A stretch of 64,000 bases of DNA from Hyphomonas johnsonii MHS-2 (GTDB taxonomy: Bacteria > Pseudomonadota > Alphaproteobacteria > Caulobacterales > Hyphomonadaceae): positions 124,001 through 188,000 of the forward strand of contig NZ_ARYK01000003.1 of the NCBI RefSeq assembly GCF_000685275.1, written 5' to 3'. Shown here one piece after another: positions 1 to 64,000 of this stretch. The position numbers were made by a program, and so were the translations under genes. The notes under the pieces are model-generated. The model searched no databases, was not told where the DNA came from, and saw only the letters and a list, made by a program, of their open reading frames with translations. The number at the start of each line of letters is the position of its first letter. Positions within the stretch are counted from its first letter, which is position 1.

Positions 1-1020
1 GAATACGACATCGAGGGCGGGGCCGTGATCCTGATGGATGCGCGGTCCGGCGAAGTGCGGGCCATGGCAAGCTGGCCGCCGATGGATGCCAATCGCGGGC
101 TGGACCTGCGTGCGGATGATACCGCCCGCCTCAACCGGGCAACCGGCGCAGTCTACGAACTGGGATCAGTGTTCAAGCCCTTCACCGTGGCGGCGGCGCT
201 GGAAGCCGGCGCCATCAAGCCGACCGACCTGTTCGACGTGCGCACACCGCTGGAGATACGCGGCTTCACCATCCATGACACGCACCCGCTGGGCGCGCGT
301 GCCAGCGTGACGACCATCATCTCGGAAAGTTCGAACCTCGGCACCGTGCATATCAATGCGGCGCTGGGCCCGCGGCGCCAGAAGGCGTTCCTGGAAGCGC
401 TGGGACTGCTCGAAAGGGCGCATATCGAGCTTGCCGGCAGTGCCAACCCGATCCTGCCGGATCGCTTTGACGAACTCTCGGCGGCGACCGTGGCCTATGG
501 GCATGGCATCGCGGTGACGCCGATGGCCTTCCTGGCCGGGTTTTCAGCTTTCGCGAATGGCGGCGAGCGGGTGACCCCGACACTGGTTGTCGACGAGGCG
601 CGCAAGGTTGTCCCGGTCCGCGTCATGTCGGCGCTTACGGCCGACATCGTCAATGTCATGATGCGCGAAGCGGTGGTGACGGGAACCGGCAAGCGGGCCG
701 AAGTCGCCGGCTATCGCATCGCCGGCAAGACGGGTACGGCCGAAAAGCCTGTGCCGGGCGGCTATGACGACACGCGCAACGTGACCAGCTTTGCGGCGAT
801 TTTTCCCTATGACCGCCCGCAATATGCCCTGATCGTGACATTGGATGAGCCCAAGGCAGATGCGGCAGGCCACGATACGGCCGCGCTGAATGCAGCGCCG
901 ACCGCCGGGCGTATCGTCGAACGCGTCGCGCCCCTGCTCGGGCTCGCCCCGCGCTTCGAGGGTGCCCGTCCTGCCGGCGCTGAACTCCGCTCTGCTTCGG
1001 ATGAGAGGAGTTCCCTGTGA
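1..1020 (+). CDS. ftsI: Penicillin-binding protein 3 / FtsI, septal transpeptidase (5' end outside window)
   Basis: This is the C-terminal part (339 residues) of a class B penicillin-binding protein that cross-links septal peptidoglycan in the periplasm. The reading frame is open from the first base, so the N-terminal membrane anchor and dimerisation domain lie upstream of the window. The three transpeptidase motifs are visible: SVFK (active-site Ser codon near 166), SSN near 328, and KTGT near 727. Its position directly ahead of murE supports FtsI rather than another PBP. The stop codon overlaps the GTG start of murE by three bases, which suggests translational coupling. Confidence 0.96.
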   Translation, partial: EYDIEGGAVILMDARSGEVRAMASWPPMDANRGLDLRADDTARLNRATGAVYELGSVFKPFTVAAALEAGAIKPTDLFDVRTPLEIRGFTIHDTHPLGARASVTTIISESSNLGTVHINAALGPRRQKAFLEALGLLERAHIELAGSANPILPDRFDELSAATVAYGHGIAVTPMAFLAGFSAFANGGERVTPTLVVDEARKVVPVRVMSALTADIVNVMMREAVVTGTGKRAEVAGYRIAGKTGTAEKPVPGGYDDTRNVTSFAAIFPYDRPQYALIVTLDEPKADAAGHDTAALNAAPTAGRIVERVAPLLGLAPRFEGARPAGAELRSASDERSSL

Positions 1021-2453
1021 AACTGAAAGACCTGTTCCCCCTGGCCGAAGACGGCGAGACTGACATCACCGGCATGACCGCCGACAGCCGGGCCGTGAAA
1101 CCGGGCGACCTGTTCGCGGCCCTGAACGGCACCGTGACGGACGGACGCAAATACGTGCCGCAGGCCATCGAGGCAGGCGCTGCAGCGATCCTGTCGGATG
1201 GCGGTATCGAGAAAGTGCCGCTGCCGCATGTCATCGCCGACGAGCCGCGCCTTGCGCTGGCACTCGCGGCCAAGCGCTTCTTCTCGGCACAGCCCGAAAC
1301 CGTCGTGGCGATCACCGGCACCAACGGCAAGTCATCGACCGTGGATTTCCTGCGCCAGATCTGGTCGCGGGCCGGCCTGGGCGCCGCGTCGATGGGAACG
1401 CTGGGCGCGATCGGCCCGGGCGGCAAGATCGATGTCGGCCACACCACGCCCGACCCGGTGACGATCCACCAGACGCTGCGCGAGCTGACCCGGCAGGGCG
1501 TGACGCATTGCGCGATGGAAGCGTCCAGCCACGGGCTGGAACAATACCGGCTCGACGGCGTCGACCTCGCGGCCGTGGCGTTCCTCAATTTCACGCAGGA
1601 CCACCTCGACTATCACGCGACGATGGAGGCCTATCTCGCGGCCAAGCTGCGCCTGTTCAGCGGTCTCGGCCACAGCGGCATGCCAGCCATCGTGAACGCC
1701 GACAGCGACCATCGGGAGGTCTTCGAGGCCGCCGCAAAGGATGCCGGCCTGAATATCGTCTCGTTCGGCTGGCGCGGCGAGGACCTGTGGATCGACGAGA
1801 TCATGCCGCGGCAAACCGGGCAGGTGCTGAACCTGTTCTGGCGCGACGTGGAACAGAAGCCGCTGGAACTGCCGCTGATCGGCGAGTTCCAGGCACTGAA
1901 CGCGCTGGCCGCCGCCGCCATCGCGCTGGCGCTCGGCCTGCCGTTCGAGGCAGTGGCCGATGGCCTGACGCATCTGCAGCCCGTGAAGGGCCGGCTTGAA
2001 CTGGTTGGCAAGACACCGGCCGGGGCAGGGGTGTTTGTCGACTATGCGCATACGCCGGACGGGCTGGACGTGCTGTTGCGCGCCGTGCGCCCGCACACCG
2101 CCGGGCAGCTGAAGGTGATCTTCGGCTGCGGCGGTGACCGGGATGCCAAGAAGCGTCCGATGATGGGCGAGATCGCGACACGCCAGGCCGACGACGTGAT
2201 CGTGACCGATGATAATCCCCGCACGGAAGATGCCGCCGCGATCCGCAAGGCCATCCTTGCCGCAGCGCCGGGCGCCCGCGAGATCGGTGACCGCGAGACG
2301 GCGATCCGCACGGTGGTTGCGGAACTGAAAAAGGGTGACACGCTGGTGATCGCCGGCAAGGGCCACGAGACCGGCCAGATTGTCGGCAAGACGGTGATTC
2401 CGTTTTCCGACCAGGACACGGCGCTTGCAGCGCTGGCGGGGGCCAACGCATGA
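1017..2453 (+). CDS. murE: UDP-MurNAc-tripeptide synthetase MurE (meso-DAP adding)
   Basis: Cytoplasmic Mur ligase of 478 residues that adds the third stem-peptide residue to UDP-MurNAc-L-Ala-D-Glu using ATP. The ATP-binding loop GTNGKSS is at residues 101-107. A DNPR motif at 399-402 is the family signature for meso-diaminopimelate rather than lysine, so DAP-type peptidoglycan is predicted, in keeping with dapB further on. The start is a GTG at 1017 behind a GAGAGGAG ribosome-binding site inside the end of ftsI. The stop overlaps the ATG of murF (ATGA). Confidence 0.97.
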   Translation: MKLKDLFPLAEDGETDITGMTADSRAVKPGDLFAALNGTVTDGRKYVPQAIEAGAAAILSDGGIEKVPLPHVIADEPRLALALAAKRFFSAQPETVVAITGTNGKSSTVDFLRQIWSRAGLGAASMGTLGAIGPGGKIDVGHTTPDPVTIHQTLRELTRQGVTHCAMEASSHGLEQYRLDGVDLAAVAFLNFTQDHLDYHATMEAYLAAKLRLFSGLGHSGMPAIVNADSDHREVFEAAAKDAGLNIVSFGWRGEDLWIDEIMPRQTGQVLNLFWRDVEQKPLELPLIGEFQALNALAAAAIALALGLPFEAVADGLTHLQPVKGRLELVGKTPAGAGVFVDYAHTPDGLDVLLRAVRPHTAGQLKVIFGCGGDRDAKKRPMMGEIATRQADDVIVTDDNPRTEDAAAIRKAILAAAPGAREIGDRETAIRTVVAELKKGDTLVIAGKGHETGQIVGKTVIPFSDQDTALAALAGANA

Positions 2454-3886
2454 CACAACTCCTCTGGACGTCCGAAGAGATCGCCCTGGCCACCGGTGGC
2501 AAGGCATCCGACCCGTTCTGGGTGTCGGGCACGATCTCGATCGACACGCGCACCCTGATGCCGGGCGACCTGTTCGTCGCCTTGCACGACCAGCGCGATG
2601 GCCATGATTTCGTCGAAGCGGCGTTCAAGGCCGGGGCGGCGGCGGCACTGGTGTCGAAACCGGTCAGCGGCGGGCCGCTGATGATGGTCGACGATACGCT
2701 GGTGGCGCTGGAAATGATGGGCATCGCGGCGCGCGCCCGGTCCGGTGCGGTCCGCACCGCCGTGACGGGCAGCGTCGGCAAGACCAGCGTCAAGGAAATG
2801 CTGGCGCGGATCTATCGCGCGGCAGGCCCGGCGCACGCGAACGTCAAGAGCTTCAACAATCACTGGGGCGTGCCGCTGACCCTGGCGCGAATGCCGGAAA
2901 ACACCGCGCGCGCGGTGTTCGAGATCGGCATGTCGACGCCCGGCGAAATCGCCCCGCGCAGCCAGATGGTGCGCCCGCATATCGGCATCGTGACCTGTAT
3001 CGCAGGGGCCCACCTGGAAGGCCTTGGCAGCCTCGAGGCGGTGGCCAACGAGAAAGCGGACATCTTCGCGGGCATGGAGGCAGGTGGCACGTTCATCCTG
3101 CCGTCGGAAGATGCCTTCCTCGACCAGCTGTCGGCGCGCGCGCGGGTGCTCTGCCCGACGGGCAACCTTGAAACCTTCGGCACCGCCTCGGATGCGACGG
3201 CACGGGTGACGGGTTATGAATCCAATGGCGTGACCAGCCGCATCAGTGTCGACGTGATCGGCAAGCGGGCCGAAATCGAGATCGAGGCCGTCGGCCGGCA
3301 CTGGGCGCTCAACGCCGCCGCAGCCCTGCTTGCAGCCAGCCAGACAGGCTATTCCGTGGCAGATTGTGCTGCGGCGCTCTCAGGCTATGCGCCGCCGCCC
3401 GGGCGCGGCACGGCGGAACGCCTGGCCCTGCCGGACGGTGGGCACTTCACGCTGGTCGACGACGCCTACAATGCCAACCCCGCAAGCATGCGCGCAGCGC
3501 TCTCCGCGCTGGCCCAGCGGCCGGGTGGACGGCGCCTCGTCGCGCTCGGCGAAATGCTGGAAATCGGCGATACGTCCGCCAGCGAGCATGCCGGGCTGGC
3601 CAGGGATGTGGTTGCCAGCGGGGCAGAAGGTGTCTTCCTGGCAGGTGACAAAATGACTCACCTCGCAGAGGCCCTGCCGCCTGGTCTTCAGCAGGTATGG
3701 GCACCCAAGGCGGATGAGCTGTGGAATGCGCTGCTAAATGCAGTGAGGGACGGAGACGTGCTCTTGATCAAAGGGTCGAATGCCTCCGGGATGGGACGAA
3801 TTGCAGACCGCTTGCGCCAACGAAGTGCAGCGGCTGGTTTGGGCAAGATGGATAGCAGCGCAGAAGATGCTGCAGAGGTCAGGTGA
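2450..3886 (+). CDS. murF: UDP-MurNAc-tripeptide:D-Ala-D-Ala ligase MurF
   Basis: Mur ligase of 478 residues that attaches D-Ala-D-Ala to complete the UDP-MurNAc-pentapeptide. The P-loop GSVGKTS is at about 107-113, in the GSxGKT form typical of MurF. It starts with ATG overlapping the murE stop by four bases and ends overlapping the start of mraY. Length and gene order match the dcw cluster. The D-Ala-D-Ala ligase gene ddl is not in this window. Confidence 0.96.
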
Positions 3887-5079
3887 TGCTGTACGAGTGG
3901 CTGGCCGCAGATAGCGGTATATTCAACCTACTGAACTATATCACCTTCCGCGCCGGTGCTGCCGTCGTGACGGCATTCCTTGTGACTGTCGTGTTCGGAG
4001 ACGCGATCATCAACTTGCTGCGCGCCCGCCAGGGCAAGGGCCAGCCAATCCGTGACCTGTCGCTGGAAGCACAGATGTCGAAGCAGGGCACCCCCACGAT
4101 GGGCGGGCTGCTGATCTGGCTCGGCCTGCTGGTCGGCGTGCTGCTGTGGGGCAATCTGCAGAACCCCTATGTCTGGGTCGTGCTGTTCGTGACGCTGTCC
4201 TACGCGCTGCTCGGCTTCCTCGACGATTACGCGAAGGTCAACAAGCAGAGCGCCGACGGCGTGTCGGCCCGCGCGCGCCTGCTGATCGGGTTTGCGATTG
4301 CGGCTGTCGCCTGCGCGTTCGTCATGGGCCTGCACGGGGCGCACACACCGGCAGGCCACGCCCAGTGGGGACCGCTCAACGGGCTGGCCGAGACGATCGC
4401 CAGCCTCGCCCCGCGGACATCGGTGCAACCGGCAGACCCGGCCTTCTCGGGCGGTGTCGCCGTGCCGTTCGTGAACAATTATTTCCTGCCGCTCGGCGGG
4501 CTATTCATCGTGTTCGGCATGATCGTTGTCGTCGGAGCAGCCAATGCGGTGAACTTCACCGACGGCCTCGACGGCCTGGCGATCGTGCCGATGACCTTTG
4601 CCGCCGCTGCCTATGCGATGATCGCCTACCTGACGGGTAACTTCGTCTTTGCTGAATACCTGGGCATCCAGTTCGCGCCGGGCGCAGGCGAGATTGCCGT
4701 CCTGCTCGGTGCCATGATCGGCGCAGGCATGGGCTTCCTCTGGTACAATGCCTATCCGGCAAAGGTGTTCATGGGCGACACCGGCTCGCTCGGCCTTGGC
4801 GGCATGCTGGGCATCGTGGCGGTTGCGACCAAGCACGAGTTTGCACTGGTCGTCATCGGTGGCCTGTTCGTGATCGAGGCCCTGTCGGTGATGCTGCAGG
4901 TTGGCTGGTTCAAGATCACCAAGCGCCTGACCGGCGAAGGCAAGCGGATCTTCCTGATGGCGCCGCTGCACCACCATTTCCAGAAAAAGAACTGGCCGGA
5001 AACGCGGGTCGTCGCGCGCTTCTGGATCATGTCGGTCCTCTTCGCCCTCGCGGGCCTCGCAACATTGAAGCTGAGGTAG
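3886..5079 (+). CDS. mraY: Phospho-MurNAc-pentapeptide transferase MraY
   Basis: Integral membrane transferase of 397 residues that makes lipid I on undecaprenyl phosphate. Family motifs visible are the LDDYAK aspartate pair, NFTDGLDGL, and the C-terminal HHHFQ motif on the cytoplasmic side. It is longer than the usual 360 residues because of an insertion between membrane segments around residues 145-185. The ATG at 3886 overlaps the last base of the murF stop; a GTG three bases upstream (3883) is an alternative start. The gene lies in the standard murF-mraY-murD order. Confidence 0.96.
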
Positions 5080-5089
5080 CCGCAAACCC

Positions 5090-6505
5090 ATGATCCCCAT
5101 TACGGAATACGCAGGACGGGATGTCGCCGTGTTCGGCCTTGGCCGGACAGGCCTCAGCGCAGCGAAAGCGCTGAAGGCTGGCGGCGCACGTGTGCATGCG
5201 TGGGACGATAATGAGGACACTCGCAACAAGGCCGAAGCGGCTGGCGTGCCGCTGTCCGACATCAACAAGCGTGACTGGCAGACCTTTGCCGCGCTCGTCC
5301 TGTCGCCGGGCATTCCCTACAAGTTCCCGCAGCCGCACCGGATCGTGCGCATGGCCGAGATGACCGGCGTGCCGGTGGTCGGCGACATGGAACTGTTCGC
5401 CCGCGCGGTGCAGTCGCTGCCGGAACGCGGCCGGCCGAAAATCATCGGCATCACGGGCACGAACGGCAAGTCGACCACGACGGCGCTGATCGGGCATATC
5501 CTGAAGCAGGCAGGCCGCGACGCGCGCATCGGCGGCAATATCGGCACCGGCGTGCTCGACCTTGCGGCGCTGCATGCCAATGCGGTCTACGTGCTGGAAC
5601 TCTCGTCCTACCAGCTCGACCTGGTGAAGAGCCTGCACTGCGATATCGCGGTGCTGCTGAACATGAGCCCGGACCACCTTGACCGGCACGGCGGGATGGA
5701 AGGCTACCAGGCCGCAAAGATGCGGATCTTCCAGAACCAGCAGAAGGGCGACATCGCGATTGTCGGCTTCGATGACGTCATCACCCAGTCGATCGCCATC
5801 GGCCTTGCGGGCCATGGCCCGGGCCGTGTCATCCACGCCTCGTCCACCTACACGCTCGGCCGCGGTATCAGCGCCATTGACGGCAAGCTGTATGACAACC
5901 AGTCCGGCAAGGCGGAACTGATCGGCAACCTTGCCGAATGCCCGTCGCTGCCCGGCAAGCACAACCACCAGAACGCTGCGGCGGCCTACGCTGCCTGCCG
6001 CGCGCTGGGTGTCGACCCAGACGTGATCTTCGCGGGCATCAGGTCGTTCCCCGGCCTGCCGCACCGGCTGGAGACCGTTGGCGAGATCGACGGCGTGCGG
6101 TTCATCAACGATTCCAAGGCCACCAATGCCCAGGCCGCCGAACAGGCGCTGAAGGCATTCAAGAATGTCTACTGGATCGCCGGCGGCGTTCCCAAGGCCG
6201 AGGGGATCGCGCCGCTCGCGCCGCTGTTCCCGAATGTCGCCAAGGCCTACCTGATCGGCGAGGCTGAAGAAGCCTTTGCTGCAACGCTGAAGGGCAAGGT
6301 CGCGGCGCAACAGTGCGGCACGCTGGAGAACGCTGTCGCGGCGGCCCTGCACGATGCGCGCGGCGCCGGGGAGGAGGGCGCCATCGTCCTGCTGTCGCCT
6401 GCCTGCGCGAGTTTCGACCAGTTCCGGGACTTCGAGGAACGGGGCGACGTGTTCCGGTCTATCGTCCAATCGATGATGCCCGCGGTGTTGAGGGTGATGG
6501 CTTGA
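5090..6505 (+). CDS. murD: UDP-MurNAc-L-alanine:D-glutamate ligase MurD
   Basis: Cytoplasmic Mur ligase of 471 residues adding D-glutamate to UDP-MurNAc-L-Ala. The N-terminal Rossmann-like region carries FGLGRTGLSA (residues 15-24), and the ATP loop GTNGKSTT is at 123-130. It is separated from mraY by ten bases and overlaps the TTG start of ftsW, so it is part of the same polycistronic unit. Confidence 0.96.
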   Translation: MIPITEYAGRDVAVFGLGRTGLSAAKALKAGGARVHAWDDNEDTRNKAEAAGVPLSDINKRDWQTFAALVLSPGIPYKFPQPHRIVRMAEMTGVPVVGDMELFARAVQSLPERGRPKIIGITGTNGKSTTTALIGHILKQAGRDARIGGNIGTGVLDLAALHANAVYVLELSSYQLDLVKSLHCDIAVLLNMSPDHLDRHGGMEGYQAAKMRIFQNQQKGDIAIVGFDDVITQSIAIGLAGHGPGRVIHASSTYTLGRGISAIDGKLYDNQSGKAELIGNLAECPSLPGKHNHQNAAAAYAACRALGVDPDVIFAGIRSFPGLPHRLETVGEIDGVRFINDSKATNAQAAEQALKAFKNVYWIAGGVPKAEGIAPLAPLFPNVAKAYLIGEAEEAFAATLKGKVAAQQCGTLENAVAAALHDARGAGEEGAIVLLSPACASFDQFRDFEERGDVFRSIVQSMMPAVLRVMA

Positions 6506-7653
6506 ACCCAGCACCCACCGCTCTCCAGTTCGATCGCTCTGATGCGTCCTGGCTGACAGAGTGGCGGCGAACAATTGACTGGGGCCTGATGGGCGGGGCC
6601 TTCTTCCTCATCGCCATCGGCCTGTTGATGTCACTGGCAGCCGGGCCCACCGCCGCCAGCCGCATCGGCTTCGAGAATCCCTATTTCTTCGTCATCCGGC
6701 AGGCGGCATTCGCTGCTGCCGCGAGCCTGATCCTGATCTGTACCAGCATGCTGGACCGGACATGGGCGCGCCGGTTCGCCGCCGCCGTGTTCTTTGTCGC
6801 GCTCGCCCTGATGGTGGGCATTCTCGTCTTCGGGCATGAGGCGAAAGGCGCCCAGCGCTGGCTGCGCGTTGCCGGCTTTTCGCTGCAGCCGAGCGAAATG
6901 GTCAAGCCTGCCCTGATCGTGCTCAGCGGCTGGCTGCTGTCGCAGCGGGAGATGTACCCCAAGGGGCCGTGGGCCGTGGTCGCCTTCGTATTCTACGCCG
7001 TGACGCTCGGCCTGCTGCTGTTGCAGCCGGATGTCGGGCAGGCGGTGCTGCTGTCAGCTGCGTTCGTCATCACCTTCTTCGTCAGCGGCCTGCCGTGGAG
7101 ATGGGCAGCTGCCTTTGCGAGCGGCGGTGCGTCGCTGGCGGCGCTGCTCTACGCCCTGCTGCCGCATGTGCGGGCACGGGTGAACAGTTTCTTCGACCCG
7201 ACGGCCTACGACACCTACCAGATCGACAAGGCCGCCGAGGCCATCGGGCGGGGTGGCTGGTTCGGCGTCGGGCCGGGTGAGGGCCTGGTCAAGGCGAGCC
7301 TGCCGGATGCGCACACCGACTTCATCTTCGCGGTGATGGTCGAGGAGTTCGGTCTCGTCGCGGCGATTGTCCTGCTGGCGGCATTCTCGCTGATGGTGCT
7401 GCGCGGTTTCCGTGCGGCGGCCCGGCTGGACGATGGCTATGCCCGCGCGGCGGCTGCTGGCCTGTTTGCCCTGTTCGGTCTCCAGGCCGCCATCAACATT
7501 GCCGTGAATGTGGCCCTGATCCCGCCAAAAGGCATGACATTGCCCTTTGTTTCGTACGGAGGCTCGTCGATGATCGGCATAGGATTGACTCTCGGGCTTG
7601 CACTCGCCCTCGTGCGCGGTCAGGGTACGCGCACAAGAGGCAGGTATGGGTGA
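6502..7653 (+). CDS. ftsW: FtsW, septal peptidoglycan glycosyltransferase
   Basis: Polytopic SEDS-family membrane protein of 383 residues, the partner of FtsI in septal wall synthesis. Several hydrophobic helices are evident, and the conserved C-terminal stretch with PPKG and PFVSYGGSS is present. I place the start at a TTG at 6502 overlapping the murD stop, preceded by an AGGGTG ribosome-binding site. The reading frame stays open further upstream, but that part lies wholly inside murD. The 3' end overlaps the start of murG by eight bases. Confidence 0.94.
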
Positions 7654-8746
7654 CGGGACAACCGGGAAGCTGGTAATCATCGGGGCAGGAGGAACCGGGG
7701 GGCACATGTTCCCCGCGCGGGCCTTTGCCGACGAGATGCGTGCGCGCGGATGGAAGGTCGGCCTGATCTCCGACCATCGCGGGCTGCGCTATGCCGCAGA
7801 CTTTCCGGCCGAGTGGAAGGAAGAGGTACGCGCCGCCTCGCCGAATTTCCGCAAGCCCTGGGCGCTGCCCGGCGTCGCCATGAAGATCAATGCCGGTATC
7901 CGCCGCGCCGCCAGGATCATGGACGAGACACGGCCTGCGCTGGTCGCCGGGTTCGGTGGCTATCCGGCTTATCCCGCGCTGGCGGCGGCCAAGCGGCGTG
8001 GCGTGCCGATCATCATCCATGAACAGAATGCGGTCCTTGGCCGGGTCAACCGCCAGTTCGCCACCCATGCCAAGCTGGTCGCGAGCGGGTTCAAACGGCT
8101 CGACCGGCTGCCCGCAGGCGCGGCGCACATGCCGATCGGCAACCCGGTACGCGAGCCGATCATTGCCATGCGCGACGTGCCCTATCCGCCGACCGACGGG
8201 AAGCTGACCCTGCTCGTCACCGGCGGCAGCCAGGGGTCCAGCATCATCGGCGACACCGTGCCGCTGGCGGTTGCAGACTATATTCCGGCGTCGCTGCGGG
8301 GACGGCTGAAGATTGTCCAGCAGGTGCGGGCCGAACAGATGGAAGGCGTGCGCAACATGTACCGGCGGGCGCAGGTGGACGCCGACCTTGCGCCTTTCTT
8401 CCCCGACATGCCGGAGCGGCTGGCCTCCGCGCACCTCGTCGTCGCCCGGTCCGGGGCCGGCACGGTGAGCGAACTGGCCGTGGTGGGGCGTCCGTCGATC
8501 CTGATACCGCTGGCCATCGCGATGGACGATCACCAGGCAGCCAATGCCGAAGCGCTGGTCGATGCCGAGGCGGCCGACATGATCCTGGAATCCAATCTCT
8601 ACCCCAAATTGCTGGGCGCCCTGATTGCCGTGCGGATGGAGCATGGCGACGACCTGCGCATCCGCGCCGCCCGGGCCAAGGCGGTCGGCACGGTGACAGC
8701 GGCGCGCGACCTTGCCGACATGGCCGAGCGCGTCGCGGAGCTATGA
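7646..8746 (+). CDS. murG: MurG, lipid II-forming GlcNAc transferase
   Basis: Membrane-associated GT28 glycosyltransferase of 366 residues that converts lipid I to lipid II. The N-terminal [12 protein letters not shown] loop and the downstream [12 protein letters not shown] segment are family hallmarks. The ATG at 7646 sits inside the last codons of ftsW after an AAGAGG ribosome-binding site; a longer frame upstream falls inside ftsW and is not needed. Confidence 0.96.
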
Positions 8747-8795
8747 AGCGGCGCCGGTTTCGGTTAGACCACAGGGCTGTTTCGGAGATAAAAAC

Positions 8796-10217
8796 ATGAC
8801 TTCACCGACCCCTTTTGACCTTGGCCCGGCGCATATCGTGGGCATTGGCGGCATTGGCATGTCCGGCATTGCCGATGTCATGATCACGATGGGCTATCAG
8901 GTGCAGGGCTCGGACATTTCCGAGAGCGCCAACGTCCAGCGCCTGCGGGAGAAGGGCGCGACCGTGTTCATCGGCCACAAGGGCGAGAACGTGAAGGGCG
9001 CAGGCACCGTGATCATCTCCTCGGCGATCAGGAAGGACAATCCGGAAGTGCTGGCGGCGCGCGCGGCGGGCATTCCCGTGGTGCGCCGGGCGAACATGTT
9101 GGCCGAGATCACGCGGCTGAAATACACGGTCTGCGTGGCCGGCACGCATGGCAAGACGACGACCACCAGCATGGTGGCCTGCCTGCTCGACGGTTGCGGC
9201 ATAGACCCGACCGTCATCAATGGCGGGATCATCCATGCCTATGGCTCGAACTACAAGGCGGGCGAGAGCGACTGGATGGTCGTCGAGAGCGACGAGAGCG
9301 ACGGCACGTTTGCCAAGCTGCACCCGACCTGCGCCATCGTCACGAATATCGATCCCGAACACATGGACCATTACGGCTCCATGGAGAAGCTGCGCGAAGC
9401 CTTTGATACTTTTGTGGAAAACCTGCCTTTCTATGGCTTTGCCGTGCTCTGCACCGACCATCCCGAAGTGCAGGACCTGGCCGCGCGGGTCACTGATCGG
9501 CGGCGTATCAGCTATGGCTTCAACCGGCAGGCCGATGTGCGGGCCGTCAACCTGAACACAGACCTGGACGGCGCGCATTTCGATGTCGCGCTGCGCCGGC
9601 CGGGCTCGGCAAGCCCGCGCATCATCAAGGACCTGACGCTGCCCATGGCGGGTGAGCACAATGTCCAGAACGCGCTGGCGGCGATCACCGTGGCGCTGGA
9701 GCTTGGCGCGACCGATGACCAGATCAGGGCGTCGCTGGCGGCGTTCGGCGGGGTGAAGCGCCGGTTCACGAATGTCGGGGAATGGGCGCCCAAGGGAGAC
9801 GGCAAGGGTGTGGTGAGGATCATCGACGATTATGGCCACCACCCGGTCGAGATTGCCGCCGTACTCAAGGCCGCGCGCGCCATGCTGGGCCAGGGCCAGC
9901 TGATCGCTGTCTGCCAGCCGCACCGCTACACGCGCCTGCGCGACCTGTTCGAAGACTTTTCGCGCTGTTTCGATGCGGCGGACGAAGTGTTCGTCGCGCC
10001 GGTCTACGAGGCGGGCGAAACACCGATTGATGGCATCAACCATGAGGCGCTGGTAGCGAGCATCAAGCGGCACGGGCACCGCGGTGCGCATGTGCTGGCC
10101 TCGCTGGATGACCTGCCGGAAGTGATCCGCCGGGACGCCAAGCCGGGCAGCATGGTGGTCTGCCTCGGGGCAGGGGACATTACCCGGTATGCCGGGGAAC
10201 TGGCCAGCAAGCTCTAG
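8796..10217 (+). CDS. murC: UDP-MurNAc:L-alanine ligase MurC
   Basis: First Mur ligase of the cytoplasmic pathway, 473 residues. It shows an N-terminal nucleotide fold ([12 protein letters not shown], residues 13-24) and the ATP loop GTHGKTT at 116-122. The ATG at 8796 follows a clear GGAGA site after a 49-base gap from murG. This is the last dcw gene here: instead of murB, ddl, ftsQ, ftsA and ftsZ, the next gene is convergent and unrelated. Its stop overlaps the stop of that gene by two bases. Confidence 0.97.
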
Positions 10218-11032
10218 GGCGTCGCGGACGGGCGGACGGCCACGGCAATACTGTCGACGATCACCATGTCATTGGTGAAAGCGAAGTTTTCCGGCGTGTC
10301 GGCGCGGATGGACACATACACCGTGTCGGACAGGTCCTTCAGGCTCCACAGCGGCGTGGCATTGGTGCCGACGCAGAATTCCGCTGATTCCCCGGCCCGG
10401 ACATTGGTCTCGTACGTGTCCGGCTCGCGGTCGACCCGGACACCGTCTTCGGTATGCATTTCGACGTCGTATTCCTGCACGATATCGGTCGTGTTGGCGA
10501 CGTCGACGCAGACCGTGAACTCGTCGTCGGTGATGGCATCGTCGATCACGCGCGACCGCACGCCGGTAATCTCGCCGCCGGGCTGGCCGATATGGGCGTA
10601 GGCGCCATAGGTGTTGTTGATTGCGGCGTAATAAACGCCGGCATGGAAGCGGCAGAGTGACAGGCCGATCCCCGGCACGCGGTAGGCACCGCTGCCCGCC
10701 TGCAGGTCGCAGATCGCCAGCATTTCATCGCGCATCCGGTCGTCGCACCAGCTTTGCGTGTGTTCGTTGAGCCTGTAACAGGCATCGTGACGCCGGCAGA
10801 CGGGCCGGAAGGGGCCGTCGATGACCGGTCCCATCACGCTGATGAGGCCGGCGGGGACGTGGTCCTGGATGAATGCCGGGCCGCAACGGTCGGCCGGGTC
10901 CATATTGGCCGCTTCGCGCGCAACATAGTCTGCCGGAAGGGCGACAGGGGCATCCGTGGCGTTCCGCGCCGTCAGGCAGGCCGCCAGCACTGTTATGAGG
11001 CTTCCGACGACGATCAGGCGCCTGGCTCGCAT
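10214..11032 (-). CDS. Lipoprotein with secreted phospholipase A2-like core
   Basis: 272-residue predicted lipoprotein. The signal peptide ends in a lipobox LAAC (Cys19), so it should be acylated and envelope-anchored. The core contains CGP (50-52), then CRRHDACY with a His82-Asp83 pair flanked by Cys79 and Cys85, then CDD (96-98) and Cys108. This cysteine-framed HD..Y arrangement resembles the catalytic helix of secreted phospholipase A2 enzymes. The C-terminal 100 residues look like a beta-rich domain. The start was chosen at the signal peptide behind a GGGGGAAACC site, because the longer open frame has no signal-like N terminus. Activity and calcium dependence are inferred, not shown. Confidence 0.72.
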
Positions 11033-11210
11033 GGTTTCCCCCCGCTTTTCGGCCAGTTTACACATCCTGTCTGGCTGATCGAACCCTAACATATTCGCGA
11101 GGCAACTGCATTGACGCGGCGCGGGGACTTCCCTCGAGCATCGGAATATCGCACGGTCCGCCCGAAGCGGCCGTTCAGACGCCGGAAACAGACCGGGGAG
11201 ACACATACGA

Positions 11211-12695
11211 ATGAGCGAGTCACAGGTTCTGGGCGTCGCCCCGGAAATTGCGCCGGCAGGCCAGAAGGTCGAGGGCGGCCCGTTCGGGCTCAAGGGCCTC
11301 TCCTGGGCTGTCTTCGAAGGCGGACGCAACCCCTATTACAATCTCATCGTCATCTACATTTTCGCGCCCTATTTCGCCGATGTCATGGTCGGCGGCGGCG
11401 AACTGGGCCTGACCCTGTCGGGCGTTACCATCACCATCGCGGGCATCATCACGGCGCTGACGGCGCCGTTCCTGGGCGTGATCGCCGACAAGGCCGGGCG
11501 CCGCAAGCCGCCGCTGGCCTTCTTCGTCGGGCTGATGATCATCTGTTCGGCGCTGCTCTGGTTTGCGCGCCCCGAAGGCCCGCTGACGATGTGGCCAACC
11601 ATGGCCGTGCTGGCGATCGCCTATTGCTGCTACGGCTATTCGGAAGTGCTGCACAATGCGATGCTGCCGACAGCCGGCCGGCCGAGCGCCTTGCCCTATA
11701 TTTCGGGACTTGGCCTTTCAATGGGGAACATCCTCAGCGTCGGCATCCTGATCTTCTTCCTGTTCGGCCTGCTCCTGCCCGGGTCCGGCCTGCCATTTGC
11801 GCTGCCTGAGCAGCTGATCCCGCTCGACCGCGCAACGCACGAGCCGCAGCGCTTTGCCGGGCCGTTCGTGGCGGTCTGGATGACCCTGCTGATGATCCCG
11901 TTCTTCGTGTTCATGCCCGACGCCGTGTCCAAGGGCCTGAGCTGGAAACAGGCGGCGGCCGACGTGTTCCGGGGCGAAAACCGGGACCAGGGGCCAAGCC
12001 AGACGCTGGGCCAGCGCATCGGTGTCTTCAAGGCCTATCTCGCCCAGCTGTTCGCCGACCATCCCCACACAATGCGGTTCCTGATCGCCCGGACGATCTA
12101 TGCCGATGCGATGGCGGCCCTGCTGACGCTTGGGGCGGTCTTTGCCAAGACATTCCTGGGCTGGAGCGATGTCGAGATCCTGTTCTACGGGATCACCGGC
12201 GTCCTGTTCGGGGCGGTTGGCGGATTTGTCGGCGGCGCCCTCGACCGCTGGCTCGGGCCGAAGCTGGCGCTTGTCTGGGAGATCAGCGCGCTGACCGCGC
12301 TCCTCCTGATCCAACTGTCGATCACGCCGGATTCGCTCCTGTTCGGCCTCATCCCGAGCGGGGAGCCGGTCTGGAACAGCCCGTTCTTCGACACCCTGTC
12401 GGACGTCACCTACTTCCTGTTCGTGATTCCCGTTGCCATCGCCGTGGTCGCGTCGATTTCGTCAAGCCGCTACATGCTGGTGCACATTGCGCCGCAGGAA
12501 CGGATTGGCGAATTCTTCGGACTCTACGCCATCGCCGGCACGGTGACCGTGTGGATGGGACCGGGCGTTGTCAGCCTCCTGACATGGCTGACCGGCAACC
12601 AGCGTATCGGCATGGGCGGGATCGGCTTCATGTTCCTGATCGGGCTGGCCATCCTGTGGAAGGTTCACGCGCCCAAGCGCGGGTTCGCCGAATAG
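11211..12695 (+). CDS. MFS permease, Atg22/UMF1-like
   Basis: 494-residue polytopic membrane protein with about a dozen hydrophobic helices. The N-terminal pattern (YNLIVIYIFAPYF, then GVIADKAGRRKP between helices 2 and 3) fits the major facilitator superfamily. The overall layout resembles the UMF1/Atg22-like group, whose bacterial substrates are mostly unknown. The ATG at 11211 is preceded by a GGGGAGA site. It is transcribed divergently from the phospholipase-like lipoprotein. No neighbouring catabolic gene suggests a substrate. Confidence 0.75.
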   Translation: MSESQVLGVAPEIAPAGQKVEGGPFGLKGLSWAVFEGGRNPYYNLIVIYIFAPYFADVMVGGGELGLTLSGVTITIAGIITALTAPFLGVIADKAGRRKPPLAFFVGLMIICSALLWFARPEGPLTMWPTMAVLAIAYCCYGYSEVLHNAMLPTAGRPSALPYISGLGLSMGNILSVGILIFFLFGLLLPGSGLPFALPEQLIPLDRATHEPQRFAGPFVAVWMTLLMIPFFVFMPDAVSKGLSWKQAAADVFRGENRDQGPSQTLGQRIGVFKAYLAQLFADHPHTMRFLIARTIYADAMAALLTLGAVFAKTFLGWSDVEILFYGITGVLFGAVGGFVGGALDRWLGPKLALVWEISALTALLLIQLSITPDSLLFGLIPSGEPVWNSPFFDTLSDVTYFLFVIPVAIAVVASISSSRYMLVHIAPQERIGEFFGLYAIAGTVTVWMGPGVVSLLTWLTGNQRIGMGGIGFMFLIGLAILWKVHAPKRGFAE

Positions 12696-12755
12696 GGGAG
12701 GGCGTGCGATCCAGCGGCACGCGGGGGCGCCGCCGGATGCAAGGGCTGTCTGGGA

Positions 12756-13367
12756 CTAGCTGGACGGACCGAACGACGTGCCGTCGTCATCCGCGTCATG
12801 GACGCGGTTGATCTCGTTCACCCGGCGTGGACGCAGGTAGAACTTGTCCTTCACCACCGTGTCGGTTCCAAGCACGAACGTGAACGGGCTGGTATAGGTG
12901 TATTCGACTTCCGACATGATGGCTGATCCGGGCGAAGGGATGATCCCGGCCGGCACAGTGACGGTGGCGCCCTTGGCATAGGCATTCATCTTGTAGCCGT
13001 CCGACCACGCCACCTTTGCGACGCCATCACCCTTGTCGACAATACTGGTGATCCGCAGGTGGGCATTCGTTGCGTCATAGGGCTGCATCATCACGCGGGC
13101 GGCCTGGAACATCTCGGCCATATCGTCATCCGTCGCGACTGCAAGGCGCGCTGTCAGGTCGCCGAGGCTGGCGCTGGTTGACGTGACGCGGCGATCGATG
13201 CGCATCAGGAAACTGATCTCGATACAGCCGAAATAGACGAGGACAAGGACCGGCGCGATGAAGGCAAACTCGATCGCCGAGATACCTTGTTCGTTATAGC
13301 ACAGGCCCTTGATGCCGCGCCATTTGGTGCGTTTCGTGAAACGTGAGAAGAAGCGCTTGCTGGACAT
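12756..13367 (-). CDS. TadE-like minor pseudopilin
   Basis: 203-residue TadE/TadG-family protein. The N-terminal basic stretch is followed by a prepilin-type motif, EQG|ISAIEF, with Glu at +5 and then a hydrophobic helix, matching the site cut by the CpaA-type peptidase. The remainder is a periplasmic domain. I start it at ATG 13367, four bases after the stop of the upstream TadE-like gene, behind GGAGA. The two genes form a minus-strand pair facing away from flp and probably serve Tad pilus initiation. Confidence 0.82.
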   Translation of the reverse strand: MSSKRFFSRFTKRTKWRGIKGLCYNEQGISAIEFAFIAPVLVLVYFGCIEISFLMRIDRRVTSTSASLGDLTARLAVATDDDMAEMFQAARVMMQPYDATNAHLRITSIVDKGDGVAKVAWSDGYKMNAYAKGATVTVPAGIIPSPGSAIMSEVEYTYTSPFTFVLGTDTVVKDKFYLRPRRVNEINRVHDADDDGTSFGPSS

Positions 13368-13371
13368 CGTA

Positions 13372-13932
13372 TCAGTCTCCGAACGGTTCATTGCGGAATA
13401 CGGCATTGGCCTGGAGCAGGCGCCGCGAGCCGGCGAGATTGGCGAGCGGCGCGGAGATGATCGGCGTCAGCAGGTGCCATTCGTAGAAGACGCGAACGGC
13501 GACGATGTCGTTCGGCCCGCCAGGCTTGTAGTCGAAACCGGTATCGTCAAAGTTGCCGCTGCCATCAATCGGCAGGTCGATCGCGGTTTCGCTGAAGCCG
13601 TTGAGCGCTTTCACGTCAATGTAGAGCTTGGCGTCGCAGTCGATCATGTCGAGCAGCTTGTCGCAGACCGTCTGGCGGAAATTCTGTTCGTTGAAGCCGC
13701 TTTCCTGCGCCTGGCCGGTGCGGATCTGGCGGGAGGCTTCGGAGACGGCGTGCTCCAGCACGGTCGACACGATGAAAATGATGCACACTTCCAGGAGCCC
13801 GAAAATCAGGAAGAAGAAGGGCACGGCAACCATGGCAAATTCGACCGCAGCCAGACCGCGATGGTCGCTGGCATAGGATCGCCACTTTGCTTTCAGGCGC
13901 GGCGAAAGAAGGCCGAAACACGGAATGTTCAT
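13372..13932 (-). CDS. TadE-like minor pseudopilin
   Basis: 186-residue paralogue of the next gene downstream, with prepilin-type motif HRG|LAAVEF followed by a strongly hydrophobic helix. Such proteins are processed by the prepilin peptidase and assist Flp pilus assembly. The 107-base gap ahead of it carries a short hairpin (AATACG...CGTATT, near 14022-14037) just after the stop of the secretin-N-domain gene. The gene could therefore be transcribed by read-through or from its own promoter; no convincing promoter was seen. Confidence 0.84.
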   Translation of the reverse strand: MNIPCFGLLSPRLKAKWRSYASDHRGLAAVEFAMVAVPFFFLIFGLLEVCIIFIVSTVLEHAVSEASRQIRTGQAQESGFNEQNFRQTVCDKLLDMIDCDAKLYIDVKALNGFSETAIDLPIDGSGNFDDTGFDYKPGGPNDIVAVRVFYEWHLLTPIISAPLANLAGSRRLLQANAVFRNEPFGD

Positions 13933-14039
13933 TTTAAGCCCCGAGCAGACACGTCAGTCAAGCAACCGGTATAGCAGGCTTGGGTTTGCGGTAAGTTGAA
14001 GCCTTTGTTCAAATTTCAACGAAATACGCCGCCGTATTC

Positions 14040-14483
14040 CTAGTTGCCTTCGTTCAGTGTCTGCAGGCTGCGTTGCTGCGACATCAGGCTTTCGAAATAG
14101 GCCGTCTGGTCGCCGGTGCTGATGATCGAACGGCACTCGGGCGCGCAATCATAGGTGAAGCTCTGGCCGGACCGGTTGACGGTCAGGAGATTTGAAGAGT
14201 TCACAGTGACAACAACCTCGGTCGAATAGATCTGGTCGCCCGCCTTGTTGAAGATCAGCAGGTTGGTCGTGCCAAAGGATTTTCCTGTGATGAAGATCAG
14301 GTGCTCGTCGTGGACAGCGACGTCGGCGACGTTCTTGTTGCCGAGAACAATGCTCGCGGCGTCTCCCTTGATATGTACAGGGACCGTCTTGTTCGCTTCG
14401 ACAGACAGTTGGCCGGCCATCGCCGGGGCGACCAGCAGGGACCCCGTCAGCGCCATGGCGCACGCTTTTGCGAGTATTCTCAT
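14040..14483 (-). CDS. Stand-alone pilus secretin N-domain protein
   Basis: 147-residue secreted protein with a cleavable signal peptide (to about residue 24, ...APAMA). The body resembles the N-terminal domain found ahead of type II/III secretins: it repeats the pattern seen in CpaC here, a string about the protein marking 'nvaDvavhde' and a following 'GTTNLLIF' strand. It ends with two cysteines and a short tail instead of a secretin channel. The start is at ATG 14483 behind GGAGAC; a GTG five codons upstream is possible. It is divergent from flp and probably assists the Tad outer-membrane channel. Confidence 0.8.
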   Translation of the reverse strand: MRILAKACAMALTGSLLVAPAMAGQLSVEANKTVPVHIKGDAASIVLGNKNVADVAVHDEHLIFITGKSFGTTNLLIFNKAGDQIYSTEVVVTVNSSNLLTVNRSGQSFTYDCAPECRSIISTGDQTAYFESLMSQQRSLQTLNEGN

Positions 14484-14760
14484 TCGACCAGTCTCCACGT
14501 TCGGTTTCGGAATATCTTCTCGCTGAAGAAAGTTGCCCGTTTCCTAACCGGCCAGCCTGGAGCCCGATTTTGACTTTACATATAGGGGGCCAGCCAGACG
14601 CGGTGATCGGGCGCTGCCAAGAGTAAACGAATCACTGACCGGCCTTCATGGATTTTCTGTATTCTTTCATCTGATATTGAGAATAACCCTGTAGTTTCAG
14701 TCGTGTTCCGGGAAGAAAAACAACTCCGGGGCTTATTCAAATGCATGATGGGAGTTTCCA

Positions 14761-14916
14761 ATGTTTGCACGTTTTCTTAAAGACGAATCCGGCGCCACGG
14801 CTATCGAATACGGCCTGATCGCTGCTCTGATCGCAGTCGCTATCATCGGTGGCGTTTCCGCCCTTGGTGACAATGCCAACGCGACGTTCAGCAGCGTTGC
14901 TGCCGAAATGGAATAA
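14761..14916 (+). CDS. flp: Flp-type major pilin
   Basis: 51-residue Flp/PilA pilin. A short basic leader is followed by the cleavage motif ESG|ATAIEYG with Glu at +5 and the Flp-typical Glu-Tyr pair, then one hydrophobic helix and a short polar tail. The ATG at 14761 follows a GGGAG site eight bases upstream. It is followed by a strong intrinsic terminator, so the pilin is probably made as an abundant monocistronic transcript with limited read-through into cpaA. Confidence 0.96.
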   Translation: MFARFLKDESGATAIEYGLIAALIAVAIIGGVSALGDNANATFSSVAAEME

Positions 14917-14946
14917 GATCTGTACGAACCTTCGGGTTCTTGCAGG

Positions 14947-14976
14947 AAGGCCGCCAGCTCGCTGGCGGCCTTTTTC
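14947..14976 (+). terminator. Intrinsic terminator after flp
   Basis: A long perfect GC-rich inverted repeat (AAGGCCGCCAGC / GCTGGCGGCCTT) is followed directly by a run of T. It lies 30 bases after the pilin stop and 115 bases before cpaA, so it should separate abundant pilin mRNA from the assembly operon. Confidence 0.92.
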
Positions 14977-15092
14977 TTTGCCTGGACCAGGCCCGTCGCC
15001 CATGCGCCGGACCGAACCCGGGAAATGTACAAACTTCGTTCAGTCTTTTCAGGCAGGATCACTGTCAGACTTTACCTGAGAGGACGAGACTG

Positions 15093-15590
15093 ATGGTTCT
15101 GAATGCTTTCGCCAGCGTATTCCTGGTGCTGTGCCTTTTTGCGGCCGTGCATGACATCAACCGGCTGACCATTCCCAACTGGCTGAACCTGACCATTGCC
15201 GTCCTGTTCGTGCCGGCGGCGTTCGCGGCGGGACTGCCGATCGAGATTGTCGGCGGCCACCTGGTTGTCGCCGCCCTTGCCTTCCTTGTGGCCTTCGGCC
15301 TGTTCGCGTTCAACATTTTCGGGGGAGGGGATGCCAAGATGATCCCGGCCGTCATGTTGTGGATGGGACCGAACGCGGGGTTCGAATTCGTCATGTACAT
15401 GGCGCTGGTCGGCGGCCTGTGTGCCGGCGTGGTGCTGATGGTTCGCCGTGCGATGCCGGCCGCTGTCCTGCCGCAAGTGATCCGCGCGCCCTTCGAGGAC
15501 AATGCCGGCGTTCCCTATGGAGTCGCGATTGCGGCAGGTGCTTTCCTGGCCGGTTCGGGGTCTCCATTCCTTGCCAATTTATTAAGCTAA
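15093..15590 (+). CDS. cpaA: Prepilin peptidase CpaA/TadV
   Basis: 165-residue polytopic membrane aspartyl protease that processes Flp and the TadE-like pseudopilins. The two catalytic aspartates of the family are seen in HDINR near the N terminus and in GGGDAK (a GxGD-type motif). Start at ATG 15093 behind GAGAGGACGAG; the frame stays open further upstream but runs through the flp terminator. It is followed by a 116-base gap holding a CtrA-like box before cpaB. Confidence 0.92.
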   Translation: MVLNAFASVFLVLCLFAAVHDINRLTIPNWLNLTIAVLFVPAAFAAGLPIEIVGGHLVVAALAFLVAFGLFAFNIFGGGDAKMIPAVMLWMGPNAGFEFVMYMALVGGLCAGVVLMVRRAMPAAVLPQVIRAPFEDNAGVPYGVAIAAGAFLAGSGSPFLANLLS

Positions 15591-15604
15591 ATCAGCGTTT
15601 TTAG

Positions 15605-15619
15605 TTAATCATGCATTAG
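15605..15619 (+). promoter_or_regulatory. CtrA-like box upstream of cpaB operon
   Basis: TTAA, seven bases, then TTAG, one base from the TTAA-N7-TTAA consensus of the alphaproteobacterial cell-cycle regulator CtrA. It sits between the cpaA stop and the cpaB start, about 90 bases ahead of the cpaB ATG. CtrA control of pilus genes is established in Caulobacter; control here is inferred from the motif and its position. Confidence 0.55.
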
Positions 15620-15706
15620 GCCCCGTGTGTGAATATCCGACTCGGATGGGGCATTTCATGTGCATTTTCACCCATCACGTATAGTCTTCACAGGGAGAGG
15701 CGCCTC

Positions 15707-16561
15707 ATGTCGCCCATGCGTCTGATCATTCTTCTCGGGGCTGCGCTCGCGGCCATGGCTGCCGCCATCCTTGTCCGCAACATGGCGGCACCGACGACCG
15801 TCACGCAGACCGTCACGGACACGCAGACCGTCATCAAGGACAAGGAAGTGTCGCAGGTAAAGGTCCTCGTGTCCCGCCGCGACCTGGCGATCGGCGACCG
15901 GATCGCAACTGGCGACCTTGAATGGGCGCCCTGGCCGGAAGCGCACGTCGTTGAAGGCTATTCGACCGAGACGGAAAATGCCGATGCGATCGAGAAGCTT
16001 GCCGGCAGTGTCGTCCGTATACCCATCTACAATCAGGAACCGATCCTGAAGCAGAAACTGGTCCTGGCAAATGATACCAGCCTGATGGCAGCCCTCCTGG
16101 CGCCGGGCATGCGTGCCATTTCCGTCGAGATATCCACCGAATCCGCGTCGGGCGGGTTCATCCTGCCGAATGACAAGGTCGACGTGATCCTGACCCACGA
16201 GATCGAAGTCCAGACAGAGCAGGCGATCACGGAACGTGCCGTGACAACGACAATCATCAAGAACGTGCGTGTCCTGGCGATCGACCAGGTCTTCCGCCCT
16301 GACGAGAATGGCGGGTCGTCACAGATCGGCAATACCGCGACCCTCGAAGTGTCCGCCAAGGAAGCCGAGCTCGTCGCGCTCTCGCAGCGGATGGGCACAC
16401 TGTCCCTGTCATTGCGTCCCTGGTCTGATTCGAGCGAGTCGATGGCGCGTGATTCGCGGACCGACATGCTGGAAGTCGGCAATCCTTACGGGTCCGGCCA
16501 TGGCGGCATCACAATATATAAAAACGGACAGGCGGCCTCCGCCGGCCTTGGGGGAAACTGA
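15707..16561 (+). CDS. cpaB: Flp pilus assembly protein CpaB/RcpC
   Basis: 284-residue periplasmic protein with one N-terminal membrane segment followed by an SAF-type domain (VLVSRRDLAIGDRI, then the APGMRAISVEIS strand), the usual composition of CpaB. It is thought to support the secretin channel. ATG at 15707 behind GGGAGAGG; the frame is open further upstream without a ribosome-binding site. It is first in the run cpaB-cpaC-cpaD-cpaE-cpaF-tadB-tadC, where intergenic gaps are 2 to 30 bases. Confidence 0.93.
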   Translation: MSPMRLIILLGAALAAMAAAILVRNMAAPTTVTQTVTDTQTVIKDKEVSQVKVLVSRRDLAIGDRIATGDLEWAPWPEAHVVEGYSTETENADAIEKLAGSVVRIPIYNQEPILKQKLVLANDTSLMAALLAPGMRAISVEISTESASGGFILPNDKVDVILTHEIEVQTEQAITERAVTTTIIKNVRVLAIDQVFRPDENGGSSQIGNTATLEVSAKEAELVALSQRMGTLSLSLRPWSDSSESMARDSRTDMLEVGNPYGSGHGGITIYKNGQAASAGLGGN

Positions 16562-16563
16562 GT

Positions 16564-18129
16564 ATGAGCATGTCATACGGGATGAAGGGCGCACTGGCGC
16601 TTGCGCTTGTGACTGCGGTGCCATGCATCGCCAGCGCCGCACCGAATGGAATGAATACGAAGATTACTGCGCCGGGCCAGTCGGCGGTGAGCGAGCATGT
16701 GACGCTCGGGCTCAGCAAGTCGATGGTCATCGAGCTTGATTCCCCGGCGGCCGACGTCGTTATTACAGACCCGAAAATCGCTGACGCGGTGGTCCAGACC
16801 TCCGAGCGGATCATCTTCCGCGGCGTGTCCATCGGCCAGACGAATGCCTTCGTGTTCGACCGCAACGGCAACCAGCTGCTCAACCTCGAGATCAGCGTCG
16901 AAGTCGACATGACCGGCCTGCACCAGCTGATCGAACGGCACGTGCCGGGCGCACGCATCAATGTCGAAGGCGTCAATGGCAACGTCCTGATCACGGGTGT
17001 TGTTGACGACCTCTCCCAGTCCGACCAGGTCTCGCGGCTGGTATCGGCCTACCTGAGCGCCGACGACGACACGCAGGTCGTCAACATGGTGCAGATTGCC
17101 GCCAAGGACCAGGTCATGCTGGAAGTGCGCATCGTCGAGATGCAGCGCACGGCGATCAAGCAACTCGGGATCAATCTCAGCGGTACACCGGGCTTCGGCG
17201 ACTTCGCCAAGTTGGTGGAACAGCAGCTCTTTACGCCGAATGCGGACGGTGTTCTCGTCGATGCCGATATAAAAGCCCTTCTTCCAGGTCAGCCGCAGAC
17301 ATTTGCCGGCGCGATCGGAACGTCCAACAGCTTTGGCATCCAGGGGCGTTCGCTCGGCGGCTTCAACGGCGGCCTGACCTATTCGAACTATGTCGGCAAG
17401 GACCTGCAGACGTCCTTCGGTGCGACCATTGATGCGCTCGAGCGCATCGGGATCATCAAGACGCTGGCGGAACCAAACATCGTCGCGATGTCGGGGGAGA
17501 GCGCGAAATTCCTTGCCGGGGGCGAATTCCCGGTGCCGGTCGGCCAGGACAATAATGGCCGCGTGACAATCGAATTCAAACCCTACGGCGTTGGGCTCGG
17601 GTTTACGCCCGTGGTCCTGTCGGAAGGCCGCATCTCGCTGAAAGTATCCACCGAAGTGTCGGAACTGACCAACCAGGGCGCGTTCCAGGGCGCGACCCAG
17701 TCCGCTGTCGATTCGAACGGCAACGTGGTCCAGGTGCAGGGCATCACGATCCCGGCCCTGACGGTTCGCCGCGCCGAATCGGTGATTGAACTGCCATCGG
17801 GCGGGTCGATGATGATGGCCGGGCTGATCCAGTCCAAGTCACGCCAGACACTGGACCAGATCCCGGGCCTCAAGAAACTGCCGGTACTCGGCGCGCTGTT
17901 CCAGTCGCGCGACTTCCTGCAGGACGAATCGGAACTTGTCGTGATCGTGACGCCTTACCTGGTCGATCCGACCCAGAAGAACCAGTTGCGCACTCCGGCA
18001 GATGGCTATGCCAACGCCTCGGATGCCAAGACGATCTTCTTTGGCAAGCTGAATGAACAATACGGCAAGGACGGCGCGCCCGTCGATGCCCAGGATTACC
18101 GCGCCCCAGTGGGCTTTATCGAAGAGTAG
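16564..18129 (+). CDS. cpaC: Flp pilus secretin CpaC/RcpA
   Basis: 521-residue outer-membrane secretin of the Tad system. A signal peptide (cleavage near residue 24) is followed by an N-terminal domain, a BON-like segment (INVEGVNGNVLITG), and the secretin domain ending in the conserved VPVLGALF-type stretch and the ELVVIVTPYLV strand. It begins two bases after the cpaB stop. The N-domain resembles the stand-alone minus-strand gene at 14040-14483, suggesting paralogy. Confidence 0.95.
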   Translation: MSMSYGMKGALALALVTAVPCIASAAPNGMNTKITAPGQSAVSEHVTLGLSKSMVIELDSPAADVVITDPKIADAVVQTSERIIFRGVSIGQTNAFVFDRNGNQLLNLEISVEVDMTGLHQLIERHVPGARINVEGVNGNVLITGVVDDLSQSDQVSRLVSAYLSADDDTQVVNMVQIAAKDQVMLEVRIVEMQRTAIKQLGINLSGTPGFGDFAKLVEQQLFTPNADGVLVDADIKALLPGQPQTFAGAIGTSNSFGIQGRSLGGFNGGLTYSNYVGKDLQTSFGATIDALERIGIIKTLAEPNIVAMSGESAKFLAGGEFPVPVGQDNNGRVTIEFKPYGVGLGFTPVVLSEGRISLKVSTEVSELTNQGAFQGATQSAVDSNGNVVQVQGITIPALTVRRAESVIELPSGGSMMMAGLIQSKSRQTLDQIPGLKKLPVLGALFQSRDFLQDESELVVIVTPYLVDPTQKNQLRTPADGYANASDAKTIFFGKLNEQYGKDGAPVDAQDYRAPVGFIEE

Positions 18130-18141
18130 GGGACCCCTCGG

Positions 18142-18858
18142 ATGAACCGCATGATGAAACCGACTTCCATGCTCCTGGCAGCAGCAGGCCTGGGTATTGC
18201 CAGCCTGACCGGTTGTGCCAGCACCGCGTCGACGAAGCTGCCGCCGGTTTACCTGCAAGGCACCGTGCTCGACAATCACCAGATTGGTGTGTCGAAGCGG
18301 ACGGAATTCCTCGAGATTGCCATCAGCCCGGTGGCGAGCGAGATCACGCTCAAGGACCGTCAGCAGATCGCCGATTTTGTCACGCTCTATCGCAAACGCG
18401 GTCACGGGCCGTTGATCATGTCGCTGCCGGAATCCAGCGCCAACCCGCAACTGGCGGTTTCGGCAGTCGCGACCGCGCGGGAAATCGCCTGGCAGAACGG
18501 CGTGGAATATGACGAGATTGCCGGTAGCAGCCATGGTGAAGGATCGACCGTATCCGAACCGCTGCTGATGGCATTCCAAGTCTATGACGCTGTCGCGCCG
18601 GACTGCAAGCCGCTGTCGGAATACGATTATTCCGACGTCAGCTCGAACAATGAATCGCCGGAACTCGGCTGCGCGGTACGCACCAACCTGGCAGCGATGA
18701 TCGCCGATCCGGCCGACCTGTTGGGACAGCGCAAGCTGGACGCCGCCGACGGCCCACGCCGTGCCGTCATTCTTGAGAAATTCCGGAACGGTGAAGCAAC
18801 CGCATCGACGCGCGGCCGTGACGAGTCGGGTGCAGTATCACAGGCAGTCGGCAACTAG
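18142..18858 (+). CDS. cpaD: CpaD pilus lipoprotein
   Basis: 238-residue lipoprotein with lipobox LTGC (Cys about 25), matching CpaD of Tad loci, an outer-membrane protein that works with the secretin. The following region contains a conserved QQIADFVTLYRKRGHG segment. It lies 12 bases after cpaC and 30 before cpaE, within one operon. Confidence 0.9.
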   Translation: MNRMMKPTSMLLAAAGLGIASLTGCASTASTKLPPVYLQGTVLDNHQIGVSKRTEFLEIAISPVASEITLKDRQQIADFVTLYRKRGHGPLIMSLPESSANPQLAVSAVATAREIAWQNGVEYDEIAGSSHGEGSTVSEPLLMAFQVYDAVAPDCKPLSEYDYSDVSSNNESPELGCAVRTNLAAMIADPADLLGQRKLDAADGPRRAVILEKFRNGEATASTRGRDESGAVSQAVGN

Positions 18859-18888
18859 CCTGCCTGCGGAACAAAGGACGAGAGTATT

Positions 18889-20280
18889 ATGTCGAACGAG
18901 AAAGCGCTTTTCGAGGACGATTTCAACGCAGATTTCGAGGACGTGTTCGCCGAGGATCCAGCCATGGATGTGGTTGAAGAGCCTGCGAATGACGACCTTG
19001 GCGGGCCTGTCGCCGGCCTGATGGATGATCTTGCCCAGAAGACGGTCCAGACCGAGCAGCCGATCTTTTCGATGCAGGACGACCAGGGTGGTGACGCGCC
19101 GCTGCCAGCCATCTCGATCAAGATGTTCTACGAACGCGAAGAAACCCACCAGCTGATGGATATCTGTGCGCGTGACCGCCGGATGGGCCGCGCGACCGTG
19201 GAGTCCATTCCCGGCGGTATCCCCGCCGCGATCACCTTCATGCAGAACAATCCGACGCCCAACCTGCTGATCATTGAATCCACGGCGTCTGCCGACCAGA
19301 TCCTGCGCGAGATCGACGCGCTTGCCGAGCATTGCGACGAGAGTGTCCAGGTCATGGTTGCCGGCGCGGTCAACGACATCAAGCTGTATCGCCAGCTGGT
19401 CGCGCGCGGCGTCAGCGAGTACCTCGTGCCGCCCTACCAGCCACTTCAGGTCATCCGTTCGATCTCGAACCTCTTCGTTGACCCCGACCGGCCGTTTGTC
19501 GGCAAGCAGATCGCCGTGATCGGCGCAAAGGGCGGGGTAGGGTCGTCGACGATCGCCCACAACCTGTCCTGGGCGCTGGCGGAGAATGCCCGGGTCAACA
19601 CGACGCTCGTGGACCTCGACCTGTCCTTCGGCACGACCGCGCTCGACTTCAACCAGGACACGCCGCAGACGATTGCCGACGCGCTGCTCGCACCGGAACG
19701 TGCGGATGATGCCGTGATCGAGCGCCTGCTTGCCAAGGCGACCGACCGCTTGTCGCTGTTCACGGCGCCTGCCTCGATCAACCAGATCATGGATATCCCG
19801 GACGAAGCCTTCACCACGGTTATCGAGGCGGTGCGCCGCAACGTGCCCTACATGGTGCTGGACCTGCCGCACAGCTGGAGCCGCTGGGTGCAGCGCACGC
19901 TGGTGGCCTCCGACGAAGTGATCATCGTCTGCCAGCCTGATCTCGCCTCGCTGCGCAACGGCAAGAACTTCATCGACCAGCTGAAGGGCCAGCGCCCGAA
20001 CGACAATGCCCCGCGCCTCGTGCTGAACATGAGCGGTGTGCCGAAGCGGCCAGAAATTCCGGTCAAGGACTTCGCGGCTGCCATCGGCGTGGAGCCGGAA
20101 ATCATCCTGCCATTCGAGCCGGAACTGTTCGGCACCGCCGCCAATAACGGACAGATGATCTCCGAAACGGACGCGACGTCGCGCTCGTCACTCGCCATCG
20201 ACCACCTCGCATCGGTCCTGACCGGCCGGTCTGTTGCGCAACCTTCCAAGTCTTTCTTCAAGAAGCTGCTCAGCAAGTAA
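18889..20280 (+). CDS. cpaE: CpaE/TadZ, pilus-localising ATPase-like protein
   Basis: 463 residues: an acidic N terminus, an atypical receiver-like domain (about 80-195) and a ParA/MinD-like ATPase domain with a deviant Walker A, AKGGVGSS, around 213-220. TadZ/CpaE proteins place the pilus machine at the pole. ATG at 18889 follows a GAGAG site. Confidence 0.94.
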   Translation: MSNEKALFEDDFNADFEDVFAEDPAMDVVEEPANDDLGGPVAGLMDDLAQKTVQTEQPIFSMQDDQGGDAPLPAISIKMFYEREETHQLMDICARDRRMGRATVESIPGGIPAAITFMQNNPTPNLLIIESTASADQILREIDALAEHCDESVQVMVAGAVNDIKLYRQLVARGVSEYLVPPYQPLQVIRSISNLFVDPDRPFVGKQIAVIGAKGGVGSSTIAHNLSWALAENARVNTTLVDLDLSFGTTALDFNQDTPQTIADALLAPERADDAVIERLLAKATDRLSLFTAPASINQIMDIPDEAFTTVIEAVRRNVPYMVLDLPHSWSRWVQRTLVASDEVIIVCQPDLASLRNGKNFIDQLKGQRPNDNAPRLVLNMSGVPKRPEIPVKDFAAAIGVEPEIILPFEPELFGTAANNGQMISETDATSRSSLAIDHLASVLTGRSVAQPSKSFFKKLLSK

Positions 20281-20302
20281 ATTCAACGGAAAGAGCCCAT
20301 AA

Positions 20303-21796
<1,494 letters not shown>

Positions 21797-21799
21797 TCA

Positions 21800-22834
21800 A
21801 TGAACAGTGACATGATGATCTATGCGATCGCTGGCCTCGCTTTCCTGGCGCTGGCCGGTATCGGCCTGGCGTTCACGGCAGGTGACAATGATGCGGCCAA
21901 GAAGCGGGCCAAGGCGATTGGCGCGGGAACATCGGTCAACGGCAAGGGACGCGGCGGCAAGGTTGTCGACGAGAACGTCAAGCGCCGGGCGAAGACGCAG
22001 GAAATGCTCGACAACCTGCGCAAGCATGACAAGGAACGCCGCAAGTCCATCGCGCCGCGCGACATCTCTTCCAAGCTGTCCCAGGCCGGCCTTGACCTGC
22101 CGGTCTCTGTGTTCTGGATCGGGTCGGCTGTTCTCGGTGTTGCCTGTGCCGTGCTCGTCTACATGTCCGGGGCCGACGGCCTTGTCATCAGCGGCATCTC
22201 GCTGAAAAGCAAGCCGGTCTTGATTGCGGGTGGGTTCATTGCAGGCAGTCTCGGCCTGCCGCGGTTCGTGCTGGGATTCCTGACGGCCGGTCGCCACAAG
22301 AAGCTGATCAACCAGTTTGCCGACGGCCTCGACATCATCGTGCGTGGTGTGAAGTCCGGCCTGCCGCTCAACGAATGTATCCGCATCATCGCCAAGGAAA
22401 GCCCCGACCCGCTGCGCTCGGAATTCAAGTCACTGGCCGACAACCTGTCCATGGGCGCCGGGCTCGACCGGTCGCTGAACGCGCTCTACAAGCGCATGCC
22501 GCTGCAGGAAGTGAACTTCTTCGTCATCGTGTTGATGATCCAGTCCAAGGCAGGGGGCAACCTGTCGGAAGCCCTGGGCAACCTGTCCATCGTCATCCGC
22601 TCGCGCAAGATGATGCGGGAAAAGGTGAAGGCGCTGTCGTCCGAGGCCAAGGCATCAGCCATGATCATCGGCAGCCTGCCGTTCGCGGTGGCGGTCATGG
22701 TCTTCCTCACCACGCCTGAATACATCATGCAGCTGTTCACGACCGAAACCGGTCACGTGATCCTGGCAATGGCTTTCGGCCTGATGGCGACGGGTATCAT
22801 GACGATGCGCAAAATGATCAACTTCGACATGTAG
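21800..22834 (+). CDS. tadB: TadB inner-membrane platform protein
   Basis: 344-residue type II secretion F-family membrane protein with N-terminal and C-terminal hydrophobic helices around a cytoplasmic GspF-type domain (DGLDIIVRGVKSGLPLNE). TadB and TadC form the platform on which the CpaF ATPase works. Confidence 0.93.
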   Translation: MNSDMMIYAIAGLAFLALAGIGLAFTAGDNDAAKKRAKAIGAGTSVNGKGRGGKVVDENVKRRAKTQEMLDNLRKHDKERRKSIAPRDISSKLSQAGLDLPVSVFWIGSAVLGVACAVLVYMSGADGLVISGISLKSKPVLIAGGFIAGSLGLPRFVLGFLTAGRHKKLINQFADGLDIIVRGVKSGLPLNECIRIIAKESPDPLRSEFKSLADNLSMGAGLDRSLNALYKRMPLQEVNFFVIVLMIQSKAGGNLSEALGNLSIVIRSRKMMREKVKALSSEAKASAMIIGSLPFAVAVMVFLTTPEYIMQLFTTETGHVILAMAFGLMATGIMTMRKMINFDM

Positions 22835-22845
22835 GGTGACGGACG

Positions 22846-23877
22846 ATGTATGACTTTCTTCTCTCCTTCTCCCGTCCGGATACGCTGGCGGCCTATCTCG
22901 TGGCGGGCGCCGTGTTCGGCACCTTTGTCACCGTGTTCCTGCCCTATCTCAAAGGCGACAAGCTGGAGACACGCCTGAAGGCGGTGTCGAACCAGCGCGA
23001 AAAGCTCCGCAAGCAGAGCCGCGCAACGCTCGAAAACAAGGGCCTGCGCCGCGAAGACAAGAGCATGATGGGCAACATCTCGTCCAAGCTCAATCTCGCC
23101 AAGGCGCTTGAGGATCCGAACGTTGTCAAGCTGCTGAACCAGGCTGGCCTGCGCGGGCCGGGGCCGATTTCGGCGTTCTATTTCGCCCGGATGGCGCTGC
23201 CATTCGTCGGCCTGGTGCTGACCTTCGTCTATATCTTCTTCGTCAATGATCACGGCTTCAACCCGGTCATGAAATACGGCTCGCTCGCCTTCGGGGCCGC
23301 TGCCGGCTTCTATGCGCCGAACATGTACGTGTCGAACCTCGCCGCCAAGCGCCAGAAGTCGATCATGCGGGCGTTCCCGGACGCACTCGACATGCTGCTG
23401 ATCTGCGTCGAGGCCGGCATGTCGATCGAACTCGGCTTCAACAAGGTCAGCCAGGAGATCGGAACCGCGTCGCCGGAACTGGCCGAAGAGTTCGGCCTGA
23501 CGGTTGCGGAACTCTCCTACCTGCCGGATCGCCGGCAGGCCTATGACAATCTCGCCGGCCGCACCGGGCATGAAGGCGTCAAGGCCGTCTGCATGGCGCT
23601 GTCACAGGCTGAACGCTACGGTACGCCGCTGGGCAGCGCGCTGCGCGTGATGGCCAAGGAAAACCGCGAAATGCGCATGTCGGAAGCCGAGAAGAAAGCG
23701 GCCGCCCTGCCGGCCAAGCTGACCGTTCCGATGATCCTGTTCTTCCTTCCGGTCCTCTTCCTCGTCGTGCTCGGCCCTGCCTATATCCAGTACCAGTCGA
23801 TGCAGAAGGGCAATGAAGCCGCCCCGGCATTGAGCAGCGAAGCACCGCAGAAAATACGCAGCGGCCATCACGCCTGA
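22846..23877 (+). CDS. tadC: TadC inner-membrane platform protein
   Basis: 343-residue paralogue and partner of TadB with a GspF-type domain (FPDALDMLLICVEAGMSIE) between hydrophobic segments. It begins 11 bases after tadB and closes the plus-strand Tad operon, being followed by an intrinsic terminator. Confidence 0.93.
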   Translation: MYDFLLSFSRPDTLAAYLVAGAVFGTFVTVFLPYLKGDKLETRLKAVSNQREKLRKQSRATLENKGLRREDKSMMGNISSKLNLAKALEDPNVVKLLNQAGLRGPGPISAFYFARMALPFVGLVLTFVYIFFVNDHGFNPVMKYGSLAFGAAAGFYAPNMYVSNLAAKRQKSIMRAFPDALDMLLICVEAGMSIELGFNKVSQEIGTASPELAEEFGLTVAELSYLPDRRQAYDNLAGRTGHEGVKAVCMALSQAERYGTPLGSALRVMAKENREMRMSEAEKKAAALPAKLTVPMILFFLPVLFLVVLGPAYIQYQSMQKGNEAAPALSSEAPQKIRSGHHA

Positions 23878-23900
23878 CGCCAGCTGACCGACCCCGTGAC

Positions 23901-23936
23901 AAAGCCCGCCCGCCAATCGGCTGGCGGGCTTTTTCC
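23901..23936 (+). terminator. Intrinsic terminator of the tad operon
   Basis: Inverted repeat AAAGCCCGCC / GGCGGGCTTT with a 12-base loop followed by a T-run, 24 bases after the tadC stop. It would end the long cpa-tad transcript and insulate the dehydrogenase gene. Confidence 0.9.
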
Positions 23937-23988
23937 ATCTTTCCGTCAAGGGTTTCGTCCGGCTTCCTGACGCGCTACATCGCTGGCC

Positions 23989-25500
23989 ATGATACTCATC
24001 AGCACAACACATGAATTGCTGCGCGGCCTCGGCGTTGACGGCGCACGCCTGACCGGTGGCCGCCTGCAGGTCCACACGCCGCTGACCGGCGAATGCCTCG
24101 CCGAACTGCACACGACCAGCAAGGACGCCGCGACCGCGCAGATCGACCGCGCCGCGGCGGCGTTCCGTTCCTGGCGCACCGTGCCGGCGCCGAGGCGGGG
24201 CGAACTCGTCCGCCTGCTTGGCGAGGAATTGCGGCTGGCCAAGCCCGCGCTGGCGCGTCTCATCACCATCGAGGCCGGCAAGATACCGAGCGAAGGGGCA
24301 GGCGAAGTCCAGGAGATGATCGATATCTGCGATTTCGCGACCGGCCTGTCGCGGCAGTTGCACGGCCTGACGATTTCGAGTGAACGGCCCGGCCACCGGA
24401 TGATGGAGACCTGGCATCCGGCGGGTGTGGTCGGTGTGATTTCGGCGTTCAATTTCCCGGTGGCGGTCTGGGCGTGGAATGTCACGCTGGCCCTGGTGTG
24501 CGGTGACCCGGTGATCTGGAAGCCGTCGGAAAAGACGCCGCTGACGGCGCTCGCCTGCATGGCCATCCTGGACAAGGCGCTCGCGCGGTTCGGCGATGCG
24601 CCGGAGGGGCTTGCCGGCTGCCTGATTGGCGATGCCACCATTGGCGAAGTGCTGGTCGACCACACGGCGGTCGCGGTTGTGTCGGCGACAGGCTCGACGC
24701 GGATGGGGCGCGCTGTGGGGCCGAAGCTGGCCGGCCGTTTCGCGCGTGCGATCCTCGAGCTTGGCGGGAACAATGCCGCGATTGTCTGTCCGTCCGCCGA
24801 TCCGGACCTGGCGCTGCGCGGGGTGGCGTTTTCCGCAATGGGCACGGCCGGGCAGAGGTGCACCAGCCTGCGGCGCCTGTTCGTGCAGGAGTCCGTGCAT
24901 GACGCCTTCCTTGACAGGCTGGGCGCGGTCTACCGATCAGTGAAAGTCGGCAATCCGCTGGAGGATGACGTGCTGGTCGGGCCGCTGATCGACAAGGCCG
25001 CCTATGATGCGATGCAGGCGGCGCTGGCCGACGCCAGCGCACGCGGCGGCACGGTGACCGGTGGCGAGCGGATCCTGACCGGTGATGACGACGCCTATTA
25101 TGTCCGGCCCGCTCTGGTCGCCATGCCGCAGCAGGCCGGGCCTGTGCTGACCGAGACGTTCGCACCGATCCTCTACGTCATGCGCTACCAGACGCTGGAT
25201 GAAGCGATTGCGCTGCAAAATGCAGTCGGGGCAGGGCTGTCATCAGCGATCTTCACGACCGACCTGCGCGAAGCCGAACGGTTCCTGTCGGCGGCCGGAT
25301 CGGACTGCGGCATCGCCAACGTGAATATCGGCACGTCGGGCGCCGAGATCGGTGGCGCGTTCGGCGGCGAGAAGGAAACCGGCGGCGGGCGCGAGTCCGG
25401 TTCCGACGCGTGGAAGGCCTATATGCGCCGGGCAACCAACACGGTGAATTATTCCAGCGAGCTGCCACTGGCGCAGGGCGTCAGTTTCGACATCGACTGA
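23989..25500 (+). CDS. ALDH7-type aldehyde dehydrogenase (probable aminoadipate-semialdehyde / P6C dehydrogenase)
   Basis: 503-residue NAD(P)-dependent aldehyde dehydrogenase. General-base Glu257 lies in ELGGNN and catalytic Cys291 in GQRCTS. The C-terminal stretch NIGTSGAEIGGAFGGEKETG is characteristic of the ALDH7 group (alpha-aminoadipic semialdehyde/piperideine-6-carboxylate dehydrogenases in lysine breakdown). The exact substrate is inferred from the subgroup. The upstream region is short with no clear ribosome-binding site. It sits alone between the tad operon and tadD with no other lysine-degradation gene nearby. Confidence 0.82.
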   Translation: MILISTTHELLRGLGVDGARLTGGRLQVHTPLTGECLAELHTTSKDAATAQIDRAAAAFRSWRTVPAPRRGELVRLLGEELRLAKPALARLITIEAGKIPSEGAGEVQEMIDICDFATGLSRQLHGLTISSERPGHRMMETWHPAGVVGVISAFNFPVAVWAWNVTLALVCGDPVIWKPSEKTPLTALACMAILDKALARFGDAPEGLAGCLIGDATIGEVLVDHTAVAVVSATGSTRMGRAVGPKLAGRFARAILELGGNNAAIVCPSADPDLALRGVAFSAMGTAGQRCTSLRRLFVQESVHDAFLDRLGAVYRSVKVGNPLEDDVLVGPLIDKAAYDAMQAALADASARGGTVTGGERILTGDDDAYYVRPALVAMPQQAGPVLTETFAPILYVMRYQTLDEAIALQNAVGAGLSSAIFTTDLREAERFLSAAGSDCGIANVNIGTSGAEIGGAFGGEKETGGGRESGSDAWKAYMRRATNTVNYSSELPLAQGVSFDID

Positions 25501-25504
25501 ACGC

Positions 25505-26476
25505 CTAGTAGGTCGACTTGCGCAGGCGCAGGCCGGTCCCTGACGTTTCTTCCTGTGGCGCGCCGGTCAGCCCGATCGGTTCATCGCTGACCGCAACTGT
25601 GGCTGCGGCGACAGGCGCATCTTCGGGCGGTGTCGCGGGCTGGGTGAGGGCCGGCTGCGGCGGCAGTTCACCGACTTGCGCGCGCGCGGCGAGGGCTTCC
25701 CATGTCCGGTTCGGCTGGACCATTTCGCGGAGCAATTCGACATTCTGCTCGACAATGCCTTGCGGCGCTCCGGGCCCGCTGGCGGATTTCATCTCGTCAT
25801 ACTTGCCCTGCAGGCCAAGGACGAGTGCGAGGTTCTCGCGCACCTGCGTTGTGGCGTCCGGCTGGTCGCTGGCGAGTCTCAGCTTTGCCTCGGCGCCAGC
25901 AAGGTCGCCGGACAGGGCGAGCGAGAGGCCGTAATTTGCCAGCGTGCTGGTGCGGGCAGGGTCGATGGCGAGGGCATGGTCATAGGCATCCTGCGCTTCG
26001 ACGTGGCGATCCAGCCTGTCGAGCGCGGTCCCGAGGCCGGCCCAGGCGTCTGCGCGCGTCGGCTCCAGCCTGGTAACCTGGAAATAGGCCTGCGCGGCGG
26101 CGGCGTAGTCCTGCTCGGTCGACAGGGCGCGGGCGATCAGCAGCAACAGTTCAGGCTCGTTCGGGTGGACGACCATGACCTGGGACAGGACATCAATGGC
26201 GCGCTTGTCGCTGCCGATGTCGCGCAGGGCATTCGCGAATGCGAGGGCGGTGGCCAGGTTTTCCGGGTTCTTGGCGTGTTCCTTGGCCCAGAAATTGGCC
26301 TTGGTGAGGGGATCGGCGCGGTTTGCCGCCTCGACTTCCTCGGGCGGCGCGGGCTTGGTGGCTTCCGCCATGGCAAGTTGCAATTCTTCTTCCGGCGTCG
26401 GCTTGCTCGCGCAGGACGCCAGAGTCACCGAAATGGCGAGCGCGAGGGCCGCCAGTGACGTTTTGGCTCTGGACAT
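25505..26476 (-). CDS. tadD: TadD-like TPR lipoprotein
   Basis: 323-residue lipoprotein with lipobox LASC (Cys about 22) followed by several tetratricopeptide repeats (roughly residues 65-220) and a proline/alanine-rich tail. Size, lipobox and TPR content match TadD, a periplasmic Tad component. Proximity to the pilus operon supports this, but it is on the opposite strand and separated by the dehydrogenase gene. A general TPR lipoprotein is the alternative. Confidence 0.72.
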   Translation of the reverse strand: MSRAKTSLAALALAISVTLASCASKPTPEEELQLAMAEATKPAPPEEVEAANRADPLTKANFWAKEHAKNPENLATALAFANALRDIGSDKRAIDVLSQVMVVHPNEPELLLLIARALSTEQDYAAAAQAYFQVTRLEPTRADAWAGLGTALDRLDRHVEAQDAYDHALAIDPARTSTLANYGLSLALSGDLAGAEAKLRLASDQPDATTQVRENLALVLGLQGKYDEMKSASGPGAPQGIVEQNVELLREMVQPNRTWEALAARAQVGELPPQPALTQPATPPEDAPVAAATVAVSDEPIGLTGAPQEETSGTGLRLRKSTY

Positions 26477-26519
26477 GGGCAGGCTCCAAGTATGTATCAG
26501 GGACTATCTGGCCTGAGTC

Positions 26520-26571
26520 TGACCCGGTCGGGTCAAGGTTCGGTTAACAAAACGGCCCGCCCGATTAACAA
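26520..26571. promoter_or_regulatory. Palindrome and paired TTAACAA repeats between tadD and aminopeptidase
   Basis: The divergent gap contains a perfect palindrome TGACCCG-GT-CGGGTCA (26520-26535) and two direct repeats TTAACAA starting at 26544 and 26565, exactly 21 bases apart. This looks like a regulator-binding region for tadD or the aminopeptidase gene; the regulator is unknown. Confidence 0.4.
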
Positions 26572-26592
26572 TCTGCCCGGAGAGGCACCCGA

Positions 26593-27957
26593 ATGCACAA
26601 GAGTTTCACCCCCAGCGCCGCATCGCCGGCCGAGATCCACCTGTACACGGCGCAGGAATTCGAAGGATTGACGGCCGATCCGTTCAAGGGGGCCCGGGCC
26701 ATTGCGGCCGGGCAGGCCTTCGTGGCGAGCGCCGGGCAGGCCGTCCTGGTTTCCGGCGAAGACGGCGCGCTGGCGCATATCCTGTTCGGCCTTGGCAATG
26801 GCAGGGATGCGCTCGGCGTTGCAGCGCTGGCAGCGCGGTTGCCGGAGGGCGACTATACGATTGCCCGGCCGAGTGGTCTCGGCTTTGCCGACATTGCCGC
26901 TGGATGGGCCGACGGGGCCTACCGGTTCGACCGCTATCTCAAGGAGCAGGCCGCGCCGCCCCGGCTGGTCATCCCGGCCGGTGAAGACGGCGAGGCCCTG
27001 TCGCGCGAGGCGGACGCGATTGCGCACCTGCGCGACCTCGTCAACACACCCGCCAGCGACATGGGGCCACCCGCGCTGGAGGCGGAGGTCGCTGCGATGG
27101 CTGACCGGTTCGGCGCCCGCCTCACGGTGGTGACCGGTGACGCCCTGCTGGCAGAAAACTATCCGATGGTGCACGCGGTCGGGAAGGCAGCGACCTTCGC
27201 CCCGCGCTTCCTGGAACTCGAATGGGGCGATGCGGCCCATCCGGAGCTGGCCCTGGTCGGCAAGGGCGTGACGTTCGATTCCGGCGGCCTGAACATCAAG
27301 GGTGGCGACGGCATGCGGATCATGAAGAAGGACATGGGCGGCGCCGCGCACGCAATCGCGATGGCGGAACTGATCATGGGTGCGGGCCTGAAGGTTCACC
27401 TCAAGCTGTATGTCCCGGCGGTCGAGAACGCGATTGCGGGCAATGCCTTCCGGCCGGGCGACATCCTGTCCAGCCGCAAGGGCCTGACGGTCGAGATCGA
27501 CAATACGGACGCCGAGGGGCGGCTGATCCTGGCCGATGCGCTGGCGCGGGCGAGCGAAGGCGATCCCGACCTGCTGCTGGACTTCGCGACGCTGACCGGT
27601 GCCGCGCGGGTGGCGCTGGGACCGGATCTTGCGCCGCTCTATACCGATGACGAGGCGCTGGCGGAGGCGGTGCTGGCCGGCTCAAAAACGAGTGGTGACC
27701 CGGTATGGCGCATGCCGCTCTGGGATCCCTACCTTGCCGACCTCAAGAGCCCGATTGCCGATCTGGTCAATTCCGGGGGCCGGTTCGCCGGATCAATCAC
27801 GGCGGCGCTGTTCCTGAAACAGTTCGTGTCGGCCCGGAGCTGGGCGCACTTCGACGTCTGGGCCTGGCGCAAGGGCAAGTATGGCCGTCCCGAAGGCGGC
27901 GCGGCCTGTGGCCTGCGTGCAGTCTGGGCGATGCTGCAGACGCGCTATTCCGGCTGA
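26593..27957 (+). CDS. Leucyl aminopeptidase family M17
   Basis: 454-residue cytoplasmic metallo-aminopeptidase. The C-terminal catalytic domain shows the metal ligands Lys224 and Asp229 (GKGVTFDSGG) and the M17 signature NTDAEGRL at 304-311. It removes N-terminal residues from peptides using two metal ions. ATG at 26593 behind GGAGAGG. The 3' end overlaps the convergent TPR gene by 13 bases. Confidence 0.94.
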   Translation: MHKSFTPSAASPAEIHLYTAQEFEGLTADPFKGARAIAAGQAFVASAGQAVLVSGEDGALAHILFGLGNGRDALGVAALAARLPEGDYTIARPSGLGFADIAAGWADGAYRFDRYLKEQAAPPRLVIPAGEDGEALSREADAIAHLRDLVNTPASDMGPPALEAEVAAMADRFGARLTVVTGDALLAENYPMVHAVGKAATFAPRFLELEWGDAAHPELALVGKGVTFDSGGLNIKGGDGMRIMKKDMGGAAHAIAMAELIMGAGLKVHLKLYVPAVENAIAGNAFRPGDILSSRKGLTVEIDNTDAEGRLILADALARASEGDPDLLLDFATLTGAARVALGPDLAPLYTDDEALAEAVLAGSKTSGDPVWRMPLWDPYLADLKSPIADLVNSGGRFAGSITAALFLKQFVSARSWAHFDVWAWRKGKYGRPEGGAACGLRAVWAMLQTRYSG

Positions 27958-28619
27958 GGCGGGATCTGGCGGACTTCCGACAGGCGGATCGCTTCACGCA
28001 CGCGGCCACGCAGGACCAGCGTGTCGATATTGGCCGGCTCGGCGGCGAGGGAGGCCTTCACGTCGCTGAGGGCAAGGTCGAGCTCGCCGGTATTGAGCAG
28101 GGCCTCGGCGCGCAGCTGGTGGGCTGCGGGGTGGCCGGGCGACAGTTCGAGGGCCGCATCGAGATCGGCCTTGGCCCGTTCCCAGTCTTCCAGCATCAGG
28201 CGGGCGCTGGCCCGGTCGATCAGCAGGTCCGGGTCGTCAGGCTGGATCTTCAGCGCATTGGTCAGGGTGACGACAGCCGCTTCGGGCGCGCCGGCGACCA
28301 GCCAGGCATTGCCGGCCTGGGTGAGATAGAGGGCCCGTTGCTGCAGCGTGCCGCCGTCGGACGCATTGGCCAGTTCTTCAAGCCGCGCTGCGCCTTCAGC
28401 CTCCTGCCCGAGGGCGATCAGGGCGAGGGCGACGCATTGGCGTGAGCCGGGCCGGTTGCCCTCGAAATTCCAGGCCAGGGCGTCTTCATAGGCTTCTTCG
28501 GGATCTTCATCGATGCGGGCGATGCAGGCTTCGAGATGATCGGCTTCGCGGGCGGCGAATTCGGCACTGGCGCTTTGCAGCAAGGCGTAGGACGCCGCTG
28601 CGAGGGCAAGGATAGACAT
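27945..28619 (-). CDS. TPR-repeat protein, probably exported
   Basis: 224 residues with a hydrophobic, signal-like N terminus (ILALAAASYALL) and tetratricopeptide repeats from about residue 95 to 205. No catalytic motif is seen. TPRs mediate protein contacts, so a scaffold role is all that can be said. It is convergent with and overlaps the aminopeptidase gene. Confidence 0.75.
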   Translation of the reverse strand: MSILALAAASYALLQSASAEFAAREADHLEACIARIDEDPEEAYEDALAWNFEGNRPGSRQCVALALIALGQEAEGAARLEELANASDGGTLQQRALYLTQAGNAWLVAGAPEAAVVTLTNALKIQPDDPDLLIDRASARLMLEDWERAKADLDAALELSPGHPAAHQLRAEALLNTGELDLALSDVKASLAAEPANIDTLVLRGRVREAIRLSEVRQIPPQPE

Positions 28620-28680
28620 GGAAATTCAACTCCCGAACCTGTAGGCGTTCCAATAGTCACAAGTGGGAGACCGGTTGCAA

Positions 28681-29535
28681 ATGACAGTTCCGCCATCTCT
28701 GCTTTTTGTTTTCGGCATGGGCTATTCCGCCCGCAGGCTGGCCACGCGGCTGGTGCCGGACGGGTGGCAGGTCGTGGGAACGACCCGGCGCAGCACCGGC
28801 AACCTCGGGGCGGGGGTGGAGGCCGTGCAGTGGGGCGGCGAGGCGGTGGTGGAGCCGCCATCCGGCGCCCACTGGCTGGTAACCGTCCCGCCGGACGCAG
28901 GCGGATGCCCCGCCGCCCGCGCAGCGGGGGCATCCGCGCAGGCGGCCGCGTCCGTCACCTACCTGTCGACGACCGGGGTGTATGGCGACCTTGGTGGCGG
29001 CTGGGCGATGGAGTGGAGCCCGGTCAATCCGGTGTCCGATCGGGCGAAGGCAAGGCAGCTGGCCGAGCGGCAATGGCTGGAGGCGACCGACGGGCGCGCG
29101 CGGCTGGTGCGCCTGCCGGGTATTTACGGGCCGGGCCGGTCACCCTTTGCGCGGCTGCGGGAGGGAACCGCGACCCGGGTGGTGAAGCCGGGCCAGGTGT
29201 TCAGCCGGGTTCATGTCGACGATATCGCCAGTGGCCTCGTGGCGCTGATGGCCAGGCCTGACGCACACGGCGTGTTCCATCTCTGCGATGATGAACCGGC
29301 GCCGCCACAGGACGTGACGGCCTTCGCCGCCGAATTGCTGGGCGTTACCCCGCCGCCGGAAACCGATTTCGGGACAGCGGACCTCAGCCCGATGGCACGC
29401 AGCTTCTATGCCGAATGCAAGCGGGTCTCCAACGCGCGGACCAAGGCGGCGCTGGGCTGGCGGCCGGAATTTCCGACCTACCGGGACGGCCTGAGAGCCG
29501 TGCTGGCTGAGGAAAGCCAGGCCGCCGCGATCTGA
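28681..29535 (+). CDS. NAD(P)-binding epimerase/dehydratase-like protein (YeeZ-like)
   Basis: 284 residues of an extended-SDR Rossmann fold. The N-terminal FGMGYSARRLA is the dinucleotide-binding turn, YLSTTGVYGD is the strand carrying the tyrosine, and LVRLPGIYGPGRSP is the substrate loop. The canonical YxxxK is not clear, so catalysis is uncertain. I prefer ATG 28681 (GGGAG upstream) over a GTG six codons earlier. It is divergent from the TPR gene. Confidence 0.78.
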   Translation: MTVPPSLLFVFGMGYSARRLATRLVPDGWQVVGTTRRSTGNLGAGVEAVQWGGEAVVEPPSGAHWLVTVPPDAGGCPAARAAGASAQAAASVTYLSTTGVYGDLGGGWAMEWSPVNPVSDRAKARQLAERQWLEATDGRARLVRLPGIYGPGRSPFARLREGTATRVVKPGQVFSRVHVDDIASGLVALMARPDAHGVFHLCDDEPAPPQDVTAFAAELLGVTPPPETDFGTADLSPMARSFYAECKRVSNARTKAALGWRPEFPTYRDGLRAVLAEESQAAAI

Positions 29536-29565
29536 GACGGCCTGGGGGAGCGGGCCCTGGCGCGT

Positions 29566-30123
29566 TCAGCGCGGAGGCCGGCGGCCGTCGCCCCGGCCTT
29601 CACCGCCACCCGAGGCCCTGCCGCTGCCCTGGGACTGGGCACGCGCCGGGGCGTCGATCAGCATCTCGGCCCGGGTGAGCCGGAGGTCATGGTCCCTGTC
29701 GAGCTGGGCGAACTCACTGGTGAGGCGGTTGCGGAACTCGACTTCGGACACCTGCCCGTCAAAGTTGGCGTCGAAGGCAATATGGTTGGGAAGGGCGTCG
29801 GCATCGCCCAGCGCGTAGACGGACCATTCGGCGAGCGAAAGGGCCGAGACGCCTGAACGGCCCCGGACATTGAAGCCTTTCCAGTCCTGCGCGATTCCGA
29901 GGGCCAGCTCGGCCTCGTCGATGACATGGTTCTGGTCCCGGTCCATGCCGGCAAAAAGCAGGGCAACGGGGCGGGCAATCTTGCCGCCCTGGACGCTGGC
30001 ACCTGCGGTGCGAGGAGGGGTGCCATCGCGGGGCGGCTGGCGAGAGGACGCGCAGCCTGTGACGAGGACCAGGGTGGCAAGGCATGCGCCTGCTGCCACG
30101 AAGCGGGAGTGGGGGAGAGTCAT
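29566..30123 (-). CDS. EF-hand calcium-binding lipoprotein
   Basis: 185-residue lipoprotein with lipobox VTGC (Cys about 23). Three EF-hand loops are visible: DRDQNHVIDEAE, DANFDGQVSEVE and DRDHDLRLTRAE, with acidic residues at the calcium-coordinating positions. The C terminus is rich in Gly, Arg and Ser. It is probably a periplasmic calcium sensor or buffer of unknown partner. A TTG six codons upstream is an alternative start. Confidence 0.82.
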   Translation of the reverse strand: MTLPHSRFVAAGACLATLVLVTGCASSRQPPRDGTPPRTAGASVQGGKIARPVALLFAGMDRDQNHVIDEAELALGIAQDWKGFNVRGRSGVSALSLAEWSVYALGDADALPNHIAFDANFDGQVSEVEFRNRLTSEFAQLDRDHDLRLTRAEMLIDAPARAQSQGSGRASGGGEGRGDGRRPPR

Positions 30124-30412
30124 TGCGGAATAGCCCTTCAAGCCTGTTTATGTCCGGCTTGAACGTGCGCGAGCGAATGATCCGTCGGCCGCTAACCGAC
30201 TTGTAATGGAAAAGGTCTCGCCGGGCGGAACAAGCGCGCCGGTTGCGTGATCAATCGCGCGACTTCTGCCGTGGGCTGACCGGTCTGGCGGCGAGAAATC
30301 GCCGGAACGCGATTTTGGCGCCCCGGGCGCGCGGAAGTGTGCTATAGGCGCCGGATCAAAGATCGGGAGCTGCACCCGACCGGTGCCGGTCCCGCAAAAA
30401 AAGGGGACGGAA

Positions 30413-32134
30413 ATGACCAGCAGACACCTTCTCGTGGCTGCCAGCGCGATTGCGCTGGCCAGTTGCACGCACTTCAATCCACCATCCGCGCCGGAGACTG
30501 TGGCCGAAGCCGCTGCGCCTGCAGCGCCTGCACCCGCGGCGGTCGACGTGGCGACGGTCGCCGGGGCGCCGCTGTTCGACGGCATGGGCGATTTCCATCG
30601 CGAGATCACGACGACGAGTGCCGACGCGCAGAAGTATTTCGACCAGGGCATGGTGCTGGCCTTCGGGTTCAACCATGCCGAGTCGATCCGCTCGTTCCGG
30701 GCGGCGCAGAAACTCGATCCGGCCTGTGCCATGTGCTACTGGGGGGAAGCGCTTGCGACCGGCCCCAACATCAATGTGACCAGCAAGGGCAAGGCGATCA
30801 TGTCTGACGCGGACCGCGCGGCAGCGTTCGCAGCGATCACCAAGGCACAGGCCCTGAAGGGGAGTGCCGGCGCGGACGAGCAGGCGCTGATCGATGCGCT
30901 GGCGACGCGCTACAATGGGGACCCGTCGACACCGCGCGAACCGCTGGACGTGGCCTATGCAGAGGCGATGGGGCAGTACGTCGCCGACCATCCGGGCGAT
31001 TACGATGCCGAGGCGATGTATGCCGAAGCGTGGATGAACACGATGCCGTGGAATTACTGGTCAGCCGACGGAGAGCCGAAACCGGAAACGGTGAAGGTGA
31101 TTGCGGCGCTGGAAGACATCATTGCGAACGCGCCGGAGCATCCGCTGGCGCTGCACCTGTACATCCATGCGGTGGAAGCCTCGCAGGACCCGGGCCGGGC
31201 CGAGGACGAGGCCGACCGGCTGGCGAACCTGGTGCCGGCGTCAGGCCATCTGGTGCACATGCCGGCGCACATCTATTGGCGTGTCGGGCGGTATGACGAT
31301 GCAGTGAAGGCGAATATCCGGGCCGCGAAGGTCGATGAGGACTATATCGCCCAGTGCAATGCGCAGGGCTTCTATCCGGCGCTGTACTATCCGCACAATA
31401 TCCACTTCCTGTGGGCGGCTGCCAGCATGTCGGGCCAGGAGACGATGGCGATCGAGTCAGCGCAGAAAGTGGCCGACAATGTCCACCTGGAGCAGATCGA
31501 GCAGTTCCCGACCGTGGAATTCTTCAAGACCATCCCGGTGCTGGCCAATGTGCAGTTCGGCAAATGGAACACCATCCTGGCGATGGACGCCCCGCCGGAG
31601 ACGCTCGATTTTTCCAATGCCATCCACCATTATGCCCGCGGCGTGGCCCTTGCCCGGACCGGTGACACGGACGGCGCCACGACAGAGCGCGAGGCGCTGG
31701 CAGGCCTGAAAGACAGCGTGCAGATCAACTTCCTCGATACGGCGGATTATCCGGCCAGCACGCTGCTGACCATTGCAGATGAATTGCTGCAGGGCGAGAT
31801 CGCGTCGGCGCGGAACCTGCCGGTGACGGCGATCACGCATTTTGCCAGTGCGGTCGAAGCCCAGGATTCGCTGCCCTATACCGAGCCGCCATTCTGGTAT
31901 TACCCGACGCGGCAATCGCTGGGTGAGGCGCATATCCAGGCCGGGCAGTTCGAGGCGGCCGAAGCGGTCTACCGCGCGGACCTTGTCCAATACCCGCGCA
32001 ATGGCTGGTCGATGTCGGGCCTCGCCAAGGCGCTGGATGCGCAGGGCAAGACGCTGGAGGCCGACAAGGTGCGCGAACAGTTCGCCATTGTCTGGCGCAA
32101 TTCGAACGTGACACTGGACGGGTCGCGGCTCTAG
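30413..32134 (+). CDS. TPR-repeat lipoprotein
   Basis: 573-residue predicted lipoprotein (lipobox LASC, Cys about 18) followed by an Ala/Pro-rich linker and many helical repeats of TPR type spread over residues 70-560. An early segment, CAMCYWGEALATGPN, contains a closely spaced Cys pair. No enzyme motif was found. ATG at 30413 behind AAAGGGGACGG. A large periplasmic scaffold is the best description; its partner is unknown. Confidence 0.75.
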   Translation: MTSRHLLVAASAIALASCTHFNPPSAPETVAEAAAPAAPAPAAVDVATVAGAPLFDGMGDFHREITTTSADAQKYFDQGMVLAFGFNHAESIRSFRAAQKLDPACAMCYWGEALATGPNINVTSKGKAIMSDADRAAAFAAITKAQALKGSAGADEQALIDALATRYNGDPSTPREPLDVAYAEAMGQYVADHPGDYDAEAMYAEAWMNTMPWNYWSADGEPKPETVKVIAALEDIIANAPEHPLALHLYIHAVEASQDPGRAEDEADRLANLVPASGHLVHMPAHIYWRVGRYDDAVKANIRAAKVDEDYIAQCNAQGFYPALYYPHNIHFLWAAASMSGQETMAIESAQKVADNVHLEQIEQFPTVEFFKTIPVLANVQFGKWNTILAMDAPPETLDFSNAIHHYARGVALARTGDTDGATTEREALAGLKDSVQINFLDTADYPASTLLTIADELLQGEIASARNLPVTAITHFASAVEAQDSLPYTEPPFWYYPTRQSLGEAHIQAGQFEAAEAVYRADLVQYPRNGWSMSGLAKALDAQGKTLEADKVREQFAIVWRNSNVTLDGSRL

Positions 32135-32889
32135 GCGCCGAGCGTTCGGGCGATTTCGCCACAGGTCGCGAGCAGGCGGGCAATGTCCTGCTCGCGGCTG
32201 AGGCGATGGTCGCCATCCTTGATCAGGGTGAAGGTGAGGTCGTCTGACGTCATCGTGCCGACCAGCCGGAAGGCATGGGCGTAGGGCACGTCGGGGTCCT
32301 GCATGCCCTGGAGGATTCGCACCGGGCCGGGGAAGGGGATCGGTGCATCGAGGACCTGCCATTGGCGGCCATCCTCGATCAGCGCCTGGGTGATCTTGTA
32401 GGGCTCGCCATAATCGGACGGGCGCAGCGTGAAGCCGATGTCGCGGATCTCGGCCTGCGCCTCCGGCGCGAATTCGGGCCACATCAGCTTTTGCGTGAAG
32501 TCGGGTGCCGGGGCGATCAGCACGAGGCCCTTGACGCGGGCGGGCCTGGCGGTGGCGGCAAGGATTGCCAGCCAGCCGCCCATGCTGGAGCCGACAAGCA
32601 CGAGCGGGCCTTCGGTGAGGCTGTCGATGGCGGCCAGCGTATCGGCGCGCCACTGGCTGACCGTGCCGTCCTCGAAGGCGCCGGCGGACTCGCCGTGACC
32701 GGAATAGTCGAAGGCGAGAAAACCGTAACCGGCCTGATTCGCCCAGGCTTCGACGCGCTTCACTTTCGTGCCCGTCATGTCGGACTTGAATCCCGACAGC
32801 CAGACGAACGTCAGTTTGCCGGGACTGGCGTCATTGCGACGATAAGCGAGGCGGCGGCCCTCCGGGCTGGTGAAATTGGACGTTGTCAT
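32131..32889 (-). CDS. Alpha/beta hydrolase
   Basis: 252-residue serine hydrolase. The nucleophile elbow is GSSMGG, and family features are the oxyanion strand WLSGFKSDM, DYSGHGES, a late Asp in QGMQDPDVPY and His in DGDHRLS. Such small cytoplasmic esterases or acyl-protein thioesterase-like enzymes have varied substrates. ATG at 32889 directly after GGAAGGAGG; the frame is open further upstream into the divergent glycosyltransferase. It is convergent with the TPR lipoprotein gene with a four-base overlap. Confidence 0.88.
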   Translation of the reverse strand: MTTSNFTSPEGRRLAYRRNDASPGKLTFVWLSGFKSDMTGTKVKRVEAWANQAGYGFLAFDYSGHGESAGAFEDGTVSQWRADTLAAIDSLTEGPLVLVGSSMGGWLAILAATARPARVKGLVLIAPAPDFTQKLMWPEFAPEAQAEIRDIGFTLRPSDYGEPYKITQALIEDGRQWQVLDAPIPFPGPVRILQGMQDPDVPYAHAFRLVGTMTSDDLTFTLIKDGDHRLSREQDIARLLATCGEIARTLGA

Positions 32890-32935
32890 CCTCCTTCCGT
32901 TCCTCCATCTGTTTCGCCTGTCAAGCGAGCGAGGG

Positions 32936-34108
32936 GTGAGAGCGGCCTTGGACGATTTCCCGGACCTGACCGGCAAGACGATCTTGCAGGTTGCACCAGA
33001 ACTCTCAGCCGGCGGCGTTGAGCGCACCGTGCTGGACATGACCGAAGCGATTGTCGCGGCTGGCGGCCGGGCCCTGCTGGCCAGCCGGGGCGGACGGCTG
33101 GAGGACGAATTCGCGGCGCTGGGCGGCGAACTCTTCCCGATGAACGCCAAGTCGAAGAACCCGCTGGTGCTGAAGCTCAATGCGGCAAAACTGAAGAACC
33201 TGATCTTCCGGGAAGGCGTCGACCTGATCCATGCGCGGTCGCGGGCGCCGGCCTGGAGCGCCTATTGGGCCGCAAAGGGCAGGGGCCTGCCATTCGTGAC
33301 GACGTATCACGGGGCCTATTCGGGCACGACGAAGCTGAAGCGGCGCTACAATTCGGTGATGGCGCGCGGCGACATCGTGATTGCCAATTCCAACTGGATC
33401 GCGGCGCATGTGCAGGCCGAACACGGGCTGGCCGCCGACAGGATCGTCACCATCCCGCGCGGTGTCGACCTGTCGAAATTCGACCCTGTGCTGGTGCCAC
33501 CGTCGCGGATCGAGGCGGTACGGGCCCGCTGGGGCCTTGCCGGTGACCCGCGCCTGACGCTGTTCCTGCCGGGGCGCCTGACCGAATGGAAGGGCCAGTT
33601 GCTGGTGATCGAGGCGATCGCCCTGATGGCCATGCAGGAGCAGAAGGGCCTGGTCGTGGTCATGGCCGGCGATCCGCAGGGCCGGGCGGGTTATGTGACC
33701 CAGCTGGAGGATGCGATCCTGGCGCACAAGCTGGGGGGGACAGTGATCCTGGCCGAGCACGAGCGCGACATGCCGGCGGCATGCCTTGCGGCCGACATCG
33801 TGCTGATGCCGTCCGTCCGGCCGGAAGCGTTCGGGCGGGTGGCGGCCGAAGCGTCCGCGATGGGCCGGCCGGTGATCGTCTCCGACCATGGCGGCGGGCG
33901 TGAAACGGTGATCGAGGGCGAGACAGGCGCGCGGGCCGAGCCGGGCAATCCGGCGGCGCTGGCAGGCGCGATCCGGGCGCTGGTTGCGATCGGGCCGGAT
34001 GCACGGGCCGGCATGGGCAAGGCGGGCCAGGCCTTTGTCAGTGCGCATTTCTCCAAGCGGGGGCTTCAGGCGGCAACGCTTCATGTCTATAAGCGTCTGT
34101 TACGGTAG
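32936..34108 (+). CDS. GT4-family glycosyltransferase
   Basis: About 390-residue GT-B glycosyltransferase. QVAPELSAGGVER near the N terminus and the nucleotide-sugar motif EAFGRVAAE (E-x7-E) in the C-terminal half place it in family GT4. It probably adds a sugar to lipopolysaccharide or another envelope glycan, since a heptosyltransferase follows. The start is uncertain: GTG 32936 is used; a TTG four codons later has the better-spaced GAGGGG. Confidence 0.88.
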   Translation: MRAALDDFPDLTGKTILQVAPELSAGGVERTVLDMTEAIVAAGGRALLASRGGRLEDEFAALGGELFPMNAKSKNPLVLKLNAAKLKNLIFREGVDLIHARSRAPAWSAYWAAKGRGLPFVTTYHGAYSGTTKLKRRYNSVMARGDIVIANSNWIAAHVQAEHGLAADRIVTIPRGVDLSKFDPVLVPPSRIEAVRARWGLAGDPRLTLFLPGRLTEWKGQLLVIEAIALMAMQEQKGLVVVMAGDPQGRAGYVTQLEDAILAHKLGGTVILAEHERDMPAACLAADIVLMPSVRPEAFGRVAAEASAMGRPVIVSDHGGGRETVIEGETGARAEPGNPAALAGAIRALVAIGPDARAGMGKAGQAFVSAHFSKRGLQAATLHVYKRLLR

Positions 34109-34124
34109 GGATTGTCACACGGGA

Positions 34125-35162
34125 ATGGCGAAGCCAGAGACTCTCATGAGCCCGGTCAACCCGGGCGCGAGCGCCAAGGAAGTGCTGATCATCAAGCTCA
34201 GCGCGCTGGGGGACTTTGTCCTGGCGCTGGGTGCCATGAAGGCGGTGCGCGAGACGCACCCGTCGGCGCGGATCACCTTGCTGACGACGCCCTTCTTCGA
34301 GGAGTTCGGCAAGCTGTGTCCCTATATCGACCGGGTCGAGACGGACGGGCGCCCGGAGGGCATGAAGGCCACGGCGGCGCTGATCCAGCGCATCCGCCGG
34401 TCCAATTACGACATCATCTACGATTTCCAGACCAGCGGGCGGACCAGGAACTATTTCACCGCGCTGAGCCGTTCGGGCAAGGCACCGCTCTGGTCGGGCC
34501 ATCACGAGAAGGCGGCCTTTTTCCACGACAATGCCGACCGCGGGAAAATGCACTCGATCGACCGGCTGGCCGAACAGCTGGAAGTGGCGGGCGTGGCCCC
34601 GGAAGGGCGGTGGCTGGGCACCAGCGCGCCCTTCCCGGACCTGTCATGGGTGCGCCACAAGATCGGCGACACGCCGCGCCTGCAGCCGGCCTATTTCTCG
34701 CTGTCGGAACCCTACATGCTGCTGATCCCGGGGGCGTCGGCGCACCGGGAAGCGAAACGCTGGCCGGAAGAGAACTATGCCGAACTGGCAACGCGGATCG
34801 CCGATGCCGGGATCACGCCGGTGATCATCGGCGGCAAGGCGGAAGGCCCGCTGGCGCAGGAGATCGTCCGCCGAGAACCGCGCGTCAAGAGCCTGGTGAC
34901 CCGCACCGACCTGTTCCAGATCGTGACGCTGGCCGAGAAGGCGCTGTTCGTTGTCGGCAATGATACCGGGCCGATGCACATGGCGACGCTGGCCGGCGCG
35001 CCGGGCATCGCGCTCTTTGCCCTGACGGAAAGCGATCCGGACCATTCGGCCCCGCGCGGACCGAAACAGCCGGTCATCATCAACTCGGCGCCGACCCTGA
35101 AAGAGCTCAGTGTCGACGACGTCTGGCAGTCGGTCAGGGCGCTTGGGCTGTTGCCCGCTTGA
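34125..35162 (+). CDS. GT9 heptosyltransferase-family protein
   Basis: 345-residue ADP-heptose:LPS heptosyltransferase-like enzyme. Hallmarks are [16 protein letters not shown] at the N terminus, [12 protein letters not shown], and the [16 protein letters not shown] donor-binding motif. It likely adds heptose to the LPS core. Follows the GT4 gene by 16 bases, so the pair forms a glycan operon. ATG 34125 is chosen; ATG 34146 is the alternative. Confidence 0.9.
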
Positions 35163-35245
35163 CTTCTTTCCCGTTAGCGCACAACCGAAGCGCCTTGTGG
35201 AAAAGGCCAACCACTGGCATATTCGCAAAGCCTCTAAACAGCCAC

Positions 35246-35252
35246 AAAGGAG
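35246..35252 (+). promoter_or_regulatory. Shine-Dalgarno deciding the infC start
   Basis: AAAGGAG seven bases before an ATA codon at 35260. No ATG, GTG or TTG lies in the right frame at a usable distance, so this site fixes ATA as the infC initiation codon. Confidence 0.75.
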
Positions 35253-35259
35253 TCAGGCC

Positions 35260-35799
35260 ATAGCTCGTAGACCAGAACAGGGTGGACCACCGAAACAGGT
35301 AGGACCCCGTATCAATGAAGATATTATCGCCGCAAAGGTTCTCCTGATTGATGAGAACGGCGAAAAACAGGGTGTGATGCCTTTCGATGCGGCCCTTGAT
35401 GCGGCGCGCGCGGTGAGCATGGACCTTGTGGAAGTTTCCCCTGACCAGGAAGTGCCGGTCGTGAAAATTCTCGACTACGGCAAGCTGCGCTTCGAAGAGC
35501 GCAAGAAGAAAGCTGCGGCCAAGAAGAAGCAGCGTTCCAGCGAGCTCAAGGAAATCAAGATGCGTCCGAACATCGACACGCATGACTATGAGGTCAAGGC
35601 GCGCGCGATGCAGCGGTTCTTCGAAGACGGCGACAAGGTGAAGGTCACCCTGCGCTTCCGTGGACGGGAAATGGCGCACCAGCATCTTGGCATGCAATTG
35701 CTCGAGCGGGTGAAGGCCCAGTTCGAGGAGACGACGAAGGTGGAAACCGAACCGAAACTGGAAGGCCGCCAGATGACGATGGTCCTGGCGCCGCGATGA
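35260..35799 (+). CDS. infC: Translation initiation factor IF-3 (ATA start)
   Basis: 179-residue IF-3, which binds the 30S subunit and proofreads initiation. Both domains are present: the N domain ([20 protein letters not shown]), a lysine-rich linker ([13 protein letters not shown]) and the C domain ([13 protein letters not shown]...). The natural start is an ATA codon at 35260 placed seven bases after AAAGGAG. A non-canonical start such as AUU or AUA is a known autoregulatory feature of infC, since IF-3 itself discriminates against it. Starting at ATA gives the family-typical length; the frame open further upstream encodes nothing IF-3-like. Confidence 0.93.
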
Positions 35800-36191
35800 A
35801 GTTTGTCGGGGGGCTGCTTCTCGGAGCCGTGTTGATGGTTTCGGCCTGTACGGCCGCTGACACCAGTGACGACATCCCGGCGGCGGCCCCGCCGGTGGCG
35901 ACCGAGCCAGCCGCGGCCCCCGTCACGGCCCAGCCCGAAGAGGCCCCGATGGCGGACGACCGCGAAGTGAAAACCGAAATGGATGCCCTCGACCGCGTCA
36001 ACGACACGTGCGGCCTGGATGCCTTCAAGCCGTATCTCGGCAAGAAGGCTGCCGACATCCCGCCGGAACTGGTGCCCGACACGGCCCGTATCGTGACGCC
36101 AAGCTCGCAGGTGACGATGGATTATGTGGCCAGCCGCGTGAACATCCTGACCAAGGAAGACGGCACCGTGATCGGCCTGAAGTGCGGCTGA
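35796..36191 (+). CDS. I78-type peptidase inhibitor-like lipoprotein
   Basis: 131-residue lipoprotein: lipobox VSAC (Cys18), a proline/alanine-rich linker to about residue 50, then a C-terminal domain with two cysteines, a [11 protein letters not shown] strand and a terminal CG. This matches the fold signature of the I78 peptidase-inhibitor family (Cys near start, tMDyrpdRlN, ending CG). It is translationally coupled to infC (ATGA overlap), an unexpected pairing for a secreted inhibitor. Target protease unknown; DegP in this window is one conceivable candidate (speculation). Confidence 0.72.
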
Positions 36192-36219
36192 GCCAGACTG
36201 CCAAAAGAAGCAGCACGAG

Positions 36220-36253
36220 AAACCGGACGGGCATTTGCCCTCCGGTTTTTTTG
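36220..36253 (+). terminator. Intrinsic terminator after infC operon
   Basis: Stem AAACCGGA / TCCGGTTT with an inner GGGC/GCCC helix and a run of seven T. It follows the inhibitor-lipoprotein stop by about 30 bases. Confidence 0.9.
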
Positions 36254-36575
36254 TGTGTGGCGGGCGGAGGGCCGAGGGGCCGCATCGCACAACATGATCA
36301 CACGGCAAACTCAGGGTCGCGTACCCTGGCCCTCCGCTGCCGGGGCTTTCGCCCCCATGCCGGCCGGGGGGAAACCGGCCGCCATGACAGGTGCATGATG
36401 CCGCAGGTTCGGGGCCGGTCGGACAAGGTTTGCGGGATCTCAGGCATGGCGGGCCATCCCCGGCCGTTCCGTCATGGAGAGACGCGCGCATTGCCCCCGG
36501 CGCAGGTGGTCCGGGCAGCTGACCGGGCCTGAAATCCTGCCAGTGTGCGATATTCAACCGCAGCGAGGCAGACCG
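36254..36575. other. 322-base non-coding stretch with three tandem hairpins
   Basis: No convincing gene. Three tightly packed hairpins lie at 36313-36327 (AGGGT/ACCCT), 36342-36355 (GGGGC/GCCCC with a TTTC loop) and 36361-36381 (CGGCCGG/CCGGCCG with a GGGGAAA loop). The array could be a small RNA, a leader of the downstream gene, or a repeat element. I recognise no known RNA family in it. Confidence 0.45.
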
Positions 36576-36728
36576 ATGGACATCGCCTTCATTCTCGCGA
36601 TTCTGTTCCTTCCGGTCTTCATCTGGCGCGCGTGGGTCGGGCTGGGCATGCCGAAACGGCGGGCCGAGCGGCAGGCGCGGCGTCACGCGGTCGAAAAACG
36701 CCTGCAATCTGAACAGAAGACGTCTTGA
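36576..36728 (+). CDS. Small single-span membrane protein
   Basis: 50 residues, with one hydrophobic helix at about 3-20 (IAFILAILFLPVFIW) and a strongly basic cytoplasmic tail. ATG at 36576 is preceded by GAGGC at a good distance, so translation is plausible. The family is not recognised. It precedes rpmI by 122 bases. Confidence 0.5.
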   Translation: MDIAFILAILFLPVFIWRAWVGLGMPKRRAERQARRHAVEKRLQSEQKTS

Positions 36729-36850
36729 TTCTCTGCCCCTGATCCGTCATAAGCCGCCTCTTCCGAGTGGTGCGGGCGAACGGCATGCCCCTCTGCTCAT
36801 GAACCGACCAAGGGCCGCCCCAGGGCGTGAGCTCGTACAAGGAGACGAAA

Positions 36851-37054
36851 ATGCCGAAGATGAAGACCAAGAAAGCCGCTGCGAAGCGGTTCAAGATCAC
36901 GGCCACCGGGAAACTCAAGCACGGTGTGGTGGGCAAGCGCCACCGCCTGATGAGCCACAATGCCAAGTACATCCGTCAGAACCGGGGCACGAAAGTCGCC
37001 TCGAGCGCGGATGTTGCGCGCGTCATGAAGAAGTTCCTGCCGTACGGCCTTTAG
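36851..37054 (+). CDS. rpmI: 50S ribosomal protein L35
   Basis: 67-residue basic protein beginning MPKMKTKKAAAKRF, the L35 signature. ATG at 36851 follows AAGGAGACG. It is paired with rplT as usual; infC lies upstream but separated by a terminator and about 650 bases rather than directly joined. Confidence 0.97.
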   Translation: MPKMKTKKAAAKRFKITATGKLKHGVVGKRHRLMSHNAKYIRQNRGTKVASSADVARVMKKFLPYGL

Positions 37055-37095
37055 GCTTTCCCGTTTTTCCCCCGATCTTGACTTAGGAGGCTTCC

Positions 37096-37458
37096 ATGCC
37101 CCGTTCACGTAACAAAGTGCCGGCCCACGCCCGCCACAAGAAAATCATCAAAGCTGCCAAGGGTTTCCGCGCCCGCCGCAAGAATACGTTCACCAATGCC
37201 CACGCTGCTGTGTGGAAAGCCGGCGAATACGCCTATGTCGGCCGCAAGGTGAAAAAGCGGAAGTTCCGCTCGCTCTGGATCCAGCGTATCAACGCTGCCG
37301 TGCGCATCCATGATGACGAGCTGACATACAGCCGCTTCATCGACGGCCTGACCAAGGCCGGTGTCGAAGTCGACCGCAAGGTCATGTCCGACCTCGCGAT
37401 CCGCGAACCGGAAGCATTTGGCGTGCTGGTCAAGCAGGCGAAAGCCGCGCTCGCCTAG
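37096..37458 (+). CDS. rplT: 50S ribosomal protein L20
   Basis: 120 residues, beginning [16 protein letters not shown] and continuing with the conserved [10 protein letters not shown] and [20 protein letters not shown]-type segments. L20 binds 23S rRNA early in assembly. A strong TAGGAGG site precedes ATG 37096. An intrinsic terminator follows. Confidence 0.98.
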
Positions 37459-37485
37459 GCTGCACCCGATTGCTGCACAATGGAG

Positions 37486-37515
37486 AGCCCGGCCCGCAAA
37501 GCCGGGCTTTTCCTT
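37486..37515 (+). terminator. Intrinsic terminator after rplT
   Basis: AGCCCGGC / GCCGGGCT stem with a seven-base loop followed by TTTTCCTTTT, 28 bases after the rplT stop. It separates the ribosomal genes from pheS; no phenylalanine-rich leader peptide is visible in the gap. Confidence 0.9.
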
Positions 37516-37580
37516 TTGGCGTTTGCATGATGACCCGAAGCGACTAGAAAGCGCGCAGAATCCCAAGAGAGGCTGAAACC

Positions 37581-38657
37581 TTGTCTGATATCAAAACGAT
37601 AGAGAAAGAGGCCCTTGCGGCGATCCAGGCTGCGCCGAGCCTCGAAGCGCTGGACGCCGTGCGGGTGGCCGAGCTGGGCAAGAAGGGGCGTGTGTCCGGC
37701 CTGATGAGCGGCCTTGGCAAGATGACGCCGGACGAGCGCAAGGAAAACGGGCCGAAGCTGAACGCGCTGAAAGTGGCGGTGGACGAGGCGGTCCGCGCCC
37801 GCAAGGCACAGCTGGAGGCCGAAGCGCTGGAAGCGCAGCTGGCGACCGAGACCATCGACCTGACGCTGCCGCCCGCGCCCGGCCCGCGCACCGGCACGCT
37901 GCACCCAGTGATGCAGGTTTTCGAGGAGATCGCGGCAATCTTCGGCGACATGGGCTTCACCGTGGCCGAGGGCCCGGACATTGAAGACGACTGGCACAAT
38001 TTCACTGCACTGAACTTTCCCGAGGGCCACCCGGCGCGCGAGACGCACGACACGTTCTTCATGGACGCGCCCGAAGGCGGCACGCCGAAAGTGCTGCGTA
38101 CGCATACGAGCCCGGTGCAGATCCGTACCATGATGAGCGAGAAGCCGCCGATCCGCATTCTCGTGCCGGGGCGCGTCTATCGCAATGACTGGGATGCGAC
38201 GCATACGCCGATGTTCCACCAGGTCGAGGGCCTGGTGATCGAGAAGGGCATCCATATGGGCCACCTGAAGGGCTGCCTGATCGATTTCGTGAAGGCCTTC
38301 TTCGAAGTGGACGACGTGGTGTCGCGGTTCCGTCCGCACTTCTTCCCGTTCACCGAACCGTCGGCCGAAATGGACGTGCAGTGCGAACGCTCCGGCGGCA
38401 TTGTCGAAGTGGGCAAGGGCACCGACTGGCTGGAAGTGCTGGGCTGCGGCATGGTGCACCCGAACGTGCTGCGCAATTGCGGGCTGGACCCGGCCGAGCA
38501 CCAGGGCTTTGCCTTCGGCATGGGCGTCGATCGCCTGGCCATGCTGAAATACGGCATGCCGGACCTGCGCCCCTATTTTGAGGCCGACCCGCAATGGACA
38601 CGCCATTACGGGTTCGCGCCGTGGACAACGCCGTCGGTCAGCGGCGGATTGAGCTAG
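37581..38657 (+). CDS. pheS: Phenylalanyl-tRNA synthetase alpha subunit
   Basis: 358-residue catalytic alpha subunit. N-terminal coiled coil to about residue 90, then the class II core with [30 protein letters not shown], motif 2 around [18 protein letters not shown], and motif 3 [13 protein letters not shown]. Starts with TTG at 37581 after GAGAGG; no ATG in frame at the right place. The partner pheT follows after an inserted unrelated gene. Confidence 0.96.
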
Positions 38658-38665
38658 GCTGAGGC

Positions 38666-39304
38666 ATGATGGGACAGGGCAACAAAGCCGAAATGCTGAT
38701 TGCTGTCTGCGCGGTGATAACCAGCGTGGTGGCCCTGTTCATTGGCTGGAGCCAGATGCGGGTCATGAAGGGCCAGCAGGAAGCCGAAGTCTGGCCGATG
38801 GTGCAGCTGACGCACGAGACCGATTTCAACGACGAGACAGTCAGCTACGCGATCACCGTGGAGAATGCGGGGGTCGGACCGGCCCTGATCGACAGCTTTG
38901 TCATTGCCATGCCCGGACAGCCGACCACGACCGACTTCTATGAACTGGTCGACTACATGGTCGGCAAGGATATCGGGGACCCCTATACCGCCTTCCGGTC
39001 GCTTGAGGGCCGTGTCGTGCGCCACGGTACCGAGATGAATGCCATCAAGGCGTCATGGGATTCGACCGATGAGACCCGCGCGGCCCTGCAACGCCGCCTG
39101 ACCCAGTTTGTCGCTGGCGAAGAGGAGAGTGCGGTCGTGTTCATCTGCTATTGCTCGATCCTCGAAGATTGCTGGGTGTCCAGTACGCTGGACGCCCAGA
39201 CGCGGCCCGAGCCGGTAAAATCCTGCACGGCACTCGATACGACATCCAATGCATTACTGGCGTCCCATGCGCCGCCCAAACCCGTGAAAGCGACGAATCC
39301 ATGA
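38666..39304 (+). CDS. Unknown membrane-anchored protein inserted between pheS and pheT
   Basis: 212 residues: one N-terminal hydrophobic segment (about 8-27), a short QMRVMKGQQEAEVWP linker and a soluble domain of unknown fold with a Cys-rich patch FICYCSILEDCW near residues 157-168. It begins eight bases after pheS with GAGG ahead of the ATG and overlaps the pheT start by four bases (ATGA). It is therefore co-expressed with PheST. I do not recognise the soluble domain. Anchored proteins with this N-terminal layout are sometimes annotated as hypothetical in proteobacteria. Confidence 0.75.
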   Translation: MMGQGNKAEMLIAVCAVITSVVALFIGWSQMRVMKGQQEAEVWPMVQLTHETDFNDETVSYAITVENAGVGPALIDSFVIAMPGQPTTTDFYELVDYMVGKDIGDPYTAFRSLEGRVVRHGTEMNAIKASWDSTDETRAALQRRLTQFVAGEEESAVVFICYCSILEDCWVSSTLDAQTRPEPVKSCTALDTTSNALLASHAPPKPVKATNP

Positions 39305-41694
39305 AGTTCACCCTTTCCTGGCTGACAGATCACCTCGCGACCAAGGCGGGGCTCGACGATATCCTGGCGCTGATGCTGAAGGCAGGGCTCGAGGTCGAGG
39401 AGGTTGTCGACCCGAATGAGAAGCTGGCACCGTTCACCGTGTGCAAGGTGATCGAGGCCGTGCCGCATCCCGATGCCGACAAGCTGCGCGTCTGCACGGT
39501 GGAAACGGTCGACGGCACGAAACAGATCGTGTGCGGTGCGCCGAATGCCCGGACGGGCATGACGGCCATCTATGCGCCGCTCGGGGCGTATATTCCGGGG
39601 CTGGACTTCGCGCTCGACAAGAAGCCGCGGGCCATTCGCGGTATCGAGAGCCAGGGCATGATGTGCTCGGCCAAGGAACTGGAAGCCGGCGAGGACCATG
39701 ACGGGATTGCGGACCTGGACGATTCCATCCCGCTCGGCACGCCCGCCGCGCAGGCGCTGGGCGCCACGGACCCGGTGATCGATTTCGAAGTGACGCCGAA
39801 CCGGCCCGACTGGCTGGGCGTGCAGGGCATTGCCCGCGACCTGGCGGCAGCCGGGGCAGGGCGGCTGATCGTCAAGGAACCGAAACGGGTGCCGGGCAGT
39901 TTCGATTGCCCCGTGGATATCCGGCTCGACGCGCCGCAAGCCTGCCCGATATTTGCCGGCGCGGTGATCCGCGGCGTGACCAACGGCCCGTCGCCCGACT
40001 GGATGCAGGCGCGCCTCAAGGCCGTGGGTGTCCAGCCGAAATCGCTGCTGGTGGACGTCACGAACTATATCTCGTTCGACCGGGCACGGCCGCTGCACGT
40101 CTATGACGCGGCAAAGCTCAGCGGGCCCGTTGTCGCGCGGCTCGGCAAGAAGGGCGAAAGCCTGGAAGCGCTGGACGGCAAGACCTACAAGGTGACGCCG
40201 GAGATGTGTGTCATCGCGGACGACAGCGGCGTGATCGGCCTGGGCGGCGTGATGGGCGGCACGTCGACAGCCGTGTCTGACGACACCACGGATGTCTTCA
40301 TCGAGAGCGCCTGGTTCGACCCGCTGCGCACGGCCCGGACCGGCCGGACGACCGGCATCCATTCCGACGCACGCTATCGCTTCGAGCGGGGCGTTGACCC
40401 GCAGAGCTGTGTCGACGGGCTGAACCTTGCCCTTGAACTGACCCTGGAACATGGCGGCGGCACAGTGTCGAAGCCGAATGTTGCCGGAGCGATCCCGGCA
40501 CGGATCGACAAGGTCACGTTCTATCCGGCGGACGTCGAGCGCCTGACCGGCCTGGTCGTGAAGCCGACGGAGATGCGCCGGATCGTCAAGGACCTCGGCT
40601 TCAGCATCGAGGACGCGGGCGATGCCTGGTACGTCCTGCCACCGAGCCACCGGTTCGACATGGAACAGTCGGCCGACCTGGTCGAGGAGATTGCCCGCCT
40701 GATCGGCTATGACATGCTGCCAGTGACCTCGCTGCCCGAACCGGATGGCGGGCGCCGCGCGATCACGACACCGATCCAGGACCGTGTGCGCGTGTCGCGG
40801 CGCGTGCTGGCGGCGCGCGGCTTCCTCGAGGCCGTCAGCTGGAGCTTCATGGCCAAGGAGCACGCCGCGCTGTTCGCGAAGATCGACCCGGCGCTGACAG
40901 TGTCCAACCCGGTTGCCAGCGAACTGGACCAGATGCGGCCCTCCATTCTCGGCAACCTTGCGATGGCGGCGCAGCGCGCAGCCAATCATGGCGAACCCGG
41001 CGCACGCCTGTTCGAGGTTGGCCCGATCTACCTTGGCGACGGCCCGAAGGACCAGCGCACGGCGGCCGCCGCCCTCGTCCGGCCGGATGTCCAGCGTCAC
41101 TGGCAGGGCACGCCGCACAGCTATGATTCCTTTGCCGCGAAGGCCGACATGTTTGCCGTGCTCGATGCGCTCGGCCAGCCGGGCGAGCGCTTCCAGGTGG
41201 CGCCGCCGGCCCAGCCGCACTGGCACCCGGGAAAGGCGGCCAGCCTGAAGCTTGGCCCGAAAGTGACGGTCGGCCATTTCGGTGCGATCCATCCCGGCGT
41301 GCTGAAGGCGATGGGGATTGACGGGCCGATGTTCGGTTTCGAGCTGAACCTCAACGCCCTGCCGCTGATGAAGACGCGGCCGACCAAGACCAAGCCGGTC
41401 CTGAAGCGGACAGAGCTGACGCCGATCCGGCGCGACCTGGCCTTCCTTGTCGACGTTGCCGTGCCGGCTGCCGACCTCGTGCGGAACGCGATCGGGGCCG
41501 ACAAGCAGCTGATCGTTTCGGCCGACGTATTCGATGTCTACCAGGGCACGGGTGTGCCGGACGGGCAGAAGTCGGTGGCGTTCGAAGTGACAATCCAGCC
41601 GCGCGAGAAGCTGACCGATGAGGACATCCAGGCCCTGATGGCGCGGGTCGTCGCCTCTGTCGCCAAGGGAACGGGCGGTGTGTTAAGAGGCTGA
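39301..41694 (+). CDS. pheT: Phenylalanyl-tRNA synthetase beta subunit
   Basis: 797-residue beta subunit. MKFTLSWLTDHL start, tRNA-binding OB domain (VCKVIEAVPHPDADKL, residues 47-62), B3/B4 editing domain, B5 domain with PPSHRFDM, and the C-terminal anticodon-binding FDX domain ending near VASVAKGTG. The ATG at 39301 overlaps the stop of the preceding inserted gene; the frame further upstream lies inside that gene. Confidence 0.97.
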   Translation: MKFTLSWLTDHLATKAGLDDILALMLKAGLEVEEVVDPNEKLAPFTVCKVIEAVPHPDADKLRVCTVETVDGTKQIVCGAPNARTGMTAIYAPLGAYIPGLDFALDKKPRAIRGIESQGMMCSAKELEAGEDHDGIADLDDSIPLGTPAAQALGATDPVIDFEVTPNRPDWLGVQGIARDLAAAGAGRLIVKEPKRVPGSFDCPVDIRLDAPQACPIFAGAVIRGVTNGPSPDWMQARLKAVGVQPKSLLVDVTNYISFDRARPLHVYDAAKLSGPVVARLGKKGESLEALDGKTYKVTPEMCVIADDSGVIGLGGVMGGTSTAVSDDTTDVFIESAWFDPLRTARTGRTTGIHSDARYRFERGVDPQSCVDGLNLALELTLEHGGGTVSKPNVAGAIPARIDKVTFYPADVERLTGLVVKPTEMRRIVKDLGFSIEDAGDAWYVLPPSHRFDMEQSADLVEEIARLIGYDMLPVTSLPEPDGGRRAITTPIQDRVRVSRRVLAARGFLEAVSWSFMAKEHAALFAKIDPALTVSNPVASELDQMRPSILGNLAMAAQRAANHGEPGARLFEVGPIYLGDGPKDQRTAAAALVRPDVQRHWQGTPHSYDSFAAKADMFAVLDALGQPGERFQVAPPAQPHWHPGKAASLKLGPKVTVGHFGAIHPGVLKAMGIDGPMFGFELNLNALPLMKTRPTKTKPVLKRTELTPIRRDLAFLVDVAVPAADLVRNAIGADKQLIVSADVFDVYQGTGVPDGQKSVAFEVTIQPREKLTDEDIQALMARVVASVAKGTGGVLRG

Positions 41695-41728
41695 CAGGCA
41701 CGTACGTCCAAGGGGGGAGAACCTGACG

Positions 41729-42583
41729 ATGGTGATTCATCAGATCGCAGTCCAGCAGGGCCTGCGCCACACCCTTTACACAGAGCTTGTTCCGGAGGCC
41801 CGGGAGCGCGGTATTTCCAAGACGAACCTGATGATCGTCGTGGTCGTCCTGCTGAGTTTCCTGTTTCTGGCCCTTGAAACGGAACCGACGCTGGCGGCCC
41901 AGCCCGCCTGGCAGGCCGCGTTCGACACGTTCAATGTGGCAGTCGTCGCGATTTTCGCCGTCGAATATGTCGTGCGGGTCTATGTCAGCGGGCTGCAGCC
42001 GGAGTTTGCGGGCCTGTCGGGTCGCTTGCGCTACATGACGCGGGTCTATTCGATTGCCGACCTCCTGGCGTTCCTGCCGGAAATGATCGCGCTCCTGCTT
42101 GGCGCCGGCATCCCGCTGATTGCGCTGCGGGTGTTCCGCCTGTTCCGCCTGATCAAGCTGGCGCGGTTCGTGCCGGCCTTCGACGTGCTGGGCGCCGCTG
42201 TGCGCCGGGCCGGGTCGCAGCTCCTGACCACGCTCGCGATGGCGTTGGCGCTGGTCTATGTGGCGGCGGTTGCCCTTTATTTCATCGAGGGCGTCGGCGG
42301 CCAGCAGCAGGAGATGTTCCAGTCGATCCCGCGGGCCATCTGGTGGGCGATCGCGACGCTGACCACGGTCGGGTATGGCGACGTCTATCCGGTCACGCCG
42401 CTCGGCCGGGCCTTTGCCTCGGTGATCGCGCTGGCGGGCATCGGTGTCGTGGCGCTGCCGGCGGGTGTGTTCGCGAGCGCCTTTTCCGACGAATTGCGCG
42501 AACGTGAGCTTGCCAGACTGAAAGACAGGGTCGAGGAAATCGAGGCAGAAGCAGGCGCTGCGCCGGAAGAAAGCCAGGCGTGA
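41729..42583 (+). CDS. Voltage-gated-like potassium channel
   Basis: 284-residue six-transmembrane-type K+ channel. The S4-like helix ALRVFRLFRLIKLARFV carries regularly spaced arginines, and the pore contains the selectivity filter TTVGYGD at 212-218. A C-terminal coiled-coil tail follows. Begins 34 bases after pheT with a GGGGGGAGAACC site. It is the only ion channel in the window. Confidence 0.92.
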   Translation: MVIHQIAVQQGLRHTLYTELVPEARERGISKTNLMIVVVVLLSFLFLALETEPTLAAQPAWQAAFDTFNVAVVAIFAVEYVVRVYVSGLQPEFAGLSGRLRYMTRVYSIADLLAFLPEMIALLLGAGIPLIALRVFRLFRLIKLARFVPAFDVLGAAVRRAGSQLLTTLAMALALVYVAAVALYFIEGVGGQQQEMFQSIPRAIWWAIATLTTVGYGDVYPVTPLGRAFASVIALAGIGVVALPAGVFASAFSDELRERELARLKDRVEEIEAEAGAAPEESQA

Positions 42584-42630
42584 GCGTCGTGGCGCTCGCC
42601 CGGACACGGAATCAGGGTTAGAAAGTAGCG

Positions 42631-43464
42631 ATGACAGACACGCCCCAAGACAATTCCTTCCGCGTGGCCATTGCCGGCGTGGCCGGCCGGATGGGCCGGC
42701 ACCTGGTGGCGAGTGCGCTCGACGCCGGCCTGATCGTGGCTGGCGGCACCGAAGCCCCCGGCGCCGGGCCATTCGACCGCGACATTGGCGAACTTGCCGG
42801 GCGCGCGTCGCTCGGCATCCGCCCGGCGACCGATCCGGTGGCGGCTGCGGCCAATGCCGACGTGTGGATCGACTTTACCCGGCCGAAGGCAACGCTGGCG
42901 GCACTGGATGCGCTGAAGCACACACGGGTCAGCGGCGTGATCATCGGCACGACCGGCTTCAGCGCGGCCGACGAGCTCGAGATCGCCCGGGCGTCGGAAC
43001 GGCTGGCGATCGTCAAGTCCGGCAATTTCTCGCTTGGCATCAACCTGCTGCAGGCGCTGACAAGGATTGCGGCGAGCCGGCTGGGAGAGGACTGGGATAT
43101 CGAGATCATGGAGACGCATCACCGGCGCAAGGTCGATGCCCCGTCCGGCACGGCCCTGATGCTCGGCGAAGCGGCGGCAGCTGGCAGGAATGCGGCGCTG
43201 GGCGACCTGCGCCAGGGGCCATATGACGGTGCAGACAGTGCGCGGGCGCCCGGCAAGATCGGGTTTGCGGTCCGGCGGATGGGTGATGTAATCGGGACAC
43301 ACGAAGTGAGTTTCGGCTCCGACCGGGAAATCCTGACACTGAGCCACACCGCGCTCGACCGGGCCGTGTTTGCACACGGCGCCATGCGTGCTGCAGCGTG
43401 GACGGTAAATCGCGAGCCCGGACTTTACGGCATGGATGACGTCCTCGGCCTGGCCGATTCCTGA
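42631..43464 (+). CDS. dapB: 4-hydroxy-tetrahydrodipicolinate reductase DapB
   Basis: 277-residue NAD(P)H-dependent enzyme of the lysine/DAP pathway. N-terminal nucleotide loop AGVAGRMGRHLV, and the catalytic segment HHRRKVDAPSGTAL containing the conserved His pair and the Lys of the family. It supplies the DAP used by MurE at the start of the window. Confidence 0.96.
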   Translation: MTDTPQDNSFRVAIAGVAGRMGRHLVASALDAGLIVAGGTEAPGAGPFDRDIGELAGRASLGIRPATDPVAAAANADVWIDFTRPKATLAALDALKHTRVSGVIIGTTGFSAADELEIARASERLAIVKSGNFSLGINLLQALTRIAASRLGEDWDIEIMETHHRRKVDAPSGTALMLGEAAAAGRNAALGDLRQGPYDGADSARAPGKIGFAVRRMGDVIGTHEVSFGSDREILTLSHTALDRAVFAHGAMRAAAWTVNREPGLYGMDDVLGLADS

Positions 43465-43565
43465 GCGTCGGCGCGCCACCTCCCAGCAGCTGAATCAGGG
43501 TTGACGCCAGTTTGCTGCGTGGCAGCATGACAAGTTCGTTAGGAATGACCCTGGAAGGTTCCGGC

Positions 43566-43970
43566 ATGATCGGCATTGTTGTCGTCAGCCATGGCAAGCT
43601 TGCCCGCGAACTGGTCGCCGCCACCGAACACGTGGTGGGCGAACAGCCGTGCTTTCGGTCGATCTCGATCGAAGTCGAAGACGATATCGAAGCCCGGCGT
43701 GACCAGATTCGTGAGACCGCAAAATCCTGCGACAGCGGCCAGGGCGTGATCATCCTGACCGACATGTTCGGCGGCACGCCGTCAAACCTCGCCATGTCGG
43801 TGATGAATGTGGGGAATATCGAGGTGCTGTCAGGCGTGAACCTGCCCATGCTGATCAAGCTGGCCGAAGTGCGCGCCGACCTCTCACTGGCCGAAGCGGC
43901 AAAGGTCGCCGCCGAAGCCGGCCGCAAATATATCAGCATCGCCTCCGACCTGTTGGCGAAGTCTACCTGA
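43566..43970 (+). CDS. PTS EIIA (mannose-type) phosphocarrier
   Basis: 134-residue EIIA-Man-like protein; phosphoryl acceptor His9 in VVSHGKLA, followed by the TDMFGGTPSNLA segment. In alphaproteobacteria this is the terminal component of a regulatory PTS rather than a sugar transporter. ATG 43566 behind GGAAGG; the frame is open further upstream. The stop overlaps the HPr start by one base. Confidence 0.93.
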   Translation: MIGIVVVSHGKLARELVAATEHVVGEQPCFRSISIEVEDDIEARRDQIRETAKSCDSGQGVIILTDMFGGTPSNLAMSVMNVGNIEVLSGVNLPMLIKLAEVRADLSLAEAAKVAAEAGRKYISIASDLLAKST

Positions 43971-44275
43971 TGAGTGAGTTGACAGGCACCGCCCGCCAGC
44001 GCGTCGTCATCGTGAACCGCAAGGGCCTGCACGCGCGCGCATCTGCGCGCCTGTCGCGGCTTGCGGGCGAATTTGATGCGCAGGTGACGGTGCGCCACGA
44101 GGCCGAGAGCGCCGATGCGCGATCAATCATGGACCTGCTGATGCTGGTGGCGCACATGGGCTGTGAAGTGGAGTTGCAGGCCGAAGGGCCCGAGGCAGCC
44201 GAAGCCGTGACCGCGATCGCCAGCCTTATCGCCGATGGATTTGGCGAGCAGGGGCCCGCTGACGTGATCTGCTAG
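43970..44275 (+). CDS. HPr phosphocarrier
   Basis: 101-residue HPr with active His21 in GLHARAS and a Ser at position 52 (ARSIMDL) equivalent to the regulatory HPr-kinase site. Forms a two-gene unit with EIIA. HPr kinase, enzyme I and a chvIG-type two-component pair, often adjacent in alphaproteobacteria, are absent here. Confidence 0.93.
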   Translation: MSELTGTARQRVVIVNRKGLHARASARLSRLAGEFDAQVTVRHEAESADARSIMDLLMLVAHMGCEVELQAEGPEAAEAVTAIASLIADGFGEQGPADVIC

Positions 44276-44284
44276 GCCTGGCGG

Positions 44285-44848
44285 TCAGCGCCGTTCCAGA
44301 CCCCCGGTGCGGCCCAGGTCGCTGAGTTCGCGCTGCTCCGGCCGGTCGCGGTCGCGGTCGCGCTCCGGCGCATCGAGGCTCGAGATCAGGACATCGCCTG
44401 TGGCGGCATCTGTATAGGCGGCGGCGAGCTGGGCGATGACGTCCAGGAACTCCGACTTGTCGACGACCCGGTCGAGATTGGGGTCGAACCTGACAGGATT
44501 GGCCAGGGTGTCGTCGTGGGTGGGCAGGCTTTTCGCCCACGCCTGCTGTTCCAGCGCGCTGAGAGAGCCTTCGGCATTCGTATCGGCCGCCGCAAAGGCG
44601 CGAATGGCGCCTTCCTGCAGTTCAGCCGGGGTGACCCGGCCGTCGCCATCGGCGTCGAAACTCATGATCAGGCCGCCGCCCGGCACCAGGCGGGTATGGG
44701 CCCTGCGGCCGGGATAGGCATCGGCCTTGACCTGGCCCTGTCCGGGCAGGCGCACGACCTCGTCGAGCGCGTCCGGTTCCTGCGCCACGGCGGTGCCTGC
44801 CAGGCAAAGCAGGGCAGAAACTGTAATAGCCAGAACGGTTTGACGCAT
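44285..44848 (-). CDS. Secreted EF-hand protein
   Basis: 187 residues with a cleavable signal peptide (ALLCLAGTAVAQ). EF-hand-like loops at DADGDGRVTPAE, DTNAEGSLSALE and DPNLDRVVDKSE; the first looks complete, the others partly degenerate. Tail rich in Asp/Arg dipeptides. Start taken at the signal peptide (ATG 44848); its ribosome-binding site is weak. Convergent with HPr. Function beyond calcium binding unknown. Confidence 0.78.
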   Translation of the reverse strand: MRQTVLAITVSALLCLAGTAVAQEPDALDEVVRLPGQGQVKADAYPGRRAHTRLVPGGGLIMSFDADGDGRVTPAELQEGAIRAFAAADTNAEGSLSALEQQAWAKSLPTHDDTLANPVRFDPNLDRVVDKSEFLDVIAQLAAAYTDAATGDVLISSLDAPERDRDRDRPEQRELSDLGRTGGLERR

Positions 44849-44957
44849 ATTTGGATCCACTTGGTTGGCCAGTATCGCAGAGTATTGCACTGTGGTTTAT
44901 TTGCAACATGACGTTTCAGTTACCTTGCACGGTCCAAGGCGACATCTTACCGTCCTG

Positions 44958-44972
44958 TTAACGCCGCCTTAA
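44958..44972 (+). promoter_or_regulatory. Perfect CtrA box ahead of divL
   Basis: TTAA-CGCCGCC-TTAA exactly matches the TTAA-N7-TTAA consensus of CtrA, and an extra TTAACC half-site lies at 44991. The box is about 75 bases before the ATG of the divL-like kinase gene. CtrA phosphorylation is controlled by DivL through CckA in Caulobacter, so a feedback loop is suggested. Confidence 0.7.
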
Positions 44973-45048
44973 TGGAAAGGGAGCACTCCGTTAACCAGTT
45001 GGGCTGCCTTTCGGGCGGTCGATTCGTGTGACGGGAATTGGGACATCA

Positions 45049-47499
45049 ATGGCCATAACTGCAGACCAGGTTCCGATCATCATGTCCGCCGGGGCGGCGT
45101 CGCTCGGGCTGGCGGCATTGCTTTGGGCCCTGCGGGTCTCTGATGGTGCGCGCGGCGCAGCGCGGAAATACCGCGAGCGCTCGTCCGAACTGGAAACAAC
45201 GCTTGCAGAGCATCGCTCGGTGCTGGGCGCGCATCCCGGGGTCATCCTTGTCTGGCAGGGCGAGGCGCTCGAGGCGGATGGCGACGAGATCATTGCGCCG
45301 GAACTCTACGGTTCACCGGTCGCGCTGGCGGGCCTGCTGAGCTTTACGGATGACGCCATCTCGGTCGACCCGGCCGTGCGGATCATCGAAGGGCTCGCCG
45401 ACCTCGAAGCACGCGACAGCGCCGGCCAGGACACGACCCTGCGAATCCGCCTGCGCGAGCTGCGCGAGAACGGCCAGGCCTTTTCCCTCACGATTATCGG
45501 CCCCTCGGGCCGGTTCCTCGAAGCGGACGGCCGGACCGCCGGCGCGCGCGCTGTTGTCTGGGTCACCGACACAACCATCAAGGGACTGGAAGAAAGCTCC
45601 GCGCGCGGGAAGCTGGAAGAGGCGCGGCAGGTCATTGCACGCGACCCGACAGCATTCCTCGACATGCTCGGCAAGTCACCGTTCCCGGCATGGCGGGTGT
45701 CAGGCATGGGCAAGCTGCAATGGGTCAACCCGGCCTATATCGAGGCCGTCGACGGCATCAACCTGGACCGTGTCCTGGACCGCCAGCTGATGCTCGACCA
45801 GGCTGCCGCCGAGCAGGCGAAGAAGACGATTTCGGAAGGCGTGGATATCGACGAGACGCGCCATATGGTGATCAATGGCGAGCGCCGCGCGATGCGTGTG
45901 CTGACCTTCCCGCTGTCGGGTGGGGCAGGGGCCATGGCCTTTGATGTCACCGCCCAGGAGGATGCCCGCGAGGAACTCAACCGCCACGTCCGCGCGCATG
46001 ACGAGACGCTCAATCACGTTGCCGACGCGGTCGCGATCTTCGGAGCGGACCGGAAACTGACATTCTACAACAAGGCCTTCCGCGACATGTGGGATCTCGA
46101 AGAGAGCTTCCTGCTTGACCGGCCCAATCACGGCCAGCTGCTCGACCGCCTGCGCGAACGCAAGAAGCTGCCAGCCCGGACGAATTACGCCGAGTGGCGC
46201 GCCGAGGAATTGTCCTACTATCTCGATATTGACGGGGTGAAGGAAGACATCTGGTCGCTGCCCAATGACCGGACACTGTCTGTCACGCGCCAGCGCCACC
46301 CGATGGGCGGCCTGCTGCTGCTGTTCAAGGACATCACCGGCGAACTGGACCTCAAGACCAAGTTCAATGCGATCGTCAAGACGCAGACCTCGACGCTGGA
46401 CAACCTGCATGAGGCGGTCCTGGTGTATGGCGGCGACGGGCGGCTGAAGCTGTTCAACCATGCCTTCGAGCGCCTCTGGGGCCTGTCTCACGACCTGCTG
46501 AAGGACCAGCCGGACTTTTCCACCGTGGTGGAGGCCTGCGTGCCGCTGTTCCACGACACCGAGATCTGGGATGCGATCAAGGGCCATGTCACGGACCCGT
46601 CGGCCAGGGCGCGGCAGTCGACAACAGGCGAGATGCGCCGCTCGGACGGGTCGATCCTGACCTACCTGACGCACCCCCTGCCGGACGGCAACACGCTGCT
46701 GGCCTTTGCCGATGTCACGGCGACGCGCCGGGTCGAATCCGCGCTGCGCGACCGCGCCGAAGCGTTCGAGGCGGCCGACCGGTTGAAGACCGAATTCGTG
46801 CGCAATGTGAGCTACCAGCTGCGCTCGCCGCTGACGGTGATCTTCGGCTATGCCGAGCTGCTGGAGACACAGCGCAATGGCGAGTTGACCGAACGCCAGT
46901 CAGACTATGTCAGCGCGATCCTGTCGGCGTCAGACCACTTGTCGAAACTGATCGAGAACATTCTCGACCTCGCAATGATCGAGGCCGGCCGGATGGATCT
47001 CGACCTCGAAGACGTCCACCTGCAGGACCTGATCGACGAGAGCATCGAAATGGTCGTCTCGAAGGCGGAAGACACGGAAGTCGCCGTGCGCGCCGAAGTG
47101 ACCGGAAAGCTCGGCCTGATCCGCGCTGACCAGCGCCGGATCCGGCAGATCCTGTTCAACCTGATTTCCAACTCGCTGCGGTTCACCGAATCCGGCGGCG
47201 AGATCGTTGTCGCGGCGCAGCGGATCGGCGACATGGTGACCCTGTCGGTGCGCGACAATGGCAAGGGCCTGGTGGCGGAAAAACGTGCGACCAGCTTCGA
47301 CAGTTTCGTTTCGGGCGACCAGCGCGGCGCCGGCCTGGGCCTGGCACTGGTCAAGCATTTCGTCGACCTGCATGGCGGCACGGTGGGCATGAAACCGGTC
47401 GATGGCGGCGGGCTGGAAGTCACCTGCTGGCTGCCGGCACAGGCGGTGGTGCATGCGAACGCACCGGACCTGATGCTGGCCGAAGGCGCACGGGCCTAG
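45049..47499 (+). CDS. divL: DivL-type cell-cycle kinase-like protein (His replaced by Tyr)
   Basis: 816-residue sensor-kinase-like protein: one N-terminal membrane helix (about 8-27), three PAS-like modules around residues 203, 325 and 452, a dimerisation helix, and a C-terminal ATPase domain with N box NLISNSLRF (about 703), DNGKGL (736) and GAGLGLAL (761). In the H box the sequence is NVSYQLRSPL, with Tyr589 where kinases have the phospho-accepting His. That substitution is the hallmark of DivL, which works as a regulator of the CckA-CtrA phosphorelay rather than a classical kinase. GTG 45028 is an alternative start. Confidence 0.9.
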   Translation: MAITADQVPIIMSAGAASLGLAALLWALRVSDGARGAARKYRERSSELETTLAEHRSVLGAHPGVILVWQGEALEADGDEIIAPELYGSPVALAGLLSFTDDAISVDPAVRIIEGLADLEARDSAGQDTTLRIRLRELRENGQAFSLTIIGPSGRFLEADGRTAGARAVVWVTDTTIKGLEESSARGKLEEARQVIARDPTAFLDMLGKSPFPAWRVSGMGKLQWVNPAYIEAVDGINLDRVLDRQLMLDQAAAEQAKKTISEGVDIDETRHMVINGERRAMRVLTFPLSGGAGAMAFDVTAQEDAREELNRHVRAHDETLNHVADAVAIFGADRKLTFYNKAFRDMWDLEESFLLDRPNHGQLLDRLRERKKLPARTNYAEWRAEELSYYLDIDGVKEDIWSLPNDRTLSVTRQRHPMGGLLLLFKDITGELDLKTKFNAIVKTQTSTLDNLHEAVLVYGGDGRLKLFNHAFERLWGLSHDLLKDQPDFSTVVEACVPLFHDTEIWDAIKGHVTDPSARARQSTTGEMRRSDGSILTYLTHPLPDGNTLLAFADVTATRRVESALRDRAEAFEAADRLKTEFVRNVSYQLRSPLTVIFGYAELLETQRNGELTERQSDYVSAILSASDHLSKLIENILDLAMIEAGRMDLDLEDVHLQDLIDESIEMVVSKAEDTEVAVRAEVTGKLGLIRADQRRIRQILFNLISNSLRFTESGGEIVVAAQRIGDMVTLSVRDNGKGLVAEKRATSFDSFVSGDQRGAGLGLALVKHFVDLHGGTVGMKPVDGGGLEVTCWLPAQAVVHANAPDLMLAEGARA

Positions 47500-47503
47500 G
47501 CGG

Positions 47504-48349
47504 TCAGCCGGTCAGTGACAGGTCCGATCCGGTATCGACAATCGCCACATCGCCGCCGCGGACACGCTTGCGCGAAATCAGCGCATTGTCGGTTGCCACG
47601 AACATGTCGGATGCCGTCGCGAAAGAGGCAGAATAGAAGCCGACGCTGACACTGGACGGCGCCATCAGCGTGATGTCGCCATGGCTGTGAGGCGCGGCAA
47701 GGGCCTGCTTCAGGCCTGCTGCGAATTCGGCCACTTCGGCACCATCGAACGTGTCCCAGACCAGGAGCGCGAATTCGTCGCCGCCAAGACGGGCAGCGAG
47801 ACCGGACCTGTCACCCAGCGAATTGCGGATTCGCATGGCGACCTGCCGCAGGACGGCGTCGCCGACATCGTGGCCGTGATCGTCGTTGATCTGCTTGAAA
47901 TTGTCGAGATCGAACAGGATGAGCGTGAACGGCGCGCCGCCACGGACAGCCGTGCTGAACGCCTCCTCGAAAGACCGTTCGAACTTGCGACGATTGGCGA
48001 GCCCGGTCAGGAAGTCCGAATTGGCCAGCTCCGCCAGGCGCAGCTGGGCGACTTCGAGTTCCTGGTTCTTGTTGAGAACGTCTTCTGCATTGCGCGTCGC
48101 CATGCGATAGGCGCTGCGAAACTTGCGGGACAGGATGAGATTCTGGCGCAGGATGACCGAGTTGAACAGGAGCGCGGGACCGGCCACCAGTGTGCTCATG
48201 AGGACGCCGCTCAGCAAGGCCTTCCACAGCACGGTATCCAGGAGGCTCGCCATGACGAGCTCTCCGACCGCAACAATGGCGCCGATGAGCAGCGTGCCAC
48301 CGATTGTGACGCGAATGACATCCGCGCGCGTTTCGAGGCGCGGGTTCAT
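47504..48349 (-). CDS. Membrane GGDEF protein (predicted diguanylate cyclase)
   Basis: 281 residues: two predicted membrane helices, a coiled linker (LEVAQLRLAELANSDFLTGLANRR) and a GGDEF domain with intact RLGGDEF, so cyclic-di-GMP synthesis is predicted. The allosteric RxxD site expected five residues before GGDEF is absent (DRSG there). ATG 48349 behind GGGTG is preferred over a GTG 17 codons upstream. Convergent with divL, with a four-base gap. Confidence 0.86.
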   Translation of the reverse strand: MNPRLETRADVIRVTIGGTLLIGAIVAVGELVMASLLDTVLWKALLSGVLMSTLVAGPALLFNSVILRQNLILSRKFRSAYRMATRNAEDVLNKNQELEVAQLRLAELANSDFLTGLANRRKFERSFEEAFSTAVRGGAPFTLILFDLDNFKQINDDHGHDVGDAVLRQVAMRIRNSLGDRSGLAARLGGDEFALLVWDTFDGAEVAEFAAGLKQALAAPHSHGDITLMAPSSVSVGFYSASFATASDMFVATDNALISRKRVRGGDVAIVDTGSDLSLTG

Positions 48350-48437
48350 TCTTTCACCCACCCAGCGAACAATAATTCCCTTGCGCTCCAAGGTTCCCAC
48401 CTCTCAGACCAGACAGGGGGGAATCTAGCTGATGTGC

Positions 48438-48454
48438 CTTCAAATGCGTTGAAG
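48438..48454. promoter_or_regulatory. Palindrome upstream of the GGDEF gene
   Basis: CTTCAA-ATGCG-TTGAAG, flanked by partly matching bases, about 90 bases ahead of the GGDEF start codon. It could be an operator; no regulator gene is adjacent. Confidence 0.3.
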
Positions 48455-48528
48455 ACATTGTCCGCGATTCCGCGACACCGGTTAAGCGACCGGAAAGCAT
48501 GTCCCGGCGGACGCGGGGCTGCGGGGCG

Positions 48529-49320
48529 TCAGTTCTTTTCGAACTTCAGCAGGTAGCGGTCGGTCTTGCGGCGGATGGAGGGATCGAACACGTTGAGCGT
48601 GCCGTCATCGTCGGGATTGGCGAAGATGTCGCTCTCCTTGACGAGGCTGAATCCCGCCGCTTCGGCCAGGCCGACCGTGATGGCCCTGTCGAGCCGGTGC
48701 GTGGTGCCGCCTGTCGTTGCGGGGGAACCAGCCGGGGCGCTGTGCTCGAGGATCACGAGATGGCCACCCGGCCGGGTGACCCGCGCGATCTCGCTGAAGG
48801 TCGCTGTCGGATCGCCGAGCACGCCGGGCTCTGCGCCGTCCGGCGTGAACCAGAGTTCGTGCGGGCCGAGCAGCCAGGTGACGATATCCGCCGACGCATC
48901 CGGTATGTCTGACAGGTCGTCGAAGGCTTTCCGGACCTTGGTGACGTTGGCGAGCCGGCCGTCGACGCGCTTGGCAACGGAATCGCCGAGGAAGGCATCG
49001 AATTCCGGTGGGTTCTGCATGTACACGGTGCCGGTATCGCCGACGACGCGGGAGAACAGTTCAGTATAGAGACCGCCGCCCGCTTCGAGATCGACGACGG
49101 TCATGCCGGGAGTGACGCCGATGAATGCGAGGACCTGGCCGGACTTGCGGACGCCATAGTCGTCATAGTCGGCAGCGGGGCGGTCATCTGCGCCGAATAC
49201 GGATGAATAATCGAACGCGGGCATTTCGGCGATCACCGGCGCGTCGAGGGACGCTGGTACCGGTGCTGCGCACGCGACCGCGATGGATCCAGCCAGGATG
49301 GCGCTGATGACATATTTCAT
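48529..49320 (-). CDS. Envelope lipoprotein of SAM-methyltransferase fold
   Basis: 263 residues with signal peptide and lipobox VACA-type Cys near 17, then a Rossmann methyltransferase-like domain: motif I VVDLEAGGGLYTELFSRVVG, acidic VTWLL strand, and RPGGHLVILEHSA. A secreted protein with a SAM-binding fold is unusual because SAM is cytoplasmic; it resembles predicted extracytoplasmic methyltransferase-like proteins of unknown role. Motif I has E in place of the usual G (DLEAGGG), which may alter cofactor binding. Confidence 0.78.
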   Translation of the reverse strand: MKYVISAILAGSIAVACAAPVPASLDAPVIAEMPAFDYSSVFGADDRPAADYDDYGVRKSGQVLAFIGVTPGMTVVDLEAGGGLYTELFSRVVGDTGTVYMQNPPEFDAFLGDSVAKRVDGRLANVTKVRKAFDDLSDIPDASADIVTWLLGPHELWFTPDGAEPGVLGDPTATFSEIARVTRPGGHLVILEHSAPAGSPATTGGTTHRLDRAITVGLAEAAGFSLVKESDIFANPDDDGTLNVFDPSIRRKTDRYLLKFEKN

Positions 49321-49344
49321 GGTCGGTTCCTCCCGTGACCTGGT

Positions 49345-50316
49345 TCAGGCGTTTGCCAGCATTTTCTCGCTCATGTCCCAAAGACGCTCGGCCTTTTCAT
49401 CGTCGCAGATCCACGGCCGCGCATGTTCCCAGCGCTGGCTGTCTGCCGTGGCCAGTTCGGCGATGTCGCAATTCTCGCAATAGACGCCGCCGCGGCCCTC
49501 GAGCGCCGGTGACGTGGCTGCCCAGACACTGGTGGCGGCACCCTGTTCCGGCGTCTTGAACATGGCCTGGACCTGCGGCGGGATTGTTCCGTCTTCGGCC
49601 TTCCAGCCGAGTGCGACCATTTCCTCGTCGGTGAGGTGGCGCTGGAGCGGGGTGAAGATGCCGCCGGGATGGACCGAGAAAGCCCGGACCCCGACATCGC
49701 GGCCACGATGGTCGACACCCAGCGCGAACAGGGCGTTGGCAGACTTGGCCTGCCCATAGGCATCCCATTTTTCATAGGGATGCTTGTTGAAGTGCGGATC
49801 GTCCCAATGCACGTCGGAACGGATATGCGCGGTCGATGACAGGGCGACGAGCCGGCTCGACTCGGCCCGCTGCATTGCCGGGGCGAGCGCGAGGCTCATT
49901 GCCATGTGGCCGAGATGGTTGACGCCGAACTGGCGCTCCCAGCCGGGGCCGACGCGGGCTTCCGGGCACGCCATGATGCCGGCATTGTTGATGAGGATGT
50001 CGAGACCGCGATTGGTGCTGTCATACGCGTGCGTGAATGCCTTCACGCTCTTCAGGTCCGCAAGGTCCATTTCCGCGATTTCGATGTCGCCGGGAATGTC
50101 GGCAAGCGCCGTTTCGGCGGCCTCCACGCGCCTTGCAGGAACCGTCACACGCGCGCCGGCACCAGCGAGCGCCCGGACGGTTTCGAGGCCAATTCCGGAA
50201 TAGCCGCCGGTCACGATGACGTTCTTGCCCGACAGGTCTATCCCTTCGAGCACTTCGCGCGCGGTGGACTTGGCGTGAAAGCCAGACCCCAGAGGCAACT
50301 GATCTTTCGCGGCCAT
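49345..50316 (-). CDS. Short-chain dehydrogenase/reductase
   Basis: 323-residue SDR with cofactor motif TGGYSGIG (residues 37-44), NNAG, catalytic Ser in ALSSTAH and YGQAK. The long C-terminal extension resembles WW-oxidoreductase/retinol-dehydrogenase-like SDRs. Substrate unknown. A 22-base palindrome lies 20 bases upstream of its start codon. Confidence 0.88.
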   Translation of the reverse strand: MAAKDQLPLGSGFHAKSTAREVLEGIDLSGKNVIVTGGYSGIGLETVRALAGAGARVTVPARRVEAAETALADIPGDIEIAEMDLADLKSVKAFTHAYDSTNRGLDILINNAGIMACPEARVGPGWERQFGVNHLGHMAMSLALAPAMQRAESSRLVALSSTAHIRSDVHWDDPHFNKHPYEKWDAYGQAKSANALFALGVDHRGRDVGVRAFSVHPGGIFTPLQRHLTDEEMVALGWKAEDGTIPPQVQAMFKTPEQGAATSVWAATSPALEGRGGVYCENCDIAELATADSQRWEHARPWICDDEKAERLWDMSEKMLANA

Positions 50317-50336
50317 GGCACTTTACCTTCCGAATT

Positions 50337-50358
50337 GTCTGATTGAACTCGATCAGAC
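50337..50358. promoter_or_regulatory. 22-base palindromic operator candidate
   Basis: Half-sites GTCTGAT and ATCAGAC with an eight-base centre, matching at 9 of 11 symmetric positions. It sits 20 bases ahead of the SDR start codon and is divergent to the Sel1 gene. The size and symmetry are typical of TetR-like operators; the repressor gene is not in this window. Confidence 0.5.
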
Positions 50359-50483
50359 TTTGCCCTTTGGGCGGAAGGCCCGCAAGGGCCGATGAAAATT
50401 CCTTGAGCAGTGGAACGGATGGACGCCTTCAGCGCTCAAGCCTATATTCAAAATGTTATATGTTATCACCCGGAGACTGTTCC

Positions 50484-51080
50484 ATGCGCCTGATCACCAG
50501 CCTGCTTTGCCTCTCCATCCTCGGCTTCGCTGCAACGCCGTCTTTCGCGCAGTCCTCACGGGTGGAGCGGACACAGAACGAAATCCTTCTCCAGGACACC
50601 CAGAACAATCTTGAAGCCGACCGCGCCGCGCGGGCGGATGCGATCCGCCTGTGCGCCACGAAGGACTATGCCGCCTGCTGGCAACTCGGTGAATATTATC
50701 GCAAGGGCCGCGGCGGGCTGCAGGACTATTCTGCTGCAGTGAAAGCGTATCGCACGGCGTGCGACGGCCAGAATGCCGGCGCCTGCGCCGCGCTCGCCTA
50801 TCTCGCCACCAAGGGCAACGGGATGGACCAGGACCTGAAAGAGGCGCGCCAGCTGTACAAGAGGTCATGTGACCTCGGCGAGGTCAGCGGCTGTGCGGGA
50901 TACGGCAACATGCTGTTCACCGGCAAGGGCGGCGACAAGAATGTCGCGGAAGGCACGCGTGTGCTGCAGTCTGCCTGTGACGAGGGATACAAATGGGCCT
51001 GTGACCGGATTACCGGCCTTGCGGCCTATGATCCCAATGACAATACGTGGGAGCGCCTGAAGGACACTGCCGGTCGCTAG
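50484..51080 (+). CDS. Secreted Sel1-like repeat protein
   Basis: 198 residues: signal peptide ending near ATPSFA, then Sel1-like (SLR) repeats with a conserved Cys in each repeat (ACWQLGEYY, ACAALAYLA, GCAGYGNML, ACDRI). Such cysteine-rich SLR proteins act as protein-interaction scaffolds. ATG 50484 behind CGGAGAC; the frame upstream has no signal. Convergent with the bactofilin (four-base overlap). Confidence 0.85.
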   Translation: MRLITSLLCLSILGFAATPSFAQSSRVERTQNEILLQDTQNNLEADRAARADAIRLCATKDYAACWQLGEYYRKGRGGLQDYSAAVKAYRTACDGQNAGACAALAYLATKGNGMDQDLKEARQLYKRSCDLGEVSGCAGYGNMLFTGKGGDKNVAEGTRVLQSACDEGYKWACDRITGLAAYDPNDNTWERLKDTAGR

Positions 51081-51562
51081 CCGTCAGAACCGGTCTTGCC
51101 CGGTGGAGTGAACATCGTGTTGACGAATGCCGGTATCGGTTCGGCGCCTGCCACGGGTGCCTGGTGCGTGGGCGCTGTTTCGACCGGAGACGCCCAGTCA
51201 GCCGGACGGGCCGGTGCGATCAGCAGGTCTGCAAGGACGCTGGCCCCTTCATCGATCCGCATGCTGGGCGCATAGGCGCGGCCTTCAAGGCGGCTACCCG
51301 GCCAGGCTTCGATGGTTTCGCTGGCGCTGACGGATCCCCTGATTTCGCCGTGAACGATGATCACGGTGCCGGAGACGTTGCCTTCGATGATGGCGTCGGC
51401 TTCGATGACCAGCAGGCTGTCAGTCGTAATCTCGCCCTTGAGGTGCGCCGAAACCATTGTTGGCCCCGAGAATGCGAGGGTGCCTTCAAGCACCGACCCC
51501 GCGGTGATGAAGCTGCCTTGCTGCGATCGGGCAGGGCGCGGAGGTGTGGGTTGATTGGCCAA
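51077..51562 (-). CDS. Bactofilin-family cytoskeletal protein
   Basis: 161 residues with the bactofilin (DUF583) beta-helical core: regular short repeats such as GTLAFSGPTMVSAHLKGEI, VIEADAIIEGNVSGTV and GEIRGSVSASETIEAWPGS. Proline-rich N and C tails flank the core. Bactofilins polymerise and localise wall enzymes in Caulobacterales. Starts with TTG at 51562 (an ATG upstream is out of frame). Confidence 0.9.
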   Translation of the reverse strand: MANQPTPPRPARSQQGSFITAGSVLEGTLAFSGPTMVSAHLKGEITTDSLLVIEADAIIEGNVSGTVIIVHGEIRGSVSASETIEAWPGSRLEGRAYAPSMRIDEGASVLADLLIAPARPADWASPVETAPTHQAPVAGAEPIPAFVNTMFTPPGKTGSDG

Positions 51563-51976
51563 GGTTGCGTCCCATGATGACTGTCATCCGGGAGATTCTG
51601 AGCAAAATACGTGCCACGCGAGAATTTTGCGCGGCGTAGTCACTTCTTGGGGATGCGGAACCGGAGCCGACGTGCCAGGCCGCGGCCGATGTCGTAGAAG
51701 ACGGATTCCCCTGTCCTGGAAATGAATGATCCCTGCGTATCGGACCGAAAACCGGAGATGCCGAGGAAGAATGCTTTGAGGAATGTCGTATCCGGCGAAT
51801 ATCCCTAAGGTTGCAAGAATGGATTGCGGTTCTCAATCTATGGGACAACAGGTTGCATGCCTTGCGCGCAAAATGAGCCGCCATTTTGAATGAGCATCAT
51901 GTTTGAAACAGTAGAGTTCATTACTGGATACGATTTTCGACATGACGCCGCCCAGATTGCGTGGCTCAATGGCGGC
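51563..51976. other. Intergenic region between bactofilin and GH25 gene
   Basis: 414 bases. Holds a GATGAC-T-GTCATC palindrome at 51576-51588 next to the bactofilin start and a minus-strand open frame with no start codon (see separate entry). Otherwise I see nothing; the 5' end of the muramidase gene may begin at ATG 51890 instead of 51977. Confidence 0.5.
51640..51804 (-). pseudogene. Possible gene remnant without start codon
   Basis: A 54-codon minus-strand frame closed upstream by TAG at 51805. It reads plausibly as a protein C terminus, ending YDIGRGLARRLRFRIPKK, yet contains no ATG, GTG or TTG start. It may be the remains of a once longer gene, or chance. No parent gene is seen upstream. 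Confidence 0.3.
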
Positions 51977-52633
51977 ATGCGTCTGTGCATGTCCCTGCTT
52001 GCCTGCCTGTTCGTCGTGGCCGCGTGCCTGCCACGTGCGGACCCGGAGCCATCTGCGCGCGTCCTGCCGCCGGCGGCCGTGGGAATCGACCTGTCGCATC
52101 ATAATGGCGCGGTGAACTGGAACGCGCTGGACGAGGAAGCGGTCGATTTCATCTACCTGAAGGCGACCGAGGGCCGCGACTGGACAGACCCGGATTTTCA
52201 GGACCACTGGATCGAGGCGACGCGGCGTGGCTATACGGTTGGCGCCTATCACTTCTACATCCTGTGCAAGCCGTGGGAGGCGCAGGCGGTCAATTTCATC
52301 CGGGCAGTCGAAGTGCGCAGCGGAACGCTGCCGCCGGCGGTGGACCTGGAGTACGCACACAATTGCGACCCCTTCAGGGACGAGGCAGGCACGAAGGCGG
52401 AGGTGCAGGCATTCCTCGACCGGCTCGAAGCCGAGTATGGTGCGGTGCCCGTACTCTACACGACGAAGGAATTCCATGCCGACTGGATCGCCGGATCATT
52501 CGACCGCTATCCGCTCTGGATACGCAGCATCGATGGCCCGCCGGGCATGCCTTATGCGATCTGGCAACATGACATGAAGGGGAAGATGGCGGGGATCGAA
52601 GGTGCGGTGGACCTGAATGTCGCTGCCGAGTGA
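51977..52633 (+). CDS. GH25 muramidase lipoprotein
   Basis: 218 residues with a lipobox VAAC (Cys near 15), then a GH25 lysozyme-type domain: GIDLSHHNG with Asp38, FIYLKATEG, AYHFY, catalytic D/E pair in VDLEYAHNC (Asp123, Glu125), and IWQH. Hydrolyses the MurNAc-GlcNAc bond of peptidoglycan in the envelope. Start taken at ATG 51977; ATG 51890 gives 29 extra N-terminal residues. Confidence 0.88.
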   Translation: MRLCMSLLACLFVVAACLPRADPEPSARVLPPAAVGIDLSHHNGAVNWNALDEEAVDFIYLKATEGRDWTDPDFQDHWIEATRRGYTVGAYHFYILCKPWEAQAVNFIRAVEVRSGTLPPAVDLEYAHNCDPFRDEAGTKAEVQAFLDRLEAEYGAVPVLYTTKEFHADWIAGSFDRYPLWIRSIDGPPGMPYAIWQHDMKGKMAGIEGAVDLNVAAE

Positions 52634-52637
52634 TGGA

Positions 52638-53360
52638 TCAACCTGGTCCTGCGTGCCATTCGAAATCGACCAGAACGCCAAAGTGATCGCTTCTTGCCTT
52701 GCCCGATGCGTCCCGGCGGTCGAGCGCGCGAACATCAGTGGGCGATAGCGCGCCGCTGATCGCGACATGGTCGATCGTCATGGCGTCCAGTGGCGGCAGT
52801 GAGCCGCGCGTGACGATATCGAATCCTGTCATGGCTGCTTCCAGTTTCTCATATGAGCTGTGAGGGCCCCAGGACCTTGGCATGCGCCGATTGAAATCCC
52901 CGGCTACAATGAGGGGACGCAATCCATCAAGCGCCTGCAGCGCGGGACCGAGCTGTTCGAGGAACATTTCATGGCGCCTCCAGGGCCGGACCTTGTCGCG
53001 AGGTGGAGAGTCAGGCGCCATGTGCCAAGGGATGCAGAGGCCGAGACAGTGGACGTCGCGGCCCTCGACCCGTGTCCTCCCCAGAACTGCGCCGCCCAGG
53101 TCCGCGAGCGACTCCGGCAGGGGGATGTAGGTCCACGGTGTCCTGCTCCAGATCACCACGAGCTGTTCGCTGTCTGCCTTGGGGCCGCGGTTGTAACCGC
53201 GATGCGAAAGAATGTGGCCCCCCAGAGTGTCCAGTGAGGTTGTGTGAGCTTCCGTCAGGACCACGAGATCGGGGACGAGAGACCCGATCTCTGAAACAAG
53301 AGACGCGGCCTGCCATGTGTGCGGGCCGCGTCTCTCGATGTTCCAGTTTATCAGGCGCAT
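52638..53360 (-). CDS. Endonuclease/exonuclease/phosphatase-fold protein
   Basis: 240 residues with EEP-superfamily motifs: NWNIER at the N terminus, Glu in LTEAHT, GDFN (metal/catalytic Asp-Asn), TIDHV and the terminal SDHFGV. Substrate (nucleic acid or phosphoester) unknown. Only 13 bases after ilvC stop, so probably the last gene of the ilv transcript; convergent with the GH25 gene. Confidence 0.85.
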   Translation of the reverse strand: MRLINWNIERRGPHTWQAASLVSEIGSLVPDLVVLTEAHTTSLDTLGGHILSHRGYNRGPKADSEQLVVIWSRTPWTYIPLPESLADLGGAVLGRTRVEGRDVHCLGLCIPWHMAPDSPPRDKVRPWRRHEMFLEQLGPALQALDGLRPLIVAGDFNRRMPRSWGPHSSYEKLEAAMTGFDIVTRGSLPPLDAMTIDHVAISGALSPTDVRALDRRDASGKARSDHFGVLVDFEWHAGPG

Positions 53361-53373
53361 TGTTGCCCGGAAG

Positions 53374-55084
<1,711 letters not shown>

Positions 55085-55088
<4 letters not shown>

Positions 55089-55654
55089 CCCTGCTCCTTT
55101 CCGCGCTTGATCGACAGGACGCCGGTGCGGCTGACCTCGACGAGGCCGAGTGGACGCATCAGGTCGATGAACTGGCTGATCTTGTCGGACGTTCCCGTCA
55201 GTTCGAAAATGAAGCTCTCATTGGTTGTGTCGATCACCCGGGCCCGGAAGATCTCGGCGATGCGCAGGGCTTCGACGCGGACTTCGCCCGTGCCGGCGAC
55301 CTTGACGAGCGACAGCTCGCGCTCGATGCCGCGCTTGGACTTGGTGATGTCGATGACTTCGCCGACCGGCACAATGCGCAGGAGTTGGGCCTCGATCTGT
55401 TCAAGAATGTGCGGCGTGCCCTGCGTGACGATGGTGATGCGCGACCGGTGCTGGCCGACATCGACTTCGGCGACCGTCAGGCTGTCAATGTTGTAGCCAC
55501 GCCCCGAAAACAGGCCGACGACGCGGGCGAGGACGCCCGGCTCGTTGTCGACCAGAACGGCAAGTGTCCGCCGCTCGACCTCTTCGTCCGGGTGGGAGAG
55601 GAAATAGGCCGACTTCGGGCTGCCGGGGGGCTGGTCGTGGGATCCGTCGCTCAT
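55085..55654 (-). CDS. ilvN: Acetolactate synthase small subunit
   Basis: 189-residue regulatory subunit: ACT domain (LAVLVDNEPGVLARVVGLFS, residues 31-50, with the GYNIDSLTVAE strand) and the C-terminal domain of the large IlvN/IlvH type. Binds valine for feedback inhibition of the catalytic subunit. Overlaps both neighbouring unknown genes by four bases. Confidence 0.95.
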
Positions 55655-56349
55655 GATGCTTTTTCCGTGCTTGGGCGGGACGCCGGGGCGGGATCCAGGA
55701 CAAGGCCTGGCCTGCGGGTCTGGAGCTGTGCTTTCAGGACCTGCGCGCGGTCAATCGCTTCGCGCCGGTTGCGGGCGCTCTGGTCGTCATACCGTTCTAT
55801 GATCTTGTCGAGACGGCGCGGATCGAGGTGCGCCTGCAGTTCCGAGACCATCAGGCGCCGGCAATCGTCGATGAAATCCGCACTGCTGTCGCCCGTCGGG
55901 CCGGTGTCGCGGGTCATCGCGTTCAGTTCGAAATAGGCCCACATGATGGCATCGAGGATGGGGGGGCGGTGGCCGCGATAGGCGCCTTCCTTCTCGGCTC
56001 CCTTCATCTCGGCATCGACGTTGGGAAAGAACATGCGCCCGCGTTCGACCAGGGCCGACAGGCTGATCAGCAGCGATGTCTTGCCGCCGACAAAGGTGCC
56101 GTCATTGGCCTGAAGGTGGCGCGTGCGGGCAAACATGGCGGCCCGGCCAAGTGCTTCTATGGCCGTGGTGCCCCATTCGAGGCTGGCAGAATCAATCGTC
56201 TGGCGCAGGTGTTCGGTCTGCAGCCGCCGCTGGCGGCGGGTTTCGGCCCGCGACGCAACGGCGCTGACCAGCGCGACCAGGGCCGAGCTGATCGCCAGCA
56301 CGACGTCGAGATGTTCGCGCATCAGGGCGAGGATGTCATTTGCCGTCAT
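55651..56349 (-). CDS. Unknown membrane-anchored protein (gene X) between ilvB and ilvN
   Basis: 232 residues: an N-terminal hydrophobic helix (about 16-33), then a basic, alpha-helical cytoplasmic domain rich in Arg/Gln (SRAETRRQRRLQTEHLRQ) with no known motif. Start at 56349 behind GGGAG; a longer version starts at ATG 56388, overlapping the ilvB stop. Its stop overlaps the ilvN start by four bases. Similar in layout (one anchor, helical tail) to the protein inserted between pheS and pheT. Confidence 0.72.
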   Translation of the reverse strand: MTANDILALMREHLDVVLAISSALVALVSAVASRAETRRQRRLQTEHLRQTIDSASLEWGTTAIEALGRAAMFARTRHLQANDGTFVGGKTSLLISLSALVERGRMFFPNVDAEMKGAEKEGAYRGHRPPILDAIMWAYFELNAMTRDTGPTGDSSADFIDDCRRLMVSELQAHLDPRRLDKIIERYDDQSARNRREAIDRAQVLKAQLQTRRPGLVLDPAPASRPSTEKAS

Positions 56350-56387
56350 GTCGTCTCCCGGTCCTGAATCGAACGCCAGGCTGGCCA

Positions 56388-58181
56388 TCAGACCAGACCT
56401 TTCCCCGCCTCATCGATTTCGTTACCAGTTATCTCGCCCAGGATCATCTCATTATGGGCAGAGCCTGATGGAATCATCGGCAGGCAGTTTTCGGCCTTCT
56501 CGACGCGGCAGTCGAACAGGACAGGGCCGTCATGATTGACCATTTCCATGATCTTCGCGTCCAGTTCGGCCGGCGAGTCGCACCGGATGCCGTAGCCACC
56601 GAGGGCTTCGGCCAGCTTCACGAAGTCCGGCAGGCTTTCGGAATAGGAGTGCGAATAGCGCTCGCCATGCAGCAATTCCTGCCACTGGCGCACCATGCCC
56701 ATCCATTCATTGTTCAGGATGAACACCTTGACCGGCAGGTTATGCTGAACCGCGGTCGAGAATTCCTGCATCACCATCTGGATCGACGCCTCGCCGGCAA
56801 TATCGATGACCAGGGCGTCCGGATGCGCCGTCTGCACGCCCACCGCGGCCGGCAGGCCGTAGCCCATCGTGCCGAGGCCGCCACTGGTCATCCAGTGGTT
56901 CGGTTCCTCGAAATGGTAGAACTGGGCGGCCCACATCTGGTGCTGGCCGACTTCGGTCGTGATGAACGTGTCCGGTCCCTTGGTCAGCTCGTACAGGCGC
57001 TGGACGGCGTGCTGCGGTTTGATGACCGTGTCGGAATTGGCATAGGCAAAGCAGTTGCGCCCGCGCCAGGCCGCGATTTCCCTTTTCCACTGGGCCAGGT
57101 CCGGCCGCTTGCCGCGCCGCCGGGCGAGTTCCTTCAGCAGGGCGTCCAGCGTTTCGGCGCAGTCGCCGATGACCGGGATGTCGACGCGGACGATCTTGTT
57201 GATCGAGGAAGCATCAATGTCGATGTGGACCTTTTTCGATTTCGGCGAGAAGGCGTCGATCCGGCCTGTCACGCGGTCGTCGAAGCGGGCGCCGAGGCAG
57301 ATCATCAGGTCGCAATCATGCATGGCATTATTGGCTTCGAAACTGCCATGCATGCCGACCATGCCGAGCCAGTCGGGGTGCGATGCAGGGAAGGCACCAA
57401 GGCCCATCAGCGTCGACGTGACCGGAATGCCGGTGACGTCCTGCAGTTCGCGCAGCAGTGCGGAGGCGCGCGGACCGGAATTGATCACGCCACCACCGGT
57501 GTACAGCACCGGGCGCCAGGCCGTCATGATGAGGTCGGCGGTTGCCTTGATGGCGTCGGCATTGGGGATCGTGCGCGGCAGGTAGGTCGGCTTGTGCACA
57601 CCCGCCTTGCCGACATAGGTGCCGGTTGCGAACTGCACGTCCTTTGGGATGTCGATGACGACCGGGCCGGGGCGTCCGGATGTCGCGATCAGGAAGGCCT
57701 CGTGGATGACTCGCGCCAGGTCGTTGACGTCGGTGACGAGGTAATTGTGCTTGGAGCAGCTGCGGGTGATGCCGGTCGTGTCGCATTCCTGGAACGCGTC
57801 CGTGCCGATCAGGTGGGTCGGGACCTGGCCGCACAGGACGACCATAGGAATGGAATCCATCATCGCGTCGGTGATCGGTGTCACCATGTTGGTCGCGCCG
57901 GGACCGGAGGTCACGAGCGCCACGCCGGGCCTGCCTGTCGAGCGGGCATAGCCTTCGGCCGCGTGGCCGGCGCCCTGTTCATGCCGGACCAGGATATGGC
58001 GGATGTCGGGCGCCCCGAAAAGCGCATCATAGATCGGCAGCACGGCGCCGCCCGGATAGCCGAACAGCGCGTCCACCCCCTGTTCGCGCAGGGCTTCGAC
58101 GACCATTTGCGCGCCGGACATGGTGCGCGGTTCGGCTTTAGGCGCGGAACGGGACTTGGGCTTTGCTGTTGTGGTGGTCAT
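56388..58181 (-). CDS. ilvB: Acetolactate synthase large subunit
   Basis: 597-residue ThDP enzyme. The catalytic Glu lies in RHEQGAGHAAEGYAR; an FAD-type middle domain follows; the ThDP-binding motif reads IAGEASIQM...ILNN, with GEA in place of the canonical GDG start. Condenses two pyruvates to acetolactate. Preceded by the ilv leader and attenuator; the N terminus has a basic Lys/Arg/Ala tail before the conserved GAQMVVEALREQG. Confidence 0.95.
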   Translation of the reverse strand: MTTTTAKPKSRSAPKAEPRTMSGAQMVVEALREQGVDALFGYPGGAVLPIYDALFGAPDIRHILVRHEQGAGHAAEGYARSTGRPGVALVTSGPGATNMVTPITDAMMDSIPMVVLCGQVPTHLIGTDAFQECDTTGITRSCSKHNYLVTDVNDLARVIHEAFLIATSGRPGPVVIDIPKDVQFATGTYVGKAGVHKPTYLPRTIPNADAIKATADLIMTAWRPVLYTGGGVINSGPRASALLRELQDVTGIPVTSTLMGLGAFPASHPDWLGMVGMHGSFEANNAMHDCDLMICLGARFDDRVTGRIDAFSPKSKKVHIDIDASSINKIVRVDIPVIGDCAETLDALLKELARRRGKRPDLAQWKREIAAWRGRNCFAYANSDTVIKPQHAVQRLYELTKGPDTFITTEVGQHQMWAAQFYHFEEPNHWMTSGGLGTMGYGLPAAVGVQTAHPDALVIDIAGEASIQMVMQEFSTAVQHNLPVKVFILNNEWMGMVRQWQELLHGERYSHSYSESLPDFVKLAEALGGYGIRCDSPAELDAKIMEMVNHDGPVLFDCRVEKAENCLPMIPSGSAHNEMILGEITGNEIDEAGKGLV

Positions 58182-58225
58182 CGGGGAACTCGGGATCTGG
58201 ATTGATTGGGACAGGGTTGGAATTG

Positions 58226-58254
58226 AAAAAGGGCCCCCTTGAGGAGACCCTTTT
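58226..58254 (-). terminator. ilv attenuator terminator
   Basis: On the minus strand, AAAAGGGTCTCC and GGGGGCCCTTTT pair (two G-T wobbles) around a TCAA loop and are followed by a T-rich tract. It lies between the leader peptide and ilvB, so it would stop transcription before the structural genes. Confidence 0.85.
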
Positions 58255-58261
58255 GTGCGCG

Positions 58262-58299
58262 CACCCGCAACTGGCGATATGATCAGCCAGTCACGGGTG
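58262..58299 (-). promoter_or_regulatory. Upstream hairpin of the ilv attenuator
   Basis: CACCCG..ACTGGC pairs with GCCAGT..CGGGTG around a ten-base loop. Its 5' arm covers the last codons (His, Pro) and stop of the leader peptide, so a ribosome on the leader would block it. Confidence 0.75.
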
Positions 58300-58329
58300 C
58301 CTAATTACGAGTACTTCAAGATTGCGCAC
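58291..58329 (-). CDS. ilv leader peptide
   Basis: Twelve-codon reading frame MRNLEVLVIRHP, starting with GTG. Five of residues 4-9 are Leu, Val or Ile (L, V, L, V, I), the end products of the operon. A GGAGGAAA ribosome-binding site lies at 58336-58343. Scarcity of charged branched-chain tRNAs would stall the ribosome here and change folding of the RNA ahead of the terminator: a classical attenuation arrangement. Confidence 0.85.
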   Translation of the reverse strand: MRNLEVLVIRHP

Positions 58330-58353
58330 TGTGCGTTTCCTCCAACGTCGACC

Positions 58354-59304
58354 TTAGGAATAATCTGCCTCTTTGCCCCTGTCAATCTCTCTATATAGGG
58401 CATGAATCACCCTTAGGCGCTGTTCTGCCTCGGGCGAGGGAATGCGTGGCCAGAATGGGAACTGCCGCCCGATCCAGGTAAATTGCCGCTTTGCATAGCG
58501 CCGCGTATCGCGTTTGGCGTTTTCGGCGGCCAGCTCCGCGCTGATCTCGCCGCGCGCGAAGGCGGTGAGCCAGGGCATGCCGTGCGCCTTCATGGCTGGC
58601 AGTTCCGGGTCGAGATCGCGTTCCATCAGGGCGCGCGCCTCGTCCATCGCGCCCTGCATCAGCATGCCTTCGAAGCGCCGGTCGATCCGCTGGTAGAGGC
58701 GCGACCGGGGCGGGGTAAGGGCGAAGCCGATCCATTCACCCTCCTTGAGCACGGGCGGCTGGCGGACCTCGTGAAAGTCTCCGAGCCGCCGGCCGGTTGC
58801 CAGCCAGACCTCGTAGGCGCGGGCGAGGCGTTGCCGGTCGCCGGTGCCGAGGCGCTCGGCGGTGTCGGGGTCAACCGGAGCGAGCCGGTCACGCAGGCCT
58901 TCGGCGCCTTCGGATTCGGCGATGGCGCGCACATCGGCGCGGACGTCTTCGGGAACCGGGGGGATATTGGACAGGCCCTGCGTCAGGGCCAGCAGGTAGA
59001 GGCCGGTGCCGCCGACAAGGATGGCGCGCTTGCCGCTGCGTTCGAGTCGTGTGATCTCGGCGCGGGCGTCTTCGAGCCATTCGCCAGTGGAATAACGGGT
59101 CGCCGCATCGACATGACCGAACAGGTGGTGCTGCACGCCGTCCATCTCTTCGTCATCGGGCCGCGCGCTGATGACTTTGAGATCGCGGTAGACCTGCATG
59201 GAATCGGCATTTATCACCTCGCCACCGAGGCGCTTGGCGAGACTTATGGCGAGGGCCGTCTTGCCGCTGGCCGTAGGGCCGTGAATGAGGATTGCCGGAT
59301 GCAT
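58354..59304 (-). CDS. miaA: tRNA dimethylallyltransferase MiaA
   Basis: 316-residue enzyme that isopentenylates A37 of tRNAs reading UNN codons. P-loop GPTASGKT at 9-16 and the GGEVINADSMQVYRDL segment are family marks. The last codons contain the ilv promoter. MiaA modifies Leu tRNAs among others, and MiaA loss affects attenuation in enteric bacteria (known), so its neighbouring position is suggestive. Confidence 0.96.
   Translation of the reverse strand: MHPAILIHGPTASGKTALAISLAKRLGGEVINADSMQVYRDLKVISARPDDEEMDGVQHHLFGHVDAATRYSTGEWLEDARAEITRLERSGKRAILVGGTGLYLLALTQGLSNIPPVPEDVRADVRAIAESEGAEGLRDRLAPVDPDTAERLGTGDRQRLARAYEVWLATGRRLGDFHEVRQPPVLKEGEWIGFALTPPRSRLYQRIDRRFEGMLMQGAMDEARALMERDLDPELPAMKAHGMPWLTAFARGEISAELAAENAKRDTRRYAKRQFTWIGRQFPFWPRIPSPEAEQRLRVIHALYREIDRGKEADYS
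58357..58385 (-). promoter_or_regulatory. ilv operon promoter
   Basis: Minus strand -35 TTGACA (58380-58385) and -10 TATTCC (58357-58362) with a 17-base spacer, placed inside the last codons of miaA. The inferred start of transcription is near 58350, just before the leader-peptide ribosome-binding site. Confidence 0.8.
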
Positions 59305-59360
59305 GGAGTAAGACCTAGAGGCTTGCCGCCGAAGTTGAAAGACATGATGGGATTGAAAGC

Positions 59361-60284
59361 ATGAACCACGTACCGGATAAATCCCGCAATATCATGGCCG
59401 TTACAGCGGTGGCGGCGCCATCGCGCACCCGTCTTGCCGCAGAATTGGGGGACATCCTGTCGCGGGCTGGGCTGCAGGCTGGCGAGGTGCGCCAGCTGTG
59501 CGACGGCGCGCCGTGGCAGGCGTGCGAGTACCTGTGCGAAGCGGATGGTGAGGGTGCGGCAGAGGCGGTGCGCGATGCGGTGAAGGGGCTGGACGCGGAT
59601 GTCGCTGTCCTGCCGGCAGCGGGCCGGCGCAAACGGCTGCTGATCTCCGACATGGATTCCACGATCATCGGCCAGGAATGCCTCGACGAACTGGCCGCCT
59701 ATGCCGGCCTGAAGGCGGAAGTGTCCGCGATCACCGAGCGGGCAATGCGCGGCGAGCTTGATTTCGAGGGGGCCCTGACGACGCGGGTGGCGATGCTGAA
59801 GGACCTGCCCCTGGGCGCGCTGGAGGCGGCCTATCATGAGCGCATCCACCTGACGCCGGGCGCGCGTGTGCTGACCGCGACGATGCGGGCGCATGGTGCC
59901 TACCTCGTACTGGTGTCGGGCGGCTTCACGTTCTTCACGTCACGCGTGGCGGACGCTGCCGGTTTTGACGCGCACCGGGGCAATACGCTGATCGATGATG
60001 GCACGGTGCTGACCGGCGAGGTCGGCCGGCCGATCCTTGGGCGGGAGGCGAAACTTGACGCGCTGGACGAGACGGCCGCCGCGCGCGGCCTGACCCGCGC
60101 CGATGCGCTGGCCCTGGGCGACGGGGCGAACGATCTCGACATGATCCGGGCAGCTGGCCTGGGCATTGCCTATCACGCCAAGCCGGTTGTCGCCGCGCAG
60201 GCACATGCGGCGATCGTTCATACCGATCTCACGGCGGCGCTGTTCTTCCAGGGCTATTCGGCGGACGCGTTTGCGCCGGTCTGA
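59361..60284 (+). CDS. serB: Phosphoserine phosphatase SerB
   Basis: 307-residue HAD-family phosphatase, last step of serine biosynthesis. Nucleophile motif DMDST (97-101), conserved Ser/Thr in VSGGFTFF, and GDGANDLDM. N-terminal ~90 residues are the family's regulatory part. Divergent from miaA, convergent with degP. Confidence 0.95.
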   Translation: MNHVPDKSRNIMAVTAVAAPSRTRLAAELGDILSRAGLQAGEVRQLCDGAPWQACEYLCEADGEGAAEAVRDAVKGLDADVAVLPAAGRRKRLLISDMDSTIIGQECLDELAAYAGLKAEVSAITERAMRGELDFEGALTTRVAMLKDLPLGALEAAYHERIHLTPGARVLTATMRAHGAYLVLVSGGFTFFTSRVADAAGFDAHRGNTLIDDGTVLTGEVGRPILGREAKLDALDETAAARGLTRADALALGDGANDLDMIRAAGLGIAYHAKPVVAAQAHAAIVHTDLTAALFFQGYSADAFAPV

Positions 60285-60289
60285 GCGGT

Positions 60290-61738
60290 CTATTTCGACA
60301 ACTGGACCGAGATGAACTGGTCGAACCAGCCGGCGTCACCGCGCCGCTTGACGCGCAGCAGAAGGGGCTGTTTGGGCGTCTTCATCGCGGTTTCGACCTT
60401 TGCGACCGTATCAGTCACGGTCGAGACCTTTGCGAAGTTCACCTCGATGATGACATCGCCGCGGCTGAGCTTGCCGAATGACCGGCCACGGGCACTGACA
60501 CTGGTGACGACAACACCGTCGACGTCCTTCGGAATACCGAAGCGGCGGCGGATATCGTCATCCAGCGAGGAGAGTTCCGCGCCGAGATCGTTGCTGCTGG
60601 CAGGCAGGTCGGGCAGGGCGTTGGCGGCGGCCGCCGGATCCTCGTCCTGCAATTCGCCCAGCGTGACCGAGATGGTGCGCGGCTTGCCGTTGCGGATGAT
60701 CGCCAGGGGCACGGTCTTGCCGATCGCGGCTTCGGAAATCAGCCGGGTCATCTCACGAACGCTTTCTATCCGCTGGCCGTCGAAGCTGAGGATGAGATCG
60801 CCGACTTCGAGACTGGCCTTGGCCGCCGGGCCGTCATCGGTGATGCGGGTGATGATCACGCCGCCCTTGCCGGTGGCCTTGTAGGCCTTGACCAGGGCCT
60901 CGTCGGCATCCTGCACGTTCACGCCGAGCCATGACCGGCGCACCTTGCCGTGGGCGATCAGCTGGCTGGAGATGCGCTTGACCAGATTGGACGGCACCGA
61001 GAAGCCGATGCCGACCGATCCGCCGGTGGGTGAAATGATGGCCGTGTTCACGCCGACGACTTCACCGCCGAGATTGAACAGCGGGCCGCCGGAATTGCCG
61101 CGGTTGATGGCTGCGTCGGTCTGGATGAAGTCATCCGAGCGGCCGGAATTGAGATCGCGGTTGCGCGCCGAGATGATGCCGGCCGAGACAGAGCCGCCAA
61201 ACCCGAACGGGTTGCCGATCGCGATCACCCAGTCGCCGACTTCGGCGTGGTCGCTGTCAGCCAGGTCGACAAAGGGCAGGGGCGTGCGGCTGTCGACCTT
61301 CAGGACGGCCAGGTCGGTGTCGCGGTCACGGCCGACGAGCGTCGCTTCGAGCACGCGGCCATCGGAGAAATTGACCTCGATCTCGTCGGCATTGTCGATG
61401 ACGTGATTGTTGGTGATGATGATGCCGTCCGGGCTGATCACGAAGCCCGAACCAAGCGAGCCCTGGCGCTGGAAGCCGTCTTCATCGCGGCCGAAGAATT
61501 CGTTGAAGCGCTCCATCGGCGAGCCTTCCGGGAAAGTCGGCAGGCCATTGGGGGCAATTGTCTGCTGCGTCGAGATGTTCACGACGGCCGGCATCAGGCG
61601 TTTCGACAGGTCGCGAAGGCTTTGAGGCTGGACTTTCTGGTCGATGGCCGTAACTGCCCGCGACAGGCTTTCCTGTGCCGAAACCGGCAGGGCAATGGCA
61701 GAAACAAGGGCAAGGGCGGCGAGTGCCGAAGTGCGCAT
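60290..61738 (-). CDS. degP: Do/DegP-family periplasmic serine protease
   Basis: 482 residues with a signal peptide (to about 21), trypsin-like domain with catalytic His112 (NNHVID), Asp142 and Ser216 (GNSGGPLF), and two PDZ domains. Degrades misfolded envelope proteins. Downstream of hflK-hflC-DUF2065, forming an envelope quality-control unit. Confidence 0.95.
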   Translation of the reverse strand: MRTSALAALALVSAIALPVSAQESLSRAVTAIDQKVQPQSLRDLSKRLMPAVVNISTQQTIAPNGLPTFPEGSPMERFNEFFGRDEDGFQRQGSLGSGFVISPDGIIITNNHVIDNADEIEVNFSDGRVLEATLVGRDRDTDLAVLKVDSRTPLPFVDLADSDHAEVGDWVIAIGNPFGFGGSVSAGIISARNRDLNSGRSDDFIQTDAAINRGNSGGPLFNLGGEVVGVNTAIISPTGGSVGIGFSVPSNLVKRISSQLIAHGKVRRSWLGVNVQDADEALVKAYKATGKGGVIITRITDDGPAAKASLEVGDLILSFDGQRIESVREMTRLISEAAIGKTVPLAIIRNGKPRTISVTLGELQDEDPAAAANALPDLPASSNDLGAELSSLDDDIRRRFGIPKDVDGVVVTSVSARGRSFGKLSRGDVIIEVNFAKVSTVTDTVAKVETAMKTPKQPLLLRVKRRGDAGWFDQFISVQLSK

Positions 61739-61816
61739 GGGGCAGGGGGCTCCTGAGGGGCAGGTATTGCGTGTAGCCCGATCAGTATGGCGCTTTGGCC
61801 CCGTGTTGCAACAGGT

Positions 61817-62017
61817 TCAGGCCCCTCTGACTGCAAAGACAACCAGCACCGCGCCGATGACGGCGGAGGCCAGTCCCGCGAAAGCCACTTCGCGGCTGGA
61901 CATGGCAGCAAGCCGAAGGGCCATCCGGCGCATGAAATCGGGGGCGACCGCGTAGATCGCCCCCTCAATGAAGAGCCACAGCCCGGCGCCAGCCAGCATC
62001 AGGCAGAGCATTGACAC
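61817..62017 (-). CDS. DUF2065 small membrane protein
   Basis: 66 residues with two hydrophobic segments separated by a basic loop (PDFMRRMALRLAAM), as in the DUF2065/YjeT family often next to hflKC. GTG at 62017 used; ATG 62011 is possible. Sits nine bases after hflC. Confidence 0.85.
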   Translation of the reverse strand: MSMLCLMLAGAGLWLFIEGAIYAVAPDFMRRMALRLAAMSSREVAFAGLASAVIGAVLVVFAVRGA

Positions 62018-62026
62018 CCCGTCCGC

Positions 62027-62923
62027 CTAGCGTGCGCCGCCATTGACGCGGGCACTCTCGATGAACTCATCGCAAATGCCGAGGTTTTCCGGGCTGACAA
62101 TGATTTGCGTGCCCTGCTGGATCGCCTTGTCGCACGCGATCAATGCCCGCTGGAAACGGAAGAATTCCGGGTCCTTGTTATAGGCATTGGCGTAGACTTC
62201 GGTCGACTTCGCATCGCCTTCACCACGGATGATCTCGGCCTGTTCACGGGCCTGGGCCTCGATCACGGTTTTCTCGCGGCTGGCCTGGGCACGGATCAGG
62301 CGGGCCTTCTCCTCACCCTCGGCACGGATGCGCTGGGCTTCCTGGAGACGGGCCGACTGCATCCGGCTGTAGACGCCTTCGGCCACTTCGCGCGGCAGGT
62401 CGGCCTGACGGATACGGACATCGATGATGTCGATGCCGTCATCGGTCAGGCGCTGGTTCACGTTGACCCGAATGCGGTCCATCAGTTGCGAGCGCTGGCC
62501 GGAAATGATTTCCGGAACAGGCACGTCACCGAGGGCTTCGCGGATTGTCGAGTTGGTGATCTGGTTGAGCTGGCGGGCTGCCGCCGTCTCGGTCCGGAAA
62601 CGCTGGTAGAATTTCAGCGGGTCCTTGATCCGCCAACGCACGAAGGCGTCAACTGTCAGGCGGCGTTGGTCGGATGCCAGAACTTCAATGTTCTCGATAT
62701 CAAGCCCGATATTCTTCTTGTCGAGCTTTTCCACCTGCTGCAGCAGCGGGATCTTGAAGTAGAGGCCGGCCTGATCCTGGCCGGGTGCATTGTAGACCTG
62801 CTTCGGTTCGCCGACCTGAAGCATCAGGGCCTGCTCGTCCTGACGGACAACGAAGAAGGAATTCAGGATTGCCATCAGGGCGATGCCCGCGATGACGACG
62901 ATAAGCCATGCAAATGTGCGCAT
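62027..62923 (-). CDS. hflC: HflC, SPFH-domain membrane protein
   Basis: 298 residues with one N-terminal membrane helix then an SPFH/band-7 domain (QDEQALMLQVGEPKQVY) and a coiled-coil region (EAQRIRAEGEEKARLIRAQA). Forms a complex with HflK that modulates the FtsH protease. Overlaps the hflK stop by one base. Confidence 0.95.
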   Translation of the reverse strand: MRTFAWLIVVIAGIALMAILNSFFVVRQDEQALMLQVGEPKQVYNAPGQDQAGLYFKIPLLQQVEKLDKKNIGLDIENIEVLASDQRRLTVDAFVRWRIKDPLKFYQRFRTETAAARQLNQITNSTIREALGDVPVPEIISGQRSQLMDRIRVNVNQRLTDDGIDIIDVRIRQADLPREVAEGVYSRMQSARLQEAQRIRAEGEEKARLIRAQASREKTVIEAQAREQAEIIRGEGDAKSTEVYANAYNKDPEFFRFQRALIACDKAIQQGTQIIVSPENLGICDEFIESARVNGGAR

Positions 62924-64000
62924 TATTGTTGCCCTCCACGGGGTTTCGGTGCGGTCCGTTCAAGCGGCAGGTAGGGCACGGCGCCAGAGTCCTGGTCCAT
63001 GATCAGCTTGTCCGCACGCTCGAGCACCCGTTCCATGGTTTCGAGATACATGCGCTCCCGGGTCACGCGCGGTGCCTTGCGGTATTCGGCGTAGATCTGT
63101 TCGAAGCGCGAGGCTTCACCCTGCGCGTCGGCGAGAACCTGGTCACGATAGGCTTCGGCTTCCTGCAGGATGCGCTGGCCGGTACCGCGTGCTTGCGGAA
63201 CCACCTCGTTGGCGAACTGGGTCGCCTGGTTGATGTTGGTCTCGGCGTCCTGTTCAGCGACGTTCACGTCGTTGAACGCTTCGATCACCTGTTGTGGCGG
63301 ATCGGACCGGTCGATCGTGACAGCCAGGATCTCGATGCCGGCACGGTAGTCGTTGAGCAGGGCCTGGACTTGCTTGGCCACTTCCTGCTGCACGGTATCA
63401 CGTCCGGTCGTGATGACGCTTTGCAGCGGCGTCTTGCCGACCACTTCGCGCATCACGGATTCAGATACCTGTTCGACAGCCTCGGCCGGGTTCTTCACGT
63501 TGAGGATGAAGTTCTCCGGATGTTCGGAATCCACCTTCCAGAAGATCGAGAACTGGATGTCGACGATATTTTCGTCCTGCGTCAGCATCAGGCTCTCTTC
63601 GAGATTCTTGCCGATCCGGGTTTCCTTGCGGTTCTCGACCTCGACCAGGTCGTGTTCCTCGAACGGGGCTGGCAGGTGGAAATGCAGGCCGGGGCCGAAA
63701 TTCGTCTGCCACTTGCCGAAGCGGAATACGGCAGCCTGCTGGGTCGGGTCGACCATAACGACACTTGTCGACAGCCAGGCGAGCAGCGCGATGGCGATGA
63801 TGACAATAATGCCGAGCGGGCCGAAATTGGCGCCGGAGCCACCGCGGCGACGTCCGCCACCGCCTCCACCGCCGCCACCGGAACGCTTGCGGAAGCGTTC
63901 CTGCATGCGGCGCATCTGCGACTCAAGGTCGCCGTTTCCATTGCCGGATCCACCGGGCCCGCCGGGTCCGCCGGTTGGACGGTTCCAGGGCGATCCCCCA
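62923..64000 (-). CDS. hflK: HflK, SPFH-domain membrane protein (start beyond window)
   Basis: At least 358 residues; the reading frame continues through the right edge with the Gly/Pro-rich N-terminal tail typical of HflK (NRPTGGPGGPGGSGNGNG), so the start codon lies beyond the window. A Gly-rich stretch, a membrane helix (IIVIIAIALLAWLSTSVV) and the SPFH domain follow. Stop TAA overlaps the hflC ATG. Confidence 0.94.
   Translation of the reverse strand, partial: GGSPWNRPTGGPGGPGGSGNGNGDLESQMRRMQERFRKRSGGGGGGGGGRRRGGSGANFGPLGIIVIIAIALLAWLSTSVVMVDPTQQAAVFRFGKWQTNFGPGLHFHLPAPFEEHDLVEVENRKETRIGKNLEESLMLTQDENIVDIQFSIFWKVDSEHPENFILNVKNPAEAVEQVSESVMREVVGKTPLQSVITTGRDTVQQEVAKQVQALLNDYRAGIEILAVTIDRSDPPQQVIEAFNDVNVAEQDAETNINQATQFANEVVPQARGTGQRILQEAEAYRDQVLADAQGEASRFEQIYAEYRKAPRVTRERMYLETMERVLERADKLIMDQDSGAVPYLPLERTAPKPRGGQQ

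Follow-up and report, generated by a model that had tools for sequence, protein, structure and literature searches.

A leader ahead of ilvB in Hyphomonas johnsonii that is very probably a ribosome-mediated transcription attenuator

The junction between miaA and ilvB on the minus strand of Hyphomonas johnsonii raises the question of how the genes for branched-chain amino acid synthesis that follow it are controlled. The initial annotation had read this junction as a complete transcription-attenuation leader that responds to the charging of Leu-, Val- and Ile-tRNAs. Our analysis of the window, which is the whole stretch of 64,000 nucleotides, and of related genomes supports the attenuation reading by conservation, by compensatory changes in the leader hairpin and by a position, start and peptide pattern that resemble Caulobacter. 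We conclude that the leader is very probably a ribosome-mediated transcription attenuator of the Hyphomonas ilvB operon and is related to the Caulobacter ilvBN attenuator. As to its completeness, promoter, reading frame, hairpin and terminator are in place, and no antiterminator could be demonstrated. This reading would place branched-chain amino acid synthesis of one genus, genes X and Y of the cluster included, under a known type of control by tRNA charging.

On the minus strand miaA (59304-58354, assigned from sequence) is followed by the leader, ilvB, gene X, ilvN, gene Y and ilvC. The large subunit of acetolactate synthase is encoded by ilvB (56388..58181, with ilvB-like matches in most of the genomes searched), the small subunit by ilvN (55085..55654, Pfam ALS_ss_C and ACT_AHAS_ss) and ketol-acid reductoisomerase by ilvC (53374..54453, Pfam KARI_N and KARI_C), whose true start is probably located downstream of the listed TTG. 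Gene X (55651..56388, 245 aa) gave no Pfam match above cut-off and no NCBIfam match, and gene Y (54438..55088, 216 aa) gave no match to either collection and has, by eye, a signal-peptide-like N-terminus. Neighbouring genes from ilvB to gene Y lie on the same strand and overlap by 1-4 nt, which fits a co-transcription of X and Y with the ilv genes, as far as gene arrangement can suggest it. A search of 60 other genomes found gene X in 30, of which 29 are among the 36 from the same genus and one belongs to another family. In each of the 30 it lies no more than 200 nt downstream of the ilvB match, and it also adjoins ilvB in the Henriciella-like named loci L097 and L099-L101. Gene Y was found in 35 of 37 same-genus genomes, the window's own included, and in none of 24 genomes from other families of the order, the two groups that this search covered; among the named loci L090-L110 it occurs only in L090-L095.

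A promoter at the end of miaA, a GTG-started frame of 12 codons with five Leu/Val/Ile codons in residues 4-9, a hairpin over its stop codon and a T-tailed terminator before ilvB had been proposed from the initial inspection, and each of these elements was recovered on the minus strand. The -35 element TTGACA (58380..58385) is separated by 17 nt from the -10 element TATTCC (58357..58362), which lies within the last codons of miaA. The Shine-Dalgarno motif GGAGGA (58338..58343) belongs to the leader frame GTG...TGA (58329-58291), which encodes MRNLEVLVIRHP and carries its regulatory codons CTT, GTA, CTC, GTA and ATT as codons 4, 6, 7, 8 and 9. Its stop codon (58293-58291) is part of strand 1 of the hairpin H1 (58300-58261; -29.5 kcal/mol, z -7.4). 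The intrinsic terminator AAAAGGGTCTCC-TCAA-GGGGGCCCTTTTT (58254-58226; -17.3 kcal/mol, z -3.4) follows, and 138 nt of the leader, folded together, reached a z of -5.2, with an equally stable fold in 0 of 200 shuffles. By eye, there is no clear Shine-Dalgarno motif ahead of the ilvB ATG (58182-58200).

The combination of these elements is confined to this site within the 64 kb. Both strands together contain seven short frames (8-30 codons) with at least five Leu, Val or Ile in six residues; a Shine-Dalgarno motif precedes two of the seven, and a terminator within 90 nt was found only at the ilvB leader. A simple promoter scan of 57900-58700 called no promoter, and a simple terminator scan of the same interval gave one terminator-like site, the ilvB leader itself, versus 0.9 expected in shuffles. 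As neither scan was above chance, they could not on their own carry the claim of an attenuator. An Rfam search of the window at gathering score returned no match.

Conservation was analyzed in the regions upstream of ilvB. Among 101 genomes searched, the own included, 98 gave some match and 88 an ilvB-like match (43-100% identity) that was followed up; 42 of the genomes searched, again with the own, belong to the same genus, two of which (G026 and G029) are fragmented and gave no full ilvB match. Together with 77 of 80 named loci (L109, L150 and L159 had too little sequence ahead of ilvB and were omitted) this yielded 165 upstream regions, with some genomes represented in both sources. The nearest ilvB among the named loci is that of Hyphomonas chukchiensis with 87% protein identity. 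Leader frame and terminator were found automatically in 140 of the 165 regions, and of the remaining 25, L052-L054, L108 and L117 contain a leader that is visible by eye but has a break in its T-run. Within the genus, where ilvB diverges by up to about 20%, the Leu/Val/Ile frame and the terminator were found in 40 of 40 regions, 38 of them distinct; their loss in close relatives is what the initial annotation had named as evidence against its proposal. The promoter TTGACA-17-TAT[T/G]CC is present in 38 of 38 distinct same-genus leaders, with an identical -35 hexamer and with TATTCC in 23 and TATGCC in 15 of them.

At least three Leu, Val or Ile in six residues occur in 38 of 38 distinct same-genus leaders, at least four in 33 of 38 and at least three in 138 of the 140 automatic leaders, counts that are upper estimates, chiefly outside the genus, because the frame picker prefers frames rich in these residues. 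A script shifted the automatic start downstream in 11 TTG-started leaders, including L093, and in L063 and L067, 13 in total, and L156 was excluded from the unique set for a false terminator. Comparable leaders were found upstream of ilvB in named loci of Caulobacter, Phenylobacterium, Methylocapsa and Agrobacterium, with leader peptides such as MRKTMIVLMERPFAG in Caulobacter (L116) and MRNILVLVGRP in Phenylobacterium, so that related leaders ahead of ilvB reach some Rhizobiales. In family f5 of the order (L073, L076, L077 and L078) no leader was found ahead of ilvB and the gene order differs; by eye, an ilvC-like coding sequence is located directly before ilvB in these loci. The set of 124 distinct leader sequences is supplied and allows the antiterminator question discussed below to be tested.

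Codon usage sets the leaders apart from the longer frames of the window. The valine codon GTA accounts for only 34 of 1392 Val codons in the window's open reading frames, which are a greedy pick of long frames and not a gene annotation, but for 65 of 82 in the same-genus leaders and for 71 of 122 across 58 clusters; at least one GTA is present in 38 of 38 same-genus leaders and in 55 of the 58 clusters. The reverse is true for the leucine codon CTG, with 1068 of 1762 Leu codons in the same window frames and 1 of 51 in the same-genus leaders, which use CTC and CTT in its place. This bias toward GTA and against CTG is in line with the theory of regulatory codons in PMC1183508, where modelling indicates that attenuation becomes highly sensitive only if particular synonymous codons are used and where the notion of a "rare codon" by itself is called an oversimplification. 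Anticodons CAC, GAC and UAC were recorded for tRNA-Val in the genome (among 30 of 41 tRNA matches), and the strong preference for the rare GTA amounts to a testable prediction on which valine tRNA is sensed.

Additional evidence for the structure came from covariation. Alignment A1 comprises 26 Hyphomonadaceae leaders, taken from 35 thinned family leaders (51 before thinning); it omits the near copies L010, L020, L021 and L036 as well as L046, L048 and L099-L101, which are divergent or L097-like. H1 has 84.9% of its cells paired in A1, and 11 of its 18 pairs are changed on both sides. The omission of L046 and L048 may inflate the paired-cell percentages given here for A1. RNAalifold on A1 predicted H1 and the terminator unaided, P0 being absent from the prediction. 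P0 denotes the pairing of GTGCGC at the start codon region (58329-58324) with GCGCAC immediately 5' of the terminator (58260-58255). Taken together, P0, H1 and the terminator scored above 500 of 500 shuffles of A1 for cells paired, for double-change cells and for the covariation score, and they outscored all slid versions; the number of pair types was not above chance, as 391 of 500 shuffles were as high. In an own-versus-other map of 455 pairs of leader segments over 58 clusters with GC-matched controls, H1 was the strongest signal (t -6.8), and the ten top pairs all belonged to it. The off state formed by H1 and the terminator is therefore well supported.

P0 is the match that had been put forward as a candidate antiterminator. 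The match itself holds: it is part of the minimum free energy structure, it is widely kept and 89.1% of its cells are paired in A1. Compensatory change is small, since both sides differ in one pair out of six and this itself reflects in part the register of the alignment, and across all 58 clusters the signal is weak (t -1.5). Furthermore, P0 by itself does not exclude the terminator. In the ATG-started leaders L042 and L043, GCGCAT replaces GCGCAC by eye, giving ATGCGC/GCGCAT. The leaders L046 and L048 of the same family have the short frames MYLNIVVLVM and MYMPKVLVI, and by eye their start region pairs with the pre-terminator segment in a changed P0, as ATGTATATGC/GCATATATGT in L048.

On this basis we propose the following mechanism. 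RNA polymerase would begin at about 58350, and a ribosome would start on the 12-codon leader. With charged Leu-, Val- and Ile-tRNAs it would reach the stop codon inside H1, which its presence on the leader is expected to disrupt, and depart; H1 would then re-form and the terminator at 58254-58226 would halt transcription ahead of ilvB. If one of the three is left uncharged, stalling on codons 4-9 would hold the ribosome close to the start codon and to the base of H1, and the polymerase would presumably read through. The response to the amino acids and the read-through on stalling are predictions of this model, and two candidates may disable the terminator in the stalled state, a weak helix of strand 2 with strand 3 or a pairing of the leader's Shine-Dalgarno motif and start codon with the 5' arm of the terminator.

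Strand 3 versus upstream segments, the 455-pair map, ribosome-masked folds, the duplex of Shine-Dalgarno motif and start codon, and the 2:3 helix were all tried, and none gave a convincing conserved antiterminator. The ribosome-masked folds were made both of single leaders and of the alignment; the initial annotation had seen no clear antiterminator pairing by eye. The classical scheme of 1:2, 2:3 and 3:4 pairing, in which the base of H1 strand 1 would be masked by a stalled ribosome, leaving the 3' end of strand 2, GGGTGCGC (58266-58259), free to pair with GGGTCTCC (58250-58243), seems plausible to us and falls just short of probable. This 2:3 helix consists of standard pairs in 89.7% of cells in the 26 leaders, compared with 38-73% when slid, and in register 18 of the 26 give it a favourable energy (-0.8 to -7.5 kcal/mol) and the other 8 an unfavourable one. 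At least four strand-3 bases pair upstream in 38 of 38 same-genus leaders. On the other hand, the helix is far weaker than the terminator and shows no covariation above shuffles in the 26 leaders; its foldability is at a mean z of +0.3 to +0.6 versus shuffles, with no leader at p<0.05, and strand 2 complements the strand 3 of other species better than its own. Consensus folding of the 26 leaders in the absence of strand 4 formed the helix partially with a stalled ribosome and fully with the ribosome at the stop codon, so that it shows up more at the stop codon than upon stalling. In the corresponding stalled-ribosome consensus fold, strand 3 was unpaired in 19 same-genus leaders and partly paired in the 26. 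For the Caulobacteraceae-type leaders L066, L068, L129 and L152, we observed a local hairpin of the GCUUG...CAGGC type that connects strand 2 with the beginning of the terminator and is possibly an antiterminator in that group; it is not above shuffles.

Another explanation assigns this role to the leader's ribosome binding site. The Shine-Dalgarno motif and the start codon (58343-58324), of which the former would be the 5' half, would pair with the stretch that extends from 58260 to 58243 and includes the 5' arm of the terminator, and this duplex would both prevent the terminator and block re-initiation on the leader. A stalled ribosome would bar new ribosomes and leave the Shine-Dalgarno motif bare, leading to read-through, while under rich conditions frequent initiation would cover it and let the terminator form. 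Of the 38 distinct same-genus leaders, 36 have a duplex that beats dinucleotide shuffles (p<0.05), and with -16.0 to -29.2 kcal/mol it compares well with the terminators at -14.0 to -19.8. Set against the segments of other species, five of six same-genus clusters (L002, L003, L008, L017 and L032) rank 0-8 of 57, but L016 ranks only 21 of 57, and by eye the altered start codon of L042 and L043 is matched by an alteration in its partner. Taken by itself, the Shine-Dalgarno pairing does not exceed shuffles in 18 of 18 distinct cases (p 0.064-1.0), and P0 taken by itself reaches p<0.05 in 6 of 18. Beyond the genus, only 3 of 20 further family leaders have the duplex at p<0.05, and no effect is left over the 58 all-family clusters (mean difference -0.3 kcal/mol, t -0.5). 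Consensus folding did not recover a duplex of the Shine-Dalgarno motif with the terminator 5' arm, and the complementarity may be incidental, since the motif faces a pyrimidine-rich arm. We consider this explanation unlikely, and slightly more doubtful still the general conclusion that the Hyphomonas antiterminator is the leader's own ribosome binding site, with read-through as the default of the empty site and with ongoing initiation, not the position of the ribosome on strand 1, permitting termination. Among other pairings, the Shine-Dalgarno motif (58343-58338) with the terminator 3' arm (58238-58226) was the strongest outside H1 (t -3.6) and was also paired when 19 same-genus leaders were folded to a consensus at full length, a signal that we do not rely on given 455 tests and energies no stronger than about -3 kcal/mol. 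The pairing of strand 1 with strand 3 gave t -2.8 in the same map and -3.3 when strand 3 was compared with upstream segments (58 clusters). A reading in which translation plays no part, with H1 and P0 acting like a riboswitch as the binding site of a protein or metabolite and with the Leu/Val/Ile frame being incidental, could appeal to the length and covariation of H1, but by eye the H1 loop is unconserved and the Leu/Val/Ile run, the Shine-Dalgarno motif and the position of the stop codon persist where adjacent codons differ, and the leaders are strongly enriched in GTA. It was rejected because of the missing Rfam match and the conserved frame, and we regard it as extremely improbable.

Ribosome-mediated attenuation, our preferred reading, can be compared with several known systems. 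In the leu, ilv and trp leaders of E. coli, stalling of the ribosome at codons for the product amino acid controls an intrinsic terminator. The Hyphomonas leader differs from these in that it has no clear 2:3 helix, that its regulatory codons are very near the start (codons 4-9) and that its stop codon is in strand 1. More distant is the ilvBNC operon of Corynebacterium glutamicum, which belongs to an unrelated phylum and is likewise under attenuation; according to PMC11857589, it forms terminator, antiterminator and anti-antiterminator hairpins that are supported by mutational analysis, whereas the antiterminators in Hyphomonas are candidates only. An ilvB motif in Leptospira is mentioned in an excerpt of PMC8632094, and one of PMC2965389 does not deal with ilv. 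Closer to Hyphomonas, a leader peptide ahead of ilvB, as in our case, has already been described for alphaproteobacteria (Vitreschak et al., 2004, as cited in a section of PMC1273637). A literature search whose terms did not include the genus name found no account of the Hyphomonas ilvB leader, and we make no claim that it is unpublished.

The closest counterpart is the Caulobacter crescentus ilvBN attenuator, which occupies the same gene and place; its attenuation is stated in PMC4117421 with reference to Tarleton, Malakooti and Ely (1994), and a figure legend of the same paper speaks of ilvIH. Like Hyphomonas, the named Caulobacter loci (L116) have a GTG-started leader and an intrinsic terminator, and their peptide begins with MR, followed by an Ile-Val-Leu run and then R-P. 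They differ in a peptide of 15 codons compared with 12 in Hyphomonas, in the sequences of the terminator arms and of H1, and in a weaker complementarity between ribosome binding site and terminator (L061, rank 13 of 57). The peptide MRNLEVLVIRHP fits the GTG-started pattern M-R-...-(I/V)VL-...-R-P loosely, with R-H-P for R-P, the pattern having been drawn up here from the named Caulobacter and Phenylobacterium loci and not being a published definition. Attenuation is a type of switch long known in related bacteria, and the Hyphomonas leader is very probably a further case of it.
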